Positions 1 through 64,000 of a stretch of DNA of 64,000 nt are shown piece after piece (the stretch's first letter is position 1; each line of letters opens with the position of its first letter). This stretch comes from Auricularia sp. M13 (taxonomy: Eukaryota; Basidiomycota; Agaricomycetes; Auriculariales; Auriculariaceae): assembly GCA_037042915.1 (NCBI GenBank), contig CM073197.1, positions 4,278,001 to 4,342,000 on the forward strand, written 5' to 3'. The position numbers and the translations under genes were made by a program. The notes under the pieces were generated by a model. It saw only the letters and a list, made by a program, of their open reading frames with translations. It did no database searches and was not told the origin of the DNA.

Positions 1-821
1 GAAGTGTCGCGGATCTCGAAGATCTGCTTTTGTCCCTTTGGGGCGCCCTTGCGCCTCGACAGCGTCTTCTGGAGTGGTTGCGAAGTCACGGCAACACGAA
101 CCTTGAACGAATCAGTTCTTGTCATCACAGGATGTCTGTAATTTGGGCTTACTGAGGTGGCACCAGCTCCCCTGAGCTTTTTGGCAGGAACGGCTGGGTC
201 CTCTGCAGCGGTGGGACGATCCTCGGCGCTGTCGTCTCCAGCATCACTTCGAGCATCGCTCTTGCGCTTGCGCTCAGCTACAACAGGGCTTGAGTCGGGC
301 TCGTCCTCTGACCTCTGCCTGCGTGCTATGCGTGCTGTAGTGCTTAGTAAAAGCTCGGTGCTGCTCAAGACTGGTCTGCTTACTTTCTTCGACAAAATCG
401 TCGTCCGCCTCATCAAAACGGACAGTAGAACCATTGTCTTCGCGGCTGCGCGCAGTGGAGGTCTTTGCCGCCTGAGATTGTTGAGGCTGATTTTTTTTCT
501 GTTGGTCTATGCGTCTCTTCGGTGTCGTTGGTGCCGGCGAAGAAGTGGTTTGCTTGAGCTGCTCCTGGTACCGTCGCTCAGCCTCAACCTCGGCACGCTG
601 ACTCGCGGCTTTCTTGTTCTGCTTTCCTAGTGGCGGATGAGTGTCTATCTTTGTTACCTCGACCATGAGTACACACCATTTTTCTTGGCCTTATCTATCT
701 TGCTTTTCAAGCGTTTCATTGCTTCCTGGGCTTCCTCGACTGACATGTCGTCGACCGAGTCGTTGTCCTTGGCCTTCTTGGACAACTTATTGTTAGAAGA
801 AGCTGATTTAGCCCTGGACAT
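1..821 (-). CDS. hypothetical Lys/Glu-rich protein, 3' end outside window
   Basis: Three exons: 677-821, 384-626 and <1-325. The introns are 50 and 58 bp, both GT-AG, and the frame is kept across both junctions (phase 1 each time). The start is the ATG at 821, which opens MSRAKSASSNNKL. The protein is highly charged: a helical region around EEAQEAMKRLKSKIDKAKK, then Gln/Lys-rich and Asp/Glu-rich low-complexity sequence, and a basic stretch SRRKGAPKGQKQIFEIRDTS running off the window edge. No domain is recognised. Composition suggests a nuclear or chromatin-type protein, but that is inference. It is divergent from the Plavaka gene with only 125 bp between the two starts, so it may belong to the same element or simply be its neighbour. 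The truncation is only by the window. Confidence 0.7.
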
Positions 822-946
822 GTGGGGCAGGAGGACAAGATGGGCGCGCTAGTTCCCGGAACTCCCTAAGGCAATGCAGTCGCACTATCTTGCTTTCCAA
901 GTCCGAGTTTTAAACAGTCGTCGTCTACTACCCCCTCTCTCAGCAC
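822..946. promoter_or_regulatory. short divergent intergenic region
   Basis: These 125 bp separate two divergent start codons (821 on -, 947 on +) and must hold both promoters. There is a pyrimidine-rich stretch just before the ATG at 947 (ctaccccctctctcagc), typical of a fungal leader. No clear TATA box was found. Confidence 0.35.
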
Positions 947-2159
947 ATGGCACGCCGGAACCCTCCTTCAGCAGAGCAGTCACGCCCACACCAATGCTTC
1001 TGCAAACGCGTATTCGAGCGAGAGCAAGATCTAAAGCGTCATCGGGCCCTAGCGGCGACATGCGCGGCCAAAGCTAAGCGTGCTGCTAAGAAAAAGGATC
1101 CCATCCTCGCCTACCTCGACAAGCGCAAGGAGCTTGCTGACTTTCGTACCCGACTCCGTGCCAGGCACCATGCCGTTCGCGTCATGACCGTCGAAGTAGA
1201 ACCGCAGGACGTACCCATGGAACTCGACGACGAGTCAACTCCTGCTACCGATGATGACACAACAACAGTCGTCAGTGCAACGTCCGGGCCTAGGGCGTGT
1301 CGTGCACAGGTGGAGGACGACGTGGATGAAGACGAGGAGGACACATTTATCGATCAATATCCGGAGGAGGCTCAGGCGGGCCGCGTTCATCGCACAGGTC
1401 GCCCGCCGCTTCAGCAGCAGTTTTCCCACCTCAAAGGCGACTCTGATAATAAATACGCACCATTTTCGAACCAAGACGAGTGGGAATTTGTCCAGTGGGC
1501 GAAGAACGAAGGGCTACCTGATCATGCTATCGACAGATACTGCAAGTTGAATGTGGTGCGTTCTCCTACAGCACAACATGTTTTTGTCCTCATTTTGATA
1601 TCAGCACGCTGCGACCATACCCGACCTGAAGAATGCCCGACAGCTGAACCAAAAAGTCGACGAACTTCCAGGCTACGGCGCTTGGAAATGCACCATGATT
1701 ACAGTCGGTGGTCACGATGGTGTATCCGAGTCCAAGCACGAAGTCTTCTTCCGCGACGCGCTGGACTGCCTCAGGGCGCTGTGGGCGGATCCGGCGTTCA
1801 AGAATTACATGTCCTATGCGCCCGAGAAACACTATACCGATGCGACGCGCAAGATACGTCTCTATACGGACATGAAGACCGGGGATTTCTGGTTTGAAAT
1901 GCAGGTGAGTAATAGTTCTATCAATGGTCCAATGCTCATGTGAAGCAGGGCAAGCTACCTGGAGGCTCGACTGTGGTGCCAATTATCATCAGTTCGGATA
2001 AGACGGAGCTCACGCAGTTCACCGGCAAGGCAACCGCGTACCCTATCTACATGTCCATAGGAAACATTGCCGACCATATCCGCCGCCAACCCTCTCGCCG
2101 TGCGCAGATCTTAATTGGATATCTACCCACGTCATCAATCGACGTTGCTGGGTTGACCG
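947..2159 (+). pseudogene. Plavaka transposase, 5' part
   Basis: Exons 947-1555, 1605-1904 and 1949-2159, with introns of 49 and 44 bp, all in frame. The N-terminus has a Cys/His finger-like segment (QCFCKRVFEREQDLKRHR), then basic and acidic linkers. The family-typical sequence follows: YAPFSNQDEWEFVQWAK, DLKNARQLNQKVDELPG, YAPEKHYTDATRKIRLYTDM, a VPIIISSDKTELT block, AYPIYMSIGNIADHIRRQPS and RAQILIGYLPTSSIDVAGLT. That order matches Plavaka transposases as I know them. The frame stops at the inserted element; just inside it the reading frame meets TAG at 2180-2182. The continuation is at 18226. The call is from motif memory, not a search, but the two halves fit each other exactly. Confidence 0.85.
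2152..2159. repeat. left target-site duplication of the KDZ element
   Basis: GTTGACCG here is repeated at 18218-18225; with the preceding G the match is 9 bp (GGTTGACCG, 2151 and 18217). Joining the Plavaka halves across one copy restores ...AGLT/ELAARNAR... in frame. Confidence 0.85.
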
Positions 2160-3467
2160 CAGGTCAGGCTGTCCCATTTTAGTACCTGTTAGATGTATCC
2201 CTCTGCATGTTTGTGATGTGTCTAAAGGATGTTTTTTTTACAGGCAGCCTAGGCATGCCTGCCACCCTGTGCCTAAGAATAAATCACGCCGCAGGCGGGT
2301 TCAGGCATCGCGGGCAGCTCCAAGCAGCCTACCAGGCATCAGAGGCCACTCCAATGCAATCCACAGGCATCACAGGCACCCCGCCCAAATGCCTGACCGT
2401 TCCGCAGGCACTCAAACTCTCCCTGCCTGCCCACCCCGCAGTCATCCCATCCTCGCCGGTTTTTGCCAGGCATCGCTCAGGCATCAAGTCCAATTCCTAT
2501 CGTCTCCGCAGGCATGCCGTCCTCTTCCGGTAGGCATCATGGGGCCGTCTCAGGCATCCCGCTTCCAGTGCCTGCCCACCTCTCAGTCATCTAATCCTCG
2601 CCGGTTCATCTACGCAGGCATGCCGTCCTCTCCGGTAGGCATCATGGGGCCGTCCCAGGCATCCGCTTCGAGTGCCTGCCCACCCTCAGGCATCCCATCC
2701 TCGCAGGCTTGCCGCCAGGCATCGCTCCGGCATCAAGCCTATTTCCTATCCTCTATGGAGGCATGCCGTCCGTTCTGGTAGGCATCTCGGGGTCTCGGAA
2801 TAATAGCTGGTCTGCCTGACTCTCACACAGGCGTCTCATCCCGCGCCACGCCCGCCAGGTATCACTCGGTCGACCATTCACTGACCATCCGGATCCTCTG
2901 CAGAGTTGGCAGGTCCCCTGGTTCCCGGTCGGGCATACAGTAGCATACTGATTGCCTGAACCGTGCATCACGCCTGAGTCTGTGCAGGCATCACGCCTGA
3001 GTGTGCAGGCATCACGCCCGAGTCTGCGCAGGCATCAGCCGCTGTACTTGAGCGCTTATGTCTTGCGCGCGCAGGCGTCCGGGCTTTCAATGCAGGCTGC
3101 GCGCATCCTTCGCACCTATGGTTTCTGAAGGCAGCCGCAGCTTCGAGTCTATCTTATTACACTTTTTTGTGAGCGAGTAAAATCATATTCTCTATTAGAA
3201 TCTCCTTGTCCCGACCAACCGCAGAGTTATCAATGACCAGAGCACAGAGCGCAAACAGGCAATGAGGCATGTATCACTTGCACAGCGATGCTCACCGTCC
3301 AACTCCACGCACAGCCATTGTACTGCAAACATTACCCCGCATCAACATGCAACTATTCCGGGAAGATTCTCGTTTCGGATCACAGCAGCACTTATTCGAG
3401 TGCTTCAAATGTAGACCAAGAAACCGATTACATTGAGCAATAATGGCAGAGTAATTTACTTCAGATA
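2160..3467. repeat. left subterminal repeat region of the KDZ element
   Basis: No gene. Dozens of copies of a short degenerate motif, best seen as CAGGCATCACGCC, GGCATCCC or GGCATGCCG, mostly in one orientation from 2230 to 3110. The regular block at 2960-3040 repeats GCAGGCATCACGCCYGAGT about every 25 bp. The region from 3120 to 3467 is AT-richer and motif-poor. Such arrays near transposon ends usually act as transposase binding sites (inference). Confidence 0.75.
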
Positions 3468-6400
3468 CTAGTTATAATACATGTCAGGTTGGTCATATGC
3501 TCCATCCGTTGGCAGGTAAACGTTCGGATCCACACCGTAATCGTACATGTCACTTTGAATAGCCAAGTTGATCTCGTCAGGATCGACCTCCATGCTGTCG
3601 GTGTACCCAACGGTTAGCAGCGGGTTGATGCCACGCGTTGGATCATACACGGTACCCCAGGACGCATCCTCGGGCACGACGTACGAGGTCTGCGCGGCGT
3701 GGGAGAAGACCGCATTAGGCACCTCGGGCTCAGCACCAGATGCTGCAAACATCCCCTGATCGAATTGTGCTGGCGCGGACTGCGTGGCCTCGACTGGCGG
3801 CGGCGTTGGCATCGACTGGAGAGGTACCGAGTGGGCCGGCGGCGGTGCCTGCACGAACTGCGGCGGCGCCCATGCGGTGTCGGTAGACTGCGGCGCCCAA
3901 TCAGCAGACTCCGACGGCAGCACCGCGGTGTGAGCAAGCGCGGGCGGCGGCGGCGGTACGAATTGAGCAGGCGCGGCGTGAGCGGGCGCGGCGTGAGGGG
4001 CCTCGGAGAGCGGCGGCTGCGTCTGCGCGAATCGCGGCTGTGTCTGCGCGAATTGTGCGACCGCGGGCGGTGCGAATTGTGTGACCGCGGGCGGTGCGAA
4101 TTGTGATGGCTCGGCGGCCTCGGGCGTCTGCGCGAATCGCGGCTGCGCGAAGTGAGCGCCCGTGGGCGGCGGCGGCGGCGGCGGAGCGTATTGTGGCCCG
4201 GCGTGAGCGACCTCGGATGGCTGCGTTTGCGCGAATCGCGGCTGCGTCTGCGCGAATTGCGCGACCGCGGGCGGTGCGAATTGTGATTGCTCGGTGGCCT
4301 CGGGCGTCTGCGTCTGCGTCTGCGCGAATCGCGGCTGCGCGAAGTGAGCGGCCGCGGGCGGCGGTGGCGGCGGTGCGTATTGTGGCGGCCCGGCGTGGGC
4401 GACCTGGGCTGGCGGCGGCTGCGTCTGCGCGAATCGCGCAACCGTGGGCGGTGGCGGCGGTGCAGATTGCGGCGGGGGAGGCGGCGGCGCGGCCGCTCGC
4501 GCAGCGCTGCTACGTGACCAAGATGCACTAGTCACCAAGGCCCCCGCAAGACTGCTGTAGGTAGATATTTGTGTCGAATTGGTCGGTGGTGACGGCGATA
4601 CGATAGGATGATGAACATGAGTGTCTTCTTTTGCAACCGATGGATTGTATGCAAAGATCTTCTCGCCGAGCTGCTGGCTCGAAGATCCTGCGGAGGATTG
4701 AGGTGCGTGATCATGCTCGGCGCTGGGCACCGACAGATCCGGTGATCCCACCGCATCGTCATACTACAGATACGTAAGCACTGAGACACCGAGCACGAAC
4801 CAACCCTCGTACCATGTTATCACCCATAACTTCGTCCATAGATGCGTAATCAGGTCCGGCGTCGTCGTAGATCTACGCCACATTAGTAACGACACAAGTC
4901 ACGGCTGAAGCTGACTCACCTCCACTATCTGAACATCAAGTACTGCATCGGCGGCGGCGCCGCCACCGACGGGATTAAGCCTCGAGCCGTTGGCATGCGT
5001 GTTGGATGTCTTGAGTGAAGAAGTCGACGCCACGGGCGCGGGCTGCGGCTTGACAACAGGAGCTGCTTTTGGAGGTGCTGTGGCTTGTTGACCTGCTACC
5101 GTTTCGGCGCTGTCGCCCTCCGTCTTCTTTGTCTTCTTTGTCTGGACCTGGGTGCGACTGCTGACGTCGCCGACAGTCCGCAAGACCTTCCCCTGATCGT
5201 CGATCCAGAGCGCGACCTGATTCCACAGCGCTGTGTCGCGTTTCTCGTTGCGAAGTGCAAGATCCTCTGTCGATTATGTCAGCGGCGTTCGCGTGACTTC
5301 GCACGGACGGACCTGCAGGGATGGGCTCGAGCCGGAGTCCAGCTTTGACGGCAGGTTCAGCACCGTCTGCGATTGCGCCGTCTTCGCCACTCTCGTGTTT
5401 CCTGAGTGCCTCATACAGCGCCGAAAGAAGCGCGCCCAACTGAAGAGCAGGGATCTTCGCGCTCTGCACCTGGTCCAGCGTCACGACGCCAACAGGCCAT
5501 CCGCAGAGCCTCAGAGAGTGCTTGAGTAACTCTGCGTCGAACGACGCCCAGTTGATGCACTTGCGCGGAGAGACGAGGGCTGCGAAAAGCATTAATGTTT
5601 GAATGGTCAATACGCATCAGAACGCACATTGGAAAGATAAAAGCGCGTTGTTGCAGGCCTTGCGTTTCGTGCCCTGGCCCTTGATTTTGGCGAGGCCTTT
5701 GACCGAATGGTCTAACATAGCCTTCTCCGCGAGCTTTCGAGCACTGGCGTCTTTCAATCAACAACGTCAAGCAGATAAACCAAACAACTCACCCGCAGAA
5801 TGTCACGAACTCGGAGAGCAGTTCGCGGAAGTTGACGTCCATGTCCTTGAGGAACTTGTACGCCATGTCGTTGTTGGCGAACATGCCATTCGCCGCGGAT
5901 CCTATCACGTCGCCCGTCTTGAGGTTGACCACGAAGCCGAACACGGCGATCTCGTAGTTCGGTAGTACGGACGAGTCTGCACATCCATCAGTCGCTGCGC
6001 AACGCAATTTGGCAGACTCACGGTGTTTTCAAGTTCATCAAGGAGTTTCTTGATGATCTTGAATAACGAACCGTCCGAGATTATGTCGTTCGCGACCTCC
6101 TTTTCGTACTTCTCACACCACGCCACGAGTTTCTCCGTCCACTTCTTCAGCTGTTCCTTCGACTTCGAATTGACTTTGTCCCAGTACGCCTTCGACCGCC
6201 GCTTGCGATACTCGCTAATGGTTTCTATGGGGCAGTTGTAAGTGAGATGCACAGATTCCAAGTTTGCGAACAACGCACCTCCGACCTTCCGAGGTACCCG
6301 CAAAGAAAACTTGCGGCTGTACATATTCCACGTGGACTTCTCCGCTTCTGCTTCAGTAAGATGCGGGCCAGCTCCCAGAGATAAGCCGGAGACTTGCCCC

Positions 6401-8029
6401 AGGCTTTTGCCCGCTGCATGACCCACTCCTCCACCGCCTTGAAATAGGCGCGAAATTCGTCGGCATGGGCGTTGCTCAACGGACCGGGCACGAACGAGGT
6501 CGCGTCGACGTCCTCTGCCTCCTCGTCCGGCACGCCAAACATACTGGTCGGTTGCTCCTCGTCGTCGTCGTCGTCGTCGTCGTCAGCGTCTTCGACCGTC
6601 GCCTTGTACTTGCCGTTGAGCTTTCCCGTAGTTGTAGAATGCGAACTGCGAGCAGGCTCTGTGGAAGGACCCGCCTTGGGGCGTCGTCATCCTCCGTATC
6701 GGTGGTCGGCAGCGAGGGACCTTCCCGACGCCCCTTGGGCTGCATCTCCTCCTCCGTCAAGCCAACCTGCAGCACAGTCAGCATATAGCAGTACTTGTGA
6801 CGCCTAAGAAATTACGCACGACTTTACCGAACGCCTTCTTGAGCTGGCGCAGCTGGCTGTTTTGCCAGTCGCGCGGTAATTCCTGGCCGAGCGACGCCGC
6901 GGACTGTTTCGCCTTAGCGACGATGGCCGAGGCTGCGTCACGAAGCGCGTCCATCTGGGCCAAGCCGTCGTTGAAGACGTCGCCAGTTGGAATCACCTCT
7001 GGCACTGGGACGCGCTACACGACAATGAGCAATGTAAATGAAATGCGAAGAGCATGAGTCTGCGTACCTCTACCTCGATAACATCGTCGTCGTTCAATCG
7101 ACGACGCTTGTTCCCCACCAGTACCGCGCCGCCCCGTGTCTTGCCACCTCTTGGGATGGGCGCCGTACCGCGACCGACGCGCCCGCCGCGCCCACCGCGA
7201 GCCGCAGGCGGCGCAAACGACAATCCAGTGTCCTGCGCGTCAACCTCCATCGCTCCCGCGTCGTTGTCGTTGTCAGAAGCACTCGCAGCGTCCTCGGCGC
7301 CGTCTTCGTCGTCGTCGACGGCCTTGGCCTTGGCCTTGCCTTTGCGATTGGCCTTGGGCTTTGCAGGCGCCTTTGGCTTCGCCGGCGCTTTGAGCTTCGC
7401 CGGCGCCTTTGGCTTCGCCGGCGCCTTGGGCTTCGCCGGCGCCTTGGGCTTCGCCGGCGCCTTGGGCTTTTTGGTGACCTATTCAGCCATGTCAGCATCA
7501 CGCAAACGTTGAATGAGGCAGAGCGTATACCTTGATGCCGTCGGCCTCCCCGTTCGGAACGTCGCCATCGCTGTCCTCGCTGTCCGCGGCGCCCTCGTCC
7601 TCAGACTCTGGCTTGCCGTTGCGTTTGCCCTTCGATGCCTTCTTTTGCCCAGGCTGCGCATCCGCGGCGCGACTCTCGGACTCCTAACGCAACAATTAGA
7701 AGATACCACCCATGGGCGGTAGGACATACGGCGAGACCGGCGTCATCATCCGAGTCGGTTATTGTCGCTTTCGATTTTATTGCCTGGAAGTCGGTGAGCG
7801 ATGCGGTGGTAAAATCATGCAAAGCACGGCGCACCCTCGTTTTCCTCCGCTTTGCAGCGGTGACCTCATTGGCGGGCAGCGCGTCGTCGGGCAGACTGTC
7901 GTCGGCCGGATCGTCCACTTGGAGCGTGGGAGGGGCATTGTCGTCGGCGTCTCCGTCAGCATCGGACGGCGGGCGAACAGCGGGCGGGACAGCCAACGCA
8001 AGCCTCCGCGCCTGACTACGGGTCGTCAT
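3468..8029 (-). CDS. KDZ-element companion protein, ~1,335 aa
   Basis: Twelve exons: 7730-8029, 7531-7683, 7068-7478, 6820-7014, 6398-6766, 6022-6350, 5793-5950, 5628-5743, 5305-5579, 4920-5264, 4813-4872, 3468-4763. Order of parts: an acidic/basic N-terminus (MTTRSQARRLA), seven APAKPK-type repeats around 7370-7478, a poly-Asp run coded by a GTC tract at 6551-6583, a folded region (KSTWNMYSRKFSLRVPRKVG, CPIETISEYRKRRSKAYW, YEIAVFGFVVNLKTGDVIG), and a long Pro/Gln/Ala tail with FAQTQPRFAQ repeats. The sequence resembles an uncharacterised agaricomycete family that I associate with KDZ elements; its function is unknown. The intron at 6351-6397 is GC-AG. Exon 6398-6766 has a net frame error of one base near 6680-6700 that I could not explain by splicing. 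The acceptor at 5950 is weak. Confidence 0.7.
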
Positions 8030-8875
8030 AGAGGGTGGAAGGCGAGTAGGCAGGCGAAGGGAGTAGCAGAAGTCTGGCGGCGTGCTCAGGCAGCGGACAG
8101 GCAGCGCAGGCACAGGCCGCCTTTATAGCCGCAGGCAGCCAGCCGGGATTTACGCAGCTGCCTGCATATCCTAGCGGCGTCATTGAGCGCGATGAGTGGG
8201 CTGCCTGCGATGCCTGCTGTTTGAACACTGAATATTGTTTAAGCTGCCTGCTGATGCGCTCTCGACGTCGCTTACGAGTCGGGTTGCTAGATGACGGTGT
8301 TAGTGATCACGATAATAATACAGTCAAGCTGCGCACCTCAGATAAACGCGTGAATACGCGGCCAGGGTGTGAACGAATACCTGAATTCGTCAGTCAGAAA
8401 TTACGAAGGAGCTCGGTCGGCGTTTGGTCGTCAACGTACGGCAAACACTGCAGCTTGCGATCTGGCAGGTTTGTATTCACGGGCTATGCTGCCTGTGATG
8501 CCTGCGAGCTGCCTGTGATGCCTGCGACCGTGGCAGGCATCACAGGCAGCTTGGGCCGAGCGTTGAGAACGATAAGGCGGAGCTTCGGCACTTTGCGCTG
8601 CCTGCCTCTCTACCTGCCTAGGCAGCAGCCGCAATTCACTGCGCCTGCCTGCGCGGGCCCTGCATCACCGTAGGCACCTGCCTAGGCAGGTCCTAGGCAG
8701 GTGCCTACTCATCTAACTGCTTTCCGATTTAATTATGCTCTCGACTCGATCTCCGTGTCGCCCCGCTCGCACTTCCTACCTCGACGCCTTACACTGGACA
8801 GCCTGCCGTCTGCTACTCGGTGCGCATATAGCGCGTTCTTGCTCTCTGTTGCGGCCGTGCTGACTACCGCCTAGA
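8030..8875. promoter_or_regulatory. central repeat cluster between divergent KDZ-element genes
   Basis: No gene. It lies between the start of the companion gene (8029, -) and the ORF at 8876 (+), so it should contain both promoters. It is rich in CTGCCTGCGATGCCTG-type repeats (8095-8230 and 8480-8720), the same family as at the element ends. This suggests the transposase or companion protein may also bind here, for example to regulate transcription (inference). Confidence 0.55.
8671..8707. repeat. 16-bp-arm palindrome
   Basis: Perfect inverted arms TAGGCACCTGCCTAGG (8671-8686) and its complement (8692-8707), separated by the 5-bp spacer CAGGT. It sits inside the central repeat cluster, about 170 bp before the ATG at 8876. 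Confidence 0.9.
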
Positions 8876-9704
8876 ATGTCCGGACTGAATCAGCCTGCGT
8901 GAGTCGCGCTCCGTGTTCTGCGTGCGCCGGACTGAATCTCTGTCATGATTCAGGAATGACGGCGAAGGCGGCCAAGCTCCTGCAGACGACGAACAGACTA
9001 TGTGGCGAAATTGGGATCCAACGCTGGGGCCCTGGCCCGGTTCAACAACTCCTGCTGCCGTCTATGACGGCGGCCACTAGTACCCCGCATTCACCCTCGA
9101 ACACTTCGGCGCCGGTTATTACAGCGACGACAGCGACGACAGCGACGACTACGTCCTCGCTGCTTGCAACATGCAACATCTCCATTTAGACGACCCGCCG
9201 GAGCAAGACATGTGGCGTACGGACTATCTGGAGTTCGTCATCGCGCAACGCGCATGCGCTGCTCGTCGCCAGGCCGCCGGACTTGCCCCTACACCATGCA
9301 GCAGACAGTCACCGTGCGACGACTGCATCTTCCACCCTGGCGCGACAGCTACCTCGGTCCATTGGCAATGCATGGACGACGCGCGCCTGAACGCGGAACT
9401 TGAGGGATATCTTCTGGAGCGGTCGCCCAACGAGCAGGATTGGGTGCCGCCTTCACCTGCCTCTGAGCGTCGCCGCCTGCTGCCCCCTCGTCTACACTTC
9501 TCGGCCGGAGATTCTGCTGGCATACGTCCCGCCTACGACTCGCAGCACAGCAATCACGCGTCGCCGTCGTCCTCCGTGAGGTCGGACCCGCCATCGCCGT
9601 CGGACAAGTCAGCCGCCTCTTTCCCAAAGGCACCCTCCGCTGCGGACCGCCCAGTTTTTGGGCCGCCGAGACCGCCGCCCGAGTACGTGGATCTGTCCGA
9701 TTAA
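8876..9704 (+). CDS. small KDZ-cargo protein with an in-frame TAG
   Basis: Exon 1 is 8876-8898 (MSGLNQP), the intron 8899-8953 (GTGAGT...CAG), and exon 2 is 8954-9704. The 257-codon frame is open except for a TAG at 9078-9080, codon 50. Coding character continues after the stop: acidic SDDSDDSDDY, then LHLDDPPEQDMW and a Cys-bearing segment SRQSPCDDC, and a Pro/Ser-rich C-terminus ending PPEYVDLSD. No domain is recognised. The 21 bp from 9060 to 9080 start GT and end AG and would remove the stop in frame if spliced, but that is shorter than any plausible intron. A nonsense mutation is the simpler reading. Confidence 0.55.
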
Positions 9705-9821
9705 ATGCGTCGGGCTTGACGATTGACAAGGTAAGTTGCCTTTCTGCATTGTATCGGGTTGCTCAGACTCGCTTCAGGATCGCCCCCGCCCCCAATGCTC
9801 GACAATCGCGTGTACCATGTT

Positions 9822-10540
9822 CTACTTACATTGCCAATACAACGCGCGTTGTTCGTAACATCTCCGTAGAAAGTCTCCTCCACCATTGAACAACGTAATT
9901 ATTTCTTCGAGACCGTGCGCAATATGACCGGCTTGAGCAGCGAGATCAGATAGCCGTCGATATTCGTCGCTCTCAACGTCGAGGCTGCGGAGCTGGGCTT
10001 CTTCCACGCCGTCTCGCGCCACTTCCGCCACGGTGGACGCCAACTGCTTGCTGAACTCGATCGACTGCAGCAATTTCTTCGCTGAGCGCCGGGACTGCTT
10101 CGCTTCAATGAGTCCCTCCGTAAATTCCGCCCACTTCATCGCTTCTGGCGTCAGATCTCTCCACGCTCCCAAGTCAAAGCGAAGTGCCGTTGCGAGCGAA
10201 TTGAGAGGCGTTGCGTCCTTTATGAGATATAGTTTGCCTATGACCTGAGTAATATGAATAATGTGCAACGAACGTCTGGGCACTGACAACTTACGAGGAC
10301 TGTTGAAGGGAGCAGAGGCTTTGGCTCTTCCACTTCTAACGAGGATGTGGTGTCTTCCCTCTTATTGCGCCAGCGAGAAAGAGCTCGTTGACGTTCCTGT
10401 GTTATGTTGCTAGTCGCCGGTTAATTGCAAGGCCATGACGGGACACGATAGTGAGCCTACCGCCTGTAATATTCGCGTCGAGTACGTTTTCGAGCCTCGC
10501 GCCGTTCCTCTTCTGTTGCATATTTAGGTGGGCGGCCCAT
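9822..10540 (-). CDS. small basic N-terminal protein, KDZ cargo
   Basis: Exons 10461-10540, 10295-10409 and 9822-10244, with introns of 51 and 50 bp; frame kept throughout, 205 aa. It opens MGRPPKYATEEERREARKRT and continues as a strongly basic, Arg-rich helix with Trp (LSRWRNKRED). This pattern is frequent in short basidiomycete nuclear proteins of unknown role. The C-terminal two thirds is a likely helical, acidic region (SDLAAQAGHIAHGLEEIITL). The stop is TAG at 9822-9824. The N-terminus suggests DNA binding, but no named domain is visible. It is convergent with the 8876-9704 gene, whose end is 117 bp away. Confidence 0.7.
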
Positions 10541-11040
10541 CTGGAGCAGACCGCGTCACCCAGCCCGAACTTCGTGTCTTTTACACTTGAGAGGTTGGAA
10601 GAGAAGGAAGGTTGGCAAGGAGGATGAGGGCATTTTCCGACGAAGCTCAGACGCGACAATCTAACTGCTACCGCGAGTGCGCGGCGCGTCCTGCTCTTTC
10701 CCTCGCGCATATATTTTGATAGATAGTCAACATTATTCGTGCTAAGGGTCTGAGACACCCTGAATCTCGCTGGAAACGCGCGCAAAAGCCAGTAGGACGA
10801 GCTTCTGGACAACAATCTTCTGGACAAAAATGAGCTTCTGGACAGAAACTAATCGGGCATCTAGTGTCGCTGGCATTTGCGGCGCGAAATCTTGTACATG
10901 TATACGAGTTGTCTTTCATGTTGCTTTGAAAATCTAGTTGAACTTATTTTATTTGGCGTCGTGGTCTTTATGACATGCTGTTGCATACGAGGAACCGCGA
11001 CGCGTGAGTGAACTCCGACACTTGCACTCTTCGACCTGCT
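10541..11040. other. intergenic, upstream of KDZ transposase
   Basis: No gene recognised. Three copies of CTTCTGGACA lie between 10800 and 10845, spaced 15-19 bp. The stretch probably contains the transposase promoter and the promoter of the - strand gene starting at 10540. No TATA box is certain. Confidence 0.5.
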
Positions 11041-14000
11041 ATGGCCACCAACTTCCGCGCCGGAGCACGCAAGCGCCAGCGCAAGAACTTTGACGCAGCT
11101 GCGCGCGTGTCGGACGATTCGGACGACGCAGGCCCTGGCCATGGCGCGGGTTCCACGCGTGCCGTCCCAACTGCTGACACGAGCCGATTCCAACTTATAC
11201 CTGCCGCCAAGATGCCTAAGCGCAAAAGACGGCCAGGAGAGCTCAAGCTCCCCAAGGTTCTTCGAGAAAGGGGCTTCATGAAGTTCCCTGGCGGGCAGGA
11301 ATACAGCCAGCAACCGAACCTACCGCCTTCCTCCGTACCTGGTCGAACGGCGACGCAGGCTTTGTTCGCCGCCGTAGGAAGGTCTCACAACCCCTTGGAC
11401 GCCTTTGACCAGCAAACACTCGATTATTTGATGCCAAACAACGGCGAGCAGCTCGAGGGGCCGCTGTTCGACCTCGCCAACCAGCCTATGCTCTCAAGAC
11501 ACCATCGTCGTCGCATCAAGCAACACATCAACTGGTCCGAAGCCGTCAACCCCACCGTACACTCGGTTTACCTGGCCCGCAAATATGGCGCACTCGAGGT
11601 TCCTGCGGGAGAATCGACTTGCGCGTGCAGCCATCGTCGAACGCTCCAAGTTATGCTCGTTGATTGGCATGGTGCGCGAACCTTTTTCGCGCTCCATGCG
11701 ACCAATAACTGGACCCCTCAGATCTTCGAACAACGTTGCTGGTCATTTGTGACTGCTCACCGGCCCTGCTTCAGCTTCTCCGACAGGGATATTTCCCTTG
11801 CGCGCCCAAGTGCCCCTCCATTGCATTCAGCTTGGATATACTGGAATTTATCTCTCTGCACTCTGTACACGTGTCTCCAAATGCCACAGCATGGTCTGAC
11901 ACGCTGGAAGCGTACTGGGCGCGTCGAGGGCGCATGATTCGGTATAAGGTACGCCACTCGCGACGTCGAGAATTAAAGCTCACTGGGCACAGGGCAACCT
12001 GCGCAAGAGACTGGGGACGGCTTTAACATGGTACCAAGTGCTCGATAACCGCGCGGAACACGCAGTTAGCATGCGAATTGACGGTATTTCGTTTGCATAT
12101 GAAGTCAGAAGTATTCTAACGGCGCTCGCAGATGCGGCTGCTTCATTCGAGACCGTCCACATTGCAGACGACAAGGACATTCAAGAACCCGCGCGCGGAA
12201 ACGCAGGTCCATCCTTTAAACGCGCACGCGTGGAGGAGGAGGAGGAGGACGAAGACACGGCCAATGCCGGCCGCGCCGCTCCTCCCACCAGCTCTGCACG
12301 CGCGGACGCTCGTCATCCGGCCGCTGCAGGAGCACACCCAGAGCTGGAAAGTCGGGCATCGAACTGTCCCGAGGATGAACAACGACGCTCTTATCCAAGT
12401 CGCTCGCTGCGCGCCAAGTGCCAGCTTTGCTTTGGCGGTGCACGACCGATGCTCGAGCATACCAAGTGAGTTCCGCGTCGGCGCATGGATCTATGACAGT
12501 ATACTCATCCTAATTGCGAAGGGCACACGTTCTCGTCTGCCTCGACGCAAATTTCTCGCAGAAACGACGCAAGTGCGCCGACACGGACCAGCCGCTGGAC
12601 TTTCTACCCGGCCGTTTTTTATCGAAGGCCGACGTGGATCGGATGGAACAAGAGCTAGCAGCCAAGCGCAAGCGCCCTCCCAAGCGGCGCAAGCCAGCAT
12701 CGGACGATGAAGTCGCGGATGATGTTCTTGATCAATGTGAACAATCGTTCACCGCGGCGCAAGAGGGAGTCACCAAGGCATCTAAGAACTATTACGCCGA
12801 TACAGGGCTCATGGCGCTTCTTTGTCGCCATGACCGCGTGCTTTGGGTCGTCAATATGGACACGCCGGGCGAACGCCAGCACTTCGCGTTGGCCTTGATT
12901 CGCAAGCTTGGCCAAGAATTGCCGTCCGATTGGATTATCGGTTTATTGTACGACATTGCCTGCCAATTGGCGCGCAGCATCGTGAAGGTAAGTTGCTCGG
13001 TTTCATAGGGGCTGATTGGCTGACGTACCCTAGTTCGGTCTGCTCCCTGAGCTGGAGGATCGCCTCGTATTCGCTGTCTCTGTTTTCCACGCATATGGAC
13101 ATCAATGGCCTTGCCAGGTCGTCTTCCACCCGCGTAAACGCAACGGCTTTGGCCTGACCGATGGCGAAGGGTGCGAGCGCTTCTGGAGCGCGATTCGCCA
13201 TCTCATATCGGGCTTGCGCGTGTCGGGGGTATGTGCCCCCCTTTCATCTTCTTGAATATTATTCTTACACGTCTTGCAGTTCTTCCGCCGTTTGTTTGTA
13301 CTTGACCGCCAGATCTCTGCCATGGACGCCAAGACTCTTTGGCAGCTTGGCTTTTGGATACGGCGGCGCTACCTGGACGCTCAGAAGCGTCTACGTGAGG
13401 CGGAGGATCAGCTTCGCAACAACAGCGTGCCCGAGGACGAGCTGTCCAAAGAATGGCAAGCGCAGGTCAAGGCGCAGCTCATCAAACATCCCAGTAAGGA
13501 CTCGTCTTTTCTCCGCGCGACTAGCGCTCTGACTTTACCAACAGAACAGAACGCGCGCGCTGCGGATAAGCCCATCGACGAAATCCTGCTCGCGATGGGC
13601 CAGCTGGACGATCTCAACCAGCTAATCGCCGAAGCTCGCAGCGAGTTACGCCAGGCGCACAAGCTATCCGCCGCTGAAACTCAAGAAATCATGTCGCGTC
13701 TCGAGTCGGCCAGGCAGCATAGCGACGCCACCAAAGCTCGCATCGCCGCTCTGAAGGCATCGCTCGGAACAGAGCAAACGCGGAGGTTGGAGACCATGCG
13801 CGACGATGCTTACCTGATTGCGCGAGTCAAACGCGCGCGATGCGAAGCAACATCCGGAAGGCGCTCATGGCCCACAAGTTCGATCGACAGAAGCTCGAGC
13901 GTGCTTACAGGCACCAGGTTCTCCGTAAGTGCACTGGTAATCTCATGTCGCACAACTGACTTATCATAGAAGCCAAGGAACACTCGCAGACCAAAGACTT

Positions 14001-15859
14001 GATTCACCGTCGAGAGCGTACTATTACCGGTCAGGTCAAGAAGTTCAACGATCTCGTAAAGCAGATGGCATTGCTCATCCGTCAAGGCAAGAAGCCGCGC
14101 GGACGAATCCGCGCCCCCCGCACGTTGGACACGAAGAAACTCTTCAAGCTCAACGTGGACGATGATATTTGGCAGGAGGACCCTGGACTCGGCCCACAAG
14201 ATGAAGACGGTCTGCCGCGCTGGCAGATCGACAAGGACGTTCAGCTCGGGATCGTCTCGCTATTGCAGAAGCGGCGCTGTATCGAAGAGCTCGAGCGCGT
14301 CAGGGCCGAGGTCTCCTCACTCGGGACTTGGTGGCTCGAGGAGATGAAGATCTTGGAACTTGTCTGCGCAGACGATTCTGGTGAGATGCCCTACCAATTC
14401 CGCTGTCCTTTCGCTCATTACAGCAGTTCCTGCCGTGCTTCGGCGCGCTGTTCAACATCGCCTACAATACCACCTTCGCCTGCGTAGCGAGTGGATCCCG
14501 GACCTTGTTCATTGCGGCCTGGGCGGATTTTTCGAGAGCTGCGCACCGCCTGAGGTGCTCGATTATTCCTCAGACACCGTTGTTGAGGTTTCGGTCGACG
14601 GAGATGCGGATTCCGATGACGCGTCCGATGCCCACACAAACATCGAAGACGAGGATGTGGAGGTCGCGGATCTCCTGGACGACCTCGTTGCGGCGGCCGA
14701 CGACGATCTCGTTGCGGCGGCCGACGACGAGGCTAATGCCAGAGGCGACGACATCACCATTGCCAGTTCCCCGGAGCCGGTATGTCGCCCACGTGCATGC
14801 ATAGACAATTTGCTTACAGGGCACACAGATAGATGCAGCGTTCCCAGTTGCTGAGGAAAAGCCAAAGGCCGCGACCCCGCTCTTCCTCCCCGACAGCGAC
14901 GATGACATCGTCGCTCCGCAATGTCAAGAGCAGCCCCGGGTTGCCATACCGATAATTATATCCTCTGACAGCGACGACAGCGAGAACGTCCCGTCGCGAG
15001 CTCGGCGAGCACGCAAGGTCCCGGTGCAAGAGCGGCGCATCTATCGCGCAGGCCATTTCTCATGCCACGAAGAGGATTATGTTCGACTTTGCAATCCAAA
15101 GGCGTGGCTCAGCGGAGACGGCCTGGCCGTCTTCACGATGGCGAAGCTCCTCGCGGTCAACGCGCAGCGAGTCAGCATTGTGCACTCGCGCATGTTGTAT
15201 GATGTTGAATGCTTCCTGAAAGCCCGCGCGGATGGGGACGCGGTAGCGCAGCGCATCAACAAGGTCCAGATCCAAACGGCCTTTGAACAGGTGCGCCGCT
15301 GCCATTGCGTATTGCAAGGACTGTATGCTAATGACTTGAAGTTGGTTCGCCCAGATAAGGCGCTCAAATGGCTCGTGGTGGCCCACGTGCGCAGCCCTAT
15401 GCAGCACTGGACCTTGATTGAAATTCGCTGGACCGACAAGACGGTACGCTTCTACGACAGTTACTCCCAATCGAAAGATTATGCCGTGGACCTTCAGCAA
15501 AAGGCCATGATCCTGCTGGCCCTATCTGCCGAGTATTTCAAGATCGTGTTGCCGCCATTCCGTTGGATCGGCGAACAGGTTCGTCATCTCGTGGTCTCGG
15601 TAATCCGTGCTAATCTGATCGTTTGGACCAGCGGGCTCTTCGACAGACTAATGGATACGATTGTGGCCCGTTCGTGGCGGCGGACGCGGTGAGCCTGATG
15701 ACGACCAACATGCCGAGTACGAAAACGCAAAGGGATATGCAGGACTGGCGTGCCGAGATGGCTGCTGTCGTGCAACGGCAAGTCGACAACGTTGTGGCAC
15801 AGGCATCAGTCGTTGTGCCGCAAGGAACGGACATGGAAGTTGTGGAAATTAGTGACTAG
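11041..15859 (+). CDS. KDZ transposase with C-terminal Ulp1-like protease domain
   Basis: Eleven exons: 11041-11671, 11722-11948, 11993-12465, 12522-12987, 13034-13228, 13280-13493, 13545-13924, 13970-14380, 14424-14779, 14820-15578, 15632-15859 (~1,446 aa). The N-terminal part has the Cys-cluster and SLDILEFISLHSVHVSPNA region of KDZ proteins. Core blocks are KCQLCFGG, CLDANFSQKR, LLYDIACQL (Asp at 12952-12954), VFHAYGHQWPCQ and GFGLTDGEGCERFWS (Glu at 13166-13168 and 13175-13177). The C-terminus has an Ulp1/C48 triad: His in MQHW (15405), Asp in FYDSY (15456), Cys in QTNGYDCGPF (15662). A single-base loss near 13829-13831 breaks the frame between LIARV and RAMRSNIRKAL. Splicing out 41 bp (gttgga...gcgag) would also restore it, but those sites are poor. 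Catalytic residues are all present. Confidence 0.85.
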
Positions 15860-16143
15860 TAATCTAATAACACGACACCCTAGAGCAGGCGTTCCTTACG
15901 CCACTGCGAAGGACTCGGGCTGAGTGCTGACTGTTCGTGTTTGGCCCGCGACATGCTGATCCTGATTGTTTAGGCATCACGCGCCCAGTTCCATAGGCAT
16001 CAGGCAGGCAGGGGTAGGCATCACGCGCAAAATGCAGGCATCAGACAGGCAGGCCGCAGGCATCTCAGGCAGGCATCTCACTGGCTTCACACAGGCAAGT
16101 CGATGCTTTTCTCATCTTAAACGCGCCTCCGGCTTACATGACT
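15860..16143. repeat. right subterminal repeats, inner block
   Basis: No gene. GGCATCACGCG, CAGGCATCAG and CAGGCATCTCA copies cluster at 15970-16080, in the same motif family as the left end. Confidence 0.65.
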
Positions 16144-16630
16144 TCAGACATCGCAGGAAGGTGAGCTGGGAGGTGTGAGGGCCCTGAAGCGATCTAGCAC
16201 CGAGCCCCGCACGCGCTCCGTGTACGCGATGCCTCGTAGACCGTCCCGAATGTAGTCGACCAGCCTTTCGTCATCGCACACGAAAGCCAGCTAGATTTCA
16301 TCGTTAACAGGTGCACATCGCTTCCGTCAGGATATGGCATACCTCCTCGAACAAGACAACGCGAACATAGAGGGCGATGGCGTCCTCCCGCATCTTCCTC
16401 TCGCGCTCGGCGTCGGTCGTTGTATCCCTGAAGATCGTAAGTCAATAGGCACATCGACATGGGCGTGACATTGCGCACTCGTAGAAGATGCCGCTGCTCT
16501 CTGGGAGCTCGTGGCCGACACGATTCAGCGTCAGCGCGAGACCCAAGTGCTCGAAGCCATCGTCGCGCTCGTATGAGACGATCGTCACACGGAGGTAGTC
16601 AACGCCGGCTGGAGGAGTGAGATGGAGCAT
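16144..16630 (-). CDS. 127-aa KDZ cargo protein
   Basis: Exons 16479-16630, 16343-16427 and 16144-16290; introns 51 and 52 bp, frame kept. It opens MLHLTPPAGVDYLRVTIVSY and contains GLALTLNRVGHELPESSG, a Glu/Arg helix (TTDAERERKMREDAIALYVR) and DDERLVDYIRDGLRGI near the C-terminus. No family recognised. It lies between subterminal repeat blocks of the element and is tandem with 16889-17260 on the same strand. An AT-rich TATA-like stretch (tttatag) precedes the ATG by about 45 bp. Three clean introns argue for a real gene. Confidence 0.7.
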
Positions 16631-16888
16631 GGTCGGTGAGAGGGAGAGGGAGAGTGGGGATACGTGCTTGGGCTTTATAGCCACCTCAGAATGTTTGTCT
16701 TTGTGTCCCCGAGATGCTCCGGAGTCGTTCAATCAAGAAATAAGAGTGTGATTTGAAATAAACGGTCTATTCTGCAAACGTAACACGACGGAGAAATGAG
16801 AATGGCCGAGAAGCAAGATAGCGAGTGTCTACAGCCTGCCGATTGCGGTGGTGAGGACTCGATGCTGGATGGGTGTAGTAAAATACAC

Positions 16889-17260
16889 TTACACACTGCC
16901 AAGTTCCACTTCGTAGGCCAAGAGCGCCCTGCGTAGCTTGATGCACTGCAACGTATGCGTGCAGCGCGCGACCTCGTTGTCGAACTCGTCGAGAGCCTCG
17001 GTGATCTCGCTGGACAGCGCATGCAACGCGGCGTGGTGGCGCTGAAGCCTCGCGATGTCGGCTTGCAGCTTGTTGCTTTTCGCGAGTAGTTCGTCGACAA
17101 CGGCATCGAAGCCGAACAGCGCAAGCAGGCGAGTGTTGAGACTGGCGAATGCAGCCGCTGTGCGCGTTTGCAAGGCGCGGTTGATGGCGGAGCGAAGCGC
17201 AGCGTACTTGCGCTCAGGATTGGAGAAGACGGGTGCCAGGAGGAGCTGAGAAGACGACAT
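16889..17260 (-). CDS. 123-aa coiled-coil KDZ cargo protein
   Basis: Single open frame from ATG at 17260 to TAA at 16889-16891. The centre is a predicted coiled coil (VDELLAKSNKLQADIARLQR, followed by a second heptad-like stretch with HAALHALSSEITEALDEFDN). An alternative C-terminus is possible: splicing at a donor around 16895 to the acceptor at about 16834 would replace the last residues with AVDTRYLASRPF... No family recognised. It is the outermost gene on the right side of the element and is followed by the right repeat array. Confidence 0.6.
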   Translation of the reverse strand: MSSSQLLLAPVFSNPERKYAALRSAINRALQTRTAAAFASLNTRLLALFGFDAVVDELLAKSNKLQADIARLQRHHAALHALSSEITEALDEFDNEVARCTHTLQCIKLRRALLAYEVELGSV

Positions 17261-18217
17261 TGTGGGTGGGAATGGTCTGCGAAGCGTCGACGGACCGGGC
17301 TGCTTATCTATTTAACTGTTGGGCACGACGATCTGCCTGAGATGCCTGAGTTCAAGTCATGTCTGCCTGCGGCGTGCCTAAACGTACTCCGGCGTACGAC
17401 AATCCGTCATACAGAGTTGCCTGTGATGCCTATGTGCGGGATAGGCATGCCTATGAGTTGCCTATTGATAGCAACAGCTTAATCTAAATAAATAACGTGC
17501 CTGCAATGAGTGGGAGGCAGGCTTCGGTCTGATTGCCAAATGTGCCTGCGTGATGCTTGGCTGCCTGTGCGATGCCTGAGCATCAGTCAATAAGTTAGGC
17601 AAACACCATCCGACTGCCTTGGCTGCCTGCGGGAAGCTTACAGTTGCCTGCGTGATGCCTGCGTTGCCTTAGGCATGCGTGCATGATGCCTGCGATGCCT
17701 TTAGGCACGCCGGCGCGATGCCTGTGATTCCGGAGTGATGCCTGCGCCTTCCTTGCGCTGTGCCTGCGCATCCGGGATCTGACGGAAAACATGCCTAGGC
17801 TGCTGAGAATGCGACGTATGCCTCTTGTGGCCTGCGTCCTGCATTGCCCAAGCCGTACGCGGTTTGTCTGGCATCTCAGAACGCCATAGCAGCGCTGTGC
17901 TGTACCGTACGGATGCGTAAGGGGGGATACAATGTCATGGACGGTCTAAGAGATGCACAGTGTCATGCTTGCTCGAAGCGTAGGCTGCCGCCTGCTCAGC
18001 GTAGGCAGCTGCCTGCTCGGAGCGTAGGCAGCATCCGAACTGTGTGCACAGCTAATATTGATTGATGGCTCACATCAGCCGTCTCATCATGCTTCTCGAG
18101 CAATCCCTAAATACCGCAGGCATTCCTAGGCATGCCTGGTACAAAAACATCATTTAGGTCGATCTCTTGATAGGGAGGATTACATCTAAGAGCTCGGATT
18201 TGGGGCAGCCTGTGGTG
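17261..18217. repeat. right subterminal repeat region and terminus of the KDZ element
   Basis: No gene. Repeats are mainly in the GATGCCTG/TGCCTGCG orientation, opposite to the left array, so the two ends are roughly mirror images. They are densest at 17330-17830 and 17980-18030. The terminus at 18217 carries CAGCCTG next to the target copy. Confidence 0.75.
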
Positions 18218-18225
18218 GTTGACCG
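18218..18225. repeat. right target-site duplication of the KDZ element
   Basis: GTTGACCG, identical to 2152-2159. Confidence 0.85.
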
Positions 18226-20153
18226 AGCTTGCGGCACGCAATGCTCGCGCGCGGTTGTTTCATGCTGCCGTCCGGGCCATCCTCGAGCCTCTTCGGACTG
18301 CTGCAGCAGAAGGTGTCAACCTCAAGAGCAGCGATGGAGCAGTTCGGAAATGTTACCCGTTGCTCGCCGTATACGCTGGCGACTATCCGGAGCAGTGTCT
18401 TGCAGCCGGCGTTCGTAGCACACGCTGTCCGAAGTGCAAGACGGACAAGGATGGCTTCTCGAGCGGCGAACTGGGCGACGCTCGCAGTCCCGAGGATACG
18501 CTTGACACTATCGCCGCGGCCGCACGCCCTGACGCTTCCCTTTCCGCGATCGACGACGAACTCAAACTGCCCGGGCTCAACTACATTCCAGAGCCGTTCT
18601 GGAAAGATTGGCCGCACGCCGACATCTATCGTTCTATTACACCGGACGTCCTTCATCAATTGTATCAGGGCATGGTTAAACACCTGACTCACTGGGCGAC
18701 TTCCATCGTTGGCGAGGACGAGCTCGACGCCCGCATGAAGCGCGCAGGACTTGCACATGGTCTCCGCCACTTCAAGGACGGAATCAGTCACCTATCGCGC
18801 GTCAGCGGCGAGGAGCACAAGGCCATCGCAAAGCAGCTACTCGCTTGCATGGCAGGAATCCCGCAAAAGGACGCCGTTCGTGCCGCAAGAGCACTGCTGG
18901 ACTTTACGTACATCGCTCAATACTCGTGCCACTCCGAAGACACGTTGACGATGCTCGATGAGTGCCTGCATGAATTTAATAAGTACCAGGACGTGTTTTT
19001 GACAACCGGGGCCGCAACGTGTGCGTACCAATGTCACAAGGTCAATTTGTCGCTGACGTTGTCGCAGCGCTCGAACTGCCCAAGCTCCACGGTCTTCTTC
19101 ACTACGCGCCGTCAATTCGTCTGTTCGGCACAACAGGCGGCTACAGTACTGAGCAAACAGAACGTCTGCACATCGACTACGCGAAAGAGGCTTACAATGC
19201 ATCCAACCACCGTGAAGATGACATCAAGCCGTTCATGTGCACCTGGCTCGAACGGCGCGAGAAGCTGTTCCGTTTCGCGACGTACTTGGACGACCTCGAC
19301 GGCAAGACTCACAGTGCACTGAAGCGCCCTCCTTCCAACCGTGTGCGCCCTGCCGTTGGCTTTGCTCGTCATCCGAACGCGAAGGCCCGCAGCCTGGATT
19401 ACATCAAGAAGGAACACGGTGCAGTGCTCTTCGGCGAGCAAGTGGTCGACTTCGTCAAGGCGCACGTCCGTGAGGAATGGAAGAAGAAGCATCCCGGTGT
19501 TCCCATCCCACGATACGATATTCCCTCGCCAGACTGCGTCGGCTTCAACATCTGGCACCAAGTCAAATTTTGGACACCGGACACGCAAACACTACACGCA
19601 CCTGCCACGCACGACGTCGCCCATGCCGCTCCTGCTCATAAGACGAAAGCGCGCACTGCACAGGCTCGTTTCGACCCGGTGATGGTGGAGACCAATCGTG
19701 ACGGCGTTGCTGGGGAAGGCGGGATGGACGGTGAGCAGCACTGCGCTTGAAACTACAATTGTGAGCTCACCGACACCAGGTATTCGAATTGGTCAACTAC
19801 GTGTTTTATTCTCCCTGCCAGACGAGGTCACGGCGATTTTCAAACGGCTTCGACTTCCTGCGCCGGGAAAACTTGCGTACGTTGAGTGGTTTTCAAAGCT
19901 CGGCCAGGTGGACGACGTTACCGGCATGTATCACATTCGGCGCAGCTTTAAGACAGGCACACAGACGGACGTTCGGCAGGCTGGAGTAGTTGAGGCGGTG
20001 GACATTAGAAGGAGCGCGCATCTTGTCGCAAAGCTGAGCGGCCACGCCCCAAGCATCCCGTTGCATCTGAACGTTCACAATCTATACGAGCGGTGGAAGG
20101 AATTCTGGTTAAATAATTATGTAGATAAACCGGCATATCGATTGATATACTAG
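18226..20153 (+). pseudogene. Plavaka transposase, 3' part
   Basis: The frame resumes exactly where 2159 left off: LAARNARARLFHAAVRAILE, a GDYPEQCLAAGVRSTRCPKC block, DWPHADIYRSITPDVLHQLY, LLHYAPSIRLFGTTGGYSTE, ERLHIDYAKEAYNASN, AYVEWFSKLGQ and YHIRRSFKTGTQ. These are family-typical in order and spacing. An intron (19731-19779) precedes the last exon, 19780-20153, ending in TAG. A frame change between ...KYQDVFLTTGA and NVCVPMSQGQF (19010-19018) has no usable splice sites around it, so a one-base indel is likely. The gene is thus doubly disabled: insertion plus frameshift. Confidence 0.85.
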
Positions 20154-20394
20154 GTTGACACGGTTACATACGGTTACATACGTGCGCACAGGCAGAACCG
20201 ACGTGGGAGCGTGAGCCAGCAACGGACGTCGTGGGGAGCGATCAGGAGCAGATCTCGGATCGCGCTCCGCTCCGTTTGCTCCTGAGCGCTCCCGCATTCG
20301 GCGGTGCAAGCCGGCCGCTCCCGAGTGGCGGGGTTTTCCTGATGATGGCCACGCGACCCAGTTACGACGCGCTTCTGCCGCCATAAAGGCTGTT

Positions 20395-22600
20395 GTGGAC
20401 GACGCAATTGCCTATTTTCACGAAGAGTGGAACGCTGCGCAACCTGACCCACTGTATAGTCTGCCCCGCGAGCTCACGAGCTCTTGCTTTGGTCACTTGG
20501 GTTTTGCAGACCGCATCACTGCTTCGCACGTCTCGCGTTCATGGCGCTCAATGATTCTCTCTGACTGCGCTCTTTGGACCCAACTTACAATGACGATTGG
20601 GGAGCCCGCCATTGCTGCGGATGCAGTGGCCAGCATGTTCCAACGCTCCGGCCACAGGCCCTTCAGCCTCAGATTGACGCTTCTTGACGGTCCCCGCAAC
20701 GCTCTCTATTGTATCTTTGACGCCATACTTCAAAATATCTCCCATATCAAATGCCTTGAGCTTGATTGCGTTCTTCTCCCAAACATGCTACCTCGCTTGT
20801 TTGAGCACGACGTACCGATGCTAGAGACCCTCAGCTTCGACCTATCAGTAGTACGACCAAGGGACCCTATATGCGAGCTCCCTTCGAATTGGGGAAGTCG
20901 CCGCGCTCCAAGGTTACGAAGCTTGGCGGTTGGACGGTTCTCGGTACCCGTCCAATTCGAGCCAATCGTCACATTGCGCTCTTTCTCTGGCGAGATCCCT
21001 CTTGGCGACGGTGGTTTCACTCGCAGACTTTTTTCACTGCTCCCTAATCTTGAGCACCTCGAGCTTCAGGCTGTCACCGAACAGTCCCTCGAGGATATAC
21101 TGCACATGCCCCCCTCTACAACGCGCGTCGGGCTCAACTCCTGTGGTTACGAGAGCCAGGTGGACTACTCCGAATTTCAACGTGGAATCTCGCGACGCGC
21201 GTGGCGGCACATCTACCTTGGCTGGCCAGTGGACCTCTCTGGCTGGATCGAGTTCGCTGCGCAGGCTACTATAGGTGCATGGAGTCTAGATATCACTAGC
21301 GACGATGACACCCTCATCAAGATCGGGCTAGACAGCGACCGCTCATGCGAGTTTCAAGTACCAGACGGCGCATTCAAACTACTATTCCTGGCTAGCGACT
21401 CGGTAGCGCGCTTGTCCGAGCTGTCGCTTTCACCGCGCATGCTGACGAAGTTCGCCTTGGCCAGCTGGGACCACGAACTCCCTTGTCTTCAGTTGCTCAA
21501 CGTTCGGCTAATATCCGAAGACGATTATGTATCACCAGCAACCAGGCCCCCGGTTTATCCTATGAGAGGTCCGATCCGGACGGGGGCCCGTTTGGGGGGC
21601 GGAAAACTGCTCTGAAGGGTCAATTCTGGGGGGCGGAAGATCAGACATCGGAAATAGCCGGATGTTTTCCCACGGTCCAGAAATGCACTGGCTGGGCCGG
21701 GAAAAAGATTCTGAAGCATAAATTGTGCTTCGGCACGTAATAAATCATCAGAGAACTGTTGAATGTCTTATTTGAGTACTGAAGTCCTTGATTCCGCCTT
21801 GCTTCACATTTACCCCCCGGTGTTGAGCGTCCTGCCGAGGGCCTATAAGCAAACAAAGCCGTGTGGATCGAAGCTCAGAAAGGTGAGCTACAGGAAGAGA
21901 CATAGATCAGGTGTATCCATATGCTGTAGAGTAGCCATGGAAGTCAAATAGTAACAACATATAGTAACCAATGTGAATATGCTGTTGCCCGTATGAGCTT
22001 TGAGGATATAGATAGTCACAATCAAGGAGAGAGCTGGAAAAAGCTCTTTTTAGCAAGTGCAGTTGATTACAATGGAGATGGGAAATGTTCAGCAACTGAT
22101 TGCTTGTCGGGTCCGAGGATGCCAGGTGGCCCAGGCCATTTACAACCATGGCCCCCTGGAGGATGATTTGGGGGCGGGAAGATCGGAGCTCGGCGCTGCG
22201 CGCCGGCCATATGGGGGCGGGAGGATTGGAGGTGCGCCCTCTGCGAGGGCGCGATGTGGGGGGCGGAGGATCGGACCTATATCGGGATAAACCGGGGGCC
22301 TCAGCAACCCTGTCCCCAGCGGAACACATGCAGCCTATCCGTGCGCCACGGCTGGAGATGGTGACGCTCGACACAACAAACCTCGCGCTGGTACTTACAG
22401 GATGGCTTGAACACTCCGCAGCCGACCTTTTGCACAGGCTGTGTACGTGGTCCTGGTCGCGCGTCACGCTCGTCATGAGCAACCCGTCGTGGCTACTGGA
22501 CGGGGCCGATCCGGCGCGCCTTCGCGCCTTTGCTCTGCAGCTACAGATTATTGATCGCAGTTCCGGCGAGAAATTCGTGTTTGTTAACGATGGTTCCTAA
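20395..22600 (+). pseudogene. F-box/LRR-like protein gene, split by a MITE
   Basis: Two coding blocks: up to 21543 and 22310-22600. The N-terminal F-box reads LPRELTSSCFGHLGFADRIT followed by ASHVSRSWRSMILSDCALW. After it come leucine-rich, irregular repeats (SLLPNLEHLELQAVTEQSL), as in the many basidiomycete F-box proteins that present substrates to SCF ubiquitin ligases. Removing 21544-22301 plus one target copy joins DDYVSPAT to LSPAEHMQPIRAPRLEMVTL in frame, ending VFVNDGS*. No ATG is visible in frame upstream; the frame stays open back to about 20220, so the first exon may be missing or lie further upstream. The unspliced gene would end early at 21613-21615 inside the MITE. Confidence 0.75.
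21544..22301. mobile_element. 758-bp non-autonomous transposon (MITE) in the F-box gene
   Basis: Terminal inverted repeats start AGGCCCCCGGTTTATCC on both sides (21544-21560 and 22285-22301) and continue imperfectly through AGGTCCGATC. The 8-bp direct repeat CAGCAACC flanks it (21536-21543 and 22302-22309). Subterminal copies of GGGGGCGGAAGATCGGA lie inside both ends. It contains no coding sequence. An 8-bp target duplication fits hAT, P or Zisupton groups; the superfamily is not settled. Confidence 0.9.
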
Positions 22601-22856
22601 TCATGTTTTGGTCCCTCCTCAGTAGGGTTTTCATGCCCAGATGCTATACATTTAAACCTCTCCAACATAACACCTCGTCGGAGATGTTTCCTGCGTAGCA
22701 GTTGTTGACCTTGGTACGTGGATATTGGCCAAAACGTTGGCGTTTTTCAGCCGCCGGGTATATTAGCATAGCACACGAAGACGAAGCAAAAATACAGGGA
22801 TGGGTATTGGGTATCATCAGCATCGTTCTTCGTGCAGGGTCCATTATCCACGCCCG
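22601..22856. other. convergent intergenic gap
   Basis: It lies between the ends of the F-box gene and the intradiol dioxygenase gene. No gene or clear signal was seen. Confidence 0.5.
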
Positions 22857-25298
22857 CTAGTAGAAGCCCATGAGCGACCACCGCCGGCGCGCCGCGTTGC
22901 CCGGCGTGCTCGAGCCCCCGTCGTCTGTCTCCGTGCCGTTGCCGCTCCCTGACGAGGAGGTGGGGTCGTAGTATGCGGTCGCGACTTCGGGGCTGACGTA
23001 TGATCTGCAGGACTGACGGCGTCAGCGTCGGTATGGCGCGCGAGAGAGGGAGAGAGCCGGTGCTCGACGCCCGTGCGTAACGCGAGCTGTAGCACTGGAG
23101 CGTACGCAACACGAGCTGTAGCGCTGGGCATTAAAGCGAGCGAGATCGGCCGTGCAGCGCGCCCCTGCGTGCGCAGCGCGAGTGAAAATGGCGCGCCGCG
23201 AACGGTTAGACTCATGCGCGCACAGCGCAACGAGCGACAGCAGAGCTCGCCCGTGCACAACGCGAGTGCGAATGCCAACACTTGCCCGCGGACAGCGAGC
23301 GAGGGAATCAGCCTGCCGCGCGTGCACGGCTGGGCGAGAGCGCCGCGGGAAAGCGAAACGGGAAGTGGGGCGAGTGCAGTGGTAATGCAAAGAGTGGAAA
23401 CGCACCCGTTGATAGTGATGACGATGTGCCCCTCGAGCCCGTCGGCCAGGTCGTCGCCCAGCATCTCCGTCTCCAGATCTGGGTCATCTACATTCAGATA
23501 AACGCAGTCAGCATCACGAAGAGGGGAAGCAGTATTTTCCTCTGGGAGGGAGAGATGACGACGTACACCCGCCGATGGACCCGTACGGGTAGATCCCGTC
23601 CTGCAAGTTCGTCGTCGAGTTCTCGTACGCGAGGGGGTTCTGGGTGTACGGTGGCAGCTTGGCGATGTCGTCCAGCAGGTCCTGCTCTGCAAAGTAGCCG
23701 TGAATGTTAATGGGATTAAATCACAGCGGGAGGCAAAGAGAGGAGTGGAAGAGTGAGATGAGAAGCGCGCGGTGGAATTTGTGAATGTGTAAGTAAGACA
23801 TGACGCCGGAGGGACAGAAGGGCGGCGCTGCACATCGAGTAGAAGGAATGAGGCACAGCAGGAGGTTAAAAGCACGGGAAAGCGGGAAGAGAAGTGGGAA
23901 TGGGATGGGATGTGCGCGAAAAACACAGACGCACTGAAGAATAGCTGGCCGGTATGATGCGCCGTGCCGGACGAGCTGATGAACGTCCCGTTGTCCGCGA
24001 CCGAGCTGCCGTTGAACACTGCGCACGCCACATTACGCAATCAGCACTCGCTGAACACGAAAGAGAACGGCTCACCTCGGATGTGGATGTGCACCGCGCG
24101 CCCGGTGTACCATCCTAAGCATCACGCGTCAGAGAATAGAAGGAATGGATGAAGAGGAGGAACGCACCGGGCACGATGGTGTACATCGTCGCCTCGCCCT
24201 GGTCGTTCGCCTGCGTGACGCCGCGCAGGAACGTCAGCTGGTCCGTCGCGTTGTTCCCGCGTCCGCCGCCCGGGCCGCCGCCCACGCCGTCTGCACCGCT
24301 CAGCGGACCTGAAGGTGTGAGGCGACGCAGAACCAGGCGCGTTCAGTCAAGCCGCAGCGAAAAGCGAAAAATATTCAGCTCCTATATCGAAGAAGGGCGG
24401 ACGGAAGAGCACACCGAGACTGGTAGTGGCAGCCGCGCCGGCCGACGTGCTCGCGCCCGTCGGCGGCGCCCCACTCGCGCTGCCGCTGCCGCTCGGGGGA
24501 CCGCCCTGACCGCCGTTGGGCGGCGCGCCGCCGCCGCCGGGTCCTCCTGCACCGCCGCCTTCGCCCGCGGCGAGGGAGGCGGCGGTGAAGCCGCTGTAGA
24601 AGCCCGTCGTGCTGAAGAGCGGTCAGCGGATTGTAGAGAGTGGGAGTGAAGGGAGTGTGGGGAAGGGGTGTGTGTGATATGATGCGAGGGGAGGAGGTGG
24701 AGGTGAGGAAGGGACTCACTTGGCCGCCCAGATCTCCATCCACAGGTTCGGCGCGACCTCGCATGTCTCGACGTCCATGAACGTCACGTGCAGCGTGAGC
24801 GGGACGCCTTCATTGAATACAGAGCATTGATCCATCAGCGGCCGGAGTGTACGACTGGGAGACGAAGGAAAGTGCGCATACCGGGCTCGCCGTCTGTGAC
24901 GTTCTGGCGGTAGAGCTCGTTGTTGACGTGGTACGGGCCTTCCGTGAGCTACATCCCCGCGCACTCATCAGTATCTCATACAAGGAGAGCGCAAAGGCAG
25001 CGGGTGATAGCGTACCTCAGGCGTCATAGCGCACAGCGCGGCGGCGCGCGGCGCGTAGCCCTGGATGCCGCGGCGCGCGAGCCGGCGGCGCGTGATGGCG
25101 TCGAGCGTCGCGCCGCAGCGCTTCTGGATGGCCGCGCGCTGGCGCAGGTTGTGCCGCCTGTAGAGCGGGACGTCGTCCGGGTCGGGGCCGTGGCCTGAGC
25201 ATCGTAATTGTTTCAGACATAATCCCAATGTTCAAGGGCAAATACGTACCCCGGACGAGCACCGCAGCAGAGAGGAGGGAGAGGAGTGCGAGGCGCAT
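22857..25298 (-). CDS. secreted intradiol ring-cleavage dioxygenase-like protein
   Basis: Eleven exons, 397 aa: 25250-25298, 25016-25194, 24882-24948, 24720-24807, 24415-24611, 24168-24308, 24076-24114, 23935-24018, 23567-23686, 23406-23487, 22857-23004. All phases agree. The N-terminus MRLALLSLLSAAVLVRG is a signal peptide. The family region starts at LTEGPYHVNNELYRQNVTDG (Tyr82), then WMEIWAANTTGFYSG, an LRGVTQANDQGEATMYTIVPG-like block (split here by its length), WYTGRAVHIHI with Tyr243, His249 and His251 as candidate Fe(III) ligands, HHTGQLFF and GYDPDLETEMLGDD. This matches extracellular fungal intradiol dioxygenases acting on catechols from aromatic breakdown. A Gly/Ser/Pro-rich loop (about residues 140-190) separates the substrate-side blocks. 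The last two large introns are 248 and 401 bp, unusual here. Confidence 0.85.
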
Positions 25299-26846
25299 CG
25301 GTGACAGCGACGGAAGTGGGTATGAGTGGGATTGGGGGCGAGGATTGATGCTCCAATGAACCGCCGCTTTTTATTTCATTCGATCGAAGGTTGGGACGGG
25401 CGGGTACCCCGTGTGACCGAGCAAGACCGCGTTGGTTCCCGGCGCAGCATAGTCGGCCTAACCTTTTTCGACGTTGGCAAAATTGAAAAGGCGACCGTAG
25501 GCGGAGCAAGGAGGACAGGGCGACTTCCAAAGAGCTCGGCAAGCATCAGGTTGGTGCAGACAGAAGATGGAGCGTCTGAAGATGGGCTGGGGACATTCTT
25601 CGGCGCAAGCAGCAGGGGCACGGTGCGCCCACGACCCGGTGCGGTACCCGATCCGCAATATCCGAGCACGCGACGCCCAATGGCGTAGCGCCTTTTCTGC
25701 GCTTCTCGACCGCGCGCATGATTCGCTGGGTGGCGTGTCGCGGGCAGAACTCGGGTGACGCTCAGTGACGCGATGCGAATAAACGGTTCTTGCGCGCGAA
25801 TTTCGCGGTTACGACGCGCGGAGCCCTTGAACTTCAGAGCGCGACTGTGAAGTGGGATGCGCGGCAGACAGCGCGGCCCGCAGGTGTGGACAAGAAGGCA
25901 AGGAAGACGAGGAGCGCATGGAAATTGTGCCGGTTTCGCTTCCGGAAGTCCGGCGCGCAGCAACCTTTTCTTTTCTTTACCATGTCCCACGAATGCGCTG
26001 TATATCGGGTGGAGGATTTGTCCTTCTCTCACTCTCTATAGTATCTTCTGTGGTTTACGAGAATTTTGATAATGACGTTGACTCTGCGAACGGTATTCAG
26101 TCGGCTGCGGTAAGTACAATAACACGCGTGCCTCAAAGAACGCTTACTCGCATAAACAAGGCATACTGCATTCGATTCGGTGCCTAGTGCGACACATTTT
26201 CCTTCTCAGGCAACGGTGTAAACACGAGCTGCTCGGCGAAGGACGCTGCGCCCTGCTGCAAACGTCGAGTCAGAGCTACGCTTTCGAAAGGTCTTCTCGG
26301 CGTAAATGTCGGTTGATAGCGTATTAAAGCAGGCGCATGTTTGAGATCGCCCTCGTTTCACGCAAGATCTGGTTGAAAATTGCGAAAAAGCGTCACTGGT
26401 AGAAGCAATTAACAACGAAATTAAAGGCCTTGCGGCAGCGTAACAGAGTTGCGAACCGGCGAGGACGTGGAGCAACACGAGCAGGAGGATGAAAGCAGCA
26501 GCGGCGGAGTTTTTGGCTCACACTGCAACTTATGAGCTTGAAGCGCGCACTCCCATGGTGCGAAGGATCGTACAAGGATCGATGTTTGAAGGCAAGGACG
26601 GTCTCTCACCTACGACAGCAGGAATGCGATACGCCTCCGAGCTGGCAAAGCATCTGCCAATCTCGATCTCCTGGGCTGTACTCAGATGGCAATGCGATTT
26701 CCACATGCACTCACACTAAAGCCGCAGGCTTCGCGCAGGGTCCGGAGGAGATGGGGTCCATCCAATCGGCCGAGGAACCGAGCGCGTACTTGCGCATGCG
26801 TCCTGTATAACTAAGCAACGCCTCGAGGCGCGGTTAATGATGACAA
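25299..26846. other. intergenic, no gene recognised
   Basis: About 1.5 kb upstream of two divergent genes. A CT/GA-rich stretch and an AATAAAAAG-like box near 25366-25376 could serve the dioxygenase promoter. Open frames here lack coding character and splice support. Confidence 0.5.
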
Positions 26847-26854
26847 TATATATA
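26847..26854 (+). promoter_or_regulatory. TATA box of the DJ-1-like gene
   Basis: TATATATA lies 36 bp before the ATG at 26891. Confidence 0.6.
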
Positions 26855-26890
26855 CGAGGCAGGCTCATGATCGACGCACTTCTCCCCATT

Positions 26891-27796
26891 ATGTCGTCCC
26901 CCAAGATCCTCAAGATCGCCGTCTGCTTCTTCCCGGACGCGCAGCTGCTCGACTACGCCGGCCCGCTCGACCTTCTCGGCTTCCTCAACGCGGCGAACAC
27001 TATCCTCAAGCCTGCGCCGTCGCATCTCCTGCAGTTCACGCATATCGGGCCGGAGGAGCTCGTCGCGTCCTCGGCGGGCCCGCGCGGGCGCATGGACACG
27101 ACCTACGCGAAGCTGCTTGAACGTGGAGAGCAGTTCGACGTGCTTTTCGTTCCGGGCGGTACGCACAACTTGTGACGAGTCTCACCCCTTGAGTGTAGCG
27201 CTGAAGTCGGCGCTTGCAGGATGGGGAACCTCGCCGGCGCGCACGCCGCCCGACCTGATAAGCTTCCTGAAGTTCCAGGCGCCAGGAACAAAGTACATCA
27301 TGTCCGTGTGCACCGGCGCTTGGATTCTGGCGCAGGCGGGTGGGTTTGCTGGACGGCGGCAAGGCAACGACCAACAAGTCGCTGTTCGACGTCGTTTCGG
27401 TATGCACGCGTCCGAGTCCCGTAACCGGCGCAAACTGACCTGAGTGACCGCGCTGCACAGTCCAGAACGAGCAGCACAATCGCATGGATACACAAAGCGC
27501 GCTGGGTCGTCGATGGCAAGCTGTGGACAGCGTCGGGTGTCACGGCCGGTGAGCACAGGCTCGGAGCGCGCCGGTTTGCCAGTTAGATTTGGGTGGCTGC
27601 TGACTCTGCGAGACTCAAAGGACTCGACATGGCGCACGCGTGGCTGTCTGAGCTCGTAGGTGCCGAGGTCGCACAGCAATTGGCCGGCGTTATCGAGCAT
27701 ACGCCGCTGGCGCAGGACGACGACGTGTGGGCCGACTATTGTACCCATGAGAAGCAGAAGGCATTGGCGGACGAGGTCGCCGATCTGCTGGTCTGA
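26891..27796 (+). pseudogene. DJ-1/PfpI-family protein with a 4-bp frame-breaking duplication
   Basis: Exons 26891-27158, 27220-27399, 27461-27548 and 27621-27796; introns 61, 61 and 72 bp. The product reads MSSPKILKIAVCFFPDAQLL, DYAGPLDLLGF, FDVLFVPGG, the nucleophile-elbow SVCTGAWILAQAG (Cys), KATTNKSLFDVV, WVVDGKLWTASGVTAG and a C-terminal helix ending DEVADLLV. These are the expected blocks of a class I glutamine amidotransferase-like DJ-1/PfpI protein of fungi. In exon 2, GGGT is tandemly duplicated (27338-27341 and 27342-27345) just after LAQAG; with one copy, the frame through all four exons is perfect. It is therefore either a recent pseudogene allele or a sequencing error. A start 18 codons upstream (26837) is possible but less likely. 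Confidence 0.8.
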
Positions 27797-30469
27797 GTCC
27801 TGCAGCTCAGAGGAATTGGGCTGCGTACTGTATAAAAATTCAAGTCTCACAAGTGTCGTTAGCGACGAACATGATCCATTGCGCGAAGGGACCTGAACTC
27901 CGTGGATGCGCGACTAATCGCAATAGATTGCGCGGCAGAGACAGCAATGCAGTCTGCTAGGATAGCCATGCGGAGAGCCCGTGTCCAACACCCAACACCT
28001 GATCGCCATTCTGTCGGCACGAGTGAGTATTACCACGACTCAGGGCTATGCGCCTGGCACGGAAAGATGTGGGAGAGCATGGGCGATCGTTCAGACAAAT
28101 TGCACAAGTTGCAACTTTGTCGATATTTCTGACCGCGTGTCGACGGCAGCCTTGACAGTCTGACGGCGGCGCTACTCGTTAGGCGTGGGAAGGAAGATTC
28201 TGCCGCTCTCCGGCAATTTTGTTGTAGATGCGGGACAACACGACGCGCGGTACAAGATAGAGCCGCGATACGGTTGGAATAGACTGCAGAATCCACGAGC
28301 ACCGCAGGATGAGGTCGCATAGCAAGGCTGTCGGGCCAGATAGGCATCCCAATAAAGAAATTGGCGGAACGACTAAGTCAAGCAGAACAGGGGCCAGTGA
28401 CGAGTGAAATGTCACAGCAGAGCGAGAGCAGGTCTTGCGGAACAAAGGCGCGAGCGGAAACAGCTATGTAGCCTGTGTGGACTCGAAGGATAGCCGCGCA
28501 TGGACAGGGTGCTACATGCTGAGAAAAAGGTGGCGGTGACGCTCAATTTCAACAAAGACTGAGTACCAAGTCGTAAGCATCAAATTGTCATTCCAGTGCA
28601 CCTAATGCTTCGGAAGAGCCTGACGGGCGGGTCCTGACGATGCGAGTTATGCGACGGCTATTAATCTATGCACGAGCGTAAGGGGGGCTTCAGGCCTCCA
28701 CGAACGTGAACACAGCCGGCGGATAGTGCCAAGCCGGGCCGTCAGTCTAAGCACCAGTCCTTTTTTTAAATCAATTCACCGACTCCTAAAAGGTTTAGAC
28801 GATAGTCTATGCCTTTTTTGGTTGTCGGTTTTTCATGGGGGGGTGGGTCGTTGAAACAGTAAAATTCCCGGGCCGGGCGAGTCCGCACCAATGGGGGACC
28901 GTCCATGGGCCTTTATTTGCTACCGACGGAGCTTTTCTTCCATCGTCATCCAATGCCCTCCACATGTGTGCCACGTTAATGAAACAAATTACATTATTCT
29001 GACGCTCTGTATATAGCTGCCAGTTTGGCCATTCAATATTCAATGCTCTTCGGCGACCGCGCGTAGCCGCGCGTTCACTCCGCCCGCGGATTTTCCCGTC
29101 TGCATCCGAAACTGGTTGCGCTCTTGCCATGTCGCTGGAACAGGCCCCCGCGACCTGCCTGGCACGCTGCCACTTGCCCTGTACGTCCGAGTGCTTCTTT
29201 ACAGAAACCCTGCTGACGAATTCTTTCTTTTCGCGTTGATCATGATGCTTCTGCTTGCTCTGTCCTTCCGCTGCCGCCTGGCACTTATCCGCATTTTCCG
29301 CTGGGTTCTACCCATTTTCCGCCTGCTCGTACCACAGAGCCTACTGTGCATCTGCATCTAGAAACTGCTGCCATTGTGCCAACCTGCTTTGACTCTGCAT
29401 ACTCCAACTACAGTATCTGCTCCAAAATCAACATTGCGTTTCCCGTCGGAGTCACCAAGGCCGTTCTTGCAGCCCGTGTAATACCGCGAGTTCAGTCTAT
29501 TTTGGACGACGTAGTTGATGCCGCATGTGACGGGGCGCAGCGAACTTTTCGTGCCGTCTTGGGCCCCCTCGCTCCGCTCGTGTTCCGAACAGTCAAGGAT
29601 GATCATCTGGACCTCGTCGTGCACTGGTGCGGCAAGCCCGTACGCATTAGCGTTCTCCGGGCCTCGCTCTATAGATTCAATCTTAATACCCTTTGTGCAT
29701 TCGGTCTCTTATGACTGCAAACAGCAGCTCCGACTTGCGCGTTGACGAGAATACTTAGAAGTCGTCATTAATCATTCTGCTGACGAGTTTTAACTGCACC
29801 GCCGTGTTCTGCTTCTCGCTCATGCCCAAGCGCCCAGGCCAACGTCAAAGTGCGCTGCTCGGATTTTCATCCGCTCGCGCAGGCTGCTACTTGCTTTTGA
29901 TGTTGTCAGCCGCGTGCTCCGACCTCTTGCTGCGCCTGTTCCCCGGCACAGCAAAAGCTAGATCCACAAACCGGGATACCGCGATCGCGCGCGCTCGTAC
30001 TTAGGTGAAGCGGCTGCGACAATCATGCATTCGCGACACATGCATTCACCGCGCGATCAGCGGGACGCACAGCGTCCCGCATCGCGCCCGAAAATCAGCA
30101 AATCAGCCTCCCTGCACCAGCTCTGGTGACGAGCAGATATATACGGCATCATACTGTATTAACACAGAAATTCACAAGAGAACCTCAGCTTCATGACACC
30201 AGGAGTCGGTGACTGCCGCGGCTCTAGCGGCGCTACGGTGCGCCGTAGTCATTAGCTGCCAGAGTCCAAAACAAAAGTCGGGCGCGCGTGTATTTGGTAG
30301 TCCCTGGCCTTCCGAGAGAGCAGGCACGTCGGAAGGCAGCATCGTCACCATGAAAGCCGCTACTGTAACACTGACGAGCCGCTGCGCCACGGTCCTGAAA
30401 TATAAAAGAAAGTTTGAAGAAGGAATGCAGTCGAAGCCAGCAAGAGCCAGGGCGCGCGGGGCTCAGAAT
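27797..30469. other. 2.7-kb stretch without recognised genes
   Basis: Open frames at 28807-29130 (-) and 29346-29714 (+) are the longest, but neither resembles a known protein and neither can be extended by splicing. The 29200-29350 segment is pyrimidine-rich on the + strand. I see no terminal repeats or arrays. Confidence 0.5.
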
Positions 30470-30485
30470 TACAGTGCTTTGCATA

Positions 30486-30966
30486 CTGCCCTTTGCATAA
30501 TATTCCGGACACCTCCGAAAAAGAAAAAGCGGGCGGGGCCGACCGAACCCCCGACGAACACCGCCCGGCAGACAGTAGCGACGGTGCGTGGGCAGATTCA
30601 CTCAAGCCAAGTACATGGCTGGCCTCGGGGAGGCTGGAAAGCTCTGCCGCGCAGTTTTTTCGAAGAATAGGAGTGCCGTTGCGGTGTGCTCGCCCGCCAG
30701 CCCTCCGAGCTGCGGTTTGAACGGCATCGGCCGATTTGCCCAGCTCCGTCGTCGTGGACTGCGCAGACGACGAGCACACCTCTGCAGCTGAAATCTGCGG
30801 CGGGATGCATGTAGTAAGACGATGCAATGCACCCTACGTTAAAACCTGGCCTGCAGCAGTTGAAAATCGGTCGCTATCGTCTGCCGGGCTGGGTTGGTCG
30901 GGGTTTCGGTCGGCCCCGCCCGCTTTTTCTTTTTCGGAGGTGTCCGGAATATTATGCAAAGGGCAG
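30486..30966. mobile_element. 481-bp MITE inserted in the left terminal repeat
   Basis: Termini CTGCCCTTTGCATAATATTCC on the left and the same on the reverse strand at the right; the inverted repeats run about 100 bp (30486-30585, 30867-30966) with few mismatches. TA is duplicated at 30484-30485 and 30967-30968. Its ends align with those of the surrounding element over TTTGCATAA, CTCCGAAA and CCGACCGAA, so it may be moved by the same or a sister transposase. No coding content. Confidence 0.9.
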
Positions 30967-30968
30967 TA

Positions 30969-31022
30969 AGAAAGTGGAATCTCCGAAATTTTTTCGTCGG
31001 TCGGGCCCGACCGAACACTCCG
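30969..31022. repeat. left terminal inverted repeat of the 15.5-kb element (inner 54 bp)
   Basis: Identical to the reverse complement of 45904-45957. It includes the self-complementary core TCGGTCGGGCCCGACCGA. The outer 14 bp (CAGTGCTTTGCATA) lie at 30472-30485, beyond the MITE. Confidence 0.95.
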
Positions 31023-31796
31023 CTCGGCTGGCTGCGACAGCCTGCAAAATATGTATTTCGCACAAGAAATAGTACAGGGTACATCTGGTGTAACCTAGAC
31101 ACACATATATGCAGATTGGAGGTGTTTGGGAGGTTCCCATAGGGTGGTCTGTTGAGGGTGGTATGTGGAAACGGAACGACCGGGACTCGGAAGTAGGATG
31201 GCCGTTCCTGGACAAAAAGACGGTGATTTCCCGACTTGGGACCAAACGCGGGAATAGGCGGGAATGAGCGGGAATAGGCGGGAACAGGCGGGAATGGGCG
31301 GGAACAAGCGCCCGTAGCCCGGAACCAAAAAGAGGGAATAGGCGGGAATTTGGCGGGAATAGGCAGGAACACCATCAAAAAATTAAGCGTGCAATCAGCC
31401 AATCCCGCCCATTCCCCCTTGCCCGTGACCATCATTCCCGCCTATTCCCGCCATCTGAAGGGGGAACAGGCGGGAATAGGCGGGAATGCGCATGATGTGA
31501 TGGTTCTTGGATTTCTTTGTTTGTACATTCCTTCAGATTGACATTTGCACATGCCGATGCATTCCCGCCCATTCCCCCCTCTTTGATTCCCGGTTCGCAT
31601 TGCCTCGCGCTTGGCATCAGCTTTGCCAGATGATTGCCGGCATAACTCGGGACCTGAGCCACATGATACTCATCCGCATTTTCCAGCCAGACTCGATCTG
31701 CGGGCGCGCCGCGCCGATACTGTATTCCCGCCTCGACAAACGCACAAAGTTCAAAGTCCTACACTCTGTCCCGATCCATCCCCCAAACTTTGCTCC
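31023..31796. repeat. left subterminal GGGAAT arrays
   Basis: No gene. An outer array of GGCGGGAATAG/GGCGGGAACAG units in the + orientation (31237-31375), then mixed and inverted units (31425-31490 and 31560-31580). Further in, CT-rich leader sequence leads up to the ATG at 31797. Confidence 0.85.
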
Positions 31797-34700
31797 ATGT
31801 CCTCTGCCCATTCTACACTGCCTGTCGATATTGGTCAGTGCTGCTTGACCAGCGTCTCTCATGCATCCGGCTCATGGCCCCACTCAGAATATATACGGTG
31901 CATGCACCTCAGCATCGTCAATGACGTTGTTACCTGGGTAAGCTCTGCTTTCTATCTCGAATAATTACCACACTCACTACTGCACAATCAGACTGTCGCC
32001 GTCAAGGTTTGCTCCTTCCCTAGCTATCCGTTCACTATTCACGAGCTCCTATGCTCCAGGAAGCCAGGTTTCCCCTCGCCAACGACAACATTCTGTTTGG
32101 CTTTTTCGCCTTCCGCCAGGATCGCTTTTCTCACAACGCACCCACAGGTACCCACTTCATCTCCTCCCTGAAAACCTCTCAGCTGTATTTCTTGCGAATG
32201 TCATCCAAAACCCAGACTCTCCCCCAACAATCTGCGTCGACGGCAGCGTGGTTTATCCATCCCAAAGTTACATTGGTTTGCCCTGACGCTCTGCCTTTCG
32301 CAATCATTCTGTCCCGCTTATTACTATCTCAGATTCTGCCATACTCGACCACTTGCTACAGACTGTCCAAAATTCCAGTTCTCCACCGCCATCCTCCTTC
32401 ATGTCCCTATCACTTGCAAAACGTCTCGACTTTAGCACCTTTCCACCATACCAGCCAAGCGTTCGTCACCATCACCATTGTGCAGTGGAAAATAACCACT
32501 CTCCCCCTTCTGCACCACTGCCACCATGCGACCCTGCTCTTCGCCGTTCTTCAAGCTCCGTCATTTCGCGACTCACACAACTCCTTGGTGACCACCTTGA
32601 TCATCTCGTGCCTGAGTTGTTCGTGTGCCCAACTTCGCATTTTCCCATGTGTAGTGCTCATGCTTGCCTCATTTTAGCACAATTTCTCGCAATCTCCTCT
32701 GGCCGTACCCAGTTATTCCCGCATGTGCGAGCATGTTCCCCACAGAGCGCCATCTCATTCCGTACCACGGTCTCTGGTGGGCGCTTCATGGTATCCGGAC
32801 CGTTCGTCCCGAGCGCCCTCGGGATTTCATCGGGCCCATGGCCAATCCCTCCTTGCGGGGCTTCAGTGCACCGTACTCGCCCAAGCTGCTCCCTGTACAT
32901 CAGCCAGATTCTATCCTGCACTGGTGGCGACCGTGTGACCTCAGGTACATCATCCAACGCCGCGAATATCCCGACTTCATCCCCCCTCCTACCTTGCGCT
33001 ACATCTCTATTCCTCCCTGGTACCACGGCTCCCCACCCGAAAATCAGCTCTCGCTCTCTTATCTGACGGTCAGTCGCACATTTCCTCGTTCCGACATCTC
33101 CTCACCTTATCTCCGTCCAGAATTCTCCAATGTCTGATCAAGAACTGAGCAATCTCAAAGCCATCCAGCTTGCAAGCATCCGCAAGCTCGCGCCACGTGC
33201 GATTCATTCTCCTGGCTCATGAGCATCGTGTATACTACTCCTATGCCCTTCGCCCTCCTTCGCCTGTATCATTCACGCATTGAATTCCGACCCCTGGTGA
33301 CTAATGTCAAATGCCATCATGATTCCCGGATCATCCTGTTCGCATCGCTTTCATCGTGCGCATTCCGACTCACGACCTTTCTTTCTCCTGCCATGACTTA
33401 CGACGACTTTGCGTGTCGCACCGCCAACTGCCCATGTTTGGGTCTCTTACACCAGCTGTCCGCCGATGCCGTCCGTCGCTCCTGCTCATTTAGCCTCGCT
33501 TATCTCGCGCCTGACCCTCTTCCATAGGCCTATCAAGTCCCATCGGCTGACCAAAAATGTGCCAATCCTCGTTGCCAGCATGCAATATCGGCGCATGGCC
33601 TCCCACCAGCCGGGGGAAGCATTGCTGTCCCTGGTCGTCCAAGCTGTTACGGTTTTCGTCCTGTGCGTCTCTATCTCTCGATGTTTGCCTCATCTCATGC
33701 CGTGCGTTCTCCCTACCCAGATCAACGTCACTGTTCCCATCAGCCGCCGAGACCAGATCTGCGCCACTTGCGAACGCCCGTACAGCGACCATACCCCTCG
33801 CCCTGGCATTGAAGAGTTGGACACAGGGTCAGTCGCTCTATCGATCTATTGTCTCAGCCGCTTGCTCACCTCGCGGCGTCTCTAGCGTAACCAACTCGAA
33901 CTACAATTCTCTATCACTTCCCCCCCTTCCGCCCATCACCCAGCACCACGCTGCGCTCGAAGGCAACATACCCACAGCCTTTCCGACCAATGTTCCCAGG
34001 ATCACCGCTTACAACCAGCGTCACGTGACTGCCCCCACCAGTGTCCATGACACGCGTACAAACCATCTCCAACTTCGCCACGCTGAAGATCACCCAAATT
34101 TCTCTGTTCCGGTACCTCAGCACACTCGTGCGCGCGGGCGTGGAGGGCGTGGTACACGTGCGAGCCGCCCCACCCCCATCCCAGCAGCTCCGAATCTCCT
34201 TGGGCCAGGCTCTGGTATTGTTCAACAGCCCGTCGCTCAGCAGCCGGCAGCCAATCAGCCTGCTGGTCAGCAGCCAGCTGACCGTGTGCTTGACCATCCC
34301 AAGGTTACTCTATTTGTTTACACAATACCCTTCAGCGTAAGTAGTGGCTCCTGCCACCCCTGGCATTCGCGTCTCATCCGCTCGTAGATGAACGGATCCC
34401 ACTCATCTCAAGACCGTTCCTTCCCACCCCCATCGACTCTTTCCGTCGTGGGCGATGCATGGTCTTCCCTTATAAATGCGCTCGACAACGCCGACCTTTC
34501 GTTCTCCATCCAGGTGTCTGCGCTTCCACAAAAGACGAGGATGACGCCGCGTCCCAGACTTTTTTTGCATGATCTTCTCAGAGGCGCCCGTGCCGCCCTT
34601 ACCGATCCTCCCTTCATCTTTCGCTCGTCGCCAACCCCAGCTTCTGGGAGATACACGGACCTGTCACAGTTTCCGTTCACCTTCCTCAGTCGCTCGGGAC

Positions 34701-37487
34701 GCAGGGACAATACACAACTGAAGAACACTAGCCACCCACCCCCCATCTCTCGCTGCCATTTCACCTCGCTCATGCACCAGCACAAGATAATCTTCGACCG
34801 TGATCCTTGGCATCCCATCGTCACGCGCACTATGCTGTTCATCGGTCAGTCCACTAACTCCACAGGATTATTTTCCACTCACGCGGCTTTCCTAGCTCCC
34901 CGCTTTCACAACATCTACTCCTCGCTTACGCACCTACATACTCTCTACCCCGACATCCGTGCCGATGTACCCGATTACCGTCAACCCCATCGTTGCTTCG
35001 CAGCTCGCGTCCTTCACTGCGCCTATAACGACGATTTGAAGCTTCCTGCAGCAGAGGATGTACCAACTTACCTCGTGCTCATCCGGCAGGCGACCCTCCC
35101 CCTCCGCCACGACAGCACAGTCCCCCATCGCCATCCTCCGTAAGTTCTTCGTGTTTCTTAACCTCTCTTCTTTCATCGCATCCTGACTACCATTTAATTT
35201 GCTAGCAACATCACGCACAGCGCCGTCGCGTCACACATACCCAGAGCTCTACTTCCCATCGTAATCGCCGTGCGACGTCCATTTCCAGTCGCTCATCCGA
35301 AGATGGTGATCGTCAGCAAGATGAACCCGACCAACCCGTTCCTCAACAGCCTGTGAGTGTTTTTCCGTCCGCGCAAGTCCTCGCGTCCAATGCATCCCTC
35401 TCACCGCCGAATTCAGCGCTCTGTCCCTTCTGCTCCTTCCCCAACCCCGACCACTGTTTCCGAGAACCCTGCCCTTGTTTCTGCACGCATGTTTGCTGCG
35501 CGTTGGGAAGGCCAGGCTGCCGCACCTCGCTACTTTACCGTGTGTCTTTCCTTTGCTCTCGCTAGCACACACTGATACATTTACTTCTGCCTGTCCCGCA
35601 GCGAGCTTCAATATCCGTGCCTCATGCTCCGGTTCTTCCTGTCCAGACCTCTACAACTGTGCTGTCCACATCGGAACTCATCGACCTCACCGTCGATTCC
35701 CCTGAGCCCGTTCCTCTTGACCTGCCCGTCAACCCAAATCCTCCATGCCCATCGCACAGTGATACCTCTGTCCCACCGCATGTTCTTGAACAATTCACGC
35801 GCGACTATCTCGTCCCCGTGAACGGCGCACACTACTTCCCGAGGCGGAGAAATGGCGCGATATGGTCCATATTGACATCCGTGCCGCCTTCTACGCCAGC
35901 CAGCCAGCCTATGTCACGCTCACCGACGCTGTGTGTAATGAGTCAACACTGTCTTTGCAGTCCAAGTCCATCGACAGTGCTGCGCAACTCCTTCTACGCC
36001 TTTCGGAGCAGCTTGCATCGTCGCGCCACCCGTTCGATTACGTACCACAACTCATTGACCTTTCCGAGCTCGACATCGCCGGCGTCAGAGGCCAGTGCTA
36101 CGATGCTCCCTACATGATGTTTCTCGCCAAGCCTGCCATTACCATGTGAGCAAACACATCCTTCTTCCCTGCCGCCCATCTTTTCTGCCCTTCTCACTTA
36201 CTGGCAGTGACCGTGGCATACATACTGGGCCCGCGCTCAGCGTAATCCACCGCGCCATTGAGCTGGCCACGGAACGCTACTGGGATGGCCGTCAGGGCTG
36301 GAAAGTCCCTGTGATCTTACCACTCCATAACCAGGATCAGCTTTCTCGGTTGCGTGCCATTGGCTTCCTCTCTGCCTTGCTCGTATATCACTATAAGGAA
36401 TTGCCAACTGTTGTTCACCCCTTCCTCTTCCTTGTCACATTCGACTCCATGCAGTCTCTCCACCGCTGGACCGATTTCCGCCAGGCTCCCATCTTTTCCG
36501 AAATTGTCCATTTTCTCGACGCTTACCCAAGTTCTGAGCATGGCCTGCTGCCCCAGTCGGACGGTCCTCTTGATGCCGCTGTTCTTGATATCTACCTTGG
36601 GGTGAGTCCTGCTCGTTCCGCGTCCTTCCGCTTTAAATGGAAACACTTACACCCGTGGTTCAGTATGCCCTATGTTCCATACTACCATCGCGCACGCGCG
36701 ATCAGCACGACACTATATTCCTGATCCTTCTCCGAAACTATCTCCTCGGCATTCCACCACCGACGACAGCCGATGATTCCACCTTTGACCGCCTCCTCAC
36801 TGAGCCCCCTCTCATCTACGACGCGTTCCGTACTGGCTTCCACTCTTGCTGTCCAATTGACACTGCCGAAAAACTCTTTCCTCGGGGCGATCAACTGATC
36901 AGTATGCTCACCTCGTCCTGGGGAGGCCCGCCAAAGTGCGCTCGAGATGTTCTTACTCAGGTCGCCTGGCGTTTCACCAATATGGACATCACCGACAGCG
37001 TGTACAACATATCTGTCCTATCACGCTCGCTTGAACGCGCACCATCTCAACAACTTGCCTTCCTCATCGCATTCTTTGCGTGGATGAATGAACCTCTACC
37101 TGAAGAGGGCCCCGACGTCGTCGTGCGTCGTGCTCGTGCGTTCTTGAACGCCTGCACCGGTGTTGAATTCCTTGTCCCTGGCCGCATTGTTACTGTACGT
37201 TATGGGTGTTATGTTTCAAAACCTTGTCGTTCACACCCATGCTCAGATCCAATTCATCGAAGTTCCAGCCGGTCCGACCGTAAGTTACGACAGTCACAGT
37301 AGATGATATCGCTCACCAGCTCCCCTGCCAGCCCCAGCATGAGCTCGCCATTCACGTTTGCTCTCATACGGTCGATATTTCCTGTGGCCCTCGGTCTCGC
37401 CTGATATGCTCCGGTGTTCCACTGCCCCTCTCGGTGTACCTTGATTCCTGCTTCATCTCCTCCTTAGAAACCTTCAACAGCGTCTGA
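31797..37487 (+). CDS. very large Cys/His-module protein, HECT-like character
   Basis: Start ATG 31797 (MSSAHSTLPVDIG). Well-supported exons: 31797-31937, 31992-32147; a Cys/His region from about 33394 to 33840 with three modules (CRTANCPCL, CANPRCQHAISAH, CATCERPYSDH) joined by clean splices; a Pro/Gln/Arg linker; the 34388-35143 block (TMLFIGQSTN, APRFHNIYSSL); 35860-36150; 36210-37195; and a last exon ending ...LETFNSV* at 37487 after an intron of about 40 bp. Exact junctions between 32150-33390 and 35140-35860 are unresolved. Overall layout recalls large, uncharacterised basidiomycete proteins with zinc modules and a HECT-like C-terminal half (HVCSHTVDI near the end). I could not place a HECT catalytic Cys with confidence. 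A TGA at 32284-32286 interrupts one frame unless a weak 66-bp intron is spliced. Confidence 0.55.
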
Positions 37488-37515
37488 TACGAAATCCATG
37501 TACATTCTGCTAGTT

Positions 37516-40177
37516 TCACCCCCTACCAGCCCTACGTACAAACTCCATTTTATCAAATATTATGCTGTTCATGAACGGCAGTTCTTTGGCGCTCAAGTAC
37601 TGTTTTGCCCATGCGCTCCACTGTTCCTTTGTTACGCCCCGTGCGACGGTCATCAGTCGTGAGATTTTGCACAGCAGGTTCTCAAGAACTATTGGACTGT
37701 ACTCCACCTGCTTCAGTGCCGCTGGCGAGAACCGCACCTTGATGTGCTCATCCAACATCGTCAGAGCAAGCTCCACCTCCTCGCCGCAGTTCATGCTGAA
37801 TCCCAACAACTCCAATCCTTTGAACGCGCCTTTGTCTGCGTTCTCAGCCACCCACTTTGCAACATTGGCAATTGTGGGCGCATCACAGATACCCATTTCA
37901 GCCAGCCTGTTGACGAGGTGCAATCGACTCAGCGATGCAGATTTGAACGGCTTCACAGCCAGCGCTGCGATGAACTCGGCCGCTTCATCCCATGTCTTTG
38001 ACTTCGACTCCGTTTCCCCAACGAACTTCTCCCACTCGTCCATCAGGTCGTCCTTGAACCATTTATCCACCTTTTCCTCATCCCACGAAATTTCAGCGCT
38101 GTAGACGCCCCAAATAGTCTGATTTTGCAGATGCTCCTTCGCCGCTTCCTGCTCTGGTGCTTCTCAGCAAAACGGCAATTTTAACGGATGATGGCTCGCT
38201 TACTGCGGTCAAGTCGCTTCTTCCAGGCATTCGAGGGATTGGCCGCAGTGAGTAGTGCCTTCATCTCCTCTGCCGACGTTGGTACGTTGTTCTTCCAATG
38301 AGAGTTGAAGAAGTCCCGAGTTCTTTCGCATTGCCCAGAACCCAGGAATGCCAACCAGTTCGACAGACCGTGACGCGGTCGCGGCACGTCCACTGAGAAT
38401 GCACTTCGTGCCATTCGCATCAATTCCCAAGCTGCTGGGACTGGTTGAAGCTGATCGCCCCTTCGCTGCAGGTCTCGTTGACTCGTTGGATGCTTGCCGT
38501 CCATGTACCAGTCCACAGCTGCAACCCGCGGCGGTGTCAGAGCATTGTTCCCTTCAGCTGTAGCGAAGAAACCGATGCAAATCATCATATCGACCAGATT
38601 TGTTGGTGGATCGCCTGACGCATTGAAGCTGATGTCCTCTGCTGCGACCTTCTTGCCCCATGGCACCTTCTTCTTCTTCTTCCTTTCCTTTCCTGTTCCC
38701 TTCCTGGGCACAGGCTTGACCCTCGCTGGCTGTTTCCCCCCGGGAGACTCGACGCCCGTGTCGCCTTCGCGTTCCTCAATCAGCTCCTTCTCCTCCGGTT
38801 TCCCCCGCGGCAAGCTCAAGGCGCCAGTGCTGTTAGCCGTCAACCTATTGCCTGCCCGCCTTGGTGCTGAAATCCCGCCTCCCCCTGATTCGATTGCATT
38901 CTCCAGCCGCGATATGGTCTCGAGTGTGCCGTTGTTGTCCTTGAACCATATGCTGAGGTAGTTACGCAGCTCCTCTGTGTACCGAACGGCTCTGTGGGGC
39001 TCGCATGGCATTCGATCAATGCGATTGTGACCAAACACCAGATGAGGAACTCTCCCGAGCTTCTGTGCGATGTTCTCGTACGCCCAAATCGCTCGAGACC
39101 GTGCTGCCTGCTGCAGAGCGTCCAACACAGAACCTCGTCCGATGACGTGTCCCAGTGCCTGCCTGACTGTGACAGGCCTCTTGATCTCTCGCCTCAATAG
39201 TGCTTCGACGGTTGGAAACATGGTGACTTCAAACATGCTGATCGCCAGCAGCTCCTGGCATTTTGTCGTTATTGCTGACCATCGAGGTCGCACCGCGCCA
39301 ATCGAGAGCATCACCGAGATGGTAATCGTGTCGTCTGCTCGAGCGTTCGGTTCCAGGTTTGCAACTTCAACAATGATCTCTCTGCAACTTCGTCTTGCCT
39401 TCCCCCACCGTTCTCCTCTTCGACCCTCTGTTCCTGATTGATGTCTGGCCCATCCTCATCGTCCTGACCAGATAGCACATCGTCTCCGCCCGTCCGGCGA
39501 ACGATGCGTTCTTCACCGGCATTGCACGTGTGAGCCAACAGTTCGCCTGTACAAGCCTCATCATACACGAACGCCATGATGCTGCGTGCGAGTGCGTCGA
39601 CCCAGTCGATGCCACTCTGTCCCATAGCAGAATAGACGCCTTCGAGCGGTAAAGCGTCATCCAGGCACTTCATCTTTTCCGTTGGGAAGATCAGATGTGC
39701 CAGCTCTGGCAGTTCGAACAGGGCCCAGTCCTTGATATGCACGAATGACTGGCAAATCTCCACCTGGCTCCCAGCGTGAATCGCAAGCGTGTCGCTGGAA
39801 ATCTGATAAAGGGCTGGTAAGAACCGCATGCACTCCGTCGCGACTCTGACTGCCGCCACCGCCCGAGTATGAGGGTTGGCTATGATCTCCAAACTTCCGG
39901 CCGCAGAAGTTTGTGCCTCTTTCCACTGGCGCAGCGCGTCGAAGCTGGGCCGTTGACGGTCTTTCAGTCTGACGTTTGCGTGTCCGACTTCTGTGACGAG
40001 CGCCTCCCATTCAGTGACCACTGGCGCGATGCCGCCTATTACCGCATTCACTGGGGCCGCGACTTTACTCAGGAAGTGCCGGGGATCTTTAAGATGAACC
40101 CTCCGCTCTCGCAGAGACTGAGTACTGCACTGTGGGAAGTCCAGGACATGTGGAGAGCAGCCTACGACCTGCGACAC
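37516..40177 (-). CDS. large element-borne protein of unknown function
   Basis: Exons about 38204-40177 and 37516-38162, joined by a 41-bp GTAAGC...GAG intron that keeps frame (KKRLDRKAPEQEAAKEHLQN). Features: a helical N-terminal half (ALPLEGVYSAMGQSGIDWVD, IKDWALFELPELAHLIFP), an acidic stretch, a second half with LGRVPHLVFGHNRIDRMP, a Lys-rich linker (GKERKKKKKVPWGKK), SWLGF-type blocks and a helical C-terminus (ALAVKPFKSASLSRLHLVNR). No domain recognised. A frame change near 39370-39400 has no good splice pair and may be an indel. The start is uncertain: the ATG at 40177 would overlap the divergent gene starting at 40094 by 84 bp. Confidence 0.6.
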
Positions 40178-42922
40178 TCAGGAACAGCGCCTGAAGTCCA
40201 GCAGCACTGGGAGAGCAACGCGCCAGTACATCTCTGTCGGCTACTGACTCTTTCGCACAATTACCTGGCGTACCATCGTGGGACTTCGTTCGAGATTCGT
40301 GACGCACTGGCTGAATTCCAGAGAGCGCTTTTGGAAATCAGGGGCTGGTGCCAGTACTGCATTGCTCTAGGAGTCAGTGGCACGGAGCTGCGAGATCCGA
40401 GAACAACATTGGACCCAGCAGGGCGCGCAGAAGGAGTGTACGCTCGTGGAGTCTTTTTCTGGGCGGAGAGCGACACTCAGGCTGCGAATGACGCAAGGCG
40501 CTTCGCCGGGCACACACCAGTGTGGCTTGTGGAGCGCTACACCGAGCAGCACCATCAGATGGTGCGAGAACGAGCGGCGGAAGGGAAGAGTGAAAGGGGG
40601 AAGGTGTTGTGGTTGCGAGAAGAACACGCATACGGGAGTGCAATCGAATTCGATGTGCGTGCGGATCGGTTGGAAAAGCCGAATGCGTTTGCCATGCTCG
40701 CGCAAACTCAATTTTACGAGAAGGGCATGGAGCGCTGGCGACTGGGGAAGCAGAAGGAGACGGATGGAGAGGAGACAGGCACGAACATCGAGCTCATGCA
40801 GATTGTAGCAGAGGAGGAGTCGAGGCACAGGCAAGACGAAGGCGAGAATGACTCCAAGTTGGAAGGGCAACACGGTGGAGAGACAACTGAAGGGCCAGCA
40901 GAACCAGAAGGACCAAGCGAGACAGCGATGTCATCGGCCACGTATGCTGGTGTTCTCGCAGACGCGAACGTGCGTAAACGTAAGGGTGAGCGAAAAGGAT
41001 CATAATTTAAGCGGAATATGGTGAGGCTGACAATGTAATGGTGCGCAGATGGGGCCCGTAGTTCGACAGCGCCGCAGGGAGAGCACAAGCGTCGACGAAA
41101 TAACCGAACAGAGGTTCTGGAGAAAGAGACCGGGCAAGACTACCGCACGGCAACACAGAGTCACGAGCTGTATGTTTCGAGCAACGTCCCCGATCTGGAT
41201 TGGAACCTTGCACCGCCATGGTTTCCTCGACCGGTTTGTGACATGCGGCAGGTCATGGAACTAGTCGACTGGTCGGCTCGACGACAAGCCGATCTCACGG
41301 CGACAGTGCAGGAGGCCCGAATACCCTTGAAAATGTTCGGTGAGGGTGAGGCGAAGGAGAGCGCAGTGCCGGGTATTCTGGGCTTCCTGAATGCATACAT
41401 CGGCAAGGGCACAAACACGCGCAAGGCGACTCCTCCAACGGTAATGCGCTCGCTCTTCACCTGGGTGCAACTCAGACCATACCTATTGAGGAAAATGGCC
41501 AGCGAATCTTTCGACGGGAGCGTGCTGCTGAAATCGAACGACTGGCGCAAGGTGCTGAAGGCCGTCAGCCAGGACGGGGAGTGGCCCAGACTGATCGATG
41601 CGCTTGGTCTGGAGCTGTCTGGACAAGAGGGAGCACGGGAACGTGCTGACGATGATGAGCCAGAAGGGTCTGATGAAGAAGGCGAATGGGAGGATGTTGC
41701 CGACGATGGGAGGATGGCGGGTGAAATTTTGATTGGGCAGACGAGTCCCAGCGTGTACAGCTGGGATGAAAGCAGGCAACCAGCAGCCAGGGACGCCAAT
41801 GTTTGCATGGTCGGCAGCTATACGCCAACTCGGGATCTTTTTGACGGTCCTGACGCCAAGTTCGATGAGCCAGAAGGGAGGACGGAGAAGGAGCGTGGCC
41901 GGGTGGAGCCAAACAACTGGTCGCCATCAGCTTGTACCACATTCGTCTGGCAGTTTAACGACCGCGCGCCACCAGACGAGGCATGGGGAATGGTGGAGGC
42001 CAGCAGGGAGGAGATGGAAGAGGCTTCTTCCCACGGGGCCGGAGTCGAATGGTGGGACTACACCATGAATCGGCGACTACTTCTGCCACCGGAGACGGAT
42101 GCGCTTGTGGTTCTCGGCGGCGAGAGGTTACTGCGCCAAGTTGTATACCGCCTTCGAGATGCAAGCAGCTCGACCACCGTCTCATCGCGTAATGTTTGGC
42201 CCGCCAGGGTGCCAGGCAGACGAGCAGCAGAGGTATGGCAGACCGGGGTAAATCGGCTGAGGGACTGGGCAAAGAGGACGGAAATCGGCAGGACACAGCA
42301 ACTCGAATTGGGAGAAGTTGAAAAGACAAGTACATTGAGACCAAGGGAGTTCAAGAACCTGCGCCACTTCCTGAGCTCGACGAAGGAGAATGCGATGTTC
42401 GAAGGCTGCCCCCTAGAGCCTTACAACGGTGGAGACTTGTGGCTGACTGAGGAATGGCGACGACTACTGCTGTACGACGTTGCAGAGCACGAATTCCGGC
42501 ACACAGTGTTCACTCTGGATCTTGTCATCCGCCTGAGCCACCCAGAGGTCGCCAGTCTGCACCGAGAAGGTCCTGGAGAGAGATTCAATCTCCTTTCGCA
42601 ATGCTGGGGAGCTGGTGGATTCTCCCCGGACTACAAGGAGGGAAACTGGCTGTGTTCATCGGAGCGTTGGAAGCGAGCGAGGGCCCTGCGGACATTCTGT
42701 GGGTTCATGCGGTACTGGCCACGTGCATGGGAAACGTTGCCATCGGACGAGGAGGAACGTGGACTTGAGGAGCTGAATGATGAAGACGAGATGGGGAAGA
42801 TCGAAAAAAAGGTCTGGAGAACGTATCTGCAGATTCACTGGGATTACACACGATCGGTCGGTTTCTTGCCGTTCGTACGGCCCGAATTGCCTGCAGCTCT
42901 TGAGGAGCGGCTCTCAATGTAA
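40094..42922 (+). CDS. 921-aa element-borne protein of unknown function
   Basis: Exons 40094-40985 and 41049-42922 with a 63-bp GTGAGC...CAG intron; the frame is open throughout. It starts MNPPLSQRLSTALWEVQDMW. Trp- and Arg-rich, with YLAYHRGTSFEIRDALAEFQ, a long charged middle (Glu-rich, QIVAEEESRHRQDEGEND), DWNLAPPWFPRPVCDMRQVM, an acidic insert (DDDEPEGSDEEGEWEDVADD) and a C-terminal region with WRRLLLYDVAEHEFRHTVFT (an HEFRH string, not a classic HExxH site in context) and CWGAGGFSPDYKEGNWLCSS. No family recognised. The frame is also open upstream to 39869, so the start could be earlier. It is divergent from the 37516-40177 gene, and the pair is likely co-regulated. Confidence 0.75.
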
Positions 42923-43046
42923 ATAGGTAGTAGCCGTTTACGAAGAATGTATGACGTGTTTGAGCGCTTCAGCAAACGAGGTCGAGTGGGTGGAGTGGGG
43001 CCGGACCCAAAGGTGCTAACTTGACCGTGAACCATCAGCACCAGCA

Positions 43047-43368
43047 ATGTCCAACGATACCACGCAGACGATGAACAACAACGAGCATGCAAGGATCATG
43101 CAGGTGTGTGCTTATGATTACTGGCGGACATGCTCGAAAGCTGACGGGGACCGAGGGTACCATACACATCGACTTAAAGGACTGCCCGAGGAGCAGATTC
43201 GTGCATGGGTCGTTAGCCCCAAGGACTTCAATGCTCGTATGCACGCAATGCGGTGTGCACTTCGAGTCACAGGAAGCCGAGTATCAAGTGCCCAGAACGG
43301 CGTTGGATAGGGCCCCTAATGGTGATGTCATCGAGATTGAAATAACAGGCGTGCCGAAGAGGATGTAA
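43047..43368 (+). CDS. 89-aa CxxC element-borne protein
   Basis: Exons 43047-43103 and 43156-43368 with a 52-bp GTGTGT...GAG intron. It starts MSNDTTQTMNNNEHARIMQ, continues GTIHIDLKDCPRSRFVHGSL and holds a CTQCGVHF motif in the middle, ending EIEITGVPKRM. One more Cys upstream (KDCPR) could help bind a metal. Function unknown. It starts 124 bp after the 921-aa gene and ends 9 bp from the end of the convergent transposase gene, so the two transcripts overlap at their 3' ends. Confidence 0.65.
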
Positions 43369-43377
43369 AGCATAAGA

Positions 43378-45392
43378 TTAGAATACATCTGGAAATATGT
43401 GCCTGCAAAAATGAAGAGCGAGAATCCACCAATGGCGACGAACGGGAGGTTGTGGGGAGTTGAGATCTGTGCGAGTAGAAACATAGTTATAGAGGTCGGC
43501 AAGCTGGTCGTGATTTAGAGGGCATTCGGGGGGGAGGACATCAACACGGGAGAAACGAGAAGGACGATGAGGGCCGGGATGCGCGGGTTCATCTGCGTGG
43601 GAATTATTGTCAACATTGGACCGTAGGATGTGGCGATCCTGAAGCGCCTCCCAGTCGACGCCGTACTGCGCAAGGTCATCTTCTAATACTGGCTCTGCGA
43701 CAGTATTGTCATCGAGGGGGAAGTGGCGCGGTAGATCGTAGCCACGCAGGCCGTTGCGAATGTGGCCGTAGTGGTACATGGAGATGGGCGACTCATGGGT
43801 GCGAGCAGAGAGCTGACGGTTGCTAGCAGCGATATCCATCGGATGATTGTTCCAGTGGTTGGCCCAGGTTGAGAGCTCATCGTTGATGACGGACAGAAAC
43901 ATGTGGTGTAGGAGCCAAATGTGCGCGGCATTGCCACCATCTAGGCCATCGTAGAACTCGAGCTCGCGAAAGAACGAGTACCACTTGTCGACGACATTGC
44001 GCACCACATCAACCCAAAGCCGCTCGATGCGAATGTTGTCGACGCTCCTACAGGATCGGTCGATAGTCAGTATTGTAGAGATGGCTACATACAGGAAGGA
44101 CATACCTGCCCCAGAGATACGATAGAACACCTCGCAGAGCGGCCATGGCGTTCGCGACTTCGACATTCTCCATGCCGCAGTCACCCCGACAGCGATGAGG
44201 CGTGACCCCTGTCGCTGAGCGGATGGAATTGAACAAGTCGAGAACAGTTGCGGCACGATTGTTGTTGCTGGCGCGGATGCCGAGGACGTAGCGCGAGTAT
44301 CCGTCAATGAAAGCATGTATGACGATTTTCCAGCAGATAAGGCCTGACGGCGAGTGAGGTGGGAAAAAAACATGCATAGGAGAGGCGTACCATGCTGCCC
44401 ATCATGGTGCCACAGCGAATTTGGTCCAGCAACTCGGTAGATTCGACGCTCGGGGAGAGGACGTCGAAAGCGTCGCGTGCGCTGAGTAACGCGGCGAATA
44501 GATGCTGAAACACGATCTTTCTGGACCTTGTGACCATTATCGCGAAGAGCACCAATGACAAGACGGCGACCATAGGAGGGATACTGGACGAGGATGGATG
44601 CGACGAGCCGGTCGAGTTCAAAATTGGACATTGTGGAAAATGCATTGACACGGGAGTATGGATTGCGAATGGGATTTTGATTGGGAAAATGCTGGAACGC
44701 AGGCGCGCACCGAGAGCCAAGTCCATGCTCTAGCTGTCGGCGACGGATGGTACGGGGAGATACACCAAGGTTAGCGGCAATGGAAACCTTGGATCGATGA
44801 AGGAGCGAGGTCCGAAGGAGGACAGGGTAAATATCCTTGCGCGGCCGACCACGAGGTCTTGAAGTGGATGACTGTGTTGCAGAGGCAGAATAAAGCTCGG
44901 TGATCTAGAGTGATGTGAGCGAATTGGCGGAGAGGATATAATATAACAACGAACATCGATTGGATGCGGAGGATCGTGGATACGTGTTGCAGCTTGATCA
45001 AGGTCTTTGAGCATGTCATGGAGGCTCTGGCGCAGAGTCTCTCGTTCATCTCGAGGGAGCAGTCCATCATGCTGTGAACGAATGGGATGAGAGGTTGGCC
45101 AGGCATGGGAAGACGGGAATTTCTTGCGCACATGGATAGATAGGTCCAAGAAATCTAAGACGCGTCGGCGAGTGTTGGGAATGTGATTGGGCAGGGCCGC
45201 GGTACGGTTTGGGATGTTCACAGCGAGAGATACATCGCGCTCAAGCTCATGGTACAGAGCACGAAGCTCGCTGGCATTCGAGATGGACATGGGTGAGTAA
45301 GAAAGGAGAGAGTCGGCGGCTTGCGATGGCCGGTGTGTGGTGATGAGTAATGATACGTGCGTACTTGGCAGGGCAGAGATGAGCTGATTCAT
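43378..45392 (-). CDS. DDE integrase-type (rve-like) transposase
   Basis: Exons 44955-45392, 44391-44904, 44106-44343 and 43378-44047; introns 50, 47 and 58 bp; 619 aa with no break. The N-terminal part is helical with a helix-turn-helix-like block (GRPRKDIYPVLLRTSLLHRS, AANLGVSPRTIRRRQLEHG). The catalytic core has Asp314 (SLWHHDGQHG), Asp372 (HRCRGDCGMENV) and Glu405 (DNIRIERLWVDV), giving D-57-D-32-E. AHIWLLHHMFL and WNNHPM follow. It matches the basidiomycete integrase-core family that I know from many genomes. The start could also be ATG 45290 (MSISNASELRAL). A last 3' intron after LADLYNY is possible and would change only the C-terminus. All three catalytic acids are present, so it may be active. 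Confidence 0.85.
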
Positions 45393-45903
45393 GCTTGATT
45401 GCCGGGATCAGGGGAACAGGCGGGAATAGGGGGGAATGGGCGGGAATGGATGATGGGAACGGGAAAGCTTTGTTTGTTCAGAGGAATCAAGTTGAAGATG
45501 AACAACGACCAAGAGGGGGAATGGGCGCTAATCACTTTGATTAACGGAGGCAGTGCAGATCCTGGGCGCCTATTCCCGCCCATTCCCGCCCAATCCCGCC
45601 TATTCCCCCCTATTCCCGCCTATTCCCGCGTTTTCCCGCCTATTCCCCCTTGACATGTTTTTCGCGGGTCGGTCCGATTTTTGTCCAGGAAACGACCGGA
45701 TACGGAAGTCGGTATTTTCCGATGCAGAACTGCCCCGCGGCCCCCCGCCACCTCGCGACTCAACACCTGTTGCCTAGAACGCACGGTGTTCACGCCAGTG
45801 GTAATCAGGGCATCATCATATGTCAAAAGGAGCACAGCGCGCCCTCCGAAAGGGGCTGCAAGTGTGTGCCGATTGCTCCAGTGAGTGGAGGAGCGGAGCA
45901 AGT
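45393..45903. repeat. right subterminal GGGAAT arrays
   Basis: The inner array is in + orientation at 45410-45450 and the outer array inverted at 45568-45650 (ATTCCCGCC units), the mirror image of the left end. Next to it lies GTCCAGGAAACGACCGG, the counterpart of the left GTTCCTGGACAAAAA motif. No gene. Confidence 0.85.
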
Positions 45904-45971
45904 CGGAGTGTTCGGTCGGGCCCGACCGACGAAAAAATTTCGGAGATTCCACTTTCTTATGCAAAGCACTG
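45904..45971. repeat. right terminal inverted repeat, 68 bp
   Basis: Uninterrupted copy ending TTATGCAAAGCACTG at 45971, followed by the TA target at 45972-45973. Confidence 0.95.
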
Positions 45972-45973
45972 TA

Positions 45974-48605
45974 CGCGAGAAGGAATTCGAAGCAGAGCAG
46001 CGGAGCGGAACGCTTGCCCCGATCGGAGGCAACTGCCGTCCGCCTCAAGCACGAACCCTATACGAAGAATTGAGCAATTCTGAGACAAAGGCAAGTGCTA
46101 GATTTGAATCAAGCGTCTTCAGCTGCGGGCGTCATTCCGGATAGCAAGAGCCAAGGAGCGACGGTCGCGTGTACCAACTCCGCTCGCCGCCTTCTGGTCC
46201 TGACCATCGGCCGTCAGTGAGCCGTTCGCGCTCCGCCTGTACGCCACCTCCAACACGCGTGACATGAGCTGCGACACCGGACGACTACCGACGTTCCGCT
46301 CGCCAAGTTCGCCGCTGGCCATACACGACCGTGCCGTGAACGTGGCGCGGCACGAAAGGTTGCCTCGAATAACGCCGCGATGCCATGTCCAGCGGCGGCT
46401 ACAGATTCTTCTGCCGGCGCGCGGGCTCTTGTCTCGCTCGCTGCAAGGGCTGCCGACGAAGGGCTCGAGGATCCGTGTACTGCGTGCAGGGCAGCGTCTA
46501 GCTACGAGCTTGGTGCGCCTTGTACTGCCTTGCGACGGTTCCCTGGCTGACTAACGGAGGCGGCGCAGGCGAGAACGCGCTCGCGGGCGGCTGCGCAAGT
46601 GTTTCCTACGACACGGCGCAGTCTGACTGTGCACCGCGCGCTCGGGGCTTGTGCAGAACGCGCAAAGCACCGCCGCGTGGTTCTGTGCGACCAACGACGC
46701 GGCGGGCGCAGGCTGCGCTTGCCTTGAATGGCGCCCGGACCGAGTTGTGTGCAGTACGCCGTTTGTGCTCGCTCTTCGGCGGTTGACTGACGATGCTGTC
46801 CCCAGCAGCGACGCCAGCATCGACACGGCAATTACACCGACGCGGGCTGCAGCTTCCTTGCCAACCTCGTGCAAGGCCAGGCTCGACTGCCGCCACACCG
46901 CTCCAGGTGCACGGCTGCCCTCCCGCTGGACGATTACGACGGCGCAAGGAGCTCGACCCGTAGTCGAGCGGCTCCGCCATGATCCATGCGCGCGCGTGGA
47001 CGGGTGCGCCTTCGTTTCGCCGTGCCCGCCCTGTGCGGGGTTCAGTCTGCTTCGGCGCCATCCTGGTGCGCGGGCTCGACGCCTCAGAACGGCACGCGCG
47101 ACCCGTCTCGCTGCCAGGTCCACCGCCGCCGTACGTCGGACTTCCACGACGTCTGGTGAGCAGTTCCGCGCACGATGAAGACAGCGCGGCGCTGCCATGC
47201 TTCGGGCGTGCGTGGTGGAGGCTGTGCATTGTGCATTGGGTGGCCTTTGGTGCGCTGTTTTTCGGGCTCGCTCTTTCAATGATGACTGACGCGGTCAAGT
47301 ACATCGGCACCCAGAGAGACCGTACGCTCGTTGCCAACCTCGCGCCGCCGGGCACAGGGCCAGGTCCGGCTGCGTCTTCTGCCTGGCAAAGCCGCGGCGC
47401 GGTGAAACGCACAGTCATGCTGCGCTGGCGATGCTGAGCTGGGTGCGCTACTTTTTCTCCACTCTTTGGACGACTGACTCACGCGGCGGTGGGCTAGCTG
47501 CAATCGGCGCGTCAACCGTCAACGCCCGGGGAAGCTGCGACAGCGGGCAGGCTCTCTGCCGCAACGTACGACTGCAGCGGCTGCGACTTCTGCAGAGCGC
47601 GCGTGGGCTGTCGGGTGCCGTGCTGCCATCTGCTAGCTGCCACGGGCGGCGCGCGCCCTGGGCGATAGTCCCGAGCTGGCCGCGTCGCTTGTGGCTGCTG
47701 CGAGTGCGTCGAACGCAGGGCTCGTGCTCGTTGTGCAGCTCGCGGGGTATACTGTGAGCGCACGCGTCAACCGAGCAGTCCGAGTCGGCTGTCTCGGTTG
47801 CGCGCCAGACGACGATCTCCAGAGGCTCGCGCTGCCCAGAGTCATCGCCGGCACCCCTATCGCTCCATCCCCTTCGTCTGCCACCGCGTTCAACTGCTAG
47901 CTGCCACGGAAGGCGCGCGCCCTCGCCGGGCCACCCGCGTCGCTTGTGGCTGTTGCGAGTGCTTCGAGCGTCGTCGGTGCCGGGCTCGTGCTTCAAATTC
48001 GCGGGGCTCGTGCCCTTTGTCTAGTTTTCGGGGACAGCGAGCACGTGCTACTAGCTAGCAGTGATTGTCTACGCTGACGGGCAGGAGGTTTATCGATGCT
48101 TCTGCCGTCGTGCGACAGGGCGGGCGACGCGTCCGAGCTCTGTGCGGAGCGCGCCTGGTCCTCCCCGAGATCGTCGTCGTAGCGCGCATGACCGTGCCCG
48201 ACTGACGCGCCGGCAGACGGGGGCATCTGGTGCACGTGGACCTGGCGAAGATGCGGCTTGAGTGCTGGCGGTGGCGCTCTGTGTTCAGTCTGGTCAGAAC
48301 GCAGCGCGCGCCTCGGCGGAGTGCGCGGTCGTCCCTGCACCGTGGTCGCCATGCGAGGTCTGATGCACAGCGGGCAGCGGGAGGGCGCAGCGCCTGCAAA
48401 CGCAAACATTCCGCTAGGGTGTACATTCCACTGCACTCTTCGTCACGGCGCCGCTCACTTCACCGTAGCACGCTTTCTCTTCGCTCCCATTAGTCGCTTC
48501 TACCTCCTTTACAAGTTCTAACACCCGAATCTGAACGAGTTCATTCAATGCACGAGAGCCAGAAAGCACTGCAAGACAGCAGTTAAAATATCTAATCACA
48601 ATTCC
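45974..48605. other. GC-rich stretch without a supported gene
   Basis: Open frames occur on all strands because of high GC, but none has coding character or splice logic. A segment at about 47640-47730 (GGCGCGCGCCCTGG..., CGCGTCGCTTGTGGCTGCTG) recurs diverged at about 47895-47985. This points to an old tandem duplication with a ~255-bp period, perhaps a degraded repeat element. Confidence 0.5.
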
Positions 48606-49409
48606 TCACGCCATCCATCCGTCTATTAGCGGAGCACCGTAGGTAGCTTCTCCTGTGAACCCAGGCTGCGTCGTCTGTGCGAATATCTCGTGAGATATCG
48701 CGGGCTGAGGCCCTTGAAACCCGGTGTATCCGGATGCCGGTGCCAGGGCATGTACTGGCTGATCGAAGCTCGTGGAGTTGTGCAGCCAGTCGCCGTAGGT
48801 AGCGGGTTGGATCCACTGGTTGACGTGAACACCGTTCATCTCGACTGGTGTGAGGAGTGCTTGTAATTCCTGCGGCATGAAAGCCACGTCGCGTTCTGGA
48901 GCTGTCTGTGAGTCAGCGGGATTGGGAAACTGCGCGAGACGAGCTCAGCACGGCGATAGAAGATACGACCCGTAAGGGTGCGCACCTGCGACGTGACCGT
49001 CGTTCCGTTGGGAGATTCAGTCCGTGCGCGCGCTGCATCTGCCCGTAGTTGCGCGTTCTCCTCGCCGAGTCGAGCGTTCTCCGCCTCAAGTCTAGCCACA
49101 TCGGCACAGTAGGCATCGCACAACTGACACTGTCGAACGCGGTGGTCGAGTCCCGTCCATCTGCACTTCGAATACAACGGCTCCTTCAGTTATCGACGCA
49201 GACTGCAAGCCGATAAAAAACATACCTCAAGACCCTTCCTGGCGCACGCATCACACGTACTAGGCTCCCCGGTGCCATGGCACTTCGTTTTCCTACGCCT
49301 CGGCCGTGAGCAAGTTGAAACTGTGCCAATGAACGTCGCAGACTGACTTTTCGCGGCAGTTGTCGCACGCGGTGCTCGCACGGCTCTTGTTCCTCGCTGA
49401 GCTCTTCAT
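48606..49409 (-). CDS. small Zn2Cys6 transcription-factor-like protein
   Basis: Exons 49348-49409, 49226-49292, 48986-49165 and 48606-48905; introns 55, 60 and 80 bp; 202 aa. The N-terminus, chosen so that the cluster is complete, gives CDNCREKKTKCHGTGEPSTC followed by DACARKGLEC: the six-cysteine C-x2-C-x6-C-x8-C-x2-C-x6-C binuclear zinc cluster of fungal regulators, which binds CGG-type DNA sites. After it come CQLCDAYCADVARLE and a leucine-zipper-like heptad region (LEAENARLGEENAQLRADAA). The C-terminal half is Gln/Thr/Pro-rich. It is short for the family and lacks the usual fungal transcription-factor middle domain. Nuclear location and DNA binding are inferred. Alternative acceptors would spoil the Cys spacing. 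Confidence 0.75.
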
Positions 49410-49609
49410 GGACGAGGCCCGAGAGAGCGAAGGGGTGGGAATGGTCGCAGTTCAGGATGAGGTTGGACTGTCCGATGCGCGCCAATCGTCGGATGAAAAG
49501 CTTATTCTTTTCACTGGCAAGCTGCTCAGTCTAACTTACAAGCTCCTGGATACAGCATTTTTTATGTAAGTAAGTCTCTGTTCCAATAACTGAAATTCAT
49601 CTGCGGGCA

Positions 49610-49798
49610 TTATAAATCCCGAGGACGCATTGCACACTGGCAGAAACCCACACCGTCCTGGGTGGGCAAAAGAAGCACAATATTGATTAACACGTCGGCA
49701 GGTAGATCTTCGAATTCTCTGGGGCCGCTAAACCAGCCGCTAGAATGAGTAGCGGAAAACGCATTGCCACTGCCAGGACGCTCGCTTGCGGATATCAC
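49610..49798 (-). pseudogene. possible F-box fragment
   Basis: The frame contains REFEDLPADVLINIVLLLPT, which resembles the start of an F-box, then stops after about 15 more codons. I could not extend it by splicing in either direction. It may be a remnant or a chance resemblance. Confidence 0.3.
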
Positions 49799-51224
49799 GA
49801 TGCTACTTCGGTGCGTTAGCAGTGCTTGTTATGCTAGAGCATGTGGCTGACCTCTCCAGGTCACCCATTGTGACTACGCGTGCAGAAAAGCCGACGGTCT
49901 GACCCAGATCAATTTGCTCAAACAGAGCCGGAGCGCATCGGAGCTCGAAAAAGAACAATGCCGCCGATAGGCACCGCGCGCGCCTGATGACTCCCGAACC
50001 TTCCAACGCACAAGATTGGCCGATCCTGCACTGCTGTAACTGTGCGTCTGGCCATCCCCATTATTCTGCAAGACGCATCTTTCCCCGCAGACTACTCTAT
50101 CCGATGGTGTGAACGCAACACACCGCGACTGGGATGCCGAGCGCTCCCCGCGGCTCTGGGGCATCCTTCGTCATCGTATCTTATCTGTACCTATCTTCCT
50201 CGGTAGTTATATTCCCTGATCAGCTGAGAGCTGCGCATGCCCTGATGAGAACGCAGTGGAAGTCGGGATTCGCCCGTGGAGCGTACGCTGGGATGGCGAC
50301 GTGAGATGACTGTTCTCTGCATTCAGCCAAATATTTGATGTTTATATAGTCCCATATTAAATGCTTTCAGGGGGCAGCGGCCTCTGTGTTCTATTATTCT
50401 GTTAGTGCATTTCCACGGAGCTTGACCAAGTCAGACTTCCCGCAGACTCGTTCTCGAAGCTCCGTTGACTTGCAGCAATACGTAGAGAGTAACCACAGCG
50501 GGCAAACTCTCAGTGCTTTCTACCTAAAGCATGTGGTCATAGCATATTCCTTTGTAATAAAGCTCAGGGCGTGCGTGCGCCTGAGCAAGTTTCTTTCGAG
50601 ACCGCGAGGTCGAACAATATGTAACTGCACGTCTTCTGAGTTTGTTGTTCGTCTCGTTGATGAGTGCATGCGCCTCTGCGGTAGAGGCGTGAGCGCGTGA
50701 GCTTCGGTTACGCCGTGCATCATCCGCCGGATCAAACATTCCAGTAGCTTCCCACGGAGTTTCTCCTGCACGCGCTCCGCTCGAGGAGCGCCCCAGTCAT
50801 TCACTATACTCTCGTAACTCCTGATCTCTACGCTTTCGATTATTCAATCTGTGAATCTCGGGAAATGAGCGGCTTTCAAGGAGTATGTAAAACATCTACA
50901 TCTTCTGCGTGCGGCGTTCAACTTGTTGACGTTCGAGTTAAACGGTGTCCATTCCGTCAATATTGATGGGTCCAAAAATTTCCACTGGCATACTTCAGGT
51001 CGTTATCGCCCTAGCAGTGAATTCAGGCACCCGAGAGCGCTGTGTAGTGTTGACTCGTAAGAGGTGAGAGGCGAAACAGCACGCGGTTTTCCCCCGCGGC
51101 GCCGGTCCTGCATCCCGCGTGATCGGCGAATTCATGAGTCTTCCTTTACTTCTCGGAATGTCAAGCTTCGACGACAAACAAAGAGTGAGTGCCCTCGGAG
51201 GGAACCTTTGCCTGAGAGGGAGGG
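49799..51224. other. intergenic, no gene recognised
   Basis: Mixed composition with AT-rich patches at 50330-50400. No supported gene, array or terminal repeat. Confidence 0.5.
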
Positions 51225-51230
51225 TATAAA
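51225..51230 (+). promoter_or_regulatory. TATA box of the 71-aa gene
   Basis: TATAAA, 82 bp before the ATG at 51312. The leader between has a repeated CCGCGAACATCT motif and a CT-rich end. Confidence 0.6.
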
Positions 51231-51311
51231 GGCATTAGCTCTGCAGGACCATCCCTTATCGCAACCTAAACGTCCTCCGCGAACATCTCCGCGAACATCC
51301 TTCCCCTAACC

Positions 51312-51581
51312 ATGCTCGGAAACACAAACAACAATACCGATTTCGATGTACGCTACTTCCCGATTCCTCTCGCGCGCTGTCGCTGATTTAGACACATCCA
51401 GGTCGGCGCCAACCTTGAGATGCTGGTCGTTCACGGCCCTAATTATATATGGATCCCTTGCCGTGTCGTACGAGTCATTAACAGCCACTCGTACAAAGTG
51501 AGCTACCGAAACGGGGAGGGAGTAGAGTGCCAGACGATCACCGTGAAGAAATTCCTGCGCCCTGCGCCCCCGACCACTTGA
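51312..51581 (+). CDS. 71-aa protein resembling a small beta-barrel (Tudor/SH3-like)
   Basis: Exons 51312-51347 and 51402-51581 with a 54-bp GTACGC...CAG intron. The product is MLGNTNNNTDFDVGANLEML, then VVHGPNYIWIPCRVVRVINS, HSYKVSYRNGEGVECQTITV and a short tail RPAPPTT. Alternating hydrophobic strands with xxWIPCRVxxV and YKVSYxxG recall small barrel modules such as Tudor or agenet domains, where such proteins bind modified peptides or nucleic acid. This is by pattern only. Clear TATA, leader and intron support a real gene. Confidence 0.7.
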
Positions 51582-51714
51582 AGAATGAGAAAGGCCGGGT
51601 CCCGCGGCGACTGATTTCGAAATGTTGTTATTGTGTCCTGATGAATGTCGCAATTATACTACTTTGACCCTTGACAGAGATGGGAGGCCCGAAGAGCGCC
51701 AGTCGTCTTTCACT

Positions 51715-51920
51715 CAAGGAGAATAGTCATACATGAGTCAGAGACAAACATTGAATTGCTCAGAATCAAAGGCAAGAGACCAGAAACGGATGCTGAGACT
51801 GTTGCGCTGCGGAGAGGATGTCTAGCGCTGAGTAAGCGGCCGGAGACCAGACGCAGGTCATTTGTTAAGCAAGGAGAAGAGTCATGCGTTTGAGTCAGGG
51901 GCAAACATTCCATTGCTCAG
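51715..51920 (+). repeat. imperfect direct repeat, two ~50-bp units
   Basis: AAGGAGAATAGTCAT...ACATTGAATTGCTCAG at 51716-51764 and AAGGAGAAGAGTCAT...ACATTCCATTGCTCAG at 51871-51920, about 155 bp apart. The rest of 51582-52347 holds no recognised gene. Confidence 0.75.
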
Positions 51921-52347
51921 TCAGAAAGGAGAGAGAGTAAAGCAGGCGCCACGGAGTGCATTTCATCACCGCGGAGCAACGTTGAGCACGTGTCCTGTTC
52001 CTGGAGCGTTCTCCCGCTCAACACGACGCTCCGCCGTCGAGAATGATTTTGCTCGGAGAGAGAATTAGTAGCCAACTATAAACACGATAAACCGGGCCAT
52101 ACAAGTTTGCAATCAACGAACGAATGGATGAGAGATCGACGACAAATGACAGATATTCCACACAAACATGCAATGCAATGCGGTGTGCACGCAGTGCACC
52201 ACCGTCCGAATCCTGATCCAGCACACCGTTCCCACCTCCACGCTGCACCGTGCCAAACTCCACTTTCTAGGCTCACACTGGTGTAGCGCGCACCTACGTC
52301 CGCGACTGCAGCACGCGCACACCTACATCCGCGACTGCAGCGCGCGC

Positions 52348-53458
52348 CTACATCCCGGGACGGATACGGCACGCGCCATGATGGCACGCATTGTCAGGCG
52401 TGATGCTCGAGACGATGAGGAAGTCGCTCTTGCGCCACTTGGGCGGCTCGCGCACCGCGGGCGCGCCGTACTTGGAGATGTCGATGATCTTGGGCATCTT
52501 GCCCACGCCGACGAGCGCCGCCTGCGTCTCTGGCGTGATCACCGGCTTGATCTTGAGCGGCGGCTGCACCTTCTGGCACACAATCTCGTGCGAGCCGTCT
52601 GCGTACGACCTGCACGAGCGCAAGTCACAGGTTGGCGACTCGGCATGGAGGGACTTTGAAACGAAGCGGGACGTACACGAAAGTAAAGGCGTAGCCCAGC
52701 AGGATCTCCTTGGCGTGCGTGCCCCAGTCGCGCCGGCTGTGCTGCACGATCTTGCTCTTCTCGAAGTCAAGTCGCGGGATATTGGCGGTGAGGTTGGCGT
52801 CGCGCGTCGGGTCGTGCTTGTAGCCGTGCCTCTGCAAGCGGGTACGATGAGCATCGGCTAGACGAGAAGAACACACCCTCGGCGTACCTGAGCAGCAATC
52901 CAGTGTGCCGTCTCGTGCACGACGCCCGCAAAAAGGAAGTAGGCAGCGACGGCGGCCTCCTCGTGCTCGCCGGCCTCCGTCGCGTCCTTGAGCGCTTGGT
53001 GAACCTGCCAGGGCAGGAAGATCTGCCGGTGCGGGGTCAATGATCATGACGGTGCGCGCACATGGCCAAACGGCAGGACGTACGGCGCTGATGGGCTCGA
53101 CGACGCTCTGGGACGACGACACGGAGCGCAGGCTCTGGCGCTCCGCCTCCTTCTCCTCGGTGAAGAGACCCCATGGGTGCATCGGGCCCTGGGCGAGCAC
53201 GATGACGGGCGGATGCAGCAGGACCTGTTGCAGCGCGCGGTCGTCCTCGGAGCCGGCGAACGCTGCTGCCTTGACGTTGGGCTCGTGACCGAGGTAAGCC
53301 GTTGCGTACGCCATGCGCGCGTGGCTCGCGTCCGCGTTATCCGCCGTCATGTACGCATAGAAGCGCTGGGCGATCTGGGCGACGGGGCTCGCGACGGGGC
53401 GGTAGTGCTTGAAGTCGCGCGAGGCGAAGACCTTCATCGGCGGGAGCAGCGTCGACAT
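52348..53458 (-). CDS. HExxH-containing protein, putative metallopeptidase-like
   Basis: Exons 53084-53458, 52888-53022, 52677-52831 and 52348-52609; introns 61, 56 and 67 bp; 308 aa. It starts MSTLLPPMKVFASRDFKHYR. The second exon has AAYFLFAGVVHETAHWIAAQ, an HExxH zinc-site string (HETAH) in a hydrophobic helix, as in many zincin peptidases; a downstream third ligand may be Glu or His in the next exon (RHGYKHDPTRD or GTHAKEILLG), not assigned. The C-terminal part (SYADGSHEIVCQKVQPPLK, MPKIIDISKYGAPAV) is not recognised. No signal peptide is evident. Catalytic function is inferred from the motif only. Confidence 0.7.
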
Positions 53459-54334
53459 CGCGGCCGTGGTCGTGGGGAAGGGGAGAGAGGCACAACGGCG
53501 AACGGCGGAGGGCGAAAGCGCAGGCCCTTAGCTGCACGCTTGCCCTGGATTGAGACAGGAGGCGGCCTAGCGTGCGAATCCATCATCATTGTGCGCATTA
53601 TCCCGGATTTCTGCCAGCACACAGCACCCGAGTTCGTGGCCAGCAGCCAACTCTTCCGTCCGTCAGAGCCAGGGCGTACAGATCGAGTACAAAACAGCTG
53701 GGTCGGATACTGCTCGCAAGGGCACCCCTCGACGAGCTGGTAGACGCGGCGGCGTGCTAGTTATAAAATCACGGCACCGAGCCTTAGGCGTCCCTGGGCG
53801 GGTTCAAAACCACGGTCATCGAGCACTAGTACGGGTGAAAATTGCCGGTTGCTAAAGCGAGCGTGTTGGTGAGCGATGTATGCGCCGTTGCTGATCAACC
53901 TTGCCAAAGCGAAAAGTTCAGGTCCAAGTTACGGCCCGGAAGACGCCGGCCGCCGCGGGGCTTGTCGGGAGCATTCCTCCTGCCTTCATGACGAATGGAA
54001 CTGCACATTCTGCTAGGCGATTGACGGTCAATGGTCCTGAAGTTCTTTGATGAACACTGAGCGCAATCCAAGTGATATTTCATTGATCGCTTCCTTCGCA
54101 GCATGTTGGTGTAGAAGGTCGGAACACATCTTCATCAAATCTTCATAGCACAAGTTTCCAAACAGGCCGGGCGGTGTCAACATTCAGCCATGGTTTATAT
54201 AGCGCGCGCCCACCGGCTCAGCCTCAGGCAGTCATTTTCCTGAACGAGCATTTATTGTCAGTTTGTCGGAACACAGTTGGAATATGTAGATCCAAGAAAT
54301 ACGCATTGAAGAGCCTGTTTCAAAGCTTGGGCGA
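53459..54334. other. intergenic, no gene recognised
   Basis: About 0.9 kb between two - strand genes. It should hold the promoter of the HExxH gene and the 3' end signals of the MYND gene. No further structure was seen. Confidence 0.5.
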
Positions 54335-55774
54335 TCAAGAGATTATACAGTCACTGAGTCGGAATGGAAGGAGAGATTGGATTGACGGGGGAGATGAGAA
54401 CGCCGGAGGCTTGCGAATGTCGATGTGTTCGAACGGCAGTTGACGAGCCAGACCAAATTCTTTGCAGGTGGTCTCCATCCACGCATTGAGCGCGTCGATC
54501 TCGGATTCCTCGAGCTCGCGTACAGTCTTTGCATACTGCTCGTCGAACGTGCCGAGCTTGCGCTCAAAGAACGCGCACGCGTTGAACTTGACCAGCACTG
54601 CGCACGCCGATTTGTGCGGCGGCACGGCGTGCTTCCAGTGGTGCGCCTGGCACGCCTTCGAGCAGTACCGCGGGACCTTGCACCGCGCGCACACCTGCAA
54701 CTTCTTTCCCGGCTGGTCGCGGTCGCACTGCATCTGCGCGATCCCGCACGCGGGCGATGCGCACCGCGTGGACGCGCCCGCCTCGACGATGAGCCCGTGC
54801 ATGAGCGTGCCGTAGTTGAACTGCGGGATGTTGCGCGCCCGCGCGGTCTCCATGCTGATGCGCCGCGCGTGCTCCGGGGGTGGCGGCCGCGCAGTGTCCG
54901 TAGTGCCCGGGGGATATAAGGCGTAATAGGCGGAATCGCAACAGGACGCGAGGGTTACCAGTCCGACCATGTTTCCCGGCGCGGTCGAAAGGGCGCTCTC
55001 GATGGTGCGGTACATCTCCAACTCGGTGCCGACGATGAATCTGTTGTAATCGCCGCCGCCGTGAGCGCCGGGCCCGCGTCGCAGCGCCTCGAAGAATGCT
55101 GCGACGATGCTGCGGGGATCTGCCTTCCAGGGAGCCGCAGGCGACGGCCTGATCATCAGCATTTTGAGGATGATAGACAGAAGACGGGGACGGTTCGTGT
55201 CGACGAGGACGACGGGCAGGATCGCAGTGCGCGCGATGAGAACGCAATTGGTCAGCGCGTCGAGCGGCGCGCCACAAATGAGCAGCTCTGCGAGGTCGAC
55301 TAAAGCCGCGACCGTTTCGCGTTCGCCGCCAGGGTACAGTTGTTCCGGGCGCGCGGGCCAGCGGCTGAGACGGTCGCCGAACGCCTTGTGGGTGGTCATG
55401 GCACGGTCAATGGGCGCGCGGTCGCCGCTGTGAAGGGCGGTGGACAGTATGAGGCTCGAAGCCTCGAGCAGGGTCGCGAAGCTGATAGCACCCTTGCCCG
55501 CCAATCGGCGCCGCTTACAGCGCCGGTGGTGAATCGACGCCGCAGATTTCAGACGGCCAAGCTCTTCAGGGGTACGGCGCGTGGTCAGGATGCCGACGCA
55601 GTTATTGAAGAAGTCGTGGCAGTCGGCGCGCAGGTTCAGGACGTGCTGCTCGTGTTTGTACGCTAGGGTGCTCCCAAATTCGGCGAGACAGAGCGGGCAG
55701 ACCGTCGGACTGTGCGGATCGGTGAGTTGGATGGTGAGCTCCTGCGCAATGCGCTTGGCGACGTCGTACTCCAT
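54335..55774 (-). CDS. MYND-type zinc finger protein
   Basis: Single uninterrupted 479-codon frame from ATG 55774 to TAG. An N-terminal CPLC...H..H finger-like segment (residues 26-44) is followed by a long helical region. The MYND domain is at about residues 338-391: CASPACG, then KLQVCARCKVPRYCSKACQ and HHWKHAVPPHKSAC, with the C-x2-C...C-x3-C...H-x3-C pattern. MYND fingers mediate protein-protein contacts, often with proline-rich partners. The absence of introns is unusual in this window. It is one of many MYND proteins in basidiomycetes; its partner is not predictable. Confidence 0.85.
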   Translation of the reverse strand: MEYDVAKRIAQELTIQLTDPHSPTVCPLCLAEFGSTLAYKHEQHVLNLRADCHDFFNNCVGILTTRRTPEELGRLKSAASIHHRRCKRRRLAGKGAISFATLLEASSLILSTALHSGDRAPIDRAMTTHKAFGDRLSRWPARPEQLYPGGERETVAALVDLAELLICGAPLDALTNCVLIARTAILPVVLVDTNRPRLLSIILKMLMIRPSPAAPWKADPRSIVAAFFEALRRGPGAHGGGDYNRFIVGTELEMYRTIESALSTAPGNMVGLVTLASCCDSAYYALYPPGTTDTARPPPPEHARRISMETARARNIPQFNYGTLMHGLIVEAGASTRCASPACGIAQMQCDRDQPGKKLQVCARCKVPRYCSKACQAHHWKHAVPPHKSACAVLVKFNACAFFERKLGTFDEQYAKTVRELEESEIDALNAWMETTCKEFGLARQLPFEHIDIRKPPAFSSPPSIQSLLPFRLSDCIIS

Positions 55775-56889
55775 ATCGCAACGAGTACGAGGGAGAGTTG
55801 CGTTCGCAGCCGTACAATGCGTCCAACCTTCCCGGCCCGAGAACGCTCTGGCAGTTCGGGACTAATGTCAGTCAATGTCAAAGAATTTTGCCAGCATGTG
55901 GTGACCCACCCTGTTCATAGCTGAATGAGGGTTCGCGAAGATGTCGGAAGTCACATTAGCAACCCTGGGCCAAGTCTGATATCGGCACAGACTGAGCTAC
56001 GATGATGGCTTACCAAAAGCTCAATGCTTATCTTGTGGTAGGCTCGTTCGCATGCGCGCGCATCAACAGACACCGCGCTTCGAAGACAATGAGGAGCAAC
56101 AGCGCGGAACCTTAGCTTGTCTTGGCCTTCGGGTCATAGTCCCGGACAGAACCAAGCAATCGATGATCATTCTTCGCAGGTTCTGTTTTCAAACTCGAAT
56201 ACTTTGGCGCACCGCGGTGTAGATGAACCTGGCGAAGAATCAGATCGCCGTCCGCGACAGCGAGTTCAGGAAAACGAGTCCCAGCTCGAGCACGCAATTG
56301 AGCACTACGCGTGGAAGACTCATTGACAGCCACATTAAGAGGATGAGACCATGCAGTCGCGCCACAGGGCATTCGGTCGTGTCAATGCAAAGGAATGACT
56401 GCCGGGGATCGAAGGCCGCCAACCGAATGAACAAGAATGGGACGAAAAGTCAGTTGGGCAGTGTATCCCCGGTCCAGCATAGATACAGTGCACAGCAAGC
56501 CCACAAGAACCTGGACATAACGAGACTTTGACTACTCAGTTATCCCTAAGAGTCGTATGCACCCAACGCGTGCGGTAAGGAGTGTAACGCCGTCGAGCCA
56601 ATGATGAGCGCTACTAGGAGCAGGGTATCCAGACCAATTGTGCCAAGAGCGCAGAACACAGCGGCGACAAAGAATAGAAGTCGCAGACAGCATACTGTGA
56701 AGCTCTCCAAAGGCGAAGATTGGTTGAAATGGTGAGTAGCTGTCGCGGCAGAAAATCGAGCAAGGTGCCTAGAACCGCGGGCACTGGGCGAGAAGAAACA
56801 CTGGGTATTAAGACCGAGTGAGCTCGAAAGCATAGCAGGGCTTCGATGCGAACAGATCGCGTGCTGTATGTCGTTATATCGATGCGCCT
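55775..56889. other. intergenic, no gene recognised
   Basis: Upstream of the MYND gene. Short open frames only, none with coding character. Confidence 0.5.
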
Positions 56890-58690
56890 TAGGATTTTCT
56901 GCCGAGATATTTGCGAATCAAAAGGCCGTCAGGATGGAGCTGCGCGAGTCGCGTAAAGTTGCGCGCTAGGCTTCGCAGTAGTCAAAAGGGAGCAGAAGGT
57001 GGTCTGGCAATGCGCGCGTGCATATACGCGCGACAGTCCGCCGTGGGAGCGGAAAAAGGAGAACGAGCGGAGCCTGAAACCGCGACTCAGCCTTCGGCCT
57101 ACGACGCCCGAAGAGTTTTGCTTCCGTTGGGGGCTCATGTTGTAAAGTGTACACGACAGCGGCGTGATACACAGCTCATGATTATATGAGAATCCACTAT
57201 CGTCTCTTTAAAAACATGCTAGGCGGGCGATGAAAGGAAGAAGACGAGTTTTCATCGGATATTTCACCCTAACGCTCGACAGGACGCTATGCGCGTTCCA
57301 CACGACATAGCGTCACGTATAGCAGCGAGAGTAATGATTGGCATACGTTACTGTATGCTGTGGCTGTTCAGATCATGTGTCTCTCCTCAGTTCTCTTCTC
57401 TGTGTTTGAGCAGAACGTGTGTGGCAACCTGCAACCCAGGGTGTCCCTTCACTCAGAGGGCTCAAGCAAAGCATATGTGCACAGCAGAAGCTCCACTGCA
57501 ACGCAAGCTGCGAAGGAAAACTACGCACGCTGTCGTCTGTTTGTACTACTGATCGCGTGATCAACCACGTACTCAGATTCTCTACGACGCTCAACATTTC
57601 GGCAAGAATTTATGCACTATAACGTTTGTTATGGGAAGTTCTGGTCCAGATATTTTCCGGGAAACAGGTCACCAGTTATCCGTCTTCAAGCGCGTCCGAC
57701 CGGACCTCGAGGCGTCGAAACTGTGACTACATTGTTGACCAAAGGAAACTCGTATCAGGTCCCTTCTAACACGCCGTTTGCGTCTTCCATTCACTTCGCT
57801 CCAGCACGACGCACGCGCCCCCGCGGAATCCGGCTCCCCGCGGGGTAGGGGGCACACAGCCGCGCAGGATCGTGCAAGACGATGCAGTGGTGTCATGTAT
57901 ACATAGCTCAAGTCCCGCATCCTCCACCCGTGTACATATGCTGCTTGCAGGTCGATTTATCCTGCGTTTCACCGAGCACGAGCAAGCAGTAGACCTGAGA
58001 GAAACCCTCCTAACAGCAGAGGCAGCGCACCGCCAGCAGGATCGTGCAAGATGATGGAGTGGTGTTATACGTGGCTCATATCCCATGTATCCTGTGTTTC
58101 AGTGAACACGAGAGTCGAGCAGTAGACCTCAGAGAGACGTGCTGAGCAATACTGCAGTGGCGCACCGCCAGTAGGATCGTGCGACACGATGGAGTTGCAG
58201 CATGTGCAACTCATGTCCCACGTCCGCCGTGCTAATGAATGTTCATTTATGCAGTTTTCCCAATGGCGTGAGCACGACTCCCAGCTTCCTGCGTGGTCAT
58301 TAGAAGCGCCTTGCACCGATATCAGGGATAGATGCTCTGCATTTACATGCGGGTGTGTGGAAACACCATAGTACAGTATGTACCTTGAGCGTGCGCACAG
58401 GAATAGCGCAGACACGCATTGGTGTGAACACTTCTCAGGATCGCGTATGCACAAGGTACACGAGCAAGCGCCCCGAGCCCACCCGGGCGCTCATGATCGA
58501 CCGTGACATTCGCCGCGATCCCACAGACGGCTCTGTGGGGCCGTGGACAATGTACGTAGTGTATGACTCGCATTTCATTCAGACTGGCTGCTCGTGCTCT
58601 ATGTTCGCACAGTTCGCAAATTGGCCGAAAAACCGGAGCAGAGCACGAGAACCAATCGGCACTGCTGCACACCAGGGGTCACAATGAACA
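56890..58690 (+). repeat. segmental repeat, copy A
   Basis: Shares a collinear series of diverged blocks with 62500-64000, same orientation: AAAAGGAGAACGAGCGGAGC (57054; 62686), ACTGTATGCTGTGGCTG (57350; 62980), a CCGCGGAAyCCGGCTCCCC block (57825; 63457), and a GGGTGAGCACGAC-like to GCACCGATxTCAGGG block (58265; 63740). Non-coding; origin unknown. Confidence 0.8.
57865..58220 (+). repeat. three tandem ~150-bp units in copy A
   Basis: Units start at CAGGATCGTGCAAGACGATG (57865), CAGGATCGTGCAAGATGATG (58037) and TAGGATCGTGCGACACGATG (58172), each followed by GGAGT/CAGT, CTCATxTCCC and, further on, CGCACCGCCAG. Confidence 0.8.
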
Positions 58691-61600
58691 GCACGTTCGT
58701 CTAGGTACGTGGGCCATCCACAAAGCGCGATGTGCAGCATCGCGCCGCGCTTCGAAGCTGGCGAACGCCAATACTGCAGGCGAGACAGGAGCTGCAGAGA
58801 GTGGCTGGGGCTCCGTGGGAGCCTGCTCACTGCTGCGCGGCAGCTATGCGTGGGAATAGACGACCGCAGAGCCAGGGCCGCCGGAGAACTCACTGGCTGC
58901 CATGCAGAGAGTGGTAGCCGACCAGTACACAGACGAAGCACGAACCGCCGCGATCAATTATCGCCATGGAGCGCTTCGCGGTGTTGAGTTAGAGCACAAT
59001 GAAAGCAGGGATGCATACGGGGTCGCTAGAACAAAAACCGCGAGCCAGAGGGAACTGCATACACGCCCTGAGCGGCCCCAATATTCAATTATTACGCTGA
59101 ACGACCGGTTGGCCAACGTCATCCAGGAACCGGCGACCGTCGCCAGCCAGTGTTGACAGATTTACTGGCATCTGCAGCCCTTGGCGAGGGTCGGGCAGCA
59201 CGCATTAAGCAGACGCACTGTAGTTGCTGCACCAATTTACGGGCGGCAGACTCGCGTTGCGTTGCAAACAGATCGATGGCCAGACGATTGCGTCGTGGTC
59301 CGCGGCAAGACGAAAAGCGCGGCGGATGTCAGAGTCCAGAATCCAGATACGGCGGTCCGTAGCAGCATGCGGCGCGCGCGCGCAGCACTTTACTGAATGC
59401 GAGCAACTGGCTGCTGAGCGAAGAAAGCGTCTGTCAGCGCGTCGATTGAACTGGATTGGATGGAGGTCGACTCGGCTCACCGGACCGACCGAGCGCGCGT
59501 CCAGCCAAAGAACCAAGCAAGCTGCCTCATTTCGCTCAGGCAGCTTGCGTCGCGTCTCCTGTGGCTGCATCTCCCGCATGCATTGGGAAGTCCAGTGCCG
59601 TATCCCAGCCAGCCAGGAACTCAGCACCCGGCCGATCTCTCGCACTGGCACTAGCAGCCCAAATGCCATTGGCATCGGAAGCCCTCCCGCGCTTCGCAGG
59701 CGCCGGGCAGCCAATATCAACACGCAGGGCCGCACGGCAATGCGACGGGAGCGGTATGATACCATACCTGCTTGCGGTTGTCGATCCTTCCCTCGTTCGC
59801 GTGTGCGTGTACTGGCGATGCGCTGGCACTCTACCCCAGAGCCCCCAACTCGAGCTGGGGGGCACACAACGCGCTTTGCCTTGGCCCCGCAGACGCACCT
59901 TTTTTGCGAGGCGGGGCAGAATGGAACCGACTTGCTGCAGTGCATGAGAACCTGGGCATTCCATGATGAACTAACAATACTTGCCATTGAGAGAACGAGG
60001 CGTTCAGCTCGTTCGCCCTGCCTGGATGTCTACACGATGCAGCAGGAACCAGATGTCACTGTCGTTTTCAGCCACAGGGAATGGTAGCTCACATCCGAAT
60101 CGCAGCATCCCGGATACACGATGCACCCCGACCGCTGAGTGTGCACTTGAGAGGTGCTTTCCCTGAGCTGAAAACGGGGTCGGCGGTATGAGAGTATTCC
60201 CGCTCCGCGGAGAGCATGAGTTACAGAACGACGCACCGTCCGCGCGGCGAGGTGGCGCCCTCCTTGAGCCAGAGAGACACAATGTGCGATGAATTTGTGC
60301 GTCAAACTGCGCTCGCATCCCTCGCACTGCTCCACTGCATATGAGATATTCGCGCGTGATCCCATTGGATGCTAGCGCGTACGCGTTGTGTTGAGACGCG
60401 TGCTTGTATGCGAGCTTCATAGCAGTGTGTGATTCCATTGGGTGCGCGTAAGCCTGAAATGATACGCGTGCGTTCGCGTGCGTATGCATTATGCTAGCAG
60501 CGAGCCCAGCGATGCGAGCTCGCACCGAATTGCGTGCTTAGCATTCGCGACTGAGTTGCGTGCTGAGAGCTCGCGAGCTGCCTGGCACAACTTTTGCGCG
60601 TGCTGCAACGATTCGCGCATAAAGAAAGGAATTAGAGGCGCGCCGTCTAGAGAGCTGTGCAACGCACCGAGGCACTGCGTCGATGTGAGACAGGATATCT
60701 GCACGGTGATGCGAGAGCCAGACCGGGTTCACGTAAGGTCGGCCAAAGTCGAAGCGCCCGCCGATTGGCCAAATACCATATCGACCGACTGTCCAGCCTG
60801 AGGCTCGGCTGCCCATGCAGACGGATGCGGAGCTCCTCGACACACTGAATAGCGACGCAGCGCATATTTCGAGCAGCCATGCCCCAGCCAATGAGCACCT
60901 GCGGATAGTACGCTAGTCAGGATATTGCAGGCGGCCCTGCAGGTCGCGTCCTCGCGCAAGCGGGTAGCCAGTGAGCGATTGTGTAGGCGTAGGCGATGTA
61001 AACAGCACGCGGCAATCGGAAGGGTATACACTGAGACTGGGAGAAAGACGCCGCTGAACCGGGTTCGATTCGACGATAACGGACTGCGTGCAGGGCGGGT
61101 GACAAACGTGACAGATCCCGCGGAATTCAAACCACCGACGCCAACTGAAAGCCGGGACTAATTTAAGAATGGCATAACGCAGCTTACTGACTGGGATGCC
61201 TTGTATAGCAAGCCCGACACCGTACAGAGAGGGCAACAGTGCGCAGATCAGTGGGAGGGAGGTGACGCCAATAGGGCGCGCCAATCAATTGACACGCGAT
61301 GCAGATAAGATCACCATCGCTGTCAGGATTGGGCGGCTGCAGCAACGAGGGACGCAACGCGAGGCGAGGTTCAGGATGGCAGGACTCAGGGGCCCGCGAG
61401 ATAAGGCGTTTGCAGACAGTTGCCGTTAGCCGGCGGTAGAGCACCGAACGCCCGAGCAAGCTGGTATGCACAGACGCTATGTCGAGTCAGTATGTCGAAT
61501 CGTGCACAGGCGCTGGGCACGGTTTCAGCAAGGCGCCAGGGATCGACATCGGGCTCTCGGGCCGGGGAGGGAGGGAGACCGCAGCCGCGCGGTGGATATT

Positions 61601-62499
61601 AGAGAAGAGAGATAAGGACGCGGTGGACGAGGGCGTTGTTAAGGTTTTGCACATTACATATTGCAATTGCTTTTAGTGTGCCAGCGCAGAAAATAAACGG
61701 TCAATTGCAAGGTGTGTCCCTGGCACTGGCACCCGTCCGCAATGTCACACCGATGAGAGGAATGCAGCCGAGTCTGGCAGTGCGCTGAAGCCGGTATCGT
61801 CGACTGATGATGACGGGTGCGTTCGAGCGCCCGCCTCGCTGGTTCGAGCGCCGACATACAGGATACAACCCACCAGTTGATCACGAATGAATGCGAAGCA
61901 GGATCTCGGGTGCTGAGAACTAGTGTGCAGCGTTTATCTTCCCGTGCGAGCGCCCAGCCAGAGTAAAAGCGTGAAGCAGCGGCTTGTCGCCTTGGCCAGA
62001 CGTCCAAAGGTGAGTCATTTGCCGTCGCGAGGCCTGAAGAGCAGGATAGCAATACGTTCCCATGAGAGATCGAACTGATCAGGAGCGAGCACGATGCGGG
62101 CACGAGTCAAGCCGCGGAACTGCGCGGAGAGCATGTCGTCGCAGTCAAAGTTAGCCATTCGAGGATTCCATACGGCCTGCAGATAAATGCAGTCGAAGAA
62201 ACGGTGGGCTCTGGTAGCTTCGAGCCGAAGATCCAGACCAATCGCACTCTCCCGAAGAACACAGCGTCAATGATGGGTAGACGGTAATAAAGTGAGTTTC
62301 GTGAGATGCGGGAAGAGGATGAAAAAGAATCAGGCGGTCGAAAATTTTGCAGCAGAAGAATTAGCATGGTGACCTTCGGTCCCGAACTCCCAGCGCTGCG
62401 TGGATCCCAGCGAGGCAAAAAACAATAGTATATCCCGGCGCAAGTAAAGAAATAGCATACCAATACTGCGAAAACGGCGGTGTTTTTTAGTCTGTTGTC
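58691..62499. other. 3.8 kb without recognised genes
   Basis: GC-rich with many open frames on both strands, but none shows a domain, splice logic or consistent coding character. A GAGCTCGC/GCGAGCTC-rich patch at 60500-60560 is the only local structure noticed. It could be degraded mobile DNA. Confidence 0.45.
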
Positions 62500-64000
62500 C
62501 TCGTGCGCGTTGGAATTTTCGGCCAGAGATACGACCGAAGTAAAAAAAAGCCATCAGAATGGAGCTACGCCAGGCGCGTGAAGCTGCGCAATGGACCTTG
62601 CAGTGCCTATACGGAAGTTGCGTCACGTGCACCACGTGCAGGAGCTGCGCGCGTCCAGAGGCGCGCGCCGTACCGACGTGGAGCGGAAAAGGAGAACGAG
62701 CGGAGCGCGAAACCGCGCCTCGGCCCTCGGCCTTTGATGTCCGAAGAGGTATTTGCTTCCGACGGGAGCCTCACCCTTGAACGGCGTACTGGGCAGTGGC
62801 CTGAAAAACAGCTTGGAGTGTATAACGCTATGATGACGTAGTTTTCCAAAATTCATTGGGCGTTGAAAGCAGGAAGACAAGGGTTCATTGCGCGTTTTTG
62901 TTCGAACACTCGACAGGGCGCTGTCCGCGTTCCTCTCCAAAGGATTTGATGTAAAGCACAGAGAGTAATAAGTGGCATAAGTTGCTGTATGCTGTGGCTG
63001 CTTATACCATACATCTCTCCGCAGTTTTTTTCTTTGGGTTTGAGCCTAAACCTGTGTGTGGATAGCCGCAACCCTCCTTCGATCAGTGGGACCAAGCCGA
63101 GTTCACCTTAGAGCGCAGCTGCCGCCTCACCTCGTAGTAAGCTATTATAGAAAGCATAGAGCACGAACGTGCGAAATACATGCCGCATGATTGCTCCTGT
63201 GCACCGACTGCGTCAAGTTGCGCGACGTTCTAACATCTGCACAGCAGCTCAGGTAATGAAATTCTGCAATATTTGTCCTCCTAGTAGCAAATACACGACG
63301 GGATTGCGCAATTCGCTAGTTTGCATCTGACTGCACCTCGAGACGTGGAAACCTGCGACTACATTATTTGAGCATCCCACGACCCATCGGATACGTTGCT
63401 ATTTCTCGCAAGTCCCTTACACCACGCCTTTCGCGTCTGCCCGCAGCACGCTGTCCCGCGGAACCCGGCTCCCCGGGGCAGGGCGCAGGTTCGCGCAACA
63501 CGATGGAGTGGTATTATGTATAGCTCATATCCCGTGTATCTTGTCACGGTGTTTTAGCGAGCAAGAGCGAGCAGTCTGAGGCTCGAGAGACTCAGAGACA
63601 GTGGCGCATCGCCAGCGCTAGCAGGATCGTGGGCCACGACGAATGAAGTTGCAGCGTGTACTTATAACTCATATCCCACGCCCGCCGGACCCATGAATAT
63701 ATGCTGTACTCGTGTTTTATTTATCCGGTTTTTCCGACAGGGTGAGCACGACTTCCAGCTTCCAGTGCAATGAAGCGCGCAGCACTTTGCACCGATGTCA
63801 GGGCTGGATGTTCTCTTCATGCGTGTGGGAATGCCACAGTATGATTATGCATCGTGAGGGAGTGTGCGCACAGGAATGGCTCAAACATGCATTGGTGAGA
63901 ACATTTGTCTTGATCGAGCACCACTGACAGCATACTGAAGCGCTCTCAGTCCACATTCACCACGATCCCAGCCTGAGACACTTTTCAGACTGGCAGCTAG
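62500..64000 (+). repeat. segmental repeat, copy B, running to the window edge
   Basis: Collinear with copy A at 56890-58690 but shorter, and lacking one of the tandem units. Confidence 0.75.

Follow-up and report, generated by a model that had tools for sequence, protein, structure and literature searches.

A TA-flanked, multi-gene transposon with an IS3EU-related transposase in the fungus Auricularia sp. M13

The length of the target-site duplication is used in sorting transposons into superfamilies and reflects the spacing of two active-site cuts. It is described, in a discussion of integrase relatives, as the gap between the two strand-transfer points, with the two active sites straddling a bent target (PMC10045372). 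The same source gives duplications of 4-6 bp for retroviral integrases, of 2 to 15 bp for IS481, and of about 4, 15 or 25 bp for the IS481EU elements of parabasalids, which end in TNT..AYA. IS3EU elements are described there with TA..TA termini and duplications that are usually 6 bp, and for rust fungi with TAYGG..CCRTA ends and 6-bp duplications (PMC12730594); the latter description also covers IS3EU elements of fungi that are large and multi-gene. A TA duplication is ascribed to Tc1/mariner (PMC10045372) and to PHISTA and ESTA, large multi-gene elements of rust fungi with transposases described as Harbinger-type and EnSpm/RAG1-like (PMC12730594). As the accounts of PHISTA and ESTA show, other fungal lineages too have arrived at TA.

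We analysed a window of 64,000 nucleotides from Auricularia sp. M13 (assembly GCA_037042915.1, contig CM073197.1, positions 4,278,001 to 4,342,000), in which an initial annotation had proposed a large transposon at 30472-45971 with a bare TA on each side. Both the coordinates and the TA copies were correct. The element measures 15,500 bp from end to end including a nested MITE, and 15,017 bp once that MITE and one TA are removed. Its features are as follows (TIR, terminal inverted repeat).

30470-30471, no strand: left target-site copy TA
30472-30483, + strand: left 68-bp TIR, outer 12 bp
30484-30968, no strand: nested MITE of family B, 481 bp (30486-30966), with its own TA duplication; splits the left TIR
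30967-31022, + strand: left TIR, inner 56 bp, perfect against the right TIR
31244-31490, + strand: left subterminal array of GGCGGGAATA type, in 10-bp steps in its first part
32051-37280, + strand: gene A, intron-rich, both ends unsure, no Pfam match (797-aa main part tested)
37516-39829, - strand: gene B, without a Pfam match, with related copies close to other PF24764 transposases
39869-42922, + strand: gene C/D, no Pfam match, modelled intron 40942-41061, large family in the genome
43378-45392, - strand: transposase, exons 45392-44955, 44904-44391, 44343-44106 and 44047-43378, Pfam PF24764 and rve
45411-45655, - strand: right subterminal array of TTCCCGCCTA type
45904-45971, - strand: right 68-bp TIR, intact
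45972-45973, no strand: right target-site copy TA

The tips read TA + CAGTG..CACTG + TA, and the end sequence of the element is CAGTGCTTTGCATAA. The 68-bp TIRs had been called perfect, and so they are when the nested 481-bp insert in the left arm is set aside; that arm is not contiguous but split by the MITE, which had escaped the earlier reading, and the longest unbroken perfect arm is 56 bp. With its partner 14.9 kb away, such an arm lies far beyond chance. The subterminal arrays are mirror images of each other, as had been claimed: on the left CGGGAA recurs every 10 bp (31249, 31259, ... 31299), and on the right TTCCCG is found at 45573, 45583, 45613, 45623 and 45633. Counted in both orientations, the motif occurs 13 times in 31200-31520 and 8 times in 45390-45670, compared with 8 occurrences in the remaining element and 29 in the 48.5 kb outside it.

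The transposase gene adjoins the right TIR and starts at 45392 or at the ATG at 45290; its spliced model has four exons and 585 aa counted from the second ATG. The rve-like transposase with a D-57-D-32-E triad that had been read from the DNA was borne out exactly, the residues being D280, D338 and E371. In Pfam the spliced product matched PF24764 (1.6e-51, 171/194 positions) and rve (1e-7, at its cut-off), and the N-terminal region before the core has a weak, below cut-off AT-hook-like GRPRK together with a weak HTH match. No relatives were found in plasmids, and none was confirmed among 46 pattern stretches in viral contigs or 93 in prokaryotic genomes. A sequence search of the PDB gave no match for the transposase or gene A; the four matches of a profile search (E 0.17-0.91), two of which were to an HTLV-2-type integrase core, were taken as chance level.

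CAGTG-type tips are usual for Tc1/mariner, with which the element also shares the TA duplication. Could TA-specific Tc1/mariner-like ends then have moved the element and its MITEs in trans, the rve-type transposase and the other genes being captured passengers? The MITEs described below do demonstrate that ends lacking the coding part are mobile, but we consider this explanation doubtful. For the ORFs and gene models between the TIRs that were tested, Pfam matched no transposase type other than PF24764/rve; no Tc1/mariner-type DDE/D core was reported, the Pfam matches of the transposase being PF24764, rve and the weak HTH/AT-hook. Moreover, the transposase lies beside the right TIR with its triad complete, and similar repeats, of TTCCCGC or TTCCTGC type, are present upstream of the related transposases C1_259 and C9_3214. 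That these ends are its substrate is inferred from position only. The same PF24764/rve content, the sole transposase signature in Pfam, makes the window transposase integrase-type and sets it apart from PHISTA and ESTA as these are described, although they too are large multi-gene fungal elements duplicating TA. With IS481EU, as described, the element shares an integrase-type core and a duplication length that changes within a lineage, but neither the ends nor the duplications of about 4, 15 or 25 bp.

A closer relation was found within the genome itself. PF24764 matched 36 stretches in its 52.1 Mb and none in 14 control genomes. These stretches fall into the window and 19 further loci, or 18 should C10:2292 and C10:2306 be parts of a single split gene. 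Of the 18 locus sets in which genes were modelled, 16 have the catalytic motif (it is absent in C10_2292 and C9_737), and a tree of 17 rows was built from these 16 sets and the window, all from one genome. It resolved two sister clades, each with support 100/100: clade I contains the window, C8_1667 and six further rows, and clade II nine rows. Outside the window, the clade I elements are located at about 1.667-1.683 and 2.474-2.490 Mb on C8, at 3.212-3.220 Mb on C9, at 2.877-2.889 Mb on C10 with a copy at 8.873-8.885 Mb on C1, and as a pair at C1 0.257 and C8 0.805 Mb. The window and C8_1667 are 65% identical and pair with support 100/99, both being among the long branches flagged by the tree tool. 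PF24764 and rve were matched in 7/7 aligned members from both clades. Only the window and C8_1667 have a spacing of 32 from the second D to the E; the remaining 14 rows measured all have 34. C1_8882 was left out of this measurement, and the D-to-D distance of C8_806 comes out too large because its model missed an intron.

Two near-identical elements from clade II (C13:88821-99714 and C10:3572462-3586244) were examined. Both end in TATGGTGTACC..GGTACACCATA, of the TATGG..CCATA type, and both are flanked by 6-bp duplications (CCCGGT and AGTACA). These carry the canonical IS3EU signature, in the same genome as the window element. Since two of its clade II relatives have IS3EU ends and 6-bp duplications, the window transposase groups with IS3EU by its core; judged against the IS3EU-signature elements of this genome it has an IS3EU-type PF24764 core, 41-42% identical to theirs, and like fungal elements of the IS3EU / GingerRoot superfamily described in PMC12730594 it belongs to a large multi-gene element. 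The differences are equally distinct. Whereas IS3EU is marked by a 6-bp duplication, TAYGG..CCRTA termini and DD34E spacing, the window element has a 2-bp TA duplication, CAGTG tips and DD32E, and its transposase has some 24 extra residues between HTH and core that are common to clade I and unlike the IS3EU-signature elements. On sequence grounds, the window family is thus an IS3EU-related lineage with altered ends, DD32E spacing and a TA duplication. The remark of the initial annotation that integrase-type transposases with a bare TA target and such cargo match no familiar named superfamily was therefore too strong: IS3EU is close, and its canonical form resides in the same genome.

A scan for similar TIRs at 29 relative loci (L010-L038), with 30 shuffles as control, gave only L025 and L026, with a score of 17 against a shuffle maximum of 14.5; both matches fall at a single place in the transposase gene region and were taken as chance. 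Tracing the DNA upstream of two clade I relatives ran into an LTR element and a paralogous gene and reached no element ends. In a further copy from clade II, L031, the last bases before it diverges from L032 are CCGTA, and the edge of L032 is without that TA.

Given the TA..TA termini described for IS3EU (PMC10045372), the TA of the window element might be part of its own ends, with no true duplication at all. TA is identical on both strands, and a single insertion therefore cannot distinguish the two. The nested MITE provided a direct comparison. It has inverted ends of its own and TA copies at 30484-30485 and 30967-30968, and together with the intact opposite TIR it forms a filled/empty pair. 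Across the insertion point the sequence is unbroken in the right TIR and in the matching ends of three short derivatives, and a single TA stands there in the right TIR and in two of the three derivatives (AA in the third, from C6). As TA occurs on each side of the insert at the filled site and once at its empty counterpart, MITE family B duplicates TA, which already contradicts the own-end reading for that family. The proposed comparison of empty and filled sites gave a TA duplication for the nested MITE; its host, the big element, yielded no empty site.

The derivatives came to light in the search for further copies of the repeat that had been suggested as a check, which found three short MITEs sharing both ends and the TA flanks. 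These MITE-A copies (491-502 bp) lie elsewhere in the genome, combine 274-282 aligned bp from the right end with 222-231 bp from the left, 84-92% identical, and are flanked by TA in all three cases. They are deletion-derived short forms that share the two ends of the element. They stop short of the subterminal arrays, and the arrays may therefore be dispensable. Type A and type B ends are partly alike.

Taken over this genome, a TA duplication and none longer was seen in 13/13 insertions examined (the big element, three MITE-A and nine MITE-B, the nested copy included). Beyond the TA there was no matching base in seven, a 1-bp match in five and a 2-bp match in one, approximately the chance expectation; with 0-2 matching bases in all 13, no longer duplication is concealed. 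The same counts argue against the own-end reading, which we regard as very improbable. Genome-wide, CWGYSCTTTGCATAA had 32 matches, including a third related end type (CAGCCC-), and TA stood directly before 31 of them, the exception being C9:446864; the reversed-pattern control gave 0 matches.

It is likely, then, that the element is a DNA transposon of an IS3EU-related lineage, with its own transposase working on its own ends, and that the TA duplication arose within this lineage. In the simplest view, TA is attacked with a stagger of 2 bp in the window lineage. The N-terminal HTH/AT-hook region would bind the TIRs and the 10-bp subterminal arrays, and the transposase would excise the element and then insert it at TA, the two strand-transfer points lying 2 bp rather than 6 bp from each other. 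The change would have arisen inside the IS3EU-related lineage together with new terminal bases, CAGTG for TATGG, and would have been accompanied by a D-to-E distance of 32 for 34. This two-residue shortening maps to the same region of the tree as the TA change and may have had a causal role. We also lean, with less assurance, towards the wider proposition that an integrase-fold lineage shifted from a 6-bp to a 2-bp TA-specific duplication independently of Tc1/mariner, its termini and active-site spacing changing too.

A more ordinary account would have the TA duplication ancestral to clade I or common in fungal IS3EU-like elements, and hence be a matter of uncatalogued variation. The lengths given for relatives do vary (2 to 15 bp in IS481, about 4, 15 or 25 bp in IS481EU). 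However, the descriptions cited above give IS3EU 6-bp duplications with TA..TA or TAYGG..CCRTA ends, and the portions of the literature surveyed (including PMC8955403, PMC12411881 and PMC3411680) contain no IS3EU-type element with a TA duplication. We consider this account improbable. If the shift is real, duplication length, commonly regarded as constant in families of this kind, would be able to change inside one lineage, and some fungal TA-flanked MITEs would not be Tc1/mariner. In addition, elements with 2-bp and 6-bp duplications coexist in one genome and thus form a natural pair for studying the structural basis of duplication length.

The element had been credited with four further genes, three of them large. 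This was nearly right: A and B were seen, and C and D were spliced into one gene by the model. No cut-off was exceeded in Pfam by genes A, B, C/D or the relatives of C/D, four window ORFs had no match in PHROGs, a tRNA scan was empty, and a predicted fold for the C-terminus of gene D was discarded (mean pLDDT 39). Genes A, B and C gave no tblastn match in the set of loci searched. A genome search with the ORF 38181-39311 of gene B returned six further matches, distributed over four places. A PF24764 transposase stands no more than 16 kb from three of these places (expected 0.05, binomial p about 6e-6, for a span picked after seeing the data). At C8_1667 and C8_2474 gene B is on the strand of the transposase and 13-14 kb downstream of it, at C9_737 a weak match (1.7e-4) lies about 5 kb upstream, and the copy at C10:986482 has no PF24764 transposase within that span.

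Gene D has at least about 60 other places in the genome. At three of them a clade I transposase is no more than 6 kb away (0.26 expected, p 0.002; for a 16-kb span, 0.7 expected and p 0.03), two of these three being copies of one element; around the remaining 57, a span of 16 kb contains no such transposase. Of the 12 other places of gene C, 11 have gene D within 4.5 kb and none is near a PF24764 transposase, and at C1:9.20 Mb the C and D halves occur in one 1184-aa frame; C and D thus look like one gene. Gene B, then, recurs in the lineage and the C/D module is widespread. These results do not show joint travel of all five genes; the gene seen to co-occur with related transposases is gene B. 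Gene B would be a travelling passenger or an accessory factor, and gene C/D a module common to many other loci. Present in related elements too and lacking a Pfam match, gene B is a concrete target for study.

Recent activity had been proposed from the perfect repeats. The frames of the window copy have no internal stops, and these together with the perfect TIR fit a young insertion, although 68 bp is a short clock. A mobile copy is not implied: no second full-length copy was found in the genome, and with its left TIR split by the nested MITE the window copy is probably immobile now. Three insertions were located within or against the ends of these same families, namely the nested MITE, a MITE-B on C11 in the TA flanking a CAGCCC-type MITE, and a MITE-A on C9 whose left flank ends in TACAGTGCTTTGCATA; these suggest that the elements insert into the TAs of their own ends.

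In three cases, distributed over the window and the genome that carries it (G000), an insertion of the TA-flanked families lies within or abuts an end of these same families, which suggests self-insertion:

window 30484-30968, TA-family insertion in or against a same-family end
G000:C11:2233985-2234831, TA-family insertion in or against a same-family end
G000:C9, immediately left of 1731945, TA-family insertion in or against a same-family end

A third MITE type, TA-flanked and with ends CAGCCCTTTGCATAA, was found in G000, where further single matches occur at other sites:

G000:C10:3599235-3599580, third MITE type, TA flanks
G000:C11:2233985-2234348, third MITE type, TA flanks

MITE family B, one copy of which splits the left terminal repeat of the big element, has a 777-bp TA-flanked variant (L062, G000:C1:2050856-2051632) that exceeds the other copies by about 296 bp.

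Two large IS3EU-type elements of G000 carry subterminal repeats of their own:

G000:C13:88821-99714, IS3EU-type element, 10.9 kb, 6-bp duplication
G000:C10:3572462-3586244, IS3EU-type element, 13.8 kb, 6-bp duplication

The cargo gene C/D (window 39869-42922, plus strand) belongs to a large unnamed family, present at no fewer than about 60 places in G000, for which no Pfam match was obtained; most members there have no PF24764 transposase nearby. One gene D copy is adjoined by a Rab-GAP TBC domain frame (L047:2379-3098).

In L011:1-359 (corresponding to G000:C8:1666007-1666365), a short way upstream of the related transposase C8_1667, an apparent LTR element (G000:C8:1660933-1666078) stops and is followed by a 287-bp stretch with copies on C11 and C2. 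At loci L021 and L019 a stretch upstream of the transposase resembles the N-terminal part of that transposase, and the C10 and C1 transposases each have a similar stretch, in inverted orientation, at a distance of about 9-10 kb.
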